The notes beneath the pieces are model-generated. The model was not told the DNA's origin, did no database searches, and was given only the letters and a program-made list of their open reading frames with translations. A stretch of 64,000 bases of DNA, taken from assembly GCF_037893015.1 (NCBI RefSeq), contig NC_133664.1, positions 128,270,254 through 128,334,253 of the forward strand, in the 5' to 3' direction. Both the position numbers and the translations under genes were made by a program. How positions within the stretch are numbered: the stretch's first letter is position 1; each line of letters opens with the position of its first letter. Origin of the DNA: Macrotis lagotis. Lineage: Eukaryota; Chordata; Mammalia; Peramelemorphia; Peramelidae. This document shows, piece after piece, positions 1 to 64,000 of the stretch.

Positions 1-106
1 TTGGAAACTTTGTATCACTCTGTATTTTGATTGTATCCTATAATTGCACCACATCTAGGGTTTAGTTATTGAATATTCATTATATGATATTGCATATTTG
101 GGGGCA

Positions 107-352
107 ACTAAGACACAATGGATAGGGTGCTGGGCCTGGAGTCAGGAAGGCTCATATTTGTGAGTTCAAATTTGGCCCCAGATTCTTACTAGCCATATGA
201 CCCTGAGCAAGTCACTTTATCCTGTTTTCCTTAATTTCCTCATCTGTAAAATGAGCTGGAGAATGAAATGACAAATCACTCAAATATCTTTGCCAAGTAA
301 ACCTCATATGGCACATAGAATGTTGAACAAAACTGAAAAGACTGAATAGCAA
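107..352 (+). repeat. tRNA-headed SINE, long type
   Basis: The head reads like the marsupial SINE head (ATGGATAGGGTGCTGGGCCT, GAGTTCAAAT B box). It continues into a different 3' domain containing GTAAAATGAGCTGGAGAA and TCTTTGCCAAG. The same 3' domain recurs at 31258-31525 and 42828-43232, so these three form one longer SINE type. The copy is diverged and has no obvious target-site duplication. Confidence 0.7.
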
Positions 353-511
353 ACTGCATATTTATGTATCTCAGCACTATTTGATATTACATCCCCCTGT
401 TAAATGTCAAACTCAGAGAAGACAGAGACAAAAATCTTGATTATGTTTGTTTCTCTTTCAGGAATTAGAGTGCGCTACACAAAATAGGCACTTTCTAAAT
501 GCTTCTGAGTG

Positions 512-512
512 A

Positions 513-543
<31 letters not shown>

Positions 544-557
544 CATATATATGTATA

Positions 558-608
<51 letters not shown>

Positions 609-625
609 TTACACACACATATATG
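512..625. repeat. (CT)n-(AT)n compound microsatellite
   Basis: A CT run (about 512-530) changes to a long AT/ATGT run up to about 607 and then a short ACAC tract. Likely polymorphic. Confidence 0.9.
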
Positions 626-1295
626 ATTTCTAGGATGGCAAGCAGGAACATGGTCAAGAAAACTGTTGTTTGGATCAAGTATTAAGATTCTTCAGAACCT
701 GGTACTAAATGAATGGATGAATCAAAAAACAACGGGTAGCCAAGAGAAGAGCAGGAAATTTAGACCAAAATGTCAAGATCTGAATCACTAAAACAATTCA
801 TAAGGCCTTTTCTGATTTCCTCATCTAAGTTATTTTGAATGTTATTTATTTTTATCTGTATTACCTTTTTTTACACCAACCAACTCCAGTTAATTAAGAT
901 CCTTGAGGCCAAGGACTATTTTTGTTTTCCTTTTTATTTTTGTCTTTGTATTCTTATTACCTAGCTCTGTTCCTGGTGAATAAAAAGCACTTGGCAGGTG
1001 TTTACTGAATTTAATTGATGAGGAAACAAAGGCAGGTAGGGTCAAAGAAAAAATAATAAAGGGTGAGACAAACTGCTTTCTGACAGCAAAGAATCTATTT
1101 AGACCAAGTCTACTGGAAACTGCCAGTGTCTTTAAAAATTCAACAGCATAAGGGACCCAGGACCCAAACTTAGTTGTGGAAACCCAGAAGGGATTTCCTT
1201 GCCTCAGACTGGGAGGTGGAGAAAAGAGGAGTGGAAATCAATGTTTATAATCCAGTCAAACCAATAAGCATGTATTTTCTTATTTTGATTTTTTT
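626..1295. other. Intergenic, L2-type 3' end
   Basis: No gene is seen. About 880-1015 resembles the reverse-strand end of L2/MIR-type repeats (CCTTGAGGCCAAGGACTATT, TCTTTGTATTCTTATTACCTA, GTGTTTACTGAAT). The rest is unassigned. Confidence 0.4.
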
Positions 1296-1382
1296 AAATA
1301 AAAAAAATTTTATTTTGAGTTTTACAATTTTTACCCTAATCTTGCTTCCCCCCCACCCCCACCCCCCACAGAAGGCAGTCCA
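1296..1382 (-). mobile_element. L1 3' end fragment
   Basis: Contains TTTTATTTTGAGTTTTACAA followed by a C-rich tract and CACAGAAGGCAGT. This is the same terminal block as in the longer minus-strand L1 copies at 19926, 25135, 47499 and 63290. Only the last ~85 bp survive. It is followed by a short L2/MIR-type piece (about 1382-1435). Confidence 0.65.
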
Positions 1383-1439
1383 ACAAGCATATATTAAGAG
1401 CCTACTCTGTGTGTGGTGCTATGCTACCATTTAATGGAG

Positions 1440-3950
1440 GTGGGTACTTCGGGCTTGGGGCTGTGGCAATCAGAAAAGACTGGAGTGCTGAGATGCTGCT
1501 TCCCTGATTAAGTCTCATCATCTTTCCTCTCCCTTTCAGGTCTCTGAACCTGAAAGTGAGATGAGATTGCCTGTAACACTGATATTCATTGGGAATCAAT
1601 GAATCTGGATGTTATGAAGGAATCGAGCACACAGGAACAAAGAGGGAGAAGAAAAGGAAAAAGAACAGAGCTGGGAAGAATCATGGATGTTTTTAGATTG
1701 GTTTAGTAAACTTTTGAAAGTGATGCAAAATATAAGATTTTAGCTGTTTTAGTATAGATATAGAGGGTGGTGGTATAAGTCATATGTTGGCAAGTCGTTG
1801 TCTCCTAATTGTGAAGGAAATTTACCACTGCTGCTAATTTTCAAAAGGAGAAGAAGCATTTTCTACCTATATCAGTCATGGCACCAGATTGTTGGTAATA
1901 TGATCTCAGAAAGAGGAGTCAAGTTTACATAGCAATGAAAACTTAGACATTGTTGGCATGTATCTTATTGGTAAATACCATAAATTTTTCTAATTTTAGA
2001 GCAATTATACCATGTTAGAGTAAGAAGAGATGGTAAAAGTCATTCTAATGATCCATCCTAGGAGGAATTCATCATGTAATATCTCCCCTTATGACATTAT
2101 TGACCATTGAGTTTTACTTAATGGAAACTTCTGGCAAATAAGGGAAGAAACAGGAATAAGAAGATTCACTCTAAATGCAGGGACTAGAGATATAGCCACT
2201 AGAATATTATAGAATCCAGAAGAGGTTTCAAGTCAGTTAAGTTCTAATTTTGCAGATGTGAAAAATAAAATTCAGAAAAGTTATAAGACTTGCCTAAAAT
2301 CCTGATGGCAATAAAAAATCCTTATGACAGAAGTTGGAAAAGATGGCCTTCACCTTTCCAGTGGTATTGTACTTATGGAATATATGCCTACAAGGAATTT
2401 CTGGGATTCATGTCTTTTTTTTCATTGATAATGGTAAAAAGAGTTGGTGATGAAGATTATATGTATGTTCTTATATATCTCAATGTATTTGGAAAGATAA
2501 TTGAAAATAATAAAGCAATACCTTTGAAGGCATTCAATTGTCCACAAGCAACTAAAGTTGTTAGATGGTAAGTATTATTTGTATAAAGCCTCAGTTAAAT
2601 AGTTGGGTCACATAGTATTTCAGTGGGGAGTCAGCACTGACCATGAGGGGAAAGAAGAACCTTATAACTTCTATTTTCTAAACAATTATCTAGAGCAAAA
2701 GATGTTTCTGGGTGCAATAATTATCATTGGGAATCAGTGAAAAATAATGTAATAATCATACATTTCCTCAATTTCAATTTAAAACAGAAGGCCAAAAAAG
2801 ATTAATCTGGTCTGAAGCCTCTGGTCAATAATGTCATAAGGGGAGATATTACATGATGAATTCCTCCTAGGATGGTTTGGACATGGTTGGAATAAGAAAT
2901 GTATGGAGGTTTTCAAGGACTTGCTAGGATAGCTTCTTACTGCATATGTAGGTAGTGTCTTTTGTAGATATAAACAAGATTTTTGTGTTATATACACCAA
3001 TAACAGCACTGGGAAATTGGTAGCAATTTAACCCTATAGGAATCAAAGCTAGCAGACACCTATTGCACCTGAGGATAAACAGTAAGACTCATTAACTAAA
3101 TGGAGCTCTTGGCTTTGAAATAACTTGTCATTGATATATTTTAGGATTGTGAGCACAGCAGGGAGCACAGAAGGACATAAATCCACTTATTAATATTCTG
3201 ACAAGCACTAACTTGGATGCTGCCAGCCAAAAAAAAAATCTAGTGAATGTGGTACCAGTAATAGTTTTGGCTAACTATGTATTACCTAGGCTACTGACTC
3301 CATGTGTCAGAAACTTTGGTGATTCTCATGAAAGGGGCAGAACTGATTTATGGCATGGAGGAAGGCAGGGCACAACAACACACGGCTAAGAGTCTTGGAC
3401 TTCCTCTGGAGAATGTATACTTGCTAAAAGTAAATATTATTGAGCTGGACAAACACACCCTGAACCCTTGCTCTTAGATATTTGGTGGCAAACAACTGAT
3501 GAATGAAGATCTATCAATTAAAAAAATGATATGGACAAAGAAGAGAGAAGGATTTTCTAAGCTTAGGAGCTTTGTAATGGAGTATTACTGATTCTACATG
3601 AGGTATAAGAAAGCAGTTGATGCCATGAAAAACCTAGCAATCCATGGCCATAAAAGGATTACATGATGATTTTGGATACTTGGACCAAGACAAAATTGTC
3701 TCTAGGGAGAAGGAAAAAAAGATAAGCAACAACTTAACAGTGATAGATGACTTCACCCAGTATACACAATCCTTTCTAAGTTAGGAACCAGATTCTATAA
3801 TAGCCAATGTGTTAAGGGAAAAGGTTTTTGTTTGGCATGGCTTTTTTGACAGTATGAAGGTTAAGATTTTGAGAGAAAAATTTCTCAAGGAGGAATTACC
3901 ACGGAAGTTCAGAAGTCTAAAACTACAATATTAATGACCATATGGTAAAG
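1440..3950. other. Intergenic, no recognised gene
   Basis: AT-rich DNA with only short chance ORFs. The one striking structure is the inverted repeat listed separately. No splice-flanked conserved coding segment was recognised. Confidence 0.5.
2053..2875. repeat. Perfect 54-bp inverted repeat, 715-bp spacer
   Basis: Bases 2053-2106 and 2822-2875 are exact reverse complements over 54 positions. The arm starts CCATCCTAGGAGGAATTCAT and ends ATTATTGACCA. Identity stops abruptly at both ends of each arm, and flanks and spacer do not match. No target-site duplication or transposase-like ORF is seen. The spacer (2107-2821) holds only a 93-codon chance ORF. Confidence 0.9.
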
Positions 3951-3954
3951 TGGC

Positions 3955-4190
3955 CATGGCCATGGCATAGAAGTTCAACCTTCAAATCAGAAATACCCAG
4001 ATTTATGTTCTGTCCATGAAACATACTATCTATGTGATCATAGGCAAGTTACTTAGAATCCCTGTGCCTCAAGAAGCTCTTTAATACAGTAAACTACAGA
4101 CAAGTGCTTACTTCAATCATGGAAGGTGTTTCTAAATCAGAAATTCCCCATGCTATTGAAATCACAGGCCAAAGTACACTCATACTCATA
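3955..4190 (+). repeat. Old SINE copy
   Basis: Diverged SINE. Landmarks are CTATGTGATCATAGGCAAGT (tRNA-derived region) and a tail with GAAATCACAGG. A related tail occurs at about 5990-6060 (GAAATCATAGG). Confidence 0.5.
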
Positions 4191-4858
4191 CAAACACAAA
4201 CACAAATACACTCACACAAAACTACACTATTTCATTCTCAAAGAGATTTCCAGAATGATTTAATCACATAACAGTTCTACATTCTAGAAATACTAAAGTT
4301 TAAGCAGAAAACTAGACAGAGTTAATAAATGGCTTTTCTTAGACATGATTTCAATCTTACTAGAAAAACACTGACTACTTCATACTTGGGAGGATTTGGA
4401 TAAAAGCCCTGTCTTCAAGTGCTTTGCAGTTTCAAGAGACAGAGAAGTTTCAGAGGCTCCCTTGTTGGAGAGATCAGCTTAATGAGATCTATTGCTTTAT
4501 CTGTTGCCTCAGTTTAGAAAAGCAAGAAGAGCAAGCAACAGTATGATGGGCCTATCATTCAGGGAAGAGAGAATTAGAGTACCTAGTTGATATTTTGCAA
4601 AAATAATTCAGTACAGTGGAAAGAATGGGATTTCACCTCATGTTCTCACCATACCAATGCTTTGGTCATTCTTTTGCCAAATATGATTCTAATTTCCAGA
4701 TCGTTTGTTCTGACATTGTTTATTTTTTCTTTTATTCTGCTTGGCCTCCGTTAAATATTTTGTTATTACAAAGCAAGTTCCTTAACTTGGCTACTACCTT
4801 GGTACAAATTGAGTTTATCACTTAGAAGTTTCTAGCTGAGGTTAAGATGGGGACTTGA

Positions 4859-5760
4859 CAATTCATAGCCATATGAAAAAATGCTCTAAATCATTAGTTA
4901 TTAGAGAAATTCAAATTAAAGCTTCTCTGAGGTACTGCCTCACACCTCTCAGATTGGCCAATATGACTAGAAAGGATAATGATCATTGTTGGAAGGGATA
5001 TGGGAAATCTGGGACACTATTACACTGTTGGTGGAGCTGTGAACTCATCCAACCCTTCTGGAGAGCTATTTGGAACTACGCCCAAAGGGCACCAAAAATG
5101 TGCATACCCTTTGACCCAGCAATACCACTACTGGGTCTATATCCTGAAGAGATGATGAAAAAGGGTAAAAACATTACTTGTACAAAAATATTTATAGCAG
5201 CCCTGTTTGTGGTGGCAAAGAATTTGAAACCAAGTAAATGTCCTTCAATTGGGGAATGGCTTAGCAAACTTTGGTATATGTATGTCATGGAACACTGTTA
5301 TTCTATTAGAAACCAGGAGGGATGGGAATTCAGGGAAGCCTGGAGGGATCTGCATGAACTGATGCTGAGTGAGATGAGCAGAACCAGAAAAGCACTGTAT
5401 ACCCTAACAGCAATATGGGGGTGATGTTCAACCTTGAAGGACTCACTCATTCCATCAGTACAACAATCGGGAGCAATTTTGGGCTGCCTGCAAAGGAGAG
5501 TGCCATCTGTATACAGATAAGGAGCTGTGGAGTTTGAACAAAGTTCAAGGACTATCCCATGCAATTTAGAAAAAACACAGATATCTTATTGTCTGATCTC
5601 TAAGGATATGATTTCTCTCTCATCACACCCAATTTGGATCAAGGTACAACATGGAAACAAAGTAAAGACTGACAGATTGCTTTCCTTGGGGGAGTGGGGG
5701 AAGGGAAGTAAGATGGGGGGGGAAATTATAATAATATCTTTAATAAAAATTAATTAAAAA
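4859..5760 (+). mobile_element. 5'-truncated L1 with target-site duplications
   Basis: LINE-1 3' segment. The frame to 5424 is uninterrupted and encodes the extreme C-terminus of L1 ORF2p: a CWWSCEL motif, IPFDPAIPLLGLYPEE, KIFIAALFVVAKN, WYMYVMEH and SEMSRTRK, matching the mammalian L1 C-terminal zinc-knuckle-like region. A 3' UTR with a G-rich polypurine tract (about 5684-5720) and an A-rich tail follow. The flanks carry a 15-bp target-site duplication with one mismatch (AAGATGGGGACTTGA at 4844-4858; AAGATGGAGACTTGA at 5761-5775). It lacks the endonuclease, most of the reverse transcriptase and ORF1, so it is not autonomous. An ATG four bases upstream of the insertion adds chance residues and is not a gene start. 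Confidence 0.9.
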
Positions 5761-5899
5761 AAGATGGAGACTTGAATCAAATGAAAAAATTATTTGACAA
5801 ACATAATCCAAAGTGAACCCAGTAATCCTGATGAACTCAGAGATGAGTGGTAGTCAGATTCTAAAGAAGCTCCAGACATACAATATCTCTAGCTGTCTA

Positions 5900-6375
5900 G
5901 TCTATTTGCATATGCCACAATACTTTAAATAGTAGGGAAATCACCTACCTTCCCAATGCCCCATGTCTCTAAGACACTGAACTACAGACCTATTGCTGAT
6001 CAGCATTATGGAAGGTATTTCTAAATTAGGAATTCCTCACCGGTGAAATCATAGGCTAAAATAAACACTCCAAAAGTATACCAGACCATCTTCAAAGAGA
6101 CATATTTGCTTGGATTGTTTTGTAGACTTGGTATGTCTTAAGTTCCCTCCTCTTTTAAAGCTCAACTCAATATCACTTCTAATGTAAAGCTTCTGGTGAT
6201 CCTGGTTGGTAACAATCTTTTCCTCTGGACCTCATATTTATTTTGTTTTGTAACTCTAATGTACATATTAAGTAATTTATATATTACCACTCTTTGTGTT
6301 TCATCACTCTAGATGACTGTAAGCTCCAAGAAGCCAGGTTACTAGACTTTTAATAAAAGTTTATTAAATGATTAT
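5900..6375. repeat. SINE tail and L2 remnant
   Basis: About 5905-6080 resembles the SINE tail at 3955-4190. About 6120-6375 looks like a minus-strand L2-type 3' end (CTCCTCTTTTAAAGCTCAAC, GACTGTAAGCTCCAAGAAG, TAAAAGTTTATTAAATG). Diverged; boundaries approximate. Confidence 0.45.
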
Positions 6376-8884
6376 ATTAAGAAACTAAATCTAACAGAAA
6401 AGGTTATAGTCATAAATCACTTACCTCTAAAAGAAAAAAGCCCCAAAGTAAATAGCTTCCTTTCTCACCACTACTAAAAAAAAAAATCCAATGAAATGAC
6501 AAAAAGCTAGTGGGTTGTTTGTCAAGATTTTTTTCTAATGAAGAATGAAAAAATTCAATATATGCCCTGGGAGTTCTAGGACAAATTCTACTACTATATG
6601 TAATGTTTACACAAAGATTGTTCCAATAAAGAGAACTGAATAAACTTTTATAAGCTACAAGAACTTTAGACTGAATAGAAGAAAAATGGTAGCTCTCTTC
6701 CTGTTCTGTACATGCAACCCTGTGATTCTGTGGGTTTGGGGGTTCCTTATACATGAAGCCTAACACCAAATCAATCAATACTAGCAATTATGGCAGCAGG
6801 GGTGGTTGACAGTGCCCTCTGGGCAGCTGGCCTACTTTACACTCCCCCACACTGAAGGCTGTCACTACATTTAAAGTACTGTACTAAACATTAGCAAGGG
6901 GAACAGAGTGTTTCAGGAGACTTGTAACAGGATATAAACAATGACTCTTTTGAAAGAAAAAAAAGATGGACAACAGGGTTGAGACAACAGAAAATTTCAA
7001 AGTACAGTGATAACAGCAGGAAATTGCATCTGAAAATATGCATTCATCTTCATATACATAAATAAAATGGTCTATGTGAAGCAGAAATTTTCTTTCACAT
7101 TTTCCATTAATGATATGAGAGCAAGCTAGAAAAAATAAAGGGTTTACCACAGAGTTCTTAGCAATAGGCTCTTTTTAAAACCAAGAAAGAGGAGGAAATG
7201 TACCTGAAAGAACCTTCTCTTGCCTCTATGCCAGAGACATGTTTGAAGGGCTTTTTTTTATTGTTACTTTATGCATTTAAAATATATGTTTATGAAAACA
7301 AAATCTCTTGAGTCTTCTTAACCTGCCTTACAAGGTTTGAGATATTCACTTGGAAGGAAACAAAACCCTTTTTATTTCCTGGATTAAATCCAATCCCTTT
7401 AACTGGGTGAAAAGAATCAAGATAAGAAAATTTCTTGCCAAAGAAAACAGAGAGAAAGCTTTCTTGTGTTTTGCCAAAGAGAGAGTGTGTTATGAAGGGG
7501 AAAAAAATGACCTGCTAAAAGTTTTTTAAACAAATAAAAATAATAGCAATTGGTCTTAGAATAAAAAAAAGTAAATCTTAAATCCTGTATGAACATTAAG
7601 ACATCAAAATCATCTTATATTCATGTTCAATAATGCCCCATAATAAGAATAAAATATGTAAGAGCCAGAAAGTTTTAATTTCAGCATATATACATTGGTC
7701 AGACCTTAATTGGAGCATTGCATCCCACTTAAGCTCACTGAATTGGAAGAGGTCCAAAAGAGGAAAAAAAAAAGTTTGGAGGGTTGGGCAGAAAAAAACA
7801 AAATAGAACAAAAACTTATCCAAAACTACCTAGGACTTCAAATAATGATGAAAAATCTTTAGGACTATTCAGGAAAAACAAAAGACTAAGGTAATGATGC
7901 AGATTTCAAACACATGGGAAGGACTTTTAGGAAAGTTGACTAAATAATCTCCATTTCTAAAGAACTAAAAGCTCAGATGGTAAAAATATCCTAAAAATTT
8001 AAGGATGTATGATACAAATTGATAAATGAAGCTGTAAAACATTCATTTTCAGACAGCTCTAAGAATGAAATGACCTTTTATTTCCCCCTCCCCCTTTTTT
8101 GTTTTTGCTTCTGTATATCCTTCTGCAGATGCAGAGAGAATCCTTACAACCATGAGCACAGGCCCTTAAACCCTGATCAAAGGAAAAAAGTGGTTCATGA
8201 ACTCTCAAAAGCTGAGGACCTCTGTTCTCTATTAATATTTCATTCCATCAAGTATCAAATTCTGTGATTCCATTATAATTGTTTTGTAAATCATACTAAG
8301 AATTACATTTTGTTATTCTGGCATGTTTTAAGATGAAGTTTAATTTAAAATTTTGTTTAATGAAGTATTGTAAAGTTGGATGAAAAAAATTGATAGATAA
8401 TTATTGAACTAGCATTTACTTGGGTGTTGGAGATTCAAATACAAGAAAGCAAGATGGGCCCTGCCCTCAAGAAGTTTATAGTTTTTTTGGGGGGGGGAAG
8501 CACAAAAAAGAAAGCTAAAAAGTTTTGAAGGTCCTATGAAGTGGCTAGGCTGTTACTTGGGAATCGAGGGCTCAGGCAAGATAAAATAAAAGCTGAAAAA
8601 TACTTATTCATATTAACCAGGCTTAGAGGGCCTGGTGACTCATTAATCCATGCATCTATTCAAAAAATACTTATTTCACACCTATTCTGTGTAGAGAACT
8701 ACTAGTGAACTAATAAAAATGCAAATCTGAATTAATCTGTGTATCACTTAGTAAAAGAGTTGTTGAGAAACTAAGCAATCATCAGTTTAGGATGGACAAC
8801 AAGGGGGAGGACAAGTTTTTAAAAAATGTAAGGGATTTAAATTAACTTATCCTTTCTTAAGAATTACCCAAGCTTGAAGCAGGA
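6376..8884. other. Intergenic, old repeat debris
   Basis: No gene is seen. About 7600-7800 resembles a CR1/L3-type LINE 3' region on the minus strand (GGTCAGACCTTAATTGGAGC, GAATTGGAAGAGGTCCAAAA). About 8395-8500 is an L2/MIR-type piece (GGGCCCTGCCCTCAAGAAGT). A 125-codon minus-strand ORF at 6410-6787 shows no family features. Confidence 0.4.
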
Positions 8885-9999
8885 AGGAAGCAAGGAAGAG
8901 ATGGAAAACATCATTAAAAACAACTAGATAATTTTGATTACATCAAATTAAAAAGCTTTTGCACAAACAAAACCACGGTAACCAAGGTCAAAAGAAATGT
9001 AGTAAATTAGAAAACAATTTTTACAACTAGTATTTATGACAAAGGACTCATTTCTAAAATATATAGAAAACTAAGTCAAATTTATAAAAAAAAAAAGCCA
9101 TTCCCCAACTGACAAATGGTCAAAGGATACGCAAAGGCAATTTACAGATGAGGAAATCAAAGCTATCCACAGGCAAATGAAAAATTGCTCTAAATCATTA
9201 CTTATTAGAAAAATGAAAATTAATGCGTATTTGAGGTACCACCTCACACCTCTCAGATTGGTCAATATGACCAGAAAGTACAATGATCAATGTTGGGAGG
9301 GATATGGGAAATCTGGGACACTAATGCATTGTTGGTGGAGCTGTAAACTAGTCCAACCTTTTTTGGAGAGCAATTTGGAATTATGCCCAAAGGGCAATAA
9401 AAATGTGCATACCCTTTGATCCAGCAATACAACTATTGGGTCTATACCCTGAAGAGATCATGAAAAAGGGCAAAAACCCTCACATATACAAAAATATTCA
9501 AAGCAGCCCTGTTTGTGGTGGCAAAGAATTAGAAATTGAGTGAATGTCCATCAACTGGGGAATGACTGAACAAATTGTAGGATGTGTATATCATGGAACA
9601 CTATTGTTCTATTAGAAATCATGAGGGATAGGATTTCAGAGAAGCCTAGAAAGACTTGTATGAACTGATGCTGAGCAAGATGAGCAGAACCAGAACACTG
9701 AACATGACAGCAACATGGGAGTGATGATCCACCTTAATGGACTTGCTCATTCCATCAGTGCAATAATAGGGGCAATTTTAGGCAATCTGTATCTAGAGAT
9801 ACCATCTGAATCCAGAGAAAGAACTGTGAAGTTTAAACAAAGACCATTATTATCTTCAATTAAAAAAAAGTTCTTATGTACTACATAATTTTATTACCTC
9901 TAATATTTTATTTTTTTCCTTAAGGATATGATTTTTCTATCAACACATTCAATTTTGATCAATCTATAGCATGGAAACAATGTAAAGGATTATCAGACT
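8885..9999 (+). mobile_element. L1 3' segment, decayed
   Basis: Homologous to the element at 4859-5760 but starting further upstream in ORF2 (ATTAAAAAGCTTTTGCACAA, GACAAAGGACTCATTTCTAA, CAACTGACAAATGGTCAAAG). One frame at 9177-9419 still shows the ORF2p block LRYHLTPLRLVNMTRKYND then CWWSCKLVQP. Stops and frameshifts break the rest. It ends in a degraded 3' UTR near an AT run. Older than the 4859 copy. Confidence 0.85.
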
Positions 10000-12314
10000 A
10001 CCATGGAATATTTAAATATATATATATATTTCTGAAGCTTTCTGATGTCTATGTATTATTAACATATAGAAACACCGATTTTGTAATGCAAAAGCCTTTG
10101 GGTTTATTTTGCTAAGTAGGTTATCCAGGGGCAAAGGGAGAAGTTATGCAAGGCGTCCTGGGGTAGTCCTGATATTAACTTTAGACAAATAACATAAATC
10201 CTACAGGATGTCAATATTTTCTGTAAAATGGGAGGGCGGGATGAATTAGAGAGATCTCAAAGATCTTTTTCCATTTCCAAAATTCTATTTTCCATCATTG
10301 CCTCTCTAGATTTAATTGCATTATGAAATACTTTCCAAGTGCCCCACTGCTTTGACTTTTTCCTCTTTTCTCCCACACATACTTCTCCAGTCTCCAAACA
10401 ATCTTTCAAAAGCACTGACCAAATAATTCTTCCTAAAGCACCACTCTGATTGTGTCTGCTTTAAAATTTTAACTCCCCATTGCTTAAAGAATAAAGAATA
10501 AATTTCCATTCCTTGCATTTGAAGCCCTCAATTTACAATCACATGTTCTATGGTCTAGAATCTAGATAAGCCGGGCTGTTATATCTTTCTGTTCTTATAT
10601 TGCTCTTTCATTTTTGCCTTACAATCACATATCTGGAATGAATTCCTTTCCCTTTCACCACCCATTCCCATGTCCTACTGTTGAAGTATTTCACATTTAT
10701 GGAAGTTGTACTTGAACTAGCCTTGAAAGATGAAATTCAATAGAGAGAAATGGCAGTGGTGATTCAGGTGGATTCTTTCCAGCTACCAACAACTCCAATA
10801 AAAACCTTCTCCCTCCTCAAATATGCCAGAACTTTGGACTCAGATTTTCACTTACTTCACTTCCCTGTATAAAATAGTTCATAGATTCAATTTTATAGAT
10901 GTCTTTCAAAGCAAGTTTTTTGAAAGAGTCCTGACATATTTGTTTATCTCCTAGGGGATCTTGCACAGTGCATTTTTTTGTATTACATTAGAAAAAAAAA
11001 TTCTTTTTTTGGAGTGAATGCTTTTCCAAACTATCTCCAGCTTCTAAATTTCTAATCAAATGTTGATTTTGAACTGTTATTTCTGAAATTTTCTGCTTCC
11101 TATGTAAAAATTTAGAAAAATATTTAATTTGTCTCTAAACTTTTTTGGATATAGTTATCAGATCACTTCATTTCTGCATTTAAAAAATTCTCTTTTAAAG
11201 TGTGTTAAGCTGTGATTAACCCAAATGCTATCAGACTGAGCCTTTAAGGCTGGGAGATTTTTAATTTAATAATTAATATAACATAGGTATTGACTTAAAA
11301 TCATTAAGGTAAAGATAATAATACTTAAAGTTTGAGTTAAGTATCTACTTAAGATTTATCAGAATTTCTGGGTAATTTTCTTAGCCTGCCTGATACTAGG
11401 CAGCAGAATTGAAAGGAATTGACTTTTCCCGACTTAAATCCAAGATATCTGTAAATACCTTGGGAAATTCCTTAGGAGAGCATGGTGTGAGTTGGTTAGA
11501 AAAGAAACATCTTGAGCTAAGGGATTTTGCTACCAGGTTGACTCGTTGTAGATGTGGTTCTGACTAACAAAAGATCTGAAATGTATTATTATTAGCTCTA
11601 TGCAAGAGTCATCTCACCAGAGAAAACTATCACTTTTTAGAAAGAATTCCTACAATGCCATGGCTGCAGCAACTTAAGCAAAATAAGGCTATACTACAGA
11701 TAGGTGAAAAGGATCACCTGGTTAGGTATTTAGGGAGATAAGGGATGCCTTGGAAATGAGTAAATGATACAAATCAGAACTTGATTTACTAAGATCTAAG
11801 AAAATTTAATAATGCAGATTAAAATTTTAAAAATGTTGCACTTTTTTTGAGAACTGCTGTTAGAAATTTACCAGTACATCCCAATAAATGACAACAGAAG
11901 TTTTTCTGGGTAGCTTTGTAAAAAGAGACAATGCATAGCTATTGGTTGGTTCTTATTCCTCGTTATTGAAGACCAAAATGACATCACTATGTTTGAGACA
12001 AATTACAGTGTGTCCCACTGTGGCTGATCAAACTAAGAGGAGCTTGGAATGCTCTACCACAGACTGTTGATCTGACCAAGGCCTTTGATACCATCAGTCA
12101 TGAAGGCAGAGCTATTATAGTGGAATAACAAGTTTCTGGGAGATGGGCTGGGCCTTGGTCAGGCCTAATGGTTCCTGCTCAGAATATAAAGAGACACATA
12201 AACTGTTTAACATTTAACTAAAAAGAGTCTTACTAAATAGCAGTGAAAGTATTCAGGATAGTTACAATACTGATATATTTAGAAGCACTCCCTTGCCTCC
12301 CCATTCACCAGCAT
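10000..12314. other. Intergenic, L2 and unassigned DNA
   Basis: About 10340-10690 resembles a reverse-strand L2 3' region (CTGATTGTGTCTGCTTTAAA, AACTCCCCATTGCTTAAAG). About 11935-12080 resembles another marsupial SINE (CAGTGTGTCCCACTGTGGCT, GGAATGCTCTACCACAGAC). No gene is seen. Confidence 0.35.
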
Positions 12315-12348
<34 letters not shown>

Positions 12349-12384
12349 ATATATATATGTATATACACACATACACACACACAC
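12315..12384. repeat. (AT)n/(AC)n microsatellite
   Basis: A TA run, interrupted by TGTTAT, passes into ACAC repeats. Confidence 0.9.
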
Positions 12385-12899
12385 CTGAGGACCCTCTTTC
12401 TTTACTGGGCCTTTTATAATAGCTTACTAGGAAACCATATCAAAGATTCACACCTTAGTCTTCATGACCATTAAATCTTGAAGATACTTTTCATTTTCCC
12501 CATAGGGGAAAATCTAGCTTAACCTACCTGAAGCAGATTCCTACCATACCTGCTGTGATGTAAGGCAAAGATCAAAGATCAGGAGTTGTTGGGAGTCAAG
12601 GGGTGGGTAGGGAGGATGGTGGCTAGAGGAAAGTGTGACCTCTCATCAGTCTGAGAATCTACAGGAGGCTGTACCTCTTTATATAATGGGGGATTTTTCT
12701 TGGTTTTATTGACTTTACTATTTTGTCATTTTGCTATTTTATTATATTCCTAGTTCTTGATCTGTTGCTAGAGAATAAACTGGAGGTTTAAGCTGTATTA
12801 GTTTTACTATGAGTAGTTAAAATAAACCACCCTGAAAATTGGGTAAGAGCTTATCTGTGCTACACATGATTTCGTGTGTCCATTTTTACCAATGGTGCA

Positions 12900-13165
12900 T
12901 CATCATCATTATCATCATCATCATAATATTATTATAGCTAGCATTTATACAGAACTTTAAATAGACAAAGCCCTTTATAAACATCTAATTTTATCCCCAA
13001 AACAACACTATGAGACAAGTGCCATCGTCCCCATTTTACAGATGAGGAAACTGGCAGTGATTCCAGCTTGCCCTGGATCATATAGCTACTAAATTATCTC
13101 ATCTCAGATCTTCTGACTCCGGAACTAGTGATATATCCATTGTATTACCTAGCTGTTTTCAAATT
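12900..13165 (+). repeat. Mar1-type CORE-SINE
   Basis: Begins with an ATC/ATT-rich tract, then AGCTAGCATTTATACAGAAC, CCCCATTTTACAGATGAGGA and a tail with TTACCTAGCTGT. This matches the widespread marsupial CORE-SINE/MIR-like pattern. Diverged. Confidence 0.65.
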
Positions 13166-13261
13166 CCAGACTCCCTAAGGAATCCATTTTAGGCCATAGT
13201 TTTTGGGCAGCAGAGATATAACAAGCCACAATAATCATCTATTAAGAACACTATTGGGGGG

Positions 13262-13412
13262 GGTGGCTAGGTAGTGCAGTGAATAGAGCACCGCCCTCGA
13301 GTCCGGAGTACCTGAGTTCAAATTCGGCCTCCGAACTTTCTAATTACCTATCCGTGTGGCCTTGGGCAAGCCACTTAACCCCATTGCCTAGCAAAAAACC
13401 TAAAAAAAAATA
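13262..13412 (+). repeat. WSINE copy
   Basis: Near full-length short SINE: head GGTGGCTAGGTAGTGCAGTG, B-box-like GAGTTCAAATTC, TAATTACCTATCC, CACTTAACCCCATTGCCTAG and an A-rich tail. With the truncated minus-strand copy at 13695 it forms an inverted pair. Confidence 0.85.
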
Positions 13413-13639
13413 CTATGATCCAGGCATTGACCTTAGTCATGGGGCTGCTTTAATAAATACTTTAAATATATAAAAATAAATGCTTTAAACATATAAAGAG
13501 ACAAAGATGTGTGCTGGATGCAGCAAGGTAGAAATGCATCAATTTCAGCATTTTCCAGAACTACTTTATTGAAACATCTGGTTTGTCTTTCTGCCTCAAA
13601 TCTCTCCCCATACCAAACTATGCTCCAATTTGCTAATGT

Positions 13640-13642
13640 TCC

Positions 13643-13694
<52 letters not shown>
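13640..13694. repeat. (AT)n microsatellite
   Basis: About 50 bp of uninterrupted AT dinucleotide next to the SINE tail at 13695. Confidence 0.9.
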
Positions 13695-13699
<5 letters not shown>

Positions 13700-13812
13700 T
13701 TTTCAAGGCAATGGAGTTACGTGGCTTGCCCAAGGCCACACGGCTAGCTAATTATGAAGTGTCTGAGGCCTCATTTGAACTCAGGTCCTCCTGACTCCAG
13801 GGCTGCGACAAT
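13695..13812 (-). repeat. WSINE copy, truncated
   Basis: Minus-strand copy: T-tail, CAAGGCAATGGAGTTACGTG, CCAAGGCCACACGGCTAG, GAACTCAGGTCCTCCTGACT. The SINE head is missing. About 13815-13910 then looks like an L2 remnant before GC content rises. Confidence 0.8.
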
Positions 13813-14303
13813 TGATGTTCCTAAATCGCACCTTCAATTCAGGGCTCCCTATCTCCTCCAGGATCAAATATGAAATCCAGGTCGGCTTTTAAGGGCCTGG
13901 CGGGGTCCTCCCCCCGTCAACCTCCCCCTTGGTCCGGTCCTCCCGCCCGTCCTGGGCTGGTGCTGCGCCATCCTGCCCGCCCGTGCCCCCTGCAGAATGC
14001 GGTCCCAGTTTTCCTGCGGCCCGGGTCCCGCGTTTAGCTCCAGGGGCGCTCCTTAACTCAGGTGTAACTCAGGCGTGGGGCCGCTCACGAAACCTGCCAC
14101 CCGGGCTTTAGGGCCGCCGCCTCGTCCTTAGGCCACGGGTGATGCTGTCCGGAGTGGGCACAACTAGGCGGGCACTCCAGCTCCGGCCCCCGGCCCGGGT
14201 GGAAGGCGGCCCCGGCGGCCCCCTCCTTAGTCGGAACAAAGTTGGCGGAGGCCGGACACCTGCGGTTTCGGGGGAGCGGCCCGGGCGGGGGTGTTAGCGA
14301 GCC

Positions 14304-14570
14304 CCGGAAGGAGCCCCATTTCCTGGGGGCGGGAGGAGGCCGCTCCCCTCCTCCACCCTCGGGGTCCCCCAGTCTCCGGGGAGCTGCAGCGGGGGCCCCG
14401 GGGCGGAAGGGAGGGCGGGGCCCGGCGGCGCGGGGCGGGGCCGGGCGGGCCGATCGAGACTCGGGCCGGGGGGAGGAGGGCGAGCTGGCTCCGGCTCCGG
14501 CGGCGGAGTTTCCGGCGCGCACCCCCGCCTCCCGGGGGCCGTGGTCTCGCCCGCCCCCGCTGCCATGTTG
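14304..14570 (+). promoter_or_regulatory. WASL: WASL core promoter: GC boxes, ETS-like and YY1-like sites
   Basis: Visible motifs: ETS-type CCGGAAG at 14304-14310; Sp/KLF-type GC boxes at 14325-14333, 14413-14420, 14432-14440 and 14443-14450 (GGGGCGGG variants); and GCCATGTTG at 14562-14570, matching the YY1 consensus GCCATNTTG. No TATA box is seen. YY1 sites of this kind usually sit just downstream of transcription starts in CpG-island promoters, so initiation near 14500-14560 is my inference. Confidence 0.6.
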
Positions 14571-14576
14571 GATCGT

Positions 14577-14611
<35 letters not shown>

Positions 14612-14639
14612 GGAAGAGCTGGCGGAGCCCGGAGCGTAG
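14565..14639 (+). promoter_or_regulatory. WASL: Upstream ORF with poly-alanine from (GCC)11
   Basis: The ATG inside the YY1-like site opens a 24-codon frame: MLDR, then 12 alanines from 11 GCC triplets (14577-14609) plus GCG, then EELAEPGA and TAG at 14637-14639. It is in the same frame as the WASL start but stopped, so it cannot extend the protein. Whether it lies in the mRNA depends on the start site. If transcribed, it could lower initiation at the main ATG, and the GCC tract could be length-polymorphic. Confidence 0.5.
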
Positions 14640-14765
14640 CGCCGTGGCCGCGGCCTCGGGGCGGACTGCGGCACCGCGGCGGCCGGGAAGCCCTCTCCTC
14701 CGCGCGGCCCGCCGGGAGGCCCCGCCCGCGCCCGGCCCTCCTCCCCTCCCCCGCGGCCCAGCGCG

Positions 14766-14780
14766 ATGCTGCGGCTCTGA
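14766..14780 (+). promoter_or_regulatory. WASL: Minimal upstream ORF (4 codons)
   Basis: ATG CTG CGG CTC TGA, 99 bp before the WASL start codon and almost certainly in the leader. The -3 base is C, so context is weak. From 14781 the main frame is open without another ATG. Confidence 0.5.
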
Positions 14781-14820
14781 CGGCGCCGCTCCCCGCCCCG
14801 GCCCTGCGAGCGGGAGACCC

Positions 14821-14864
14821 GCCGGAGCAGCAGGACCAGGCAGCCGGAGCAGCAGGACCAGGCA
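14821..14864 (+). repeat. 22-bp perfect tandem duplication in the leader
   Basis: Two identical 22-bp units (14821-14842 and 14843-14864), each starting GCCGGAGCAGCAGGACCAGG, followed by GCC repeats running to the start codon. Ends 15 bp before the WASL ATG. Confidence 0.9.
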
Positions 14865-14879
14865 GCCGCCGCCGCCGCC

Positions 14880-15008
14880 ATGAGCAGCAGCCAGGCGCCG
14901 CCGCAGCAGCAGCCGCCGCCGCCGCGGAGGGTCACCAACGTGGGCTCGCTGCTCCTCACCCCGCAGGAGAACGAGGCGCTCTTCAGCTTCCTCGGCAAGA
15001 AATGCGTG
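14880..15008 (+). CDS. WASL: WASL (N-WASP) coding exon 1, partial gene
   Basis: Encodes the first 43 residues of neural Wiskott-Aldrich syndrome protein, the cytosolic regulator that links Cdc42, PIP2 and SH3 adaptors to Arp2/3-driven actin branching. The start is MSSSQAPPQQQ, then PPPPRRVTNVGSLLLTPQEN and the first strand of the WH1/EVH1 domain (LFSFLGKKCV). This is nearly the mammalian N-WASP sequence. From memory of human N-WASP, the segment before the prolines is four residues longer here (QAPP-like insertion), and S-to-A and T-to-S changes fall in ENEALFSF. The start ATG sits in good context (GCCGCCGCCATGA). The exon ends in phase 0 after GTG (Val43), at a consensus donor GTGAGT (15009-15014). 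Exon 2 begins ACT ATG, giving the expected V-T-M junction. Identification is very secure. Confidence 0.97.
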
Positions 15009-15130
15009 GTGAGTGGCCGCTCGGGGCGCCGGCCCTCGGGGAGGGGGCCCGGCGCCGCCCCGCTGCCCTCCTGGGCTGCAAACTTGGCGAGGGCGGGTGG
15101 GGGAGGGGCCGGCCCCGCCGCAGCCCCCGC

Positions 15131-15170
15131 GGGCCCCGCCGCCCCGGGCCGGGCCCCGCCGCCCCGGGCT
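15131..15170 (+). repeat. 20-bp GC-rich tandem duplication
   Basis: Two units of GGGCCCCGCCGCCCCGGGCY, differing at one base, in the CpG-island part of intron 1. Confidence 0.85.
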
Positions 15171-15589
15171 TCCCGGGCCAGGCCGGCGGGGGCGGGGAAT
15201 GGATGCCGCCCGCCTCGCCGCCATGCGCACTGGGAGCTCGGGCCCCGGACTTGCGGGCTCCGAGGAAGCGGGGTGGGGGTGGGGCGCGGCGGGCCGGGCC
15301 GGGGCACCTGCCTGTTCGGGAGGGTCCGGGTGCCCGAGGCCCGGGGAGACCCACGCGCGCGGGCTGAGCTTCCAGGGGCGCGTGGATCGGACACCAGGGT
15401 TGGAGCCTCCGGGCGTTTAAGGGTCCTCGCCCTGGTGAAATGTTTACTTCGTGTATAATGTCATTAGTAAAAGTATTCACAAAGTCGTCCCACGGACTCT
15501 AGGAAAGCGAACATAAAAATTCTAAGGGAAGATAAAACTTTTTTTTTTAGTGTTGAATAGGTGTCAGGTGCTTTTTACCCAGCGATTGC

Positions 15590-15665
15590 CGGGGCGCCTA
15601 GGTGGCGCAGTGCTTAGAGCAGGAGGCCCCGAGTTCAAATGCGGACTCGGACACTTAGTTTTGAC
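15590..15665 (+). repeat. WSINE head fragment
   Basis: GGGGCGCCTAGGTGGCGCAG, then GAGTTCAAATGCGGACTCGG and GACACTTAG. The 3' half is missing. Confidence 0.75.
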
Positions 15666-15930
15666 TTAAACTTGGCCGAATCTTGCCAAAACCAAAATAA
15701 CTCCGCTAGGTAGGTTTATTGTTTGTATTGTCACCCCATATTGCAGTTCAGGAAACTTGGGTTGAAAAGGTTTGCCCAAGATCTCACAGCTAAGTGAGTG
15801 TCTGAGATCTGACACATTCCTAACTCTAGGCCCAACCCTTGAACCACCAGTTCCCTCCCAGGGCATCTATAAGAATCCTGTAAGAAGCGCTGTAAGGACC
15901 CTAGAGTACCACTGCCCTGTGGAGAGATTT

Positions 15931-16391
15931 GGAATTGGGGGGGGCGGAATCATTCAGAGCTAATAAATGAATTACTTCTGAAATTTCATCAAAATTTAAG
16001 AATTTGGGGGGGGGGATCATCCAGAGCTCAATAATGAATTACTTTTGAAATTTCATCAAAATTTAAGAATTTGGGGGGGGGGGAATCATCCAGAGCTAAA
16101 TAATGAATTACTTCTGAAATTTCATCAAAATTTAAGAATTTGGGGGGGGGGGAATCATCCAGAGCTAAATAATGAATTACTTTTGAAATTTCATCAAAAT
16201 TTAAGAATTTGGGGGGGGGGAATCATCCAGAGCAAAATAATGAATTACTTTTAAAATTCCATCAAAATTTAAGAATTTGGGGGGAATCATCCAAAGCTAA
16301 ATAATGAATTGCTTTTGAAATTTCATCAAAATTTAAGAATTTGGGAGGAATCATCCAGAGCTAAATAATGAATTACTTTTGAAATTTCATT
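15931..16391 (+). repeat. G-run minisatellite, ~64-69 bp unit, 7 copies
   Basis: Units starting AATCATCC begin at about 15948, 16015, 16084, 16153, 16221, 16285 and 16349. Each has AGAGCTAAATAATGAATTAC, AAATTTCATCAAAATTTAAG and an ATTTGGG... run. The G run is 8-12 long in the first copies and shrinks to interrupted or short runs in the last two. Several units are 69 or 68 bp, so one frame (16045-16254) stays open and gives a periodic 23-residue peptide. That is a by-product, not a gene. Confidence 0.95.
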
Positions 16392-16399
16392 AAATAATT

Positions 16400-19025
16400 A
16401 CACTTGTTACAGAGGAAGTACATTTTCATGTCACATTCATTTAGACAGGAAGGGAAATAATGTTTGTATGCCAGTATACTAAGTAATTACTATGAGGTTG
16501 TCTTTGCTGTTTACTGTTTGCTACCTCTTCCAGTTTCAGAAAATGACTGATTTGGAAGGACACTGAACAATTTACTATAGAAAGATAGGGCATTGCAGTA
16601 GCTGAAGTAATGGACTGATAGATAAATTGTTAAATTATTCTTTGTCACGTCCTTCAATATCAGACAATTAGCTTTTCATCTTTCCTAAACAGCCCTATGT
16701 TATACCTCTCTCCTTTGCATAGAATTCTGTTCAATTCAAGAAACACCAGGATAAATTGACAGAGGAACATCTTTACCTTCAAAGAGAATGTAGGGTGATA
16801 AAGTATGAATACTCAAGAGTAAAGTACAAAGTAATTTGAGGAGGTAGAAAACCTTAATAAATGGGATTGTCATGAAGATAAGCTTTGAAAGATGAAGAGA
16901 ATTCTGAGAGGTGATTCTAGCCATGGGAAAATGGCTTGTACATATGGACAGTGAAATATGGAATGATGAGTTCGCAGAACAACTACCTAATAACTCAGTT
17001 TATCAAGAACAGAGTGCTAGAAGGGGACAATGAAGTGCATTAAGTCAGTAGCCAGAATTTGAAGGATTTGAAAAGTTAGATAGGGAGCTTTTATTTTATC
17101 CTTGTTCATTGTTATTATCTTTGTTTCCTTAAAGTGATTGGAAGTCATTGAAAGCTTTGGAGCCAAGGGGTGAGGAATTGAAGTGAAATATTTTTGTTTG
17201 GGGGAAAAATTATATTTTAGACTCTTTTGCTGAATAATTGGATGTATTGCTTTATCCATAAGCAGTATTTGCATTTCAGCATGTTGGAAATTCACTGGAG
17301 TAAAAGGACTGGATTTGCTCTAGGTTAAGGGTATTGCTATATTGTCTGTGGTTGGTTTGAGTTATGTGTATAAGGCTTTGTGAAGGGGATAAATCTTCAT
17401 TCTATATCTGAAAAATGCTTTTAAGTATACTGATAGATTTAGTAGTGTTAATGGACTTTCCCCCCCTTAACCCTTGTTTTTAAAATAAGAAAGTGTGTTT
17501 CTGGTTAATTTTTGAAACCATAGTTTAAATTTTCTAATAAAGAAAAAATCCAAACAAATTCTAAATTAGAATATCTGTCTCTGTTTTAGAATAAGTAATA
17601 ACTGCTTTCATGTAGTTGAATCTAGTTTCAGGTTTTTGTATGTCTTTTTCTGGACCTTTTTTTGGTGGTGATGGTTTTATTTTAATTGGTGCAGGTAACT
17701 TCCAGCGAAGAAACTCAGTCTAGCAATGCAGATCACCTATTTATAGTTTTATAATTTATAGTTTTAGAGAGGTGACTGGGGACATTGAGTTAAGGAGACT
17801 ATTCATCCATGATTACAACACTCTTGTGTCAGAGGTAGGATCCTGACTCCTGACCTGGCTTTCTGTCTCCTGCTCCCCTTCACTGCCTCTCTAAAAACAA
17901 AATTAAAACAACTAGAAAAACTTTTTTTAGAAAAGAGTTATTGTAAATTTTCTAAGTGGAGCTGAATATGCAAAACCATTTACTGAGAGGACAGGGCAAA
18001 CCTTGAGCACTGCAGCTGGCTGTCTCACTTTGTCCTTGTTTTAATCGATTTAACTCATCTCTTCCAAGAAACTTTCCTTGGTTAAGATTATACTGTTCTA
18101 TTCCTTAGCATGTGTGTACACTGGGAAGTTGGCTTTGTTCCTTTTTAACTTATTTATTTTATCTAATTCTTTATTAACCTCCCAAATTAGCAGAAAGTAC
18201 GCATCCTTCTCTGGGTTTCAGGATAATTTTAGTTTAATATTTAAGACCGGAATGTTTAGAGCTGGAAGAGACCTTAAAGATAATCTAGTGCAAGGTAAGA
18301 TCCAGAGAGGTCATTAAGTTGCTAAGCATCAGGCAGGCAGAATTGGTCTGCTGATCAGTTTCCTTTTCCATAATACCAGAGCCTAAATGCATAGACAATA
18401 CTTGGTAATAGTTGTGAGTAAAAATTACTGCTCTTATTCTGATTTAGTCTTTAATCTGTCCAGTCAGCTCTTCCCTCCCTTCTTTAGATTAACCTTTATA
18501 CACATATCTCATTATAGCATTTCTGTGCTTAAAAAAAAAACCAAACCACAAAAACTAAGGGCTCCTTAAGTGCCTCATCAAAAGTCCTCCAACCCAGCCA
18601 GTCAGGTTTGCACCCTAATATTTAATTTACTTTTGTACCTCCTCCACACTGAACTACTTAACTGTTCACTGAATATGAGCTTTTTTGCCTCTCTTCAGGA
18701 AGTGAATGTGTCTAACTTGGGGGGGGGGGCACTAGAATGAGTCTAATAAGGGGATGTGACAAACCTTAATCTTGGTTATTGTAACTATCTCTCCTGCTAG
18801 GATAAAGTGTTAATTTTCCCCAGGTTCATTTTTGAGTTGATCTGAGCTGTCCCCTTAACCTTCAGAATCCCCAATTCCCCTCTATTGAAGTCTTGTCTTT
18901 GGTTCAAGATTCCATTCACCTTGCCAAATCTTCCTTAAAGTCTTTTGTGTCACCTTTTTGGATTTGTATCCCATTTTACTTTTTGCTGTAGCTTTTAACA
19001 TTTTTTGTTTACTCTCTCCTTTATT
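16400..19025. other. Intron 1, old L2-type debris
   Basis: About 16720-17190 carries L2-like phrases (GATTGGAAGTCATTGAAAGC). About 17690-17880 resembles an old MIR/CORE-SINE. About 18420-18660 resembles a reverse-strand L2 3' region (AAAGTCCTCCAACCCAGCCA). No exon is seen. Confidence 0.35.
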
Positions 19026-19027
19026 GC

Positions 19028-19600
19028 ATTCAGCTCCACAAACATTTAAGTATTTACTATGTGCTAGGTTCTGTGTAGTCTTAATAGTATGCTAGATACT
19101 TAAAATTCAAAGAAAAAAATGAAACTATCCTTGACTTTGAAGAGTTTATGAGAAATAACTGCAACAGCTGGTAGGATCAGGAAAGGCTTTGGGGTGGAAG
19201 CAGCAACTGGACTAAGCATAAAATGATGGAGGATGACTTCATTTGGTAGGGAGTGCATTCCAGGCATAGGAAGTTTACTGAATTTGGAGACAATTAATAG
19301 TTCAATTTAACCGTAATTGAGAGTCTGTGAAGGGAGAACAGTATGAAATAGTTGGAAAAAGGAATCAAATTATAGAAGGATTTAAATGCCAAGCTAAGTA
19401 TTTTGTACTTGTACTCTAGAGGCAATAGGGCACCAAGGAAGGTGTTTGGGGGAATGACATGGTCAGATTTGTTCCTCAGGAAAATTAATTCAACCGCTAT
19501 GTTGAAGGATATATTGAGAGAGGAGGGAGAAGCTCCTGAACAGTTCAGGAAACAGATAATGAGGGACCAGAAATGGTCTATATGAATAGTAAGAAGTTGA
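19028..19600 (+). repeat. L2-type dispersed repeat
   Basis: Long match to a common mammalian pattern: TATTTACTATGTGCTAGGTT, GGGAGTGCATTCCAGGCATA, GGAATGACATGGTCAGATTT. Related pieces occur at about 26390, 42490, 53150 and 56140. The L2 label is from memory. Confidence 0.5.
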
Positions 19601-19925
19601 CTGAGCAAAAGCAAGTTACTCTGTTTACTTTTGTGGCTTCACTAGTGTCTAGTTCAGTGAATCATAAATATTAGATACTTAATAAATTTTCATGCTGAGA
19701 AATGTTGTTAGAACTCACTTCTAACTATTAATTTGCTGATACACTGTTAAGACTCAGGCTGCACTTGGACTTGACTTTTTAAATAATAAATATAACTTAA
19801 TTGTACTGATTCTGAAATAGTAAAGGTAGCAGCAGTAGCAGCTATGAGACACACTAGGATACAATAAAAGGGAGCCTGACTCTAGGCTTCTGGTAGTCAA
19901 TTGAGAATTTTTTCTTGCTCATGCA

Positions 19926-20670
19926 GATTTTTAAAAAATTTTATCTATTTATTTATTTTGAATTTTACAATTTTCCCCCCTGATCTCACTTTCCTTCTCC
20001 CCATCCCCCACAGAAGGCAGTCTGTTAGTCTTTATATTATTTCCATGGTATATACATTGATCTAAGTTGAATGTGATCAGAGAGAAATCATATCCTTAAG
20101 GAAGAAAAATAAGCCAAATTACATAATAAGATAACTTTTTAAATTAAAGGTAGTAGTCTTTGGTCTTGTTCAAACTCCACAATTCTTTTTCTGGATACAG
20201 ATGGTATTCTCCATCTCAGCAGATACCCCACAATTGTGCCTGATTGTTGCACTATTGGAATGAGCAAGTCCATTAAGGTTTATCATCACTCCCATGTTGC
20301 TGTTAGGGTGTACAATGTTCTTCTGGTTCTGCTCATCTGGCTCAGCATCAGTCAGTTCATGCAAATCCTTTCAGGCTTCCCTGAATTTCTATCCTTCCTG
20401 GTTTCTAATAGAATAATACATATACCACAGTTTATTAAACCATTCCCCATTTGATGGACATTCACTCAGTTTCCAATTCTTTGCCACCACAAACAGGACT
20501 GCTATGAATATTTTTTGTTCAAGTGATACTTTTACCCTTTTTCATCATCTCTTCAGGATATAGACCCAGTAGTTTGTTTGGCTGGATCAAAGGGTAATAC
20601 ACATTTTTGTTGCCCTTTGGGCATAATTCCAAATTCCTTTCCAGAAAGGTTGGAGGAGTTCACAGCTCTA
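19926..20670 (-). mobile_element. L1 3' segment
   Basis: From the 3' end (TTTATTTTGAATTTTACAAT, C-rich tract, CACAGAAGGCAGTCTG) up to the ORF2 C-terminal region. The reverse strand carries the WYM/EH and AALF-type blocks. Stops break the frame. 5' truncated at the region coding the CWW motif. Confidence 0.85.
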
Positions 20671-21017
20671 CGCACATGCAGACTTAACAAAAAGTCTTGA
20701 ATTTTGTACCTAATATAATCTTGCATCCTGATTCTGAACTTTTGGTAAATTGATCCTGATATTTTTGATGAGTGGAATTATATCCCTTAGCTTGGATAGG
20801 GAGGTATAGATTGCTAATAGTCTATTGATACTTGAAGGAGAAGAAAACTAGGAGCCCTGTCATTTTTATTTCAGGTGTCTATGGTGCCCTGACCCAACAG
20901 CAGAGGAAGTTCATTGTTGTGGTTCAGTTGTACTGATTGGCATGAGTGGTGGCAACTCAGAGGATCATAATCTAAGGACTAAGATGAAAGACATTATCAT
21001 GAAGTCTAATACTTTGC

Positions 21018-21145
21018 TTTTTTTTTGTTTTTTGCAAGGCAATGGAGTTAAGTGACTTGTTTAAGGTCACACAGCTATGTAAATCTTAAGTGTGTGAGGC
21101 TGGATTTGACTCCAGGATTGGTGTGCCATTTAACTGCCCCTAATA
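21018..21145 (-). repeat. WSINE copy, diverged
   Basis: TTTTGCAAGGCAATGGAGTT, AGGTCACACAGCTATG, GTGTGTGAGGCTGGATTTGA. Head partly lost. Confidence 0.75.
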
Positions 21146-21207
21146 CTGATTTTAAAGTTGAGGAAACAAGTAAGTTGCCCAAGTAGCAGGGTCTAGATTT
21201 GAACCCA

Positions 21208-21377
21208 GATCCTTTTTTTTTTTTAAGGTTTTTGCAAGGCATATGGGGTTAAGTGGCTTGCCCAAGGCCACACAGCTAGGTAATTATTAAGTGTCTGAGA
21301 CCGCATTTGAACCCAGGTACTTACTTACTCCTGACTCCAGGGCCGGTGCTTTATCCACTGTGCCACCTAGCCCCCTC
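21208..21377 (-). repeat. WSINE copy
   Basis: Full-length: TTTTTGCAAGGCATATGGGG through CCACTGTGCCACCTAGCCCC. Contains a small ACTT duplication (GGTACTTACTTACTCCTGAC). The flanks CGAACCCAG/TGAACCCAG may be target-site remnants. Confidence 0.9.
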
Positions 21378-21689
21378 GAACCCAGGTCCTTTGATTACAC
21401 CGTCTCCAAACTGAACTTTAGCCCACTCTTGCCAAACTATTTTCCTTACATCTCCAAAAAAAAAAAATAGTTCAAAGGAAGAGTGTAGAAGGCTTAAATA
21501 TTAAAGGAGAACAATTAACATCCAAATCAGGGGATATCTTAAGATTCGAGTCTCAGCACTGTCACTAACTCACAAACGAGTATATCATTTAATTTCTCTT
21601 AACTCAATTTTCTCATCAGTAAAAGGAAGACTTTATGTTCGGTTCTAATAGTCTGTATTTCAGGGCATTGTCATGATTAATAGAAAATT

Positions 21690-22400
21690 CTTTTATTCAG
21701 TTTGCATTTATTAAGCTCTTGTTATATGTTAGATACTATGTTAACCTCCAAGGATACAAAGAAAAATGAAACAATTCTCAAGGAGCTTATATAGTCCTTT
21801 GAATAAAAGCAATATATACATTGAAAATTAAATACAAAATCATACTAAATAATCTTGAGGGGAGCACAGATAGTAATTTAGAGGATGGATTAGGGGGGAG
21901 GATTCCTATAGAAGTTAGCTTTCTGTGCTTAAAGCCCACTAAGGACTTCTAGTGCCTCCCCAATAAAGACTTTGTATTCCAAAGTCCTCCAACCCAGTCA
22001 GTTTTGCACTTAGCTTTCTTTCTATTTACTTTACATTGCTCTCCTCCCATTCATGGAACAGGAGCCAGGTGCTTTACAATTATGTCATTTGAGCATAACA
22101 ACTCCAGAGAGATAGATTGTTTTGAGCTTGAGTCTTCCTTATTCCAGGCCTGGCACTGTAACATCAGTATAAAGATAAAAAGCTTTGAAAGGCTTGAGAA
22201 CTCCAATCATTGTAGGGACCAACTACAGTTCTAGAGGACTGATGATGAAACATACTACTCATCTCTTGAGAGAGTGGCGATAGATTCAAAATGCAGAACA
22301 ATTTTTGAACATAGCCACTGTGGGAATTTGTTTTTCTTCCATATCTGTCAAAAAGGACTTTATTTTTCTTTTTTTCTTTATTTTTTTTCTTCAGTGAGAG
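21690..22400. repeat. L2-type pieces and HAL1-like 3' end
   Basis: About 21700-21800 (GCATTTATTAAGCTCTTGTT) and 21925-22060 (AAAGTCCTCCAACCCAGTCA) are L2-type. About 22205-22400 (+) resembles the 3' end of a HAL1/L1-like element (TAGAGGACTGATGATGAAAC, AATGCAGAACAATTTTTGAA). The same 3' end occurs at about 61500-61860. Confidence 0.4.
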
Positions 22401-23617
22401 GGTAGAGTAAGAGCCTAAGATGATAGTAAAAGATAATAAAAAGAAGAGGTTATTGAGGAATTATTTTAAAAAATGCAAATGGAAGTCCAAAGAGATGCAT
22501 AGACTAATTGAACTACTGGAGAGTATATAGAGAAGAGGAGAAGACCCAAGACAGAGGTCTGGGATGAGCCCATTCCTGTGGGTTGGTTTAGATGATGATC
22601 CAGGTAAAATTGAGAAGAAGCAATTAGAGAACTGTTTGGGAACAATGGTGTGAAAACAAGGGGAAAAATGTGTTTAGGAGGACAAGATGGTCAGCAGCTT
22701 CAGAGACCAAGAAGTTACAGAGAAGTAAATCAGAATAAGAACCAAGAAAAGATGATGCGATTTAGCAGTTATTTCAACATTGGTAATCTTAAGAGACAGC
22801 AGTTTCAGTCAGATGATGAGATTTGAAACCAAAGTGCAAAAGGAGAAAATGGAGGTGTTTGGGTGTGAAAAGGAGGAGAAATATATCTTGAAATAGTGGT
22901 AAGATTAAGTGCATTTTGAGAATGAGAGTAAATCTATCTGGACCTGTTTAAGCAATAAAGAAAGGTAAGTGGAATAAAGAAAAAAATTTAAATTAATGAA
23001 AGGTGACCTAAGGAAGCAAATTTCTGGAGGAGATGAATTGGGAGCTAATGTGATAAAGATTGCAATTAGAAAGGTTGAGGTTTACAAGGAGAAAAGCTAC
23101 CTATTCCTCAATCTGGATTAGAAAACAAGGAAAATGCTGTTGATTTGTAATATTCAGTTGAGGAGAAAAGGAAAATATCTCATGGTTAGCCTCAGTTTTT
23201 AACAGTGAAGAATTTTGGTGAGGGGGATGATATAGATGTCAATAATGAGAGAAGAGGAGAGAGATCGGAGAGGTAACTTAGGAAAATCATTTAGATATTG
23301 ACTTGCAAGAACCTTGATTGATATCAGTTTATTTTCAGAAATCTAGTTTTTATTTTAAATTAATTTATTGTTTTGCTAGATGCTGGATAATTGCATGACT
23401 TTGCTTGCTGATACTTTTGTTTTTATGTCACCTGCAGTTTCCCTTACTCTTTCTCAAAGAACCACACTAAGAATTTTTTAAAGAGAGAAAAAGGAGGGAA
23501 AACAACCCTACAAAAACCTTTCAAGGCATTGAAAAAAAAACAAGTTAAAATCATGAACCCTACTTACCTCTTCTAAGCAGTGAGAAAGACATTTCTTCTC
23601 CTATCTCCTTTTGGAAG
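22401..23617. other. Intron 1, no clear element
   Basis: Purine-rich, AT-rich DNA. About 22530-22760 may be further L2-type sequence (GATGGTCAGCAGCTTCAGAG). No exon is seen. Confidence 0.35.
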
Positions 23618-23630
23618 CTGAACTTGTTCT

Positions 23631-23804
23631 GTTTTTTTTTTTTTTTTTTTTTTTTTAAGGTTTTTGCAAGGCAAATGGTGTTAAGTGGCTTGCCCAAGGC
23701 CACACAGCTAGGTCATTATTAAGTGTCTGAGACCAGATTTGAACCCAGGTACTTACTCCTGACTCCAGGGCCAATGCTTTATCCACTACGCCACCTAGCC
23801 GCCC
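23631..23804 (-). repeat. WSINE with 13-bp target-site duplication
   Basis: Long T-tail (23632-23656), then the full SINE to CACCTAGCCGCCC. Flanked by perfect CTGAACTTGTTCT at 23618-23630 and 23805-23817, so a fairly recent insertion. Confidence 0.95.
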
Positions 23805-23829
23805 CTGAACTTGTTCTTTATAATTTGAT

Positions 23830-24480
23830 AACATTCAGTTTCTATAGTTTTGTGGTCATTATTGTAGTAGTGGTATGTATCATTTTCTTGATTCTTTTTA
23901 CTTCATTCTGCATCAGTTCATAAAAGTCTTTACATTGGTTCTCTGTATTCATCATGTTTTGTTTCTTATAGCATAGTAGTAATATTCCATTACACTCATA
24001 TAACAGCATGTTTCCCGATCATGGGCCAACTCTTGTTTCCATATCTTTGCTACTGCTAAAAGGTGTAAGACTTTTGGTATATATATATATGGAGTTTTTT
24101 TGTTTGTTTATTTTTTGTCAGTGGCATCCTTGGTGTGAGAGATGGTCGCCTGTGAAGTTTCCTCATGAGAACCTTTTTTCATGCAGTTTCTAGGTTTTAC
24201 CTTGAGAGGTAGATTCACAAGGATTTAATGTTGTCTACAGTTAGTTTGAATGAAATTTCTCTTTTTATCTTTTGTCCTTGAGTTTTGTTGTTCATATGTA
24301 TAGAGAGAACATTCTTATACACATATGGTGAGAATGACATTCAGTACAGCTCTCTTATGAAAATACTTCTGTTTCACCTTATCTTTTATTATTCAGAAGT
24401 AAAAACTTTCTGGTTCCCATGATTCTTGGAAAATGAGATAATTTTTAAGGAAAATTAAATTGACTTTTTTCTGACTGGGT
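23830..24480 (-). mobile_element. Old L1 fragment
   Basis: Reverse-strand L1-like phrases: CATTCTGCATCAGTTCATAA, TAGTAATATTCCATTACACT, and GGTAGATTCACAAGGATTTA near 24210. A similar block is at 45300-45450. Probably more than one piece. Confidence 0.45.
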
Positions 24481-25134
24481 ATCTCCAAATTTGGTCAGAG
24501 GAGATGCATAATGAGGTTTTGTGGAACATCACTTTTAATAAGATACAGATTGAATAAATATGGTAGCAAGGGATTGAAAACTGTAACTTTCCAATAGGAT
24601 AGAGATTAGTTATGAATAATTAGGATAATGAGGGTTGAATTTGCCTTGTAGTAGTTTGATAGTATTAGTAAGAAGATTGTGAGTGTCTTACCAGCTAATG
24701 ATAGGATAAGACAGAATTTAGAGGTAAGATTATTAATTACTATAAAAATGACCTGCAAATTATTATTTTTGACACACTCCCTCTTTTGTGCTAATTTACA
24801 ATGGAATGTGTCCTTCCTCTAGGAAATAAAAAACCTTTCCCCACTCCCTGATTCAGACTCCAAATTCTTGATTCCTATGTGCCTCGTTTATCTCACACAT
24901 TAAGATATATGACCAGCAGTGATGTGTCAGTTTTAAAAGGTATAGACATTTTAGCCACTTCTATTTTCATCATTTGACTATTTTCCAGAATGGTGATTTC
25001 TCCATCTACACCTTAATGTTCTTGTCTTTCCCCAATTCCTCCAACATTGACTCGTCGCATCTTTGCCATCTTGTCCAATTTGCTGAGTCTGAAGCAAAAC
25101 CTGGGATCTGTTGGGGGTGTTTTTTGTACTTAAG

Positions 25135-25696
25135 GATTTAATTTATTTTGAGTTTTACAATTTTCCCCCTAACCTTACTTCCCTCCCCCCATCCCCCACA
25201 GAAGGCAATTTGCCAGTCTTTACATTGTTTCCATGGTATACATTGATCCAAATTGAATGTGATGAGAGAGAAATCTTCTCCTTAAGGAAGAAACATAAAG
25301 TATAAGAGATAGTAAGATCAGACAATAAGATATGGGTTTTTTTTTCTAAATTAAAGTTAATAGTCCTTGGTCTTTGTTCAAACTCCACAGTTCTTTCTCT
25401 GGATACAGATGGTGTCCATTGCAGACAACCCCAAATTGTCCCAGATTGTTGCAAGAAGTCCATCAAGGTTGATCATCACCCCGTGTTGCTGTTAGGGTGT
25501 ACAGTGTACAGTGTTTTTCTGGTTCTGCTCTTCTCACTCAGCATCAGTTCATGCAAATCCCTCCAGGCTTCCCTGAAATCCCATCCCTCCTGGTTTCTAA
25601 TAGAACAGTAATGTTCCATGATATACATATACCACAGTTTGCTAAGCCATTCACAATTGAAGGACATTTACTTGATTTCCAGTTCTTTGCCACCTG
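25135..25696 (-). mobile_element. L1 3' segment
   Basis: 3' end AATTTATTTTGAGTTTTACA, C-rich tract, CACAGAAGGCAATTTG, then 3' UTR and ORF2 C-terminus. On the reverse strand the block EWLSKLWYMYIMEHYCSIRN is readable, followed by SEKSRTRKTLYT. Truncated at CAGTTCTTTGCCACC. About 25700-26165 continues as older L1-like DNA (AGCTTTTCAGTTTCATGTAT). Confidence 0.85.
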
Positions 25697-25699
25697 TTG

Positions 25700-26165
25700 T
25701 TTTATCTTTTATACATTTCTTAAACAGTGATGGGAGCCTTCTTTCTTATGGTTATTGGTATTTTGCAAATTCTTTTGAGAACTGTTTGTTCTTACCCTTT
25801 GAACATATTGGGGAATTCCTTTGGACCTTACATATTTCTGATGTGTTTTTAGCTTCCACATAAAACTTACCAGACATTTGATGGAATTATTTTTCATCAC
25901 TATTTAATATTCTATATTCATTTATTTTATTTGTGCTAAAGCTTTTCAGTTTCATGTATCAAAACGATGTAATCAAAACCCAACTTTTGAAGGGTTAATC
26001 TACTACTCTTAGCAATATAAGTTGGTTGACCTCTTTCTGATTTTTTTTTTAAGATATGACCTTTAATATTCAGGTCACATCTATTTTGAATTTATTCATG
26101 TTAGAAGATATTGGTTTAAAACCCCATATTCTGATAGAATGCTTTCCATTTCTGTAGGTGTTGGT
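25700..26165 (-). mobile_element. Older L1 ORF2 fragment
   Basis: Reverse-strand phrases resemble L1 ORF2 of other mammals (GCTTTTCAGTTTCATGTATC, TATGACCTTTAATATTCAGG). Diverged; label tentative. Confidence 0.35.
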
Positions 26166-26389
26166 GTTTAAAATAAGAAAACATTTTTATTTATAACTAT
26201 ATAAGAATTATAAGAATTTTCTATTTTAAACTTTAGACTTGATTTTCAGTGAGACTAGTATTTTGTTTTGAGGACCAGATTAAAGTTAAGATTAATACTG
26301 ATGCTCAAAGCTTTCATTTATATCATTTTTATTCATTAAGTTACTCAGATAATTAGATGTTAAATATAATATTAACTTATTTTCTGAAA

Positions 26390-26800
26390 CTAAATAGGTT
26401 TCAAGAGGCACTAAGAAGCTTTTCAGAAAATTTATCTGTACCTACTCTGTATCAGGTGCTATGAGAGGGATTATAAGAGCAAAAAGGAAACAATTCTTTG
26501 CCCTAAAGGAGCTTACTTTGGGGAATAAAGAAAGCATTATGATATTTACATAGATTACTTTATACAAAACCAAGATCTTTTTGATTGGGAGGATACTAGT
26601 AACTGGGGAGGTCTGGAAAAGTTTCCTATGATGGACAGTGCTTGAACTAAGTCTAGTCTCCCCAGAGGTAGAAGTGGGAATGGAATGTATTCTAGGCATG
26701 AGGTACTGTATGGCAAAGGAATCTAGAGAGAAAATAGAGTAGTATCCTTTGAGGAACAGCTAGAATGCTCATTTGGAAGGATTGTGGGAATATTTCATGA
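26390..26800 (+). repeat. L2-type dispersed repeat
   Basis: CTACTCTGTATCAGGTGCTA, AAGGAGCTTACTTTGGGGAA, GAATGTATTCTAGGCATGAG, TTTGAGGAACAGCTAGAATG. Same family as 19028-19600. Confidence 0.5.
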
Positions 26801-26999
26801 GGCTGAAAAAGGTAGGTTTCTCTTTTTTTCTTTTTCTGGTTTGTGGTGAGTTGTGTTAGAGGGAGTGGAGCTAAGGAAAGGATAATGGCAACAACAGTAA
26901 AAGAAATTAGAGAAAGATCCTTAAAGTATTTTTTTATGCATAGAGAAGATCAGAAGGAAGACTTAGCATAAAATTAGTACACATTTTAAAGTTATATTT

Positions 27000-27070
27000 A
27001 AAAAGAAAAGGCAATGGGCAAGCCACTTAACCCCATTGCCTTGCAAAAAAAAAAAACCTAAAAAAAATCA
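27000..27070 (+). repeat. WSINE 3' end fragment
   Basis: GGGCAAGCCACTTAACCCCA TTGCCTTGC and an A-rich tail only. Confidence 0.75.
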
Positions 27071-27624
27071 CCTCATAAACAGAAAAGCAAGCTGTACACA
27101 ACCGGGTCCTTTTATGTAAGTTACTATCAATCTTGTAGGATAGTGTCAAGAATTTCAATGTAAAAAATATATACTTTTCAAAGTTACCATTTGCTCTAAA
27201 TCTAGATTTAATGCTTGTGAATTATGTCAGATTTTCAGTTCTGGAGAGAATTGAATTGAAAGTCCCCTACTTAAAAAACAGGTTTAATAAAGACAGACAA
27301 GTTTACCCATGTTAACTGCTCGAAATTCTTTTGGCTGAAGAATAACAGCTCTGCCGTTTGATATTGGAAAATTTTAGCTGGTTTCATCAGGTTTCCTAGC
27401 CAGACTTTTAGTGTTAATATGATAATCTAATGAAAGGAAGACAGTATACAACTGGAAGTCAAGGTTAATTGTATTACGATATATTTCAGTTCATATCCTA
27501 ATGCTATCCTTTGTTTCTGAGATTTTTTTTTTAAGTTTTCCAGTTCTATTCTAATGAAAAAATGCATTTTTCTTTACAAATAGATCTGAACTTCATTATT
27601 AATTTTAATTCTATCTAGAATCTA

Positions 27625-27855
27625 GCTGTCTTTGCAGCAGGCAATGTGGTTTCATGGAAAATAACCAGGTCTTGGAATCAAAGCCTGGATTCCAATCTTG
27701 ACTTTGCTGAACTTCTGGTTGGTGGGACCTGGACAAGTCACCTTCTCTGAGCCTCAGTGTTATCCACTCTAAAATGGGGATTTGCACTGCTGCTACCCTT
27801 ATAGAGTCAAGTAAGAAAATAGAAGTGAAAGGATTTAATAAATATTAAAGAGGGC
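27625..27855 (+). repeat. tRNA-headed SINE, Mar1-like
   Basis: AATGTGGTTTCATGGAAAAT, TGGACAAGTCACCTTCTCTG, CTAAAATGGGGATTTGCACT, TAGAGTCAAGTAAGAAAATA. Diverged copy. Confidence 0.5.
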
Positions 27856-28639
27856 ATGATATAAACTGTTAATTAAGCATTAATGAATATTCACCTTATT
27901 AATACTGTTTTGCTTTGAAGATTTCCAGAGGGAAAACAAATTGTTACTTCTTTGCTCACTCTAATAGAATGAATCCTAGATATGTAAGAACTATTTTTGC
28001 AAATGTTGAGCTGAGTACTTTCAGTTTTTAAGCATTAAAAGGTTTTATGAATTAGAAGGCTTTTAGTGCATAAAACAACTTATATCATATAGTTTATTCC
28101 TACCTGCCTCTTACATCTAGCTTTTTTTTTTTTGAAATATCTTTGCTAGTATCTTGAAGCAGAAGGATCATAGGATAATAGGTAATTATAGAATTGTAGT
28201 ATTAATAAAGTAGAATGAGATTGAGTGCATTTCTTTCTAATATTATATGTTTAGAAAAATTATGTAGAAGCAGCATCATGACCCCGTGGAGTCCAAAAAT
28301 GAGAGATGAGAACATCTTCTTGAAGGAATTTGGTAACTTTATAAATATTCAGGGTAATTTAACAAATCACTTACAAGTTTAGTTTGTTATAGCTGAGCAT
28401 TTTAGGTTCCTTGATATCATTAACAAAAATTTTTGCATGTTTTGTTACTCTGACAGACACCAGTATTTTTCCATATTTCAAAAAAAAAGTCATGTGAAAC
28501 CAGGAATTTCATTACATATTTTATCATTAGCTTTATTATGTTGTAATTGGTCATTTCATCAGTCTTTTTAAAAATTGTTTTTCTTTACAATATTGTAGTA
28601 ATTATGAAAATTGTCCTAATTCTTTAACTTTTTGACAGT

Positions 28640-28930
28640 TCTTATATGTAGTCTCAGAATCTTTCATTTTCATGTAAATTTCTTATGAAATAGTAATGTT
28701 CCATTATATTCATATACCATAATTTGTTCATCCATTCTCCAGTTGATGAAGACTCAATTTCCAGGTTTTTACTGTAATAAAAAGTGCTATTTGGAAGATT
28801 TTTGTACAAATAGATACTTTCTCCTTTGATCTTTTTGTATAGTATATGCCTGTTAGCAGTCAAAGTTTTGTGACTTTTTTTTCAAAGCCAACAGCTGTCT
28901 AGGATTGTTATCAATTTATTATTTCACAAA
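28640..28930 (-). mobile_element. L1 ORF2 C-terminal fragment
   Basis: The reverse strand (28654-28863) reads SSTGEWMNKLWYMNIMEHYY, the ORF2p C-terminal block, but with diverged surroundings. Older subfamily than the copies sharing the CAGAAGGCAGT 3' end. Confidence 0.65.
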
Positions 28931-29261
28931 CAATGCATTATTTTGTTCCCACAGTCCCTTCAAAAATGACTCTTTTCCTTTTTTATCATCTTTACTAATT
29001 TAATGGATAAGAATGGAACCACAGAATTGTTTCAACTTAATTATTATCAATTTTCTTTATATAGTAAATATTATTGATTGAAGATGATTGTGAGAATCAA
29101 ATTAGATACTTGTACAATGCTATATAAATGCTAGCTGCTATTATTATCAAAGCATAACGTTGTTTTCCTGTTTCTTTTAACAATGTCTATTTTTATTGTA
29201 TAAATCTGAGATCTGCATCTTCCTAAAGCATAATCAATTCTCTATCTGAATTTCATCTTTT

Positions 29262-29425
29262 TGATACTTTTTTTTTGTTTTTGTTTTTTGGCAAGGCAAT
29301 GGGGTTAAGTGACCAAAATCACACAGCTAGGCAATTATTAAGTGTCTGAGTTCACATTTGAACTCAGCTCCTCCTGACTCCAGGACCAGTGCTGTATCCA
29401 CTGCACCACCTAGCTGCCCTATGAA
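29262..29425 (-). repeat. WSINE copy
   Basis: T-rich tail, GGCAAGGCAATGGGGTTAAG, GAACTCAGCTCCTCCTGACT, CACTGCACCACCTAGCTGCC. Confidence 0.9.
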
Positions 29426-29787
29426 TCTCTATCTTGTTGCAGTCTACTTTCTAATACATTCAACTATCCTCTTCCATTTTATTCTGTGTCATTCTCTATT
29501 ATAATTAATTAATTCCCCCTTCGTCCTCTCTTATACTTTTTCCTCTCTTTGCTCCTGAAATCCCTTTACAAAGAATGCAGTAATGAAAGAGTATGAACCA
29601 CACATTGTAAGTGAAAGAATATATTTCCCTTCTAGTGCTTTTCCTTTCTTTCCCATTCCCAGACTCTGTCATTGATTTTTATATTTTCTTTCCTTTCAAT
29701 TCCTCTGTAGCTCAGGTTTTTTTCCTCTTCCTTTATTTTATTCCACATTACTTTATCCAACAAACCCCTTATCCTTTCCCTACTCAG

Positions 29788-30050
29788 GAGCATGTAAGTG
29801 ATGCAGTAGAGAGAGTACCAGGTCTGGAGTCAGAAACATCCAATTTCAAATCCAGCCTTGAGCACTTAGTAATAACAGTGTAACCCTGGTCAAGTCACCT
29901 GACCGCTCTTGGCCTCCATTTGCTCATCTGTAAAATGGGGATGATGATGATGATGATGATGATAGTAGTATTTACCTTGCAGGTTTGTTGTGAGGATCAC
30001 ATGAAATAATAATTAGAAAGCACTTCGTATAGTGCTAGGCCAACCTCTGT
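29788..30050 (+). repeat. Mar1-like SINE with (GAT)n
   Basis: AGTGATGCAGTAGAGAGAGT, GTCTGGAGTCAGAAACATCC, TCATCTGTAAAATGGGGATG, then GAT repeats (29939-29963) and GAAAGCACTTCGTATAGTGC. Confidence 0.65.
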
Positions 30051-31257
30051 TCTCTCTACTATTTATTCTTGGATGGGATGATCAGTCTCTTTTTTTGACC
30101 TGACTTTGATTTCCTGTGCACTTGCTTCTGTACATCGGTTAGAATTCTGAGACCAGTCTCCCCTTCTTCCCTCTACCTCTCAGACCTGCTAAGTGTGGGC
30201 TGAAAGGATCTATTTCATTTGAGTACTGGAACAAGTTTTTCAGTCTATTCATGGAATGCCTCTTCTAGCTCTTGCAGCTCCTGACTTTGCTTTTATATAG
30301 TCCTTTTAGGTAGTAGATCATTGAGAGAATATGTATGGGAGAGCCAAGCTACTTTAAGCTTTTTCTTGCTATAACCTTTCCTGAAAGTCCTTCCCATTCA
30401 CATATGTTATGGAACTTTTATTATGGGCTATATGTGCCTTGCAGGGGATAAGGAGAAAATTCCTTCCCATTCAGAGGTTTTAGTGTAGACTCTTTGTAGT
30501 GCCCTTGACTCCTGAACATCAGTCACCTTGGCCACAAACAAAAAGTCCTTGGTTTATGGTAGTAGGGGAACTAATATCTCAGGATGTTCCCCACTTCTCC
30601 TTTTGATTTCAATGCATTCTTCCATTGACTAGACAAAATGGAAACATTGCTTATTTTTAACTTGAGTAGTTTTACCATTGAAATCTCTTTTCAAAAGGAG
30701 CTGAGTTTGAAAATAGGCAGAGTAGGTAGAGAGGTAATAAAGATACTGAGGAGCAACTTGATGTTAGGAAAAACAGTAACGAAAGGAAGGGGAGTGATTC
30801 AACTGAATTGTTGAAGGACAAGTATTAGGGGTTAGATTTTTCTAGATTTGGTCAAAAACTAAACTTAAAAAGTTTTAGAAAAGTGGAGAAAATATTTCAA
30901 ATGCATTGTTAAATATTTTGATATATAATACCTTGATACATTTTTAAACAGAAAATTTTCCTTTTTACATTTCTGTGTTTCATTATACTATTGATCTCCT
31001 TGATATAGATATCCCCTGCAACAGTACACTTTGGAATTAATCTGTGACTATTTTATGTAGAACTTGGCTTTGTCCTAAAATTTTCCACAGACATTCATTT
31101 AACAGCTGTGAACTTTCTCAATGTGTCTCAGTATTGATTATTTTTTTTCTATATTAATAGATAGTTGAACTCTTTTGAAGGATGGCTTGCAGTTCAGGGC
31201 TTGTTAAGTCTGCAAAAAGTAACCATAAATAGAAGCATTTTTTGAAGGATCTCAGTA

Positions 31258-31525
31258 TCTTAAGGGCAGCTAGGTGGCCCAGTAGGTAGAGTGCCAGGCC
31301 TGTAGTCGGGCAGAGTCATCGTCTTGTTCAGATCTGACCTCAGACCCTTAATAGCAGTTTGACCCTATGCAAGTCGCTTAATCTTGAATACCTCAGTTCC
31401 TTATCTGTAAAATGAACTGGAGAAGGAAATGGCAAATCACTCCAGTATCTTTGCCCAAAAAAAACCCTAAATGAGGTAATGAAGAATCAGACATAACTGA
31501 AATGATTGAACTGTGTCTCAAGGGA
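31258..31525 (+). repeat. tRNA-headed SINE, long type
   Basis: AAGGGCAGCTAGGTGGCCCA head, GTAAAATGAACTGGAGAAGG, TCCAGTATCTTTGCCC, GAAGAATCAGACATAACTGA tail. Confidence 0.8.
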
Positions 31526-31758
31526 GATGATATTCTTACTCTACTCCCTTGACAATATCCATATCTGTGTGTTCAGATCTGGGTACTATCTTTTGGGAAA
31601 GCTGAAAAGTTATCTTCAGGAGGTATGGTAAAATATGGTAGAAAGTGTCAAATATGAAGGCTAGAAGGAATTAGGATTTTTTTTAAAAGATATAATTGGG
31701 AGGACAGATATACAACTTTCAATTATTTTTGGTCGAGTCAAGGTGAAGAAATAGTCTT

Positions 31759-31915
31759 TTTTTTTAGGGTTTTTTTTTTCAAGACAAATTGGGGTTAAGT
31801 GGCTTGCCCAAGGTCACACAGCTAGGTAATTATTAAGTGTCTTAGGCTGGATTTGAACTCAGGTACTCCTGACTCCAGGGCTGGTGCTCTATCCACTACG
31901 CCACCTAGCCACTCT
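31759..31915 (-). repeat. WSINE with 14-bp target-site duplication
   Basis: Full copy flanked by perfect GAAGAAATAGTCTT at 31745-31758 and 31916-31929. Confidence 0.95.
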
Positions 31916-32019
31916 GAAGAAATAGTCTTATTCTGATTTTCCTTGAAGGGAAGAACTACAAACATGGGTTGAGAATTACAGAAATAGAAATTTAAGCATG
32001 ATATATATATATATATATA

Positions 32020-32450
32020 TAGAAAAAGCTTCTTAACAAAGATATCCAAAAGGAAATTAAGTTGTTTTGGAAAATAGTGGATTCCCTATCATTCAGTTGT
32101 CTTTCACTGAAGACTGAATGATCACTTCTTTGGAGTCTTCTAGAGGTAATTTTCAATGAAGCATGAGTTCTAGATGGTCTATGAAATTCTTTTTGATTTG
32201 AGATTCTCATTTATTAGGGAATTTGTCTTCCATTTGAATCTTGCCCTGGCTGTCCTTCTTGACAATGTCAAACAGTCTTGTACCTGTTTTAACTCATTTC
32301 GTAATAAGAAGAGTTTTCAAAGTTATCTTTGTTTTTGCATTTGTCAAATAATCTTATATGACCTTAGGTGTCTGAGGTTGGAATAGAACTCAGATCCTAC
32401 TGACTGCAGGGCTGGTGCTCTATTTACTGCTCCACCTAGCTGCCCCTGTT
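32020..32450. repeat. CR1/L3-type remnant and WSINE fragment
   Basis: About 32025-32160 (+) resembles a CR1/L3-type LINE 3' region (AGTGGATTCCCTATCATTCA, GATCACTTCTTTGGAGTCTT). About 32362-32450 (-) is the head half of a WSINE (GTGTCTGAGGTTGG ... CCACCTAGCTGCCCC). A short AT run is at 31999-32020. Confidence 0.45.
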
Positions 32451-32489
32451 GTGCCTTTTTTAACAATCTTATAAGGCATCACACTTTTT

Positions 32490-33240
32490 TTTTCAGTCAG
32501 TAAGCATTTATTAAGCACCTAGTAGTGGATATACAAAAAAGAGACCCTGTTCTCAAGATGCTAATAGTCTAATAGAAGAGGCAACATGGAGAAAACTAGG
32601 TTCAAATAAAATCTATGCAGGAAAAATGTAAAACAAGCCATAGCGGGAGGCCCTGAAAGGCATGCCACTCCTCTTCTTCACTCATATAACCACGACTTTC
32701 CTTCAGGCCCTCAGACCCCCATCATTGGAAAGGTTTCAGGAGCCTTCTCATCGTCTTCTAATTTAGCTGCCAAAGTAGTTTTCTTACTGATGATCTATAA
32801 GCTCTGCTGGCTGCCTATTACCTCCTGGATTAGTCAGGCAGTTAAAGCCCATTCCTCTCTTTCCATTCCTTATACATTGATTTTGTTCTATGACATGGTC
32901 TTTCTTACCCTCCTTTCACCTCTCCTCCATTTTCCATGACTGGGCCTTTCCACTGCCTATCTCCAGATCTGCAATGTTTTCACTCTATCTCAGCCTCTTA
33001 ATTTGCCTGATTTCCTTCAAGATTCAACTCAAATCTCACCTTTTATGTAAGACTTTTCTCACCCCCCAGCTTCTGGTGCCTTCCCCTCTAAGACGTGGTT
33101 TTATCATCACTGTCTTCTGAACTAGAATGGGGATTTCTCGAAGGCAGGGATGCTTCTGACTTTTGTTTGAATCCCCAGTACTTTTCATGGTGCCTGACAG
33201 GAACTTGCTTGTTGAAGACCCTACTGGAGGAAAGCATAAA
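32490..33240. repeat. L2-type remnants
   Basis: 32495-32580 (+) CAGTAAGCATTTATTAAGCA. 32720-33200 (-) GCTGGCTGCCTATTACCTCC, ACTCAAATCTCACCTTTTAT, GAATCCCCAGTACTTTTCAT. No gene is seen. Confidence 0.45.
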
Positions 33241-33649
33241 CAGCATGGATTTGTAGCAGAGCCACAATTATCCTCAAACTCCTCAACAAGAGTAGATGAC
33301 CTCTTAAGTTCTTTCCAGAATTTTTTATAAATGGAAAACAGTTAACATGATGCGAGTTTGGGGCTTGCCATAAAGAAAGGTGATGGGATAGGAGAGTGTA
33401 TGGTATTAATGAAAGTGTATTAAAAGTGACTGGCCATTTGTTTTAGACTGATGCCAGAATGGGATTAGGTGAAGGAGGAGATTGAATACTTACAGATCAT
33501 GATGAGGGGAAAGATCAGGTTTAGTGTGATGTATAGAAATTGGAGAATTGATAGTGTTATGATTGGAGGAGAGTCTAGCATTTGAAATCTTGAAGGTAGA
33601 AAGTTTTGAATGAAGAAAAATGTTCCCAAATTAAGTGTATATGTGTGTA

Positions 33650-33677
33650 TTTTATATATATATATATGTATAAATAT

Positions 33678-33731
<54 letters not shown>
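33650..33731. repeat. (AT)n microsatellite
   Basis: Long TA run with ATGTATA and ACATATA interruptions. Confidence 0.9.
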
Positions 33732-33735
<4 letters not shown>

Positions 33736-33949
33736 CTGTAAGTATTTTCCTAATGTGGGATACAGGTGAAGCTCTTTGAAGTTAAGATCATGGAATGAAG
33801 TCACCAAGGATGATGCTAGGTGACTTAAATGGAGAGGAAGAATTTAATCTAGATGCTAAGATTATTAGAGAAAGTGGAAATGCTAAGATTTCTTGGTTCA
33901 TGTTATGAGCCTTGCTGGGTAAGTGAATAAATTTGATCAAAACATTCTC

Positions 33950-34620
33950 TTCTGGGGAAGCTACATTATCTTCCTTTTGCTTCTAGAACTGAATCTTAAA
34001 CTTTTCTGTTGAGCATATAAAGCCCTTCACAATTTGATTTCAATTTATCTTTCCAGACAAATTTCACGTTAATATTCTTCATATACTCTAAATTACAGCC
34101 ATGTCAGTTTTCTCTACCTGACTGTACATTTCTTGAAGCTCTTAGAATTCCAACTTCTTTCAGGGGAGAACTTCAGTAATATTTTGTGTGTGAGGCCTCT
34201 CCTCATTTCTCTAGGTGTTAGTGATCTTCCCAAGATCTTTTTATATTTGTTTATATTTTGTATTGAATTATTTGCATTGAGATGGTTTCTCTTCAGTAGA
34301 ATGTAAACTCCTTGGGGCAGTTTTGGGTTTACCTTTCTATTCCCAGTGAGTAGTACAATACTTGCTGAATGACAGAATGAAGTTCTCAAGATGATAAAAG
34401 TGGATATGAAGGTGTAAATAATGTGGCATAAATAGATGATATGGCGTTCAGATGAAAAAGGTCTGTCCAGTAATAGTGTTGGAGTAAATTTTCTGGAAAT
34501 AACACAAGAATAATTTCTGTTCCTTTTCTGTTCAGATTAACTCAGCAAGAATTTATTAACTGCCTCTTATATGAAAGACTAGGGGAAGTACTGGAGATAC
34601 AAAGAAAGACAAAAAACTGT
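33950..34620. repeat. L2-type remnants
   Basis: 33955-34385 (-) ATATAAAGCCCTTCACAATT, AATGTAAACTCCTTGGGGCA. 34535-34625 (+) AGCAAGAATTTATTAACTGC. No exon is seen. Confidence 0.4.
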
Positions 34621-34699
34621 CCTTACTATTGAGATGAAGGATGAAGCATTTGGTGCATGCTTTACTTGTTCTATGTGAGGGAAGGCAAGTTCCTGTTAA

Positions 34700-35185
34700 G
34701 ATGGAATAAAAGCAGAAAAACATGGAAAGACTTACATGAATTGATGCATCGTGAAATAAGCAGAACCAGGACAATGTATATAATAACATCAACTGTCATC
34801 AACTGTGAATGACTTCACTATTCCCAGGTGTATGATGATTCAATAATTTTGAAGAATTTAATATTAAAAATGCTCTCCTATCTCCAGAGAAAAAATTGAG
34901 GGAGTTTTATTACAGAGCAAAGCATACTTTTTTTCTTTATTTTTCTTCTTGGCTTTTTATTTTCTTTTGGTTGTGTGTTTCTGTGTTTTCTTTCGCAATT
35001 TGTCTAACAGAAATATGCTTTGGATAACTGTCATGAACAACTTATATGAAATTGTATGCATTCTTATTAAGGGTAGTAGAGAGAGAAAGAATGAAGAATT
35101 TGAAACTCAAAAAACATGTTAAAATTACTTTTTACATGTAATAAGGGGGGAATAAAATATTAAATAATTTTTTTTAAAAAATAGA
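34700..35185 (+). mobile_element. L1-like 3' end, older subfamily
   Basis: ACATGGAAAGACTTACATGA, GAAATAAGCAGAACCAGGAC, then a T-rich 3' UTR and an A-rich tail. It matches the ORF2 terminus of L1 but has a different 3' UTR from the CAGAAGGCAGT group. Confidence 0.55.
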
Positions 35186-35528
35186 AGGAGCAGGTGAAGA
35201 AAATCTTGAGAAAAAAAGGAAGTTTACCTATGGGGGACAGAGTAAACCACATGTCATAAACCAGAAGGAGCTTAAAAGGAATAGAAGAAAAGAAGAATTA
35301 GGAATGACTTGGGTAGAAGAGAGGGGTTGGTTGTGGGGTAGTTATAAAACATTTTTTAGGAAGGAAGCATAAGGTTAGGAGGTAGCTTAGAAGTGGTTTG
35401 TGAAAAAGAGGGATGGGTAAACAATTTATTGTTTCAAAGGTTATTAGGACATGAGTCTTCCTTAGTATTGGATATAAAAGGTTGATGTGAGAAAGCAACT
35501 GTATAGACTCTTTGGTTTCTTATGCATA

Positions 35529-35675
35529 TAGGAAATCCCAAAAGTCTTAGTGGACTTTTATGTACTTTAAGCATTAATCACTTAAAAAGTAACTTAATTA
35601 AATTTAATAAGGTAAAATTTAATCAAGACCAGGTAAAACTTTAATTACTTAATATTGTACTTTTGGGACATCCTG
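35529..35675. mobile_element. Mariner/Tc1-type MITE
   Basis: A 147-bp element with inverted ends: left TAGGAAATCCCAAAAGTCTT, right (reverse complement) CAGGATGTCCCAAAAGTACA. Flanked by TA dinucleotides at 35527-35528 and 35676-35677, the mariner target. The interior is weakly palindromic and has no ORF. Confidence 0.7.
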
Positions 35676-36059
35676 TAGTTTTTAAGAGTATGATATTAAT
35701 ATTAAAACTTTCAATAATTTAGATCTGCAATAAGACTTTTGGGTAACTGTTTATAAAATATTTTGCTAAAATTGAGTATTTAAATACTTTCATGAAACTC
35801 TTTGATATGGTTATTCTTTCTAGTGTTATAGACTGACCCATTTATACTTTCTCATCCTATGTGACTTTTCCATGACTTCCTGTAAATTTTTCACACATCC
35901 ACTCAACATACTAGGGAATCTTCCACTAGATCTCTTGATATTGCATGGGGTTTCTATGCTTGAATACAGGCAGTTCAACTGCTATCTTTCACTCCCCTTA
36001 ATTTCCAGTTTTATCTTTACAAAGCAAGACTTTTTTTAACCTTTTCCCAGCAGGTTTTG

Positions 36060-36660
36060 TGAAAAGTTTTTGTTGCAAAACGATTGAAGTTTTGGATTTA
36101 TCATATACTAGATTACTGTGGTCATTTGCTCATAATATAATTTATACTTAATCTATCCACTGGTCCAACTCTATTACTTAGCCAGCATCACATTGCTTTG
36201 ATAATGATTGTTTTATAAATATACTTGAGATCTTCTTTTGCATTTTTTCATTGATTCCCTTGATATTCTTTAGCTTTTGTTTTTCCAGATGAAATTTGTT
36301 ATTTTTTCCTAGCTCTATAAAAGTTTTTTGATAGTTTGATTGGCATGGCACCGAATAAATAAATTTAGGCATAATTGTCATTTTTATTATATTGGTTCAG
36401 CCTACACATTAGCAATTAATATTTTTCCGTTGTTTAGATCTGACTTTATGTGGAGTGTTTTGTAGTTTGTGTGTGTGTGTGTGTATGATTTATATAGGTT
36501 TATCTTAGCAGGTAGATTCCCAAGTAATTTTACATAGTCTACAGTTATTTTAAATGGAGTTTCTTTATTTCTTGCTACTGGAATTTGTTGGTAATATATG
36601 AATTTTGGTAATTTTGATGCTTGTAAAAGACATTTTGTTAGTGGAGAGGAGGAATAATAA
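36060..36660 (-). mobile_element. Old L1 ORF2 fragment
   Basis: Reverse-strand phrases typical of L1 reverse-transcriptase-region copies (GCATCACATTGCTTTGATAA, TTTGATTGGCATGGCACCGA, TATATTGGTTCAGCCTACAC). A short GT run interrupts it at 36469-36484. It may extend toward 37430. Confidence 0.5.
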
Positions 36661-38044
36661 ACATCTTGTTTCTCTATACCTTTCAGAGAATTGTATGCCT
36701 GAAAACTTGTAGTCTTTTATAGAATATAATTTGTGATAGTTGCCCATACTCTTCTTCAACCTTCTTGCTATGTGTATAGGGTATTATCATAGGGTGTGTA
36801 GAAGTTGGAAGAGTTAAATATGAATCAATTCTTATTGAAATTTTCTCAATTGCCTTTTTATTGTTAATAATAATAAAGCACAAATTTTCCCCCCTAAATG
36901 TTTGTCTCTTCTTTTGAATGCCTGTAGAATTGTTTCTTGAACTCAAAATTCTATTGCCTCCCAAGATGCATATATATTTACTCATTTAATCATCCATTTA
37001 CATATTTTAGAACCATTTCCTCTTCAACTACTTCAGGAACTGGGATGTTAAGAGTCCAAATATGATGGTTTCATTTTTTCTTGATGGAGAAAAGATTTTG
37101 TTCTGGAACTCTCCCTAGGTTTTTTTTTTTTCCATTTTTCATCTTTGTCTACCATTTTGTTTTATCCTTGTGATTTAGTGTAGTTGGGAGCTTGCCAAGC
37201 TTCTAAAAAATAGCTTTTCTTTCCTCCATTGCTGCTCTTTCACGAGGAGATACTGTTCATTATTTTCTGTCTTGTAATATTTTACATATGAATTTGTATT
37301 CTGAATTAGTATTATCTTTGGCTGTCAAATCTCACTGCTTAGAAAGCAGTTGAGGTATTTGCTGCCCAAAGCAAATTTCTTGATTTTGGTTTCATTGTGG
37401 TATTTGATTTACCTTAGTTCAACTTCCTTAGGAAATGATAATGTCTGTGTTTATTCTTTTTACGCATTTTATTTTGTTCTTCTGCGTTAACAACTTATTT
37501 AAATAGATCAGTTGTAGTTGCCTAAATTGAATGTAGGGTTTGGAGCTAGAAGGGCCGTATACCCCATCTAGTTCAACCTCTTCATTTTTATAGTGAGAAA
37601 ACAGAGACCCAGAAACATGAAGTGACTTGCTTAAGAACACACTAGTAGTGAATGGAATTGAACCTGGACCCTCTTAACTCCAAAGCCTCCAAATCCCTGT
37701 AGCAGAAATTTGTTCCTATTTCATCCTTTTTTCAAGGTTAGCATTGATTTAATTTCTTTTTTAAAAAAAATTGTTAGCTTTTGTTTTTATATTTACTTTT
37801 CCCAAAAGAACTCAGAGACCAAAATTTTTAAAAGACAGAAACCATAGAACAAAGGAAAGAAAAAAGTAGTTGAGCAAAATTAATCAAGATTATCTACCAA
37901 GTGTGGCATTTTATGTAGTCTTGACACACGTGATCCATAAATTCTTCAAAGGAGGGACAACGTATGCATTTTTTAGGGCAAAATTTATGATCTACAGTGT
38001 TTTATTTTCATTTTTGTGATTTCCTCATACATTGTTTTGTATAT

Positions 38045-38310
38045 TAGGCAGCTAGGTGGTGAGTGGAGAGATTGAAGCCTGGAGGCAGGAAGACCCAAGT
38101 CCAGATTTGGCCTCAGACATTAACCAGTGAAAGTCACTCTGTTTACCTTAGTGTCCTCATCTGTAAAATGGGGATGATCCCAATAGCACCTGCCTCCGAG
38201 CTTGACATGAGTGAGCATTGGATGAGGGGCTTGCAGCGAACAGCCCAGAACTGTGGGCATGCAGGAAGTGCTTGGGTGAATGTTGGCCATCTTCATCATT
38301 ATATTTTTTG
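38045..38310 (+). repeat. Mar1-like SINE
   Basis: TTAGGCAGCTAGGTGGTGAG, GGAGGCAGGAAGACCCAAGT, TCATCTGTAAAATGGGGATG. A 91-codon ORF here is a SINE by-product. Confidence 0.6.
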
Positions 38311-39529
38311 TACTTCTACTTGCTTTACTTTGCATTAGTTCATGTATTTGAATGCTCTTTATTATATTCATTGTTTCTTTTTTTTTAAATAAGTCTTTAT
38401 TGCTGTCTTTTGTTTTGCCTTACCTGCATTTTTTATTTGTGAAGATTGTACTCAAGGACTTTTTGGCAAGGTGGAATCTGCCAGGTCTTTCCCTCTGCTG
38501 GCCTGGCCTCTGATGAGTCCATGGACTAGAGGTGGCCTTTAGGGAATTTGGTGGATGTTGGAGTGGCAACTGTCATTTATATAAGCATGTGAACATTTGT
38601 AAAGTATTTTACATATGAGTGTATTTGAATCTTGCAATTCCTTTCTTAGTAGAGTCTGCTGGTATCCCTTTTTACAGATGAGGAAAAGGAGACTCAGAAA
38701 TTATTTGTCCATCGTCACACATCTAGGGCATGTGAGAAGCAGAATTAAAACCTAAGATTTTTCCTGATTGCACTGTCACTTGAGAATCAAGGACAAGTGT
38801 CAAAGGCCATCTTTTGTGACATATTCAAAGGTTGATATGACAGAGCACTTAACTTGTTTGTGTAATACATAAAATTTCAGCAGATTACATGTAAGTTTTA
38901 AAAAACTTGACACTTTGATAGAACTTTTAAATTTGTCTACCAGAGAATAAGAAGAGATGCTTTTTCAAACATGTTTGTTCAATATGTACTTGGCATATTG
39001 TAGTAGATTGAATATAAGAAGAATCCATGACTAAATATGAGATAGAAAGGATCACAGAAGAATAAAAGATCATTGAATTTAGAATTAGAAGTGCTAAGTT
39101 TAAGTCCTAACTAATGTGTGTACTGCCCAAGTCACCTGGACAATTCACTTCTCTTTTTTCCTAGACTTCAAAGAATTGAATTAGATAGATGATCTCAGAG
39201 TTTCCTTTAAACTTTATAGTTGTATGATTGTTCAGACTGCTTCAGTAACAGTTTTTAATAAGAGAATAAGCGAGTGGAATGATGATGGGCCAGGAAGTAG
39301 GAACCCTGAGTTCTAGTGCTTGCTGTATCAAAAAACCTGTTTTATTACTTTCAGCAAGTCTCTTCACCTTTGGACCTCTGCTTCCTCATGCAAAACAGGA
39401 TTGAGTGCTGGGAGGAACCTGAGAGATTATAGGACTGTAGATTTATAGGAGAAGGAAACAAAGTCATGTATTCTAGCCCATCATCCAACAGATGAAAAAA
39501 ACATGAGAATCCATGTTGAAGTCATACTG

Positions 39530-39770
39530 CAAGCCAAAAACAGAGCCAGGGATTGTCTGCTGCTCCCCAGGGATTCCAGGCTACCCTGGGACCTTCTTTG
39601 GGAACCTCCAGTGTGCTGTTGCCTCTGGATCCAGAACTTCCCAGGCTGTGGTCTGGAGCGTGTCTCTGTACTTGCTGAGCAGTCCCTGCCCTTGGTCCAG
39701 GAATTGTGCCCTATCACAGGCACGCCATCTGTCCTGTCACCCAGCCTTCTGACTGCATTAACTGTCTAGA
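39530..39770. other. GC-rich, CpG-poor unassigned segment
   Basis: A ~230-bp block clearly richer in GC than its AT-rich flanks, open in two + frames (79-88 codons) and one - frame. Codon content, lack of a good splice frame and no recognised motif argue against an exon. It could be an old LINE 5' region or part of an LTR element. Confidence 0.3.
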
Positions 39771-40099
39771 AAAATATTAAATACTTGTGTAATCAAAATT
39801 ATCTTTTTAATCGCCTCTGTCCTTTGTTTAGTTAATTATTTACAGGACTTTAAAAGCTACCTGGTATAAGTCTCTTTCTCTTTTTTAATGGTGTGACCTT
39901 TAATATTGTATTCTGAGCTTTTTTATGTTGTATGGTATAAAATCATGGGAGGAACCAAAGTTTTCCAAAAGTAGTTTTCATTTCTTCTAGGAGTTTTTAT
40001 CATAAGCACAAAATTTATTTTATACTTACTATTTTATGGTAGATGACTCAGGAAATACTCTTCACTTCTTTTTATGCTTCCCCTTCCTTTTTCATTCTG

Positions 40100-40580
40100 T
40101 CCTTGGAGATTTTAGCTCATTTACTCTTGTAAATGAATTGTGTTATTTCACAATGGAATAGCCCTAGATCTGCCAATTAATTTTCATGTGGCCTAGCTAT
40201 GAGCACTAAATATCTCTCCAGTTATAAAAGTTTGTAATTTCTTTAAGTTGTTTCTTCTGATTGTATTTTTCTAGAGTTGAATGTGCTGAGATAGATTGAT
40301 TCCCAGATAGTTTATGCATTTTTCAGTTATTTGGAATGGAATTTTCCCTTTCTCTTATTTCTTCCTGGATTTTGTTATTGCTATCTAGAAATGCTGCTGA
40401 TATTTATGTCCTACTTTCTTGAAGCTATTAAGTGTCTCAATTTCTTGACTAATTTTCTATATCATCCTGTTACCAAACAAGATCATTTTTGCCTTCTTTG
40501 TCTCTCTCCATGTCTTGAATTTTTCTTTTATCTAATTGCTATATCTATAATTTCTAGAAAGCAAATGAAAAATTCATTAT
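40100..40580 (-). mobile_element. Old L1 ORF2 fragment
   Basis: Reverse-strand L1 phrases (TTGATTCCCAGATAGTTTAT, GGAATGGAATTTTCCCTTTC, TTGTTATTGCTATCTAGAAA). Confidence 0.5.
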
Positions 40581-40599
40581 TTGGATAATGGAATCATTT

Positions 40600-40830
40600 T
40601 ATACAGTGGCTAGGTACTAGACCTATTTAGGAAGATTTGGATTTAGATAACTGTAGGCAATTATTAAATGTAATCTTGGACAAGTCATTTCATCTGTTTG
40701 CCTCAGTTTCCTCCCCTATAAAACGGTGCTAGCAATAACACCTTCGAGGAAAATCAAATGAGATGATATGTAAAATAAGTGTTTAGCATGAGGCTTGACC
40801 TGTAGTATATATCATGTAAATCTTGGCTCT
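40600..40830 (+). repeat. Mar1-like SINE
   Basis: ATACAGTGGCTAGGTACTAG, TTTGCCTCAGTTTCCTCCCC, AATCAAATGAGATGATATGT. Confidence 0.55.
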
Positions 40831-41169
40831 TGTCATCATCATTGTCTAAAAATTTCTCAGAGATTTGGTTTGATTCATGTGAAGACTAATCTTATTCACT
40901 TGATTACCTTAGGCATGAGCCACAATAACTCCCTTTTCATTTTATTGTTTTTAAAAGGTCTTATTGCTTCAGAATGCTTAGAAAATGAAGGTTTGAAATG
41001 GGTAACCAATGAGTTACCCAGTGTGGTTGTAACCTGAGCAGCTTTGTAACCTGATGCCAGAGCTATGAAGAGCACTCATCTGTTTCTCTTCCTGTCCTGT
41101 TTTCAGAATTCAAGCATTACTAATTCTTTCAGATTTAGTATCCAATTGAAATCTTTCTAAATAGAAGCA

Positions 41170-41170
<1 letters not shown>

Positions 41171-41200
<30 letters not shown>
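41171..41200. repeat. (GT)n microsatellite
   Basis: About 30 bp of uninterrupted GT. Confidence 0.9.
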
Positions 41201-41202
<2 letters not shown>

Positions 41203-41799
41203 TTTAAATTTATTTAAACTTAACAATTTAGGAGGATGGCCTGTGTGTAAAATAATAAAATTAAGTGAATACAGTACTATGCCCAAGCCATTGGGATTTA
41301 GATGAGTTTTTTTTTTTGTGAGATCAGTCATTTTGATCTGAGAGCAGGGACCTAGTCCCTGTTTTCTGTAGTCAAAGAGTAGTCTGTGTCTGTTTTATAG
41401 ATATTTACTGATAAATCAGTTTAATGCATCTGCACTTCAGATCTATGAGATAGCATGTAACCTATTTTTTGATTTGAGATGTGGACAAGATTGTTTACTG
41501 AGCATTGTTTCTACTGTCATGTCACACTTGACTGACATTTTCTCATTTACTTTCAGAATTCAATTTATAAAGTAGCTTTTTTTAAATGAATAGTAACATT
41601 CATGTTCTTTTTGTTTCTAGTGCAGAAATTGTGACTCATTGCATTTAGAATATTAAGAATTTGTAAATACTGATTAAAGTTCCTTTATTTTGACCTCAAG
41701 CATAATTTATTCTTTTAATTTTCTCCTTCAGTTATCCTTCTTAAACTTTGATGTCTGTTTTGTATAGCTGTAACTTGTTTTGCCTTGAGGCTTTTTTTT

Positions 41800-41937
41800 A
41801 GGTTTTTTTGCAAGGCAAATGGGGTTAAGTGGCTTGCCCAAGGCCACACAGCTAGGTAATCATTAAGTGTCTGAGACCGGATTTGAACCCAGGTACTCCT
41901 GACTCCAAGGCCGGTGTTTTATCCACCTAGCCGCCCC
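41800..41937 (-). repeat. WSINE body of the composite
   Basis: GCAAGGCAAATGGGGTTAAG through TATCCACCTAGCCGCCCC. Complete apart from the 8-bp A-box deletion. Confidence 0.9.
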
Positions 41938-41954
41938 AAACATGAGAGCTGGTA

Positions 41955-42026
41955 GGGGGGCACCTGGATTTGAACCAGGGACCTCTTGATCTGCAGTCAA
42001 ATGCTCTACCCCTGAGCTAAACCCCC
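41955..42026 (-). tRNA. tRNA-Cys(GCA)-like gene, probably a retroposed copy
   Basis: 72 nt with all four arms. D arm GCTC/GAGC, anticodon stem TTTGA/TCAAG with loop CTGCAGA (anticodon GCA at 41994-41992), T arm CCTGG/CCAGG with loop TTCAAAT, acceptor GGGGG/CCCCC. A box TAGCTCAGGGG and B box GGTTCAAATCC are intact. Against function: position 73 is C, not the U expected for Cys-tRNA synthetase recognition; pair 7:66 is U-U; and no T-run terminator follows. Compared with the usual mammalian tRNA-Cys, one T-stem pair has changed on both sides (C-G to U-A). It is the head of the composite retroposon, so a pseudogene is likelier than an active gene. Confidence 0.8.
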
Positions 42027-42489
42027 AATCTTGCCTTGAGTCTTAAAATCTGTCTCTCCACTTTCCTTGTCACCACCTGTCTCTTTGTTGAAATTAATAT
42101 ATTTTTAGACTATGTTCATTATGTGATGTTTATGGAAATTACATGTATGGTCAGTGTTTGTCAGATTCAGATAAAAGGGAGTGTCTTGAGATTCTCTTTC
42201 CCCCTACTCCTCCTTCCATGTTTATATACTCTTTATCCTCATGCATTCCCCCAAATGTGTTCCATCTCTTCCTCCTTTCCCTAGTATTGTCCTTTATTCC
42301 TCTCATTTCCTTTTTCTGCTATTCTTACTTAACATTCATTTTGATCCTTAAGGCATTTTTGCTCTAAAAGAACATTTACTCCTTTGCCTCTTATTACCTT
42401 GTAATCATGCATCCTTACATAATTTCTTTTAACTGACCAAATGTTGTGTTTCTTTCTTTTTCTGTTCTTCTGCATTTCTACAGCCCTGA

Positions 42490-42800
42490 GGATCTTTTAA
42501 ATACTCTGTGCCAGACATTGTGCTGGATGCTGGTGATACAGAGGAAACGCAGCCCCTGCCTCCAGGTAGCTCACAATCTAATAGGAAGAGAGACACATGT
42601 ACAGGCTACTTTTATCTCAAAGAGAAGACATAATAACATTAAGGAAGGCTTGGAAAAGTGAGATTTTATCTGAGACTTGAAGGAAGCCAATTGGCAGAAG
42701 TGGAGAGGGAGAGAATTGGAGGCATGAGCAACAGCTGGTGAAAATGCATATTGGGGAGATGGGAGTGTATGTTGGCTGCGTGTATGCTCAAGTGCATTGG
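42490..42800 (+). repeat. L2-type dispersed repeat
   Basis: GATACAGAGGAAACGCAGCC, GTAGCTCACAATCTAATAGG, TGAGACTTGAAGGAAGCCAA. Relatively well preserved. The 71-codon ORF across it is chance. Confidence 0.5.
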
Positions 42801-42827
42801 CAAGCGCTGTGTCACTGTATTATGAAG

Positions 42828-43232
42828 GGCAGGAAGGCTTGGAGTTAGGAAGATTCGTCTTTAAAAAGTTTAAATCTGGCCTAAGGCACTCAGCTGTGTG
42901 TTACCCTGGGCCAGTCTCTGAACTCTGTTTGCCTCAGTTTCATTATCTGTAATCTCAGTGAGAAAAAGAAATGAAAGAAATGGCAGACTACTCCAAGTAT
43001 CTGTCAAGAAAACTTCAAATGGAATCCTGAAGAGTTGGACTTGAGGGGCAGCTAGGTGACGCAGTGGACAGAGCACCGGCCCTGGAGTCAGGAGTACCTG
43101 AGTTCAAATCTGGTCTCAGACACTTAATAATTACCTAGCTGTGTGGCCTTGGGCAAGCCACTTAACCCCATTGCCTTGCAAAAACCTTAAAAAAAAAAAA
43201 AAGTTGGGCTTGACTGAAACTACCCCAAAACA
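42828..43232 (+). repeat. Long-type SINE split by a WSINE
   Basis: Head at about 42828, GACTACTCCAAGTATCTGTC, GAATCCTGAAGAGTTGGACT. Its end resumes after the inserted SINE as GTTGGGCTTGACTGAAACTA. It therefore predates that insertion. Confidence 0.75.
43045..43201 (+). repeat. WSINE nested in an older SINE
   Basis: Full-length with A tail. Target-site duplication AGTTGGACTTGA (43033-43044) / AGTTGGGCTTGA (43202-43213). Confidence 0.95.
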
Positions 43233-43261
43233 ACAAAATTTTTCAGGAATGTATGATACTG

Positions 43262-43408
43262 GAGCAACTAGGTGGATAGAGCACTGACCCTGGAATCAGG
43301 AGGACCTGAGTTCAAATCTAGCCTCAGTCACTTAATAATTACCTAGCTGTGTGACCTTAGAGAAGTCACTTATTGTGACTTAATGTGCCTTGCCAAAAAA
43401 TAAAAAAA
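43262..43408 (+). repeat. WSINE with 15-bp target-site duplication
   Basis: Flanked by perfect GAATGTATGATACTG (43247-43261 and 43409-43423). The head lacks about 10 bp (CAACTAGGTGGATAGAGC). Confidence 0.95.
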
Positions 43409-43439
43409 GAATGTATGATACTGAATATGGTACTTTGGT

Positions 43440-44440
43440 GCTTAAACTTTGATACTGGACACTTTTTGGTTGCTTGAAGCATTCTTTTTATTTGTGGATT
43501 TTAAGATGTTTTTGAGCATTTTTATTTTGGAATTTCTTTTAGGAGGTGACTTGTAATATCTTTATTATTTTTAGTTTGTCCCCTTGTTCTGAGAAATCTG
43601 GGTTATTTTTATTTATGATTTCTCAAATATTGCATTTCTTGATTTTTAAAAAATGAATTTTCAAGTAGTTCAGCGTTTTTAGATAATAATAATCTCTACT
43701 TGATCTGTTTTTCTAGGTTAGTTTTTGATAATATATGCCTTACATTTTTTTTCAAGCTTTGTTCAATTCTTGGGTAAGGTTTGCCACTCATCATCTTTTC
43801 TATTATAGTAACTGTCCTTGCCATTCTTTCCTTTCTAGTTATTACATTTTGAATCTTTTTTCATTTCTTTAGGTCCTCTATAGTCCCTTTATCCTGTCCA
43901 GAAAATTATTTTCTCATGGGTGCTATTTGGACTGGTTATGCAGTAGCTCTGTTCTTCAGGGTTTACCTCTTAGTCTTTGCTCAAAGATATTTATTCATTA
44001 TATCTGACATTTTTTTCTGTTTACTCAAATAGCCAGCTTTAGTTTCTAGATTATTGGGGTTTTGTGTTCTGGGCAAACTCAGTTCCCCATAGTTTTGTAT
44101 CTTGGGACTAGGTCCTGCTTGATTCTGAGTTACATGGCTAAGCCTAGAGCCGTCTTCTGTAGGAATTGTCTGATCTTCTCTCCAGCCTGAGACTCAGACC
44201 CAGATTGCTTGCATACTGACCTCGCCCTGTCACAGTTGGACCCCTGGTGCTTCTGGCACTTGGGTACAGGTGCTGCTTCACACTGTCAACCACCCAGCTT
44301 AGCTTATCTGCCCTTGAGGCTTCTAAGTATTCTGGAGATCTTTTTCTTTGTGTTGTCCTCAGCTGAACAGAGGAACTGCTTTTATTTAGTTTTATCACTA
44401 TTCTTTCTGTAGTATTGTAGAGTTTTATTAGCTTGTTTGT
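43440..44440 (-). mobile_element. Possible L1/HAL1 5' region
   Basis: Long block, richer in GC at 44130-44340 (reverse-strand text such as AGAACACAAAACCCCAATAA). It resembles the 5' part of L1-type elements only by general character. No ORF1 protein motif is confirmed. Confidence 0.3.
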
Positions 44441-44462
44441 AGAAGACATGAGCTCTTCTAAG

Positions 44463-44725
44463 TCCTAATGCAAATGTCATCTAGGTAGCAAAGTGAATAG
44501 AGTATGAAGCTTGGAATCAGGGAGACTGGACATCAAATTCAGCCCTAAATACTTACTAGCTGTGTGACCCTGGGCAAGACTCTTAAACTTGCTTCTATTT
44601 CCTCAATTGTAATTTACCTCACAGGATAGTTGTAAGAATCAAATAAGATATTTGTAAACACTTGCCACAGTACCCGGCACATACTAGGTTCTATATAAAT
44701 GCTGCTGTTGCTAATTTACAGTCAT
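44463..44725 (+). repeat. Mar1-like SINE
   Basis: CATCTAGGTAGCAAAGTGAA, TAGCTGTGTGACCCTGGGCA, AGTACCCGGCACATACTAGG, TATATAAATGCTGCTG. Confidence 0.75.
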
Positions 44726-44999
44726 TTTCCCATAATCTTATCCTTTAACATTATTTTTAAAGCATTATGCATATGTGTAGTTCCATAAAACCTACTGTAA
44801 AAGAATGAAAGTGATCTTTTTACTTTCATGAAAAATACGTGTTGAAATATATTGTGCTTAATATTATTTTCTTAGTTCTTACTAATAGTATTTCAGTATT
44901 TAACCATCTATATTACTGAAAAGCCACATCAATTTTTTTTCAGACAGAATTTAACAAAAGAAATCATGCCCCTGATTTTTACTTTTAGTTTATGGTTCT

Positions 45000-45480
45000 G
45001 TGTTTGTATCACCTTCATTTCTGAATGTGTCTATCTCCTCAAAATCCTATCCTGTTCCATCTCTTGCCACAAAGATAAAAAAAGAAAGAGAAAAAATAAT
45101 TTTAGCAAAAATAACCCAGTCATTAACCTAGTCCAATAACATATGTCAAGTTCTTAACTCTGTCAAAAAGAGATAAATTTTTCCATCTCTTCTTGGGGCC
45201 AAGCTTGGTCATTTCAGTTATACAGTTTTCATTTTATTTACCGCCAGCTCCTTTTTTTGTTGTTGTGGAAATTATTCCATCCATTTACCCCGTTGTAATC
45301 ATTGTCTAGTATTGTTTTCTGGCTATGTTTACTTCACAGTGCATTAATTCGTAGATTGTCCAAACTTCTTCATTCTTCTTAACTCTTCATAATTCTTCAT
45401 CATTAATATTTCTTATGGACAGTTATATTTCCTTACCATGATGTAAGTACAGTGAGTGATCTTCTGAATTCTCATTTTTC
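45000..45480 (-). mobile_element. Old L1 fragment
   Basis: Similar to 23830-24000. AATTATTCCATCCATTTACC, CAGTGCATTAATTCGTAGAT, TTCTTATGGACAGTTATATT. Confidence 0.4.
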
Positions 45481-46464
45481 AAAAGTTAAAGGAATTGCTA
45501 CAGTATCCCATCATATTTGGAAATTTAGTTATTCTGGTTCCATTTTTCTCTATAATCTTTAGTTTACTGACTTAAATACTGTACACATTTGAGTTCTGAG
45601 CATCTAATTATACCATTTAATTAGCTGTTAATTTCCTAAGAAGATGAAAAATCGTTGAAGATGGTTTTACAATGTAACTAGCAATTAGTAGCCAACAAAC
45701 CATTTGGAGTAAATTCCAAAAGACTAATTGGAACCTATCCATCATTCATAATAAGTAAATGCTTAAAATTAATACTTTATATTTATTGAATAGCTAGAAA
45801 CTATTTTGTATAGAACATTATTATTATAAGTAGCTATGGATGATACAAGCATAAATACTTTAGAGAGTCTGCTGTCTTGGAATTTATGATCTATTGGGGA
45901 TATATGTATGCAAATAATTTTAATCAAAAATGAAATATGAGTACTTGAGGTTGCTGAAGATTTAAGCCTTTGTTTTGCACTTCTTGTATTTTTTGTTACA
46001 TATAACCTTTTTATTAGTAAATAAAGAAGAGCTAAATAAAATGCATATGTATATTTTTCTGAATCATACTCATTCTTATTCAAAAGCATTAAATTATATG
46101 ATAGCATTTGGGATTGTGCTAGATATTGAAGGAGAACGTGTTTTTCAAATCTAGCCCTTTATGAGCTTGTGCTCTAAAATACAATTTGATGATAAGTGCC
46201 TTTAGTTACACTAAATTACTGTTTTTGCTGTATTCGATTTTTGGGGGATTTATAAGTGTATTTTTAAAAACGAAGAACCATAGAGCTAAGCTAACATTCA
46301 AACTCCCAATTGCTTTGTAAAATTGTTGAAACCTTCATTTATTTTCATAAATGCTCCCATGTTTTATAGGGTATGGGGATTGCACCCAGCGTAAAGGTTT
46401 TTCTTTTTAGGATTCCCAAGTTGAGATGATCTCCTTTATCCATGTGACATGAGGAATCTACACA

Positions 46465-46507
<43 letters not shown>
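46465..46507. repeat. (CA)n microsatellite
   Basis: About 21 uninterrupted CA units. Confidence 0.95.
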
Positions 46508-46509
<2 letters not shown>

Positions 46510-47369
46510 CTCACTTCCTCCCCAGTCCTAGACTCATGGAAAAACTACTTAAATCCTAGCTTTGATACACACTACTTGTGTGGCCTTCAAGGGAGTCATT
46601 CTCTTGCTTTGAGTCTTACTTTTTATAGAACCATAGATTTTAAACTAGAAGGTACCTTTAGAGGTCATCCAGCCCATTCCCTTTATTTTGTACATGAAGA
46701 AAACAGGCTTAGTTTCTTTCTCCAGAGAGGATAAGTGACTGGTAAGGAATCCCAGAGTGCTTCACATATTATCGAGAGTGAAATCTGTTCCAGTTTTCTT
46801 CAGTCACAAGTTATACTTGCCTTTATCTCTGGGAGATGGAGAGGGGGAGAGAGGCAAAACTGAATAATTTCTTAAGTTTCTTTTTAGTACTAAATCTATT
46901 GACCTATGGAAATAAATCTGAACTGTTTCCCAAATGGTGTATAATAAATGTAAGAATGTTTTCTTTTTATTAATTATGATACATTACATGGAAAGGAAAA
47001 TTACATGCAAAAATATGCCTGGATTTATACATATAGATAACATTCCTAAAAATTTTGAATCAAAATTTTTTGATATTTAATGAATGATTTTAGAACAATT
47101 ATAATGGTTACTTTAGATGTAAAATATGGGGAGAGGGTTAGGATTCTCATATTTAATGAATTTCTAAGGATTTTGAAACTTAAACCTTAAATGAATCCTA
47201 CAAGTATCGTGTTCTCTTTTATATTCAGCATTTTTAAGGATATTGATTATCGTGTGTGTATATGTATTGTTTGCATATTGTCTCTTTCATTAGACCAAGT
47301 AGGGACCTCTTTTCAACCTTTTTTTATATCTCCAGAGTGCTTAATAAATATCTAGAGAAGGACATCTAG

Positions 47370-47480
47370 GTTAAATAATTCAATTTAAAGAATTGGGACT
47401 GTTTAGCCTGGTGAAGATAAAAATGCAGCACAGAGTCATGGGGACGGTGGAACATGATAGCTGTCTTCAAGGTAGTGAAG
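47370..47480 (+). repeat. CR1/L3-type LINE remnant
   Basis: GGGACTGTTTAGCCTGGTGA, ACATGATAGCTGTCTTCAAG. A widely shared amniote LINE 3' phrase. Confidence 0.55.
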
Positions 47481-47498
47481 TGGGTTACACCTATTAAG

Positions 47499-48275
47499 TC
47501 TTTTTTATTTTGAGTTTTACAATTTTTCCTCCATCTTACTTACCCCCACACACACAGAAAGCGATTTGTCAGTCTTTACATTGTTTCCATATTGTACATT
47601 AATCCAAATTGAGTGTGATGAGAGAGAAATCATATCCTTAAAGAAGAAACATAAAGTATAAGAGATAACAAGATCAGACAATAAGATAGCAGGGTTTTTT
47701 TCCCCCCTAAATTAAAGGGAATAGTCCTTGAACTTTGTTCAAACTCCACGGCTCTTTCTCTGGATACAGCTGGTATTCTCCATTGCAGACAGCCCCAAAT
47801 TGTCCCTGATTGTTGCACTGATGAAATAAGCAAGTCCATCAAGGTTGATCATCACCCCCATGTTGCTGTTGGTGTACAGTGTTTTTCTGGTTCTGCTCAT
47901 CTCACTAAGCATCAGTTCATGCAGGTTCCTCCAGGCTTCCCTGAATTCCCATCCCTCCTGGTTTCTAATAGAACAGTAGTGTTCCATGACATATTTTTTA
48001 TATATATATATGTATATATATATACACATATATATATATATATACATACATACATACACACACATACATATATCTCAATTTGTTCAGCCATTCCCAAATT
48101 GAAGGGCATTTACTTGATTTCCAATTCTTTGCCATCACAAATAGGGCTGCTATGAATATTTTTGTACAAGTGATGTTTTTACCCTTTTTCATGATCTCTT
48201 CAGTGTATATACACCCAGTAGTGGTATTGCTGGATCAAAGGGTATGCACATTTTTTGTTGCCCTTTGGGCATAGT
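47499..48275 (-). mobile_element. L1 3' segment with internal microsatellite
   Basis: Same 3' end group (TTTTATTTTGAGTTTTACAA). The reverse strand keeps the ORF2p C-terminus (SEMSRTRKTLYT, FREAWRNLHELM, SIWEWLNKL). An AT/ATAC microsatellite (about 48000-48072) lies within the ORF2 codons between the EWLNKL- and MEHYCS-coding parts. Truncated at GCCCTTTGGGCATAG. Confidence 0.88.
48000..48072. repeat. AT/ATAC microsatellite inside L1
   Basis: TATATATATGTATATATATA then ATACATACATACACACAC. It replaces the short WYMY-coding stretch found in other copies. Confidence 0.85.
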
Positions 48276-49679
48276 GATTGGAAGACGTTTGGAGGAAAGA
48301 TCTTAGACCCTGCCACACAAATCCGCATTGACAAGGAGAGATCCCAAGATACAGCTCTATGTCAGGGAAACTCTCCCTCTATCACCAGTGAAGGAGGGTA
48401 AACAGAATAATCTGGAACTTACTAGGTAGGATGTAATGGAAGGAAGCCTACCATTTGGTATCTTCCAGGATATCTGAACCAAATGTCTCTCTTGACTGCT
48501 AAAACTCTCTTGAAGTTCTAGTAAAAATAAATGTTTTCAGCACCCTCTAAATTGCAACATCATAGGGCAAAGCTCTTTTTGCCCACCCTGGTTGTAACTC
48601 TGTATTCGGAGATTGTGATTATGATAAGTCTAAGTAAATTTGAACAGTTCATGGGGAAATTTAAAAAAAATGTTATTATTTTAGTAGTTGAAGTTGATTG
48701 CTTCCAGAATTTTTTTTATTGGCAAAGTTGATATGAATGTGATTTGAAATAGCACATTCAAGAATGGATATAATAATTTGTGAAACATTTTTAGAATGAG
48801 CAGTATATTCTTGGGATCTGGTAGTATTGAAGTTTTGGGGGAGAAATTATCCAATGATTTATTTATTGAACAAATAAGGATTTAGGGATTGTTGATTGTT
48901 GAAAGAGTAATTAAAAACTAACCTAGAGGGCTCCGAAATAATAGAGTAAATCTATGAATCATTGGCTTATTAAGGCCTCAAGTATTAACAGTTATGGCTA
49001 TTAAGTTTAACCATTGCCCGTAAGTATAAAATACTATCATCACCAAGTAGAAAGGCTTACTTAATAAACAGGAAAAACTAGAATCCTGCTATATTCAAGT
49101 AGAATGTTATTAAGAAGATATGAATATAGCCCCCAGTAAATTTCATTATAATCAATAAACAACTTCCCTTCTCTATTTAGATTTAGTCCAAATCTTGCAG
49201 GGAACAGGAAGTAGAAAGGAAATAAATATTTCTGTAACTGTTGTTTTATGACCAATAGCGTTTGTCTCTCACATTGCAGAATGCTTCAGTTCTTGAGACA
49301 AATTGACAAAGTGGTTAAGGATGGGGTCTGCTATGAAATAACACTTGGAAGAGAATATGTGTCCTTCAGATAATTCCATCATAACCAAAGCAGACATTTG
49401 TGCTGGTAGTTGTTGATATTCTCATAATCTTTCTTTTTTATATGGTAGTAAGTGCTTTTGTATTTTACTTGCTTTTGGATTTCTTTATTAATCTTAACTC
49501 TAATACCTTTAACTAAAGCATTGACCTCTTATAGAACCACTTCTTCCAGTTCAGCTGTTTTCTCCATGTTTGTTTTCTTTAGGACCATTTGATTTTCTTA
49601 AATGATATCTAGGACTGTGAAGAATGTGGTAACTGCACTGTCTTTAAAAGTGAAAAGATTTATTTAAAAAAAAACCTTT

Positions 49680-49802
49680 AGGGGGCAACTAGGTGGCACA
49701 GTGGATAAAGCACTGGCCCTGACACTTAATAATTACCTAGCTGTGTGGCCTTGGGCAAGCCACTTAACCCCATTTGCCTTGCAAAAACCTAAAAAAAAAA
49801 AC
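49680..49802 (+). repeat. WSINE with internal deletion
   Basis: GGGGCAACTAGGTGGCACAG through CACTGGCCCTGACACTTAAT; the segment between (GAGTTCAAATC region, B box) is deleted. Intact 3' part and A tail. Confidence 0.9.
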
Positions 49803-49854
49803 TTTATAGATTCTTTTCGTGGATGTGTGTATGTGAATTTTATTAGATGCTATT

Positions 49855-50013
49855 TTTTTTTCTTTTTAGGTTTTTGCAAGGCAAATGGGGTTAAGTGGCT
49901 TGCCCAAGGCCACACAGCTAGGTAATTATTAAGTGTCTGAGACCGGATTTGAACCCAGGTACTCCTGACTTCAAGGCCAGTGCTTTATCCACTACGCCAC
50001 CTAGCTACCCCAA
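49855..50013 (-). repeat. WSINE, inverted partner of 49680
   Basis: Full-length minus copy, 52 bp from the plus copy. The two could fold into a long hairpin in the intron RNA. Confidence 0.92.
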
Positions 50014-50299
50014 GATGCTATTTTTCATAGTCCTCCACTGTCCTTCTCCAAAAGAGTTTATGAAAAAGATCATATTCCAAACTATCTTTGGCTGATCTGT
50101 CTCTTTCCATTTGACCAAAAGAAAAAATCCAGTGTATATCAACTGTGACAGATTTTAGATTCTTTTGATCTCTAAGACAATTTGTATTACTTCAATTTCA
50201 AAATTATTATAAGCAGCATTGGTTTCTTTTCCTTCATTTCTCATTTCCCAGATTCAATAACCTGTTTTAATATGGCAAGCTGCCATCTTTAATTTAATT

Positions 50300-51000
50300 A
50301 CAAGCTCTCATGGGTTCAATTATCATCTCCATGCAGATGATTTCCAGTTTTTTATATCTACCTCTTAAGTTCTCTCCTGAGCTCCAGTGTTCTCTATCAG
50401 TAGCCTTTTGAACATCTCCAACTGTCCTGGAGGTATTCCAATCTCAGTGTATCTTAAAACAAATAATGATTTTTGGCCCCAAATTCTCTCCTCTTCCAAA
50501 CTTACATATGACTGTCAAGACCTTGGTATCTTTTCAGTCTTCCCCAGTCTCACAATTTTGTTTTTTCTCCATTTCCTTTCTTTTATTCCACATATTCATT
50601 CTGTTACCAAGTCTTGTAGTTTTTTAACCTTTCCATCTTCCCTAGATGTCCCTGTCTTTCCACCCACAGCCACTAGGATGGTACTAGTTTCAGTGACTTC
50701 CTGGGTGGGCTCCCTGCCTTAAGCCCTTCCCCTCTCCACTTCATCCTCCTCACAATTCGGCAGGTCCTCTCTTTAACAGGGCCCTGACCTCCTGACATGG
50801 CCCCTTTGATCTTTGTCCTCACATATATCTCTGGCTTTCTTGCTTCCCTTCAAGACTTGACTCAGATTCCATCTTCTAAAGTAGAGTCCTGTCCTAGTTC
50901 TCCTCTCCCCACTGACCCTCAGAGATACTCCCCTTTCTACTCTGTCTGTCCTGTATGGTTATGGTTGTCTACATGTTGACAACTCCATTAGAATGTCAGC
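50300..51000 (-). repeat. L2-type remnant
   Basis: Pyrimidine-rich reverse-strand L2-like text (CTCATGGGTTCAATTATCAT, TGTCAAGACCTTGGTATC, CAAGACTTGACTCAGATTCC). Confidence 0.45.
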
Positions 51001-51074
51001 TCTTTTTTTTTTTAATTTTTCTGTGGGCCTTTATTATTTTTTAATTGCTATTTTATTTTAGCTTTCAATTACAT

Positions 51075-51220
51075 TTTTTTTTTGCAAGGCAATGGGGTTA
51101 AGTGGCTTGCCCAAGGCCACACAACTAGGTAATTATTAAGTGTCTGAGGTCACATTTGAACTCAGATCCTCCTCACTCCAGGGCCAATGCTCTATCTACT
51201 GCGCCACCTAGCTGCCCCTC
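51075..51220 (-). repeat. WSINE inserted at an L1 end
   Basis: TTTTTTTGCAAGGCAATGGG to CCACCTAGCTGCCCCTC. The flanks CAATTACAT / CAGTTACAT suggest a diverged target-site duplication. Confidence 0.9.
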
Positions 51221-51224
51221 CAGT

Positions 51225-52085
51225 TACATATTATGAAAGTTTTTCATCCTTCATCCACATGCATATGCATTTTTAAGTTGCATAATTTCCTTTTTCCCCT
51301 CCCTTCCTACCCCCCTCCGCTCAGCAGCGAAACAGTCTGCTGAACATTGTACATACACTAACACGTTTGATTAGTCATTTTCTGTAAGAGGAATTAGGAT
51401 TAAGGGAAAAGAAAGAAAACCATGAGAAAGAAAAACAGAAAAAAGTGAATGTAATGTCCATTCAACTTCTGTAAGGGTTTTTTGTTTTGTTTTGTTTTTC
51501 TTCATCTGAATGTTGTCCATAGTTGATCTCCCTAGGTCTGCCCTAGTTCTCTGCTGAGAGGAGCTGCAACTGTCAATATTAAATAGTTCACAGATGTTGT
51601 TGTCAATGTGCAAAATGTTCCCTTCACTCAGCATCAGATGGCATAAGTCATTCCTTGCTTTTCTAGAGTCCCGCCATTTATGGTTTCTTATAGAACAGTA
51701 GTATTCCATAACATTCATGTACCATAACTTATTCAATTCCTCAATTGAAGGGCATCCCCTCAATTTCCAATTCTTTGCCACTACAAAAAGAGCTGCTACA
51801 AATATTTTGGAACATGTGGAATTTTCCCATTTTTTTATGATTGCTTCTGATTATAGGCCTAGAATTGGAATTGCTGGATCAAAGGTTATCATCAGTTTTA
51901 TTGCTCTTCGGACATAGTTCCATATTGATCTCCAGCATGGTTGGATCAGTTCACAACTCCACAAACAATGCTTTAATGCCCCAATCCTCCCACAACCTCT
52001 CCAAAATTGGAGAGTTTGTTTTAATTTTCATTTCTCTAATCAGTAATGATTTGGAGCATTTTTTCACATGATCAACATGTTAAAT
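51225..52085 (-). mobile_element. L1 3' segment, second subfamily
   Basis: The reverse strand encodes an ORF2p C-terminus (CPSIEELNKLWYMNVMEYYC, LCHLMLSEGN) with an unusual 3' UTR lacking the CAGAAGGCAGT end. It extends to CTCTCCAAAATTGGAGAG and TTTTCACATGATCAACATG. A different, older L1 lineage than 4859. Confidence 0.8.
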
Positions 52086-52534
52086 ATATATATGATATAT
52101 AGTAGAATGTCAACTTTTTAGGGCATTAAGCCCAATGCCTACCACCCAGGAATCAATGTTGGTTTGTGTTTGATGATTAATTTTTGACTGCAAATTAAGT
52201 TACACTGTAACCACAGAAGAATAGAAAAGACTATAGACAGGGAATTAGGAAAAAAGCCATGTAAAGTATGTTTCTAAAGAAAAGAGGATTGATTTTTTTT
52301 TAAGAAGATAGTTCTTGGGACGACAGTGAAGAATATCTATTAACCCCTTGTGAACTCAATAATTTTCTTCAAGAGTTTGAAGAAAGTGCTGCCTCTCCCC
52401 ACCCCCTAATCCCAGCATTGAATGTACTAACCTGTAGTGAACTACATCTAAGAGAATATATTAAATTTCTTGACATCAGGAATTCTATGTATTCCCCACA
52501 TGGCATATAGATGCCTGACCCATAGTGCTCTTTT

Positions 52535-52695
52535 TTTTTTTTTTTTTTTAAGATTTTTGCAAGGCAAATGGGGTTAAGTGGCTTGCCCAAGGCCACACAG
52601 CTAGGTAATTATTAAGTGTCTGAGGCCCTATTTGAACCCAGTACTCCTGACTCCAGGACCGGTGCTCTATCCACTGCACCACCTAGCTGCCCCAT
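52535..52695 (-). repeat. WSINE with 13-bp target-site duplication
   Basis: Flanked by ATAGTGCTCTTTT at 52522-52534 and 52696-52708. Confidence 0.95.
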
Positions 52696-53149
52696 ATAGT
52701 GCTCTTTTACTAGATTCTTAGCAAACAGACAACACTTGCACAAGCTGGACAAGTATGAATATAATGTGGTCTGCTTCATTGAAGGGAATATTCACATCAG
52801 TAAACATAAATTTCTTTCAGTATTTGAGTGTGTCATTATACCTGCTCTCTACAGCTCACATTAAATGCGGATTTTCCTGAAGGAAGTTTGAAAGATAGGT
52901 GCTCTCATTTAACTGTGACTTTGACCTAACAATGATTAACAATTTTAGTTGACATATTAAGAACATAAACAGATTTTTTACAAAATTTGAGAAGTTGTCT
53001 TTCTGTTTATGGTATTTACATTCTGTTGGAAGACTACCTTAACATAGATTAGTCAGTGTATCATAATTTGAAGAGGGAAAGAACATTAACTAAATATTAG
53101 ACTCAGCAGGAGTTTCCTTAGAAGTATTATCATCTGAATTAATCCTTAA

Positions 53150-53600
53150 AGGAAATTATTCTAAAAGACAAAAGTGAATTCCAAGCTTGTGAGACAGCTT
53201 GTTGAAAGGCAGGAAATGGAATGCTGAGTTGAAGGCTCTTTACCAAGGATTTTAAATGTCAAGCTGAGGAATTTAAATAGCCTCTTGGAGGCAGTAGGAT
53301 GCCACTAAAATTTTTTGCACAGGGGAACAACATGGCCAGAATTTTATTTTAGGAAGATTATTTCATAGGCAGTGGTGGAAGATGTATTGGAGAGTGATGA
53401 AACTAAAAGTAGGGAGATCAATTAGGAGGCTTTTGAAATAAGGCAAGTTAGAGTTGACAGGGTCCTTAAGTAGGGTGGTATTAGTAGTAATGTAAGTGGG
53501 GGAGTGCATTCAAGAGTGATTGTAGTGGTAAATTGACAACTAAATATGAAGGAGGGAAAAAGCTAGAAGATGAATTTGATATTTCAAACCTGATTGATTG
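53150..53600 (+). repeat. L2-type dispersed repeat
   Basis: GGAGGCAGTAGGATGCCACT, GGGGAACAACATGGCCAGAA, ATCAATTAGGAGGCTTTTGA. Same family as 19028. Confidence 0.55.
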
Positions 53601-53679
53601 ACAGGAAGATGGTACCCTCAACAAAAATATGGAAATTTAAGAGAGTAGGGAAAGTTGGGGGAAGATAGTTTTCCTTTTT

Positions 53680-53832
53680 GTTGTTGTTGTTGTTTTTTTA
53701 CAAGGTAGTGGGGTTAAGTAATTTGCCCAAGGTCACACAGCTAGGTAATTATTTGTGTGTGACAGATTTGAATTCAGGTCCTCCTGACTCCAGGGCTGGT
53801 GCTCTATCCACTGTGCCACCTAGCTGCCCCTA
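53680..53832 (-). repeat. WSINE copy
   Basis: TTACAAGGTAGTGGGGTTAA, AGGTCACACAGCTAGGTAAT, CACTGTGCCACCTAGCTGCC. Confidence 0.9.
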
Positions 53833-53999
53833 GAGTTCTAATTTGAACATGTTGAGCTTGAGTTATGCAGAACAAGATGGGGATGTCTGACAGATGGAAA
53901 CTAGAAATCAGGAGATTTTAAGTTGCATTTATAGATTGGACGATTTTAATTATGATATCAGAGTTTTCATCTTGTACCCTCATTCTCTGTTACACTATT

Positions 54000-54830
54000 A
54001 TGAGTTGCCCAGTCTTGTCAATTCTATCGTCACAACATCAGAATTCAGGCATCCATCCCCCTTTTCTCAACTCACATGACTATCACCCTGTTTAGATCCT
54101 TATCTTACCTTTTATCTAGCTTATTGAAATAACTTTCTAAGTTGGTTGGCCTACCTCATGTTTTCCCCTTTTCTGATCCATTGGCCACACACAGCTGCTA
54201 AAGTGATAGCCCTTACATGTCACTCTCTTACTCTGTAAACTCCAGTAATTCCCTAATGCCTGTAGGATAAAATGTAAAGACCTTTGTTTGACTTTTAAAG
54301 CCCTTTACTATGGGATCCAGCTTTTCCACTTATTCCTTCAAAACACCATTTCAAAGGGGCATTTAGTTGGTGCAGTGGATAGACCACAGCCCCAAGTTCA
54401 AATCTTGCTTCAGACACTTTAATAATTGCCTAGCTGTGTCACCTTGAGTAAGTCACTTAAACCCATTGCCTCAAATAAATAAAAAAAAATTTAAAACACA
54501 GCATTCCACTCTCATCTTTATGTATTTGCATTGGCTACTGCTTCTGCCTAGAATGTACTCCTCTAATCTGAGAATCCCTCATTTTCCCTAAGATTCAGCT
54601 CAAGTATCACCTTCTATACAAAGGCTTTTCATATCCCAAATTTTAGAGCAGAATATAATCTGAATATTATTGGGGGCATAGGTGTTGTTTCTCTTGATTA
54701 AAAAACAATCTTTCTTGAGGGCAGGGACCATTTCATTTTTTGTCTTTGTATTACCTTGCTCTTAGCACAATACCTAGCAGAGAGTGGCATTTAATAAATA
54801 CCTATGGAATGATTTTTAAAAATACAAATT
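54000..54830 (-). repeat. L2-type remnant with inserted WSINE
   Basis: Reverse-strand L2-like sequence (ACTCCAGTAATTCCCTAATG, TGACTTTTAAAGCCCTTTAC ... GAGGGCAGGGACCATTTCAT, CATTTAATAAATACCTATGG), split by a + strand WSINE at 54355-54490 (GGGGCATTTAGTTGGTGCAG to the A tail; repeated CACCATTTCA / CAGCATTCCA flanks). Confidence 0.6.
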
Positions 54831-54996
54831 TTAAAATTTGTTCATATCTGGAAAGAAATGATTTAATTCTGCATGATGTTTAGTAATAAGTACTCATGGC
54901 TAACATCTAAGGTTATAAGGGTAGTGGTTTATACATTTTAAGATTTGGACAATGTGTGCATGTGTGTGTATGTTTTTCTCCATGTAGGGGTAGAGT

Positions 54997-54997
<1 letters not shown>

Positions 54998-55035
<38 letters not shown>
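54998..55035. repeat. (TG)n microsatellite
   Basis: About 19 TG units. Confidence 0.92.
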
Positions 55036-55036
<1 letters not shown>

Positions 55037-55439
55037 TCCTTTCTGTTTCAATTTTTTTCTAAGTTTAAAAATTTCTGTTTCTAGAAAATGATAGTGTTGG
55101 ATTACATGGTCCCTTCCAGTTCAAATATTACAAGACCTGTTTATATGCTTTTCTGATCTTATGTTTTAGAGATACTAGAAAATAGCTTTAAAATATTTAA
55201 ATATAACAATAAATATAACATAAATAATAAATATAATAAATTTAAAATCCTTTATTTTTATAAGGTTGAGAGACAAACATAGTATAATAGAACATTTGAC
55301 CTTAGTCACTGTATTTGGTTTTAGTTCAAATTGTGTTACTACCTAGTTGTGTGACCCTAGGGACTTTCTGACTTTATTTACTTATGAGATGTGAAAGTAT
55401 TAGAGAAATTAAGAATTTGAAGGCTATGACTATTTCTCT

Positions 55440-55760
55440 TTTATCTTTCTATCCCGATCCTTACACAATGTCTAATATTAGTGTACCTAAAAATACTTTT
55501 TTGTATTAAATCCACCTTGTATTTTCCAGCCCTTTGTTTTGGAGATTCTATAATTTGAAAACTACAAATATGCCCATATTTTGTGTACATCTTATATCAG
55601 AGCACTTTGCATTTTTCATGTCCTATATCCCTGACTCTCAGGGTTGAGGTTTGACTTCCATCTCCCTCCTCCCCACTTCTGAATCTGCTGTCTTAGAGGT
55701 CAGCAGTGCTCATTTGACTCTGGCATCCCTCTCCCACTGTATTCCCCCCCCCCCCCCCCA
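55440..55760 (+). repeat. Unassigned dispersed repeat, copy A
   Basis: Shares a long diverged match with 63720-64000: GTGTACATCTTATATCAGAG versus GTGTACATCTTATGACAGAG, AGAGCACTTT, TTGACTTCCATCTCCCTCCT versus TTGACTTCATCTCCCTTTTC. Ends next to a C run at 55745-55760. Family not recognised. Confidence 0.65.
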
Positions 55761-56139
55761 GCCACCACCAGTCAACTTATATCTTGCCACTGAACTCTGG
55801 AGAAGAGAGTGAAGCTAATGACTTTGATCCCCTCTGCCTCACTAAACTCATTAAACATGTAAGAGAATCTATGATCCTCCTGATTTCAGTGGTCCTCCAT
55901 GAAAAAGATGGACAAATTACAACATTCTCCATTTATTTAAGTGAAAACATGGGAATATGACTCTTCAGTCATGTGTCCTATAAGTTCCCTAATTGTATTG
56001 GCTTCTGTTTTTTGGTGAACAAGGTTCCAAATAATCTCCTAGGTTATTAAAAACATTCAAGTATCTTTTTGAAATAAGATTATAGAATAGACTTTAAAGT
56101 AAAGAAAATCAGCTAACAACTTAACATTGATGTGTAGGT

Positions 56140-57290
56140 CATTGGATATACAAAAATAGTCCCTACCTTTAAGGAACTTAAGAATCTACTCATGTGACAC
56201 TATGTATAAGTAAATAAATATAGAGTAATTTTAAAAGGAAGAGAACACTATCAGTTTAGGGTAGAGGAATCAGGAAAGGCTTTATGGAGAAGACGGGATG
56301 GGAGCTGAACCTTGAAGGTAACTTGAAATTCTCAGAGATATAAATGAAGAGGTTCTGTGACTACATTCCAGGGATGGGGACTAGACTGGGCAAAGGCCTA
56401 GAAATTGAGCAGGGGGGAGTATTTTGAATTCTGAGAACAAGTAGAGGAACATATAGTGGAATATAGAATTTGTGAAAAAGTAATGTAAAATAATTCTGGA
56501 AAGTATGTATTGTGGGAATTAAAGTAGGGGGACCATTAAATATTGAAATGGGAGTTTGTATTTTTATCTAGAGATTAGAAGAAAAACCATCTAAGATTCT
56601 TCAGCAGAGGAATAATATCAAAGTAAGGAACTTTAATAGGGGTGCATTATGGATGCTGAATTTAATAAGGGAGTGACTAGAAACTGAAAAACAAATTAGA
56701 AAATTATTGGGGGCAGCTAGGTGGCGTAGTGGATAAAGCACCAGCCCTGGAGTTAGGAGTATCTGGGTTTAAATCTGGTCTCAGACACTTAATAATTACC
56801 TAGCTGTGTGGCCTTTGGGCAAGCCACTTAACCTCGTCTGCCTTGCAAAAACCTAAAAAAAAAATTATTGCAATAATTCAGGTGAGAAACTAGGATACTG
56901 ACCTTTTTGAGTGGAGGGGATGGAAGTAGACCTTTACATCTCACTGGATGTGGTCAGATGAGGGAGATAGAAGAGCCAGAGGTGACTTCAAGATGCAAAC
57001 CTGGATGACTGGCAGGATTTTATTCTCAATTTTTTTTTAAAGGGGGGAAAGTTTGGAAGAGAAATGATTTTGGAAGGATAGATGAGCTTAACTTTTGTTA
57101 AGCTGAATATGAGATGTTAATGTGACTTTCAGAAGAGAGATTAGGGTTAATTATAGTATAGAGTTAGCCAAATAGAAATGATAATTGAATCCATGGAAAC
57201 TGAGGAGATGCCTAAAATTGAGGGAAAAGTTTCAGGATAGAAACTTGCTTAATGATTGTTAAGATGAACCGTAATTCAGTAAAGGAGACA
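56140..57290 (+). repeat. L2-type dispersed repeat
   Basis: TTAAGGAACTTAAGAATCTA, GGAAAGGCTTTATGGAGAAG, CATTCCAGGGATGGGGACTA, TTATTGCAATAATTCAGGTG. Interrupted by the WSINE at 56710. Confidence 0.55.
56710..56861 (+). repeat. WSINE with 9-bp target-site duplication
   Basis: Flanked by AAATTATTG at 56701-56709 and 56862-56870. Confidence 0.95.
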
Positions 57291-57294
57291 GGAA

Positions 57295-57540
57295 TAGACT
57301 ATTGGGAAAATGGGGGCCGGGGGCAGTGTATACAGCATGAGTCTGACAGTGGGAAAGACTTGAGTTGAAATCCTGATTCAGACACTTAACCAGCTACATG
57401 ACTGTAGACAAATCACTTAATGTCTCTCAGCCTCATTTTCTTCATTTATAAAATGGTGTTAATCATTGTACCTACCTTGGGACTTAACTTAGCTAAAGCT
57501 CTTTGTAAACCTTAAAATATTTATATATCAGCTGTTATGA
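57295..57540 (+). repeat. Mar1-like SINE
   Basis: CAGTGTATACAGCATGAGTC, TCAGACACTTAACCAGCTAC, CTCTTTGTAAACCTTAAAAT. Diverged. Confidence 0.6.
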
Positions 57541-58974
57541 CTGTTCAGTCTCTAAAATGGTCACATTGAATGAAAGCTGTGAAAGGTTTTTGGATTTAAC
57601 AATGAAGAAATGATTGGTAACCATAGAGAAAACAGTTTCAGTTGTGACAGAGGTAAGGGATGAATGGAAGATGAGAAAATTAAATTAATGAGTGCAGATC
57701 CTTTCTGAGAGTTTGTCTTGTAAAAGAGTGAAGTGATATAGGTCAGAGCCAAGATGGTAGGGTAAAATGAGGGTCTTTTGAGGCTCAGACAACTGGGAAA
57801 GAGCTAGTAGATAAGGAATAATTAAAGAGGGGAGAGGGAAATGACTGAATGGACAGTTTCTCAGAGGATATGAGATATGATCAAGAAAATAGGTCATAGT
57901 AAGAAACCATTACTTTTTTCTGGGATTGGAGCTAAAGAGAGTGAATGGGACATGACGAAATGTTTTAAGGTATAGTCTTTCAGCCTCTACATTTCTTAAT
58001 CAGTGAGGATGGAGGATTCTTTGCTGAGAGGAAGGGATAGAGATTAAAAGAGAAAATTTGAAATAGCATCTCTGGAAAGTGTGGATGAGTTAATGAAGGA
58101 GAAACAAAAGGATTATCTTGTACCTACCAATAAAGACCCATTTGACATTAGAGAACATAAATTTTTGGTGGATTCATTTGTCATGGTTTGCCTAAATTCC
58201 TCCAGCTGCATTCAGTAATATACAAGTAAGAGGAAAGAAAACATATGGAGGGGAGCAGTAGTTCAGGTTTTAAATAATTTAAGTATTGAATTAGTTTATT
58301 TCTTATGGAGTAGTTTTTAAAAGTAAAAGGAGGTGGTAGAGGAAGTAATCATCATAGAATTCTGAAATTGGAAAGGGTCTGAGAGGTTATTTTGTTTAGG
58401 AATCTCCTTTAATTATTCGGAACAGAATGGCAGATAAAGAATTCATTATAAATTATATTGCTTTGAATTAATCTATCTCTTTTCATTCATTAACTGATTG
58501 TGAACAACATCAGCATTTGCATTTTAATCAGACATGAACATTTTCTTTTGCTAACTTATTGAATGCTTTGGGTATGTTTTTCTTTACCTGTAAGATCTGG
58601 CTTGAATATCTCTAAACTTGAACACAAAAACCAAGCCTCTTACCTTTAGTATTGGGAAAGCAGCCTTTACAGGTTGAAATGTTTAAAGGGAAATGGCATT
58701 GTGTAATTATAAGTAAGGTTCATTTTAGGTTAGCTTGTGTGTTATTAAATCTTGTTTTGTTTTTTTAATAACCAAGAAGCATGATAAAAGGATACTCTTT
58801 ATTATACTCTACTGGGATAGTTGACCCAATATTTCTTTTCCCTTTGTGCTTTTAAAACTATATTCTTTCAACCATATACTTAGCAGTATATAAAAAAGAA
58901 TTAAAATTATGTATCCTTGCTCCATATTTATTCTTGAGACAGCCTAATGAAATCCAGATAAATCTGGTACTAAA

Positions 58975-61860
58975 ATTGATTTCTGAGAGACCCGGCTAAG
59001 ATGGTAGAATATCTAAAAAAATCCAGTCAAACTCTCACCTATAATTATACAAAGATCTAGAAAATGTATGGGACCAAATTCTCATCTGAATGTCCAAGAT
59101 AAAGCCCCTGTGAGTCATTTTACCAGTCTAGTTTGACAAAAGGAAACAGGGAGAGCTCTTTAAAAAAAAAGGCACTGGGGTCTGGTCAGTAGCATGCTGC
59201 ATAGATCAGCGTGCCAAGGGTCACTTGGATATTTATATCACCATTCAAGGGCTATACTTAATCAAACATTTAATTAATTCAGCCCTAAAAACTCCTAAAT
59301 TTATTGAATTGAATTCCACCTGCAGCAATTCCAGACCAATACAAAGGATCCTTGTCCCTAATCTAGAGCATCCCAATGTGGGGAAAGGATTTATTCTGGG
59401 GCAAGAGGTCCCAGATCTACCTAAGGGACCTAAATCGTGTAGGGTGCAGGAACAAGGTGCCAGCTGGCAGCTTTATCATTCACTCAATAGTATTCAGGGT
59501 GGACAGGGTTTCCTATTCTTCTGGTCACCAGGCCAGTATGAAACCTGCTGAAGAATTCTACACCAAGGAAGGTTATAGTTCTGTCCCTCTCAAACAGCAG
59601 ATCTTTCCAGGTGACTGGTAACGTTGCCAGAAAAAAATGTGTTTGGCTAAAGATTTCAGGTGCTCTAGGAAAGAATTCATTTAAGATATCAATTCTGACC
59701 CAGAAGAATTTAGGGATTAGAAAAAGGTTTATTATTTAGGTATTGTGTGGTTAGCAGAAGCTAGAGAAAAGATTAGAAGCAGTAGACACCATAAGAGGAT
59801 AAGCAATAAAGAAAGGTATAGGAGCACTCCAGGGAGTGGGTTGGCCTCCCAAATGAAGAGAAGCAACTCAACTGAGTAGAGGGTGAGGTTTTAAAGGGGC
59901 TGGAAGATGAGGTAATTAGTCCTGTATTGATGGGGGGGGGGGGGGCAGTAACTCTAGGAGCAGATATGAGATAATTAGGAATATTTGGGTGAGGGGTGGT
60001 AGCTCCGACACTTAATCCTTTCAGGCTAGAGCAGGAATGTATTGTTTTGTTGATTGGAGCTTGTCTTGTGCCTGGGGGAAGGGACTTACAGAGTCCCTTG
60101 TCTGTAATATTGGAGTCTAGCCAAAGTTTGCTCTGTAAATCCTTTAGGGGCAAATCCATAAACTTGTTTCTCAGACTCAAACCCAAATCAGAAAGTTTCA
60201 AAACTTAGACTGGGAGATACAATCTGACATTGCTTTGGATCAGATCACTTTGGGAACCCTGAAAAATATAACACCCAGTATTTCAAGAAAGCAGTAGGAT
60301 CCAAGAGGACAAGAGCTCAGTCCAGATATTCTTTCTAGTTGTAAACTAACAACATAAAATCCAAATGTAGGAAGAAGATAGATAGAATAAACAAAAAAGG
60401 AATCTCACCATAAAAGCTATTATAGTGACAGTAACACCTAAAATATTAATCTAGAAGAAGAGAATGACTCTAGAATGTTCACATGCAAAACTTGAAATAC
60501 ATAGCCCATGTACAAATTCACTCAGAATTCTTGGAATAGATGAAACAGTAGATGAAAAAAGAGTTTAAAAATGAAATGAGTATATTAAAGGGGAACAAAT
60601 GGCATAGACATGAGAGCAATGCAAGGAAAAATTGAAAATGGAATTAACTTCATTCAAGAATGCCCAAGAAATAACCTCCTTAAAAAAAAAGAAACAAATT
60701 AGAAACAATAAAAAAAGAAAGGATTTTTTTTTTAATACAAGCAACTGTTCCAGAAACAGAACATAGTGAGCTAATTTAAGAATAATTGTACTACTTGGAA
60801 GCCATGATATTATGAAAGATCATCCAGATCCCTGAGGAACAGAGGACAAGGGGAAGAAATAGAAAGACTCTACAGATCACATCCTTACAAACAACCCCCA
60901 AACTTCCAAATATAAACTTTCAGGAACATTATAGCCAAAAATCAAGATTTACAGATCAAAGAAAAATACTATAGGCATTGAAAAAGAAAGAATTCAAGTA
61001 TCAAAGAACCACATTTAGAATCATATAAGATTTAGTAGCCATAATATCATCAAGGAATGAAGAACTTGGAGTATGTGATTATCTTGAAGGCAAATCCAAA
61101 AATAACCTACCTAGTAAAAACTCATAATCCCTCAGAGAAAAACAATAGACCTTTAATTAAATAGAGAGCTATTGGTCACAAAACCAGAGCTGGGTAGAAA
61201 CTTGGAAATACAGATATAAGAGTCAAGGGAAACATAAGGTGAACATGAAGAAGCAGTCATACGTGGTTATAAAAGGGTAAACTGCATTCCAATTTGGAGA
61301 GAGGATATATGTGTCCCCTTTGAACCTGATGAGAATACTCTTGTTCTGTTAAAAATAATGAAAGGGATAATTTCTGAGAAACCTAGAAAGTCTTGTATGA
61401 ACTAATGCAGTATGAAGTGGTCCAAGAGAACAATTTACACAGTAATGATGATACTTTTAAGACAAACAACTTTGAAAGTCTTAGAACTCTGATCAGTGCA
61501 GCAACCAATAACAATTCCAGAGAACTCATGATTGCCTTGTTTATTTTTGTTTTTGTTTTTAGGTTTTTTGCAAGGCAAATGGGGTTAAGTGGCTTGCCCA
61601 AGGCCACACAGCCAGGTAATTATTAAGTGTCTGAGACCAGATTTGAACCTAGGTACTCCTGACTCCAAGGCTGGTGCTTTATCCACTAAGACACCTAGCC
61701 ACCCCTCATCATTGCCTTTTGATCAAGAAGTTACAGGTTCAGAATATAGAATGAGATTTTTTTTTTAAACATGGACAAAACATAATTTTCTTTTTTGGCT
61801 TGACTATACATATTTGTAACAAGGTTTTAATTTTTCTTACCCAATGCAGGTCAAGGGTGG
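58975..61860 (+). mobile_element. HAL1/L1-like element, composite
   Basis: The start (AGACCCGGCTAAGATGGTAG) recalls L1-type 5' ends. 60240-61350 is A-rich ORF1-like decayed sequence (GAAAGATCATCCAGATCCCT). 61370-61530 has the HAL1/L1 3' text (GAACTAATGCAGTATGAAGT, AGAACTCTGATCAGTGCAGC), finishing at about 61860 (GGCTTGACTATACATATTTG). 59640-60210 differs (possible minus-strand LTR or other insert with a G run at 59933-59948). ORFs of 108 and 142 codons show no recognised domain. Family label from memory. Confidence 0.4.
61539..61705 (-). repeat. WSINE with 13-bp target-site duplication
   Basis: Inserted in the HAL1-like 3' end. TCATGATTGCCTT (61526-61538) / TCATCATTGCCTT (61706-61718). Confidence 0.95.
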
Positions 61861-61880
61861 GTGAGAGAGATTATATTTCC

Positions 61881-62023
61881 TTTTTTTTTTTGCAGGGCAG
61901 TGGTGTTAAGTGACTTGCCCAAGGTCACACAGGTAATTATTAAGTGTCTGAGGCTGAATTTGGACTCAGGTCCTCCTGACTCCAGGATTAGTGTTCTATG
62001 CACTGTGCCACTTAGCTTCCCCC
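61881..62023 (-). repeat. WSINE just upstream of WASL exon 2
   Basis: GCAGGGCAGTGGTGTTAAGT to CACTGTGCCACTTAGCTTCC. Target-site duplication ATTATATTTCC (61870-61880) / ATTATGTTTCC (62025-62035). Ends 107 bp before the exon, upstream of the inferred branch point. Confidence 0.9.
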
Positions 62024-62130
62024 AATTATGTTTCCTCTTAAGGCACACTGAAAATAAGATACAATTTTTCTCTCTTGAAATTGATAAACCATTCTTTGAA
62101 ATCTAACAACTCTAATTTCTTTTTTTCTAG

Positions 62131-62265
62131 ACTATGTCTTCAGCAGTGGTACAGTTATATGCTGCAGATCGTAATGGCATGTGGTCAAAAAAATGCTGTG
62201 GTGTAGCATGTCTTGTTAAGGACAATCCACAAAGATCTTATTTTATCAGAGTATTTGATATCAAG
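62131..62265 (+). CDS. WASL: WASL (N-WASP) coding exon 2, partial gene
   Basis: Continues the WH1/EVH1 domain, residues 44-88: TMSSAVVQLYAADRNGMWSK, then KCCGVACLVKDNPQRSYFIR and VFDIK. This domain binds proline-rich WIP-family partners that stabilise and localise N-WASP. The exon is 45 codons, phase 0 at both ends, with acceptor CTAG before 62131 and donor GTGAGA at 62266. It joins exon 1 as V43-T44. Compared with the human protein as I remember it: C-to-G in RNGMW, S-to-C in KKCCG, L-to-I and I-to-V in FIRVFDIK; all else is the same. The remaining exons (rest of WH1, GBD, proline-rich, WH2 and acidic regions) are beyond the window. The open frame runs on into the intron, but the homology ends at the donor. 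Confidence 0.97.
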
Positions 62266-62754
62266 GTGAGATTTTTTTTTTACTTTGGGGTTGTTGGAGT
62301 TTGGTCTGATCATGAATTAATACTATGTTGGATTAGTTCTTTTAATGTTTCAGTCACAGTGTCACTGAAGAGTCACATGAAAAATATGATTTTGATTTCA
62401 CCACTGAGCTAGATAGATGAACTGAACTGAGTACCTAACATGCCAAGGCACTGGTAGCCCCCGTAATCAAACTTAATGGTTGTTCCGGGTTGTTTCCTTG
62501 CTCTGTACTTGTTCTCAGTTGCCACCAAGCTTACTCTCTTTTGCTTGAAGATTTTACTACCTTGTGAATTAGTTCATTTTCCTTTTGGACCTGATTGCTT
62601 GGAAGTTCTTCCTTGTGTTAAGATGAAATCTTTTTTTTTCCTACAGCATATTCACATAATTTTTATGACTAGGATTCCATGTGTAATGGGAAATGCCAGT
62701 GAGCACCTTCCTCTCACAGTGCATATCATTAGTATCTTCTTTGTAATTTGTACT

Positions 62755-62914
62755 CTCTTTTTTTTTTTTAGGTTTTTGCAAGGCAATGGGGTTAAGTGGC
62801 TTGCCCAAGGCCACACAGCTAGGTATTTAGAAAGTGTCTGAGGCCAGATTTGAACTCAGGTACTCCTGACTCTAAGGCCAGTGCTTTATCCACTGTGCTA
62901 CCTAGCCGTCCCAT
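62755..62914 (-). repeat. WSINE copy
   Basis: T tail, AGGTTTTTGCAAGGCAATGG to CACTGTGCTACCTAGCCGTC. Flanks TTTGTAATTTGTA / CATTGTAATTTTA suggest the target duplication. Confidence 0.92.
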
Positions 62915-63289
62915 TGTAATTTTAGAGAATTGTCTATGAAAACTGAGAGGCAAGTCTTGAGCCAAGGACACATTTTCCTATCTTCAATTCTCTCTATATT
63001 AGATCATTTAATTGCCCTTTCCATGTAATTACCCTTCAGAAATTTAAAGAAAATAGTCATGACCCTAACAAGACTCTTACCAAGACATTGTACTTTGTTT
63101 AGTATCTTATCTGTACTTTATTCATTCATGAATTACAACATGATTTTTAGCCATCCTGAATATTCTGTGACTAGCGTAGTTTGTCAGTGTTCTAAATGTT
63201 GTGCTCAGATATCTTTTTTTAAAAACATTTAGTAAAAGGCGAAAGATTTATATGATCTGAGAAGAAACCAGTGTCTTTTTTTTTAATTT

Positions 63290-63695
63290 TAGAAAGGTTT
63301 TATTTAATTTGAGTTTTATAATTTCCCCCCCAATCTTGCTTCCCTCCCCCACCTCCCACAGAAGGCAGTTTGCTAGTCTTTACATCATTCCCATAGTATG
63401 CATTGATTTAAGTTGAATGTGATGAGAGAGAAATCGTATCCTTAAGGAAGAAACGTATAGTATGAGATATAGCAGAATTACATAATAAGACAACATTTTT
63501 TTTAAATTAGAGGTAATAGTCCAAACTCCACAATTCTTTCTGAGGATACAGATGGCATTCTCTGTCACAGATACCCCAAAATTGTGCCTGATTGTTGCCC
63601 TGTTGGTATGAGCAAGCTATTATAAGGTTGATCATCACTCCCATGTTGCTATTAGGGTATACAATGTTCTGGTTCTGCTCATCTCACTCAGCATC
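63290..63695 (-). mobile_element. L1 3' end, strongly truncated
   Basis: TTTTATTTAATTTGAGTTTT, C-rich tract, CACAGAAGGCAGTTTG, then 3' UTR to CATCTCACTCAGCATCTG, the last ORF2 codons (SEMSRT region). Confidence 0.85.
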
Positions 63696-63719
63696 TGTGC
63701 TCAGGTATCTTAAGTTTTG

Positions 63720-64000
63720 TCTGTCTCCATTCTTGCAAGATGCCTAACATTAGGGTACCTACAAATTGTTTTTTCAAAAAAAAATTATTATATCTTCCTT
63801 AAGTTTTCTAACACTACATTTTTTGAGATTATATAATTTGTAAGTTACAGAAATGCCCAAATATTGTGTACATCTTATGACAGAGCACTTTACATTGTTC
63901 ATATCCAAATTGCCCTGACTTCTTAAGGCCTTTATTCACCATTTGACTTCATCTCCCTTTTCCCCTCCCTACCTCTCTGAGTCTACCATCTTAAAGGTCT
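63720..64000 (+). repeat. Unassigned dispersed repeat, copy B
   Basis: Direct-orientation partner of 55440-55760. GCCTAACATTAGGGTACCTA versus GTCTAATATTAGTGTACCTA. Runs off the window. Confidence 0.65.

Follow-up and report, generated by a model that had tools for sequence, protein, structure and literature searches.

A 64,000-nt stretch of Macrotis lagotis DNA (hereafter the window) carries on its minus strand a full-length tRNA-Cys, a WSINE1-type SINE and an A tail, all of them inside one target-site duplication. Reading along that strand, a TTTT (42045..42048) precedes the unit and creates a nick site, TTTT/AAGA, which resembles the L1 site TT/AAAA. It is followed by the 5' copy of the duplication, AAGACTCAAGGCAA (42031..42044), by four extra bases, GATT, localized between the duplication and the first base of the tRNA (42027..42030), and by the tRNA-Cys (GCA) itself (41954..42026). 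A 16-nt stretch, ACCAGCTCTCATGTTT (41938..41953), connects the tRNA with the SINE (41794..41937), which begins at its own first bases, GGGG, lacks 8 bp of the A box and ends in an A-rich tail. The 3' copy of the duplication, AAGCCTCAAGGCAA (41780..41793), closes the unit. The SINE half, one among many SINE-like hits in the window, is presumably a WSINE1, judging by its sequence.

The tRNA half was identified as tRNA-Cys(GCA) by both ARAGORN and Rfam (RF00005, 62 bits, E 1.6e-12), and it is the sole Rfam match at the gathering score in the whole window. The first-pass annotation had described a tRNA of the same identity with a length of 72 nt; the sequence comprises 73 nt, with one extra C before the discriminator T, which is thereby shifted to base 41954. 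Position 7 is a T, versus A both in the closest genomic gene (L039, see below) and in the human tRNA-Cys shown in PMC10870365. The Rfam match marks a non-standard pair at both ends, and the canonical acceptor stem and own terminator of a functional tRNA-Cys gene are absent from the window copy. Free RNA folding of the unit gave z values of 0.03 and -0.94, nothing above chance, and at its lowest energy the tRNA half does not fold as a cloverleaf. Neither a scan of bacterial/archaeal contigs for the junction nor scans for the SINE core in viral and in bacterial/archaeal contigs returned a match, a result that is uninformative for a marsupial.

The direct repeat, initially given as 10 bp, does bracket the whole unit and, more accurately, spans 14 bp with one mismatch (13/14 bases shared by the two copies), starting right after the TTTT. 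When this 14-mer was searched at a match of at least 13/14 on both strands of the window (127,972 positions), solely these two copies were found. Random upstream stretches gave an equally good repeat in 13 cases out of 2955 and, with A-rich matches left out, in 45 out of 19,750. Since such repeats also arise in random stretches, the repeat taken by itself provides good but not overwhelming evidence, and the duplication supports one event only jointly with its position and with the nick site. The best repeat around the SINE alone measures 5 bp and that around the tRNA alone 4 bp, so that neither half possesses its own duplication. For comparison, 16 other SINEs of the window were picked from 35 other SINE-like hits. 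Thirteen of them displayed a repeat score of at least 9, the remaining three (51217, 13260, and 53820) scoring 5 or 6. Ten of these 13 have the repeat at 0-2 nt from where the SINE begins; for the other three, the start position used by the script falls inside the SINE and, by eye, two abut the repeat and one (29409) is ~6 nt off. The chimera contrasts with these copies in that the repeat is found outside the tRNA.

A similar bracketing could be imagined if a tRNA-Cys retropseudogene had inserted between the 5' duplication and the body of an older SINE, and both halves are indeed common retroposition substrates (PMC5322556; PMC3403934). Such a succession of two insertions would require landing at the exact SINE start without leaving an A tail and, with neither half showing a duplication of its own, it is very improbable. 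The locus combines two RNA-derived parts within one target-site duplication, an L1-type nick (a near match to the L1 endonuclease consensus TT/AAAA; PMC13174262), an A-rich 3' tail, and an upstream part that derives from an RNA encoded elsewhere (L039-like) and is joined at its 3' end, as in a chimeric retro-insertion. This evidence supports that one insertion event with L1-type hallmarks carried the tRNA-Cys together with the SINE, in agreement with the first-pass annotation, which had seen them as a single bracketed unit.

The origin of the tRNA half was searched in the host genome (3.66 Gb) with the tRNA plus the linker as query. This yielded 31 tRNA-Cys-like places, 30 of which were examined, and 20 of the 31 are grouped in C7:96.43-96.57 Mb. 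The best source-like gene, L039 (C7:96494215), is encoded on the same contig as the window, and its only differences from the window tRNA are one substitution (A7 -> T in the window) and the inserted C. Past its discriminator T, L039 continues with ACCAGCTGTCTCATGTTTTGGACC, a trailer that runs into a TTTT terminator. All 16 bases of the window linker align with this trailer (16/16, one 2-nt gap), the last three T falling at the position of the TTTT. The alignment score of 13.5 was reached by none of 20,000 random 19-mers, whereas the next best distinct tRNA-Cys trailer scored 9.5. A SINE search (E 1e-5) covering ~1.5 kb on each side of L039 detected none. Based on the trailer match and on the lack of a SINE near L039, the stretch between the two halves, formerly described as a 17-nt linker, corresponds to a precursor-tRNA trailer whose TTT is the terminator, and the first base of the SINE follows directly after this TTT.

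The exact trailer followed by TTTTGG is present at two places of the genome (C7:96494287 and C2:66524117), each of them downstream of a tRNA-Cys sequence, the C2 gene showing three further base differences from the window tRNA. Allowing up to two mismatches, 6 places were found (4 with two mismatches) against 3 in the reversed-pattern control. As the chimera lacks two trailer nucleotides and has an extra C, L039 is to be regarded as the nearest source found, not as a proven parent. Moreover, the window tRNA reads as N in the genome copy (L001 1676-1745, L009 1518-1587), although the examined genes of the tRNA-Cys cluster are readable, so that other sources or copies may be hidden by this masking. 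On the 5' side, the GATT had been interpreted as a 4-nt leader fitting a Pol III start. This interpretation is not supported, as the 5' flank of L039 reads ...GGGCC, and GATT as a pre-tRNA leader is absent from the printed 5' flanks of 30 of the 31 tRNA-Cys-like loci. These four bases are perhaps untemplated.

The mechanism originally put forward was that a SINE inserted behind a weakly terminated tRNA-Cys gene was transcribed jointly with it by Pol III and the fusion was then moved by L1. Several features are in line with this proposal, including the lack of a TTTT stop between the two halves, as already pointed out in the first-pass annotation, and for 770 nt from 42030, the presence of both A- and B-box patterns in the tRNA versus only a B box in the SINE half, and the rare form of this SINE, without a full A box. 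In another tRNA-Cys gene, L053 (C7:96466188), an antisense SINE is inserted at the T-run terminator, indicating that SINEs do land at tRNA-Cys T runs, there in the other orientation. However, the halves of the chimera are joined precisely where the source-like gene has its TTTT, none of the 30 tRNA-Cys-like places examined (of 31) has a sense SINE directly behind the tRNA (the parent locus that had been predicted), and an L1-like nick is lacking at the possible duplication starts located 7-20 nt upstream of the SINE. A SINE-bearing parent locus with read-through was rejected on two grounds, the TTTT of L039 at the join and the failure to detect a SINE in its vicinity. Pol III read-through in general is improbable, while the notion of a single tRNA-Cys/SINE insertion with L1-type hallmarks is retained. 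A linker that is a trailer ending at the terminator and joined to the exact 5' end of the SINE fits a jump of the reverse transcriptase instead.

The unit is thus likely to be the product of a single L1-mediated chimeric insertion in which SINE RNA was copied first and the reverse transcriptase then jumped to pre-tRNA-Cys. According to this model, the L1 machinery would nick the target at TTTT/AAGA and reverse transcription would be primed at the A tail of an RNA of the WSINE1 type and proceed to the very 5' end of this template. The reverse transcriptase would then jump to the UUU 3' end of a nuclear precursor tRNA-Cys still bearing its trailer and copy it up to the mature 5' end, which implies a 5'-processed and 3'-unprocessed molecule. 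Around four untemplated bases (GATT) might be appended ahead of second-strand joining, and the whole unit would finally be enclosed by the 14-bp target-site duplication. That the trailer extends into the Pol III U run suggests that the copied RNA was 3'-unprocessed and hence probably nuclear.

An end-to-end join may also be produced if the 3' end of the pre-tRNA and the 5' end of the SINE RNA were ligated first and retrotransposed as one template, and RNA ligation before reverse transcription would give much the same product as a template jump. A primary Pol III SINE transcript would bear a 5' triphosphate and a pre-tRNA a plain 3' OH, ends that would be unsuited to the RtcB route. Ligation has been published as an alternative for U6/L1 chimeras (PMC13174262); for the present unit it is an unlikely origin, if less so than joint transcription.

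The template jump has precedents in the literature. Chimeras of U6 with L1, L2 and SINEs were ascribed to template switching, which U6 may favour through its nuclear location and its Pol III U run (PMC4476161). The same source cites pre-tRNA retropseudogenes and states that no pre-tRNA has been found in the cytoplasm of vertebrates, and unprocessed tRNAs are listed among the substrates of L1 (PMC5322556). On the other hand, PMC4476161 also holds arguments against the jump model, which slightly reduce its likelihood. It suggests that U6 and U6atac may be the only RNAs involved in template switching, says that experiments did not reproduce U6/Alu chimeras, and counts fewer than 10 qualifying copies of U6 per marsupial genome.

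Compared with these known systems, the U6/L1 and U6/SINE chimeric pseudogenes likewise consist of a Pol III RNA with a U run joined in sense to a retroelement and, in the clear cases, lie inside one duplication with an L1-type nick, as observed here (PMC4476161). The SINE partners reported for them (PMC4476161) include Alu, Mon-1 and AnolisSINE2, while in the window the donor is a trailer-bearing pre-tRNA-Cys and the partner a marsupial SINE of the WSINE1 type, joined from its first base onward. In the tRNA/LINE-1 chimeras (n = 21), too, one event placed tRNA sequence next to an element mobilised by L1, with a duplication and nick motif, but they are mostly antisense tRNA halves next to LINE-1, ascribed to twin priming, whereas the present tRNA is full length, in sense, trailer-bearing and located beside a SINE (PMC13174262). 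Tailless and unprocessed tRNA retropseudogenes share the use of unprocessed tRNA by the L1 machinery; these are truncated at the 3' side and carry no second element, in contrast to the complete 3' end and SINE fusion seen here (PMC5322556). WSINE1 itself is likewise a short tRNA-headed SINE with an A tail and target-site duplications for which L1 mobilisation is expected, and the available description of this element, which is absent from opossum, includes no second tRNA, unlike the window unit (PMC3403934). The WSINE1-type repeats of the window are in keeping with an Australasian marsupial as host. In the open-licence literature, tRNA/L1, U6/L1, U6/Alu and other U6/SINE chimeras were found, and a pre-tRNA/SINE chimera in a marsupial was not. 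Chimeric retro-insertions are therefore already known, and this unit adds a pre-tRNA/SINE variant, not a new kind.

The SINE copies of the window have the tRNA-related head, the poly(A) tail and the target-site duplications of WSINE1. This element is further distinguished by a truncated 41-nt CORE sequence. Compared with the consensus of 9 window copies, the SINE half of the chimera shows 4 differences over 112 sites. Its 8-bp A-box loss, first noted as a trait of the fused unit, is real and sits between two GTGG repeats, with a junction at about 41922/41923. The short form, with these 8 bp gone, has 213 exact matches in the genome versus 56,693 for the long form (~0.4%), a ratio that is approximate since the two search patterns differ slightly in length. 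The same loss was found in 6 of 7 other examined best-matching genomic copies, which were chosen for their likeness. An older SINE copy of the window (43257-43408), with 20/112 differences and its own 10-bp duplication, shows it as well. Recurrence in this window copy (43262), in the best-matching copies and among the genomic matches rules out that the loss is peculiar to the chimera. It looks like sporadic slippage, and it could also mark a SINE subfamily. For several CORE-SINEs aligned in PMC3403934, deletions were not observed in the tRNA-related part, the region in which the window copy lacks 8 bp. That the chimera carries such a rare form (~0.4%) is a small coincidence which the template-jump model leaves unexplained. 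Judged from their sequence differences, the two halves look to be of similar, modest age, the tRNA with its trailer showing one substitution, one inserted C and the 2-nt gap relative to L039.

It had also been suggested that the unit represents a new SINE subfamily born by the acquisition of a second tRNA head. The A- and B-box patterns of the tRNA and the A tail are compatible with a founder or member of such a family, but second copies of the fusion were not encountered. The linker with up to one mismatch is present at 36 places of the genome versus 4 in the reversed control, and it is exact only at the window locus; 29 of the 35 other linker places were examined and contained no N run, nor did a tRNA-Cys end appear in their printed flanks, the masking limiting this search. 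The linker/SINE junction with up to two mismatches was found at 381 places, again exact only at the window locus, with 31 places having one mismatch and 349 two. Of the 31 one-mismatch loci, 29 were examined, and these showed neither a tRNA nor a masked stretch upstream. Because several copies with different target-site duplications, as a family would display, are lacking among the places examined, a search limited by masking, a new SINE family was rejected. A family with two tRNA heads is extremely unlikely and the fused insertion seems to be a one-off event.

Even as a single event, the unit captures a proposed step in the gain or change of tRNA heads by SINEs, with a likely source gene known nearly to the base, and it records how mobile elements could acquire new parts. 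The trailer ending in a U run tells which form of the RNA was copied, which makes end-to-end template jumping testable. In a genome search for GGTTCRAATCC followed by a WSINE start within 12-42 bases, 29 places were found. One of them (C7:79366018-79366055, minus strand) shows a tRNA-Leu-like 3' end and then, in the same orientation, TCTC and a WSINE start. A tRNA-Leu query matched there over 83/83 positions with 81% identity (C7:79366034-79366116, same strand), this being one of 16 matches. The tRNA-Leu/WSINE neighbour at C7:79366018-79366116 is a possible second tRNA/SINE chimera. It may tentatively be proposed, though with considerable doubt, that the L1 reverse transcriptase repeatedly lands on precursor tRNAs as templates when it leaves the 5' ends of marsupial SINE RNAs, the Cys and Leu units being two catches of this process. 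If true, an ongoing process would be handing SINEs new tRNA promoters, and the jump would be marked as a nuclear event.

Several of the 29 places are SINE-in-SINE pairs, apparently nested insertions, in which the break falls at or close to ACCTAGCT within the SINE. This break is a possible hot spot for nested insertion, and it would fit a nick at TT/AATA with a duplication of ~15 bp.
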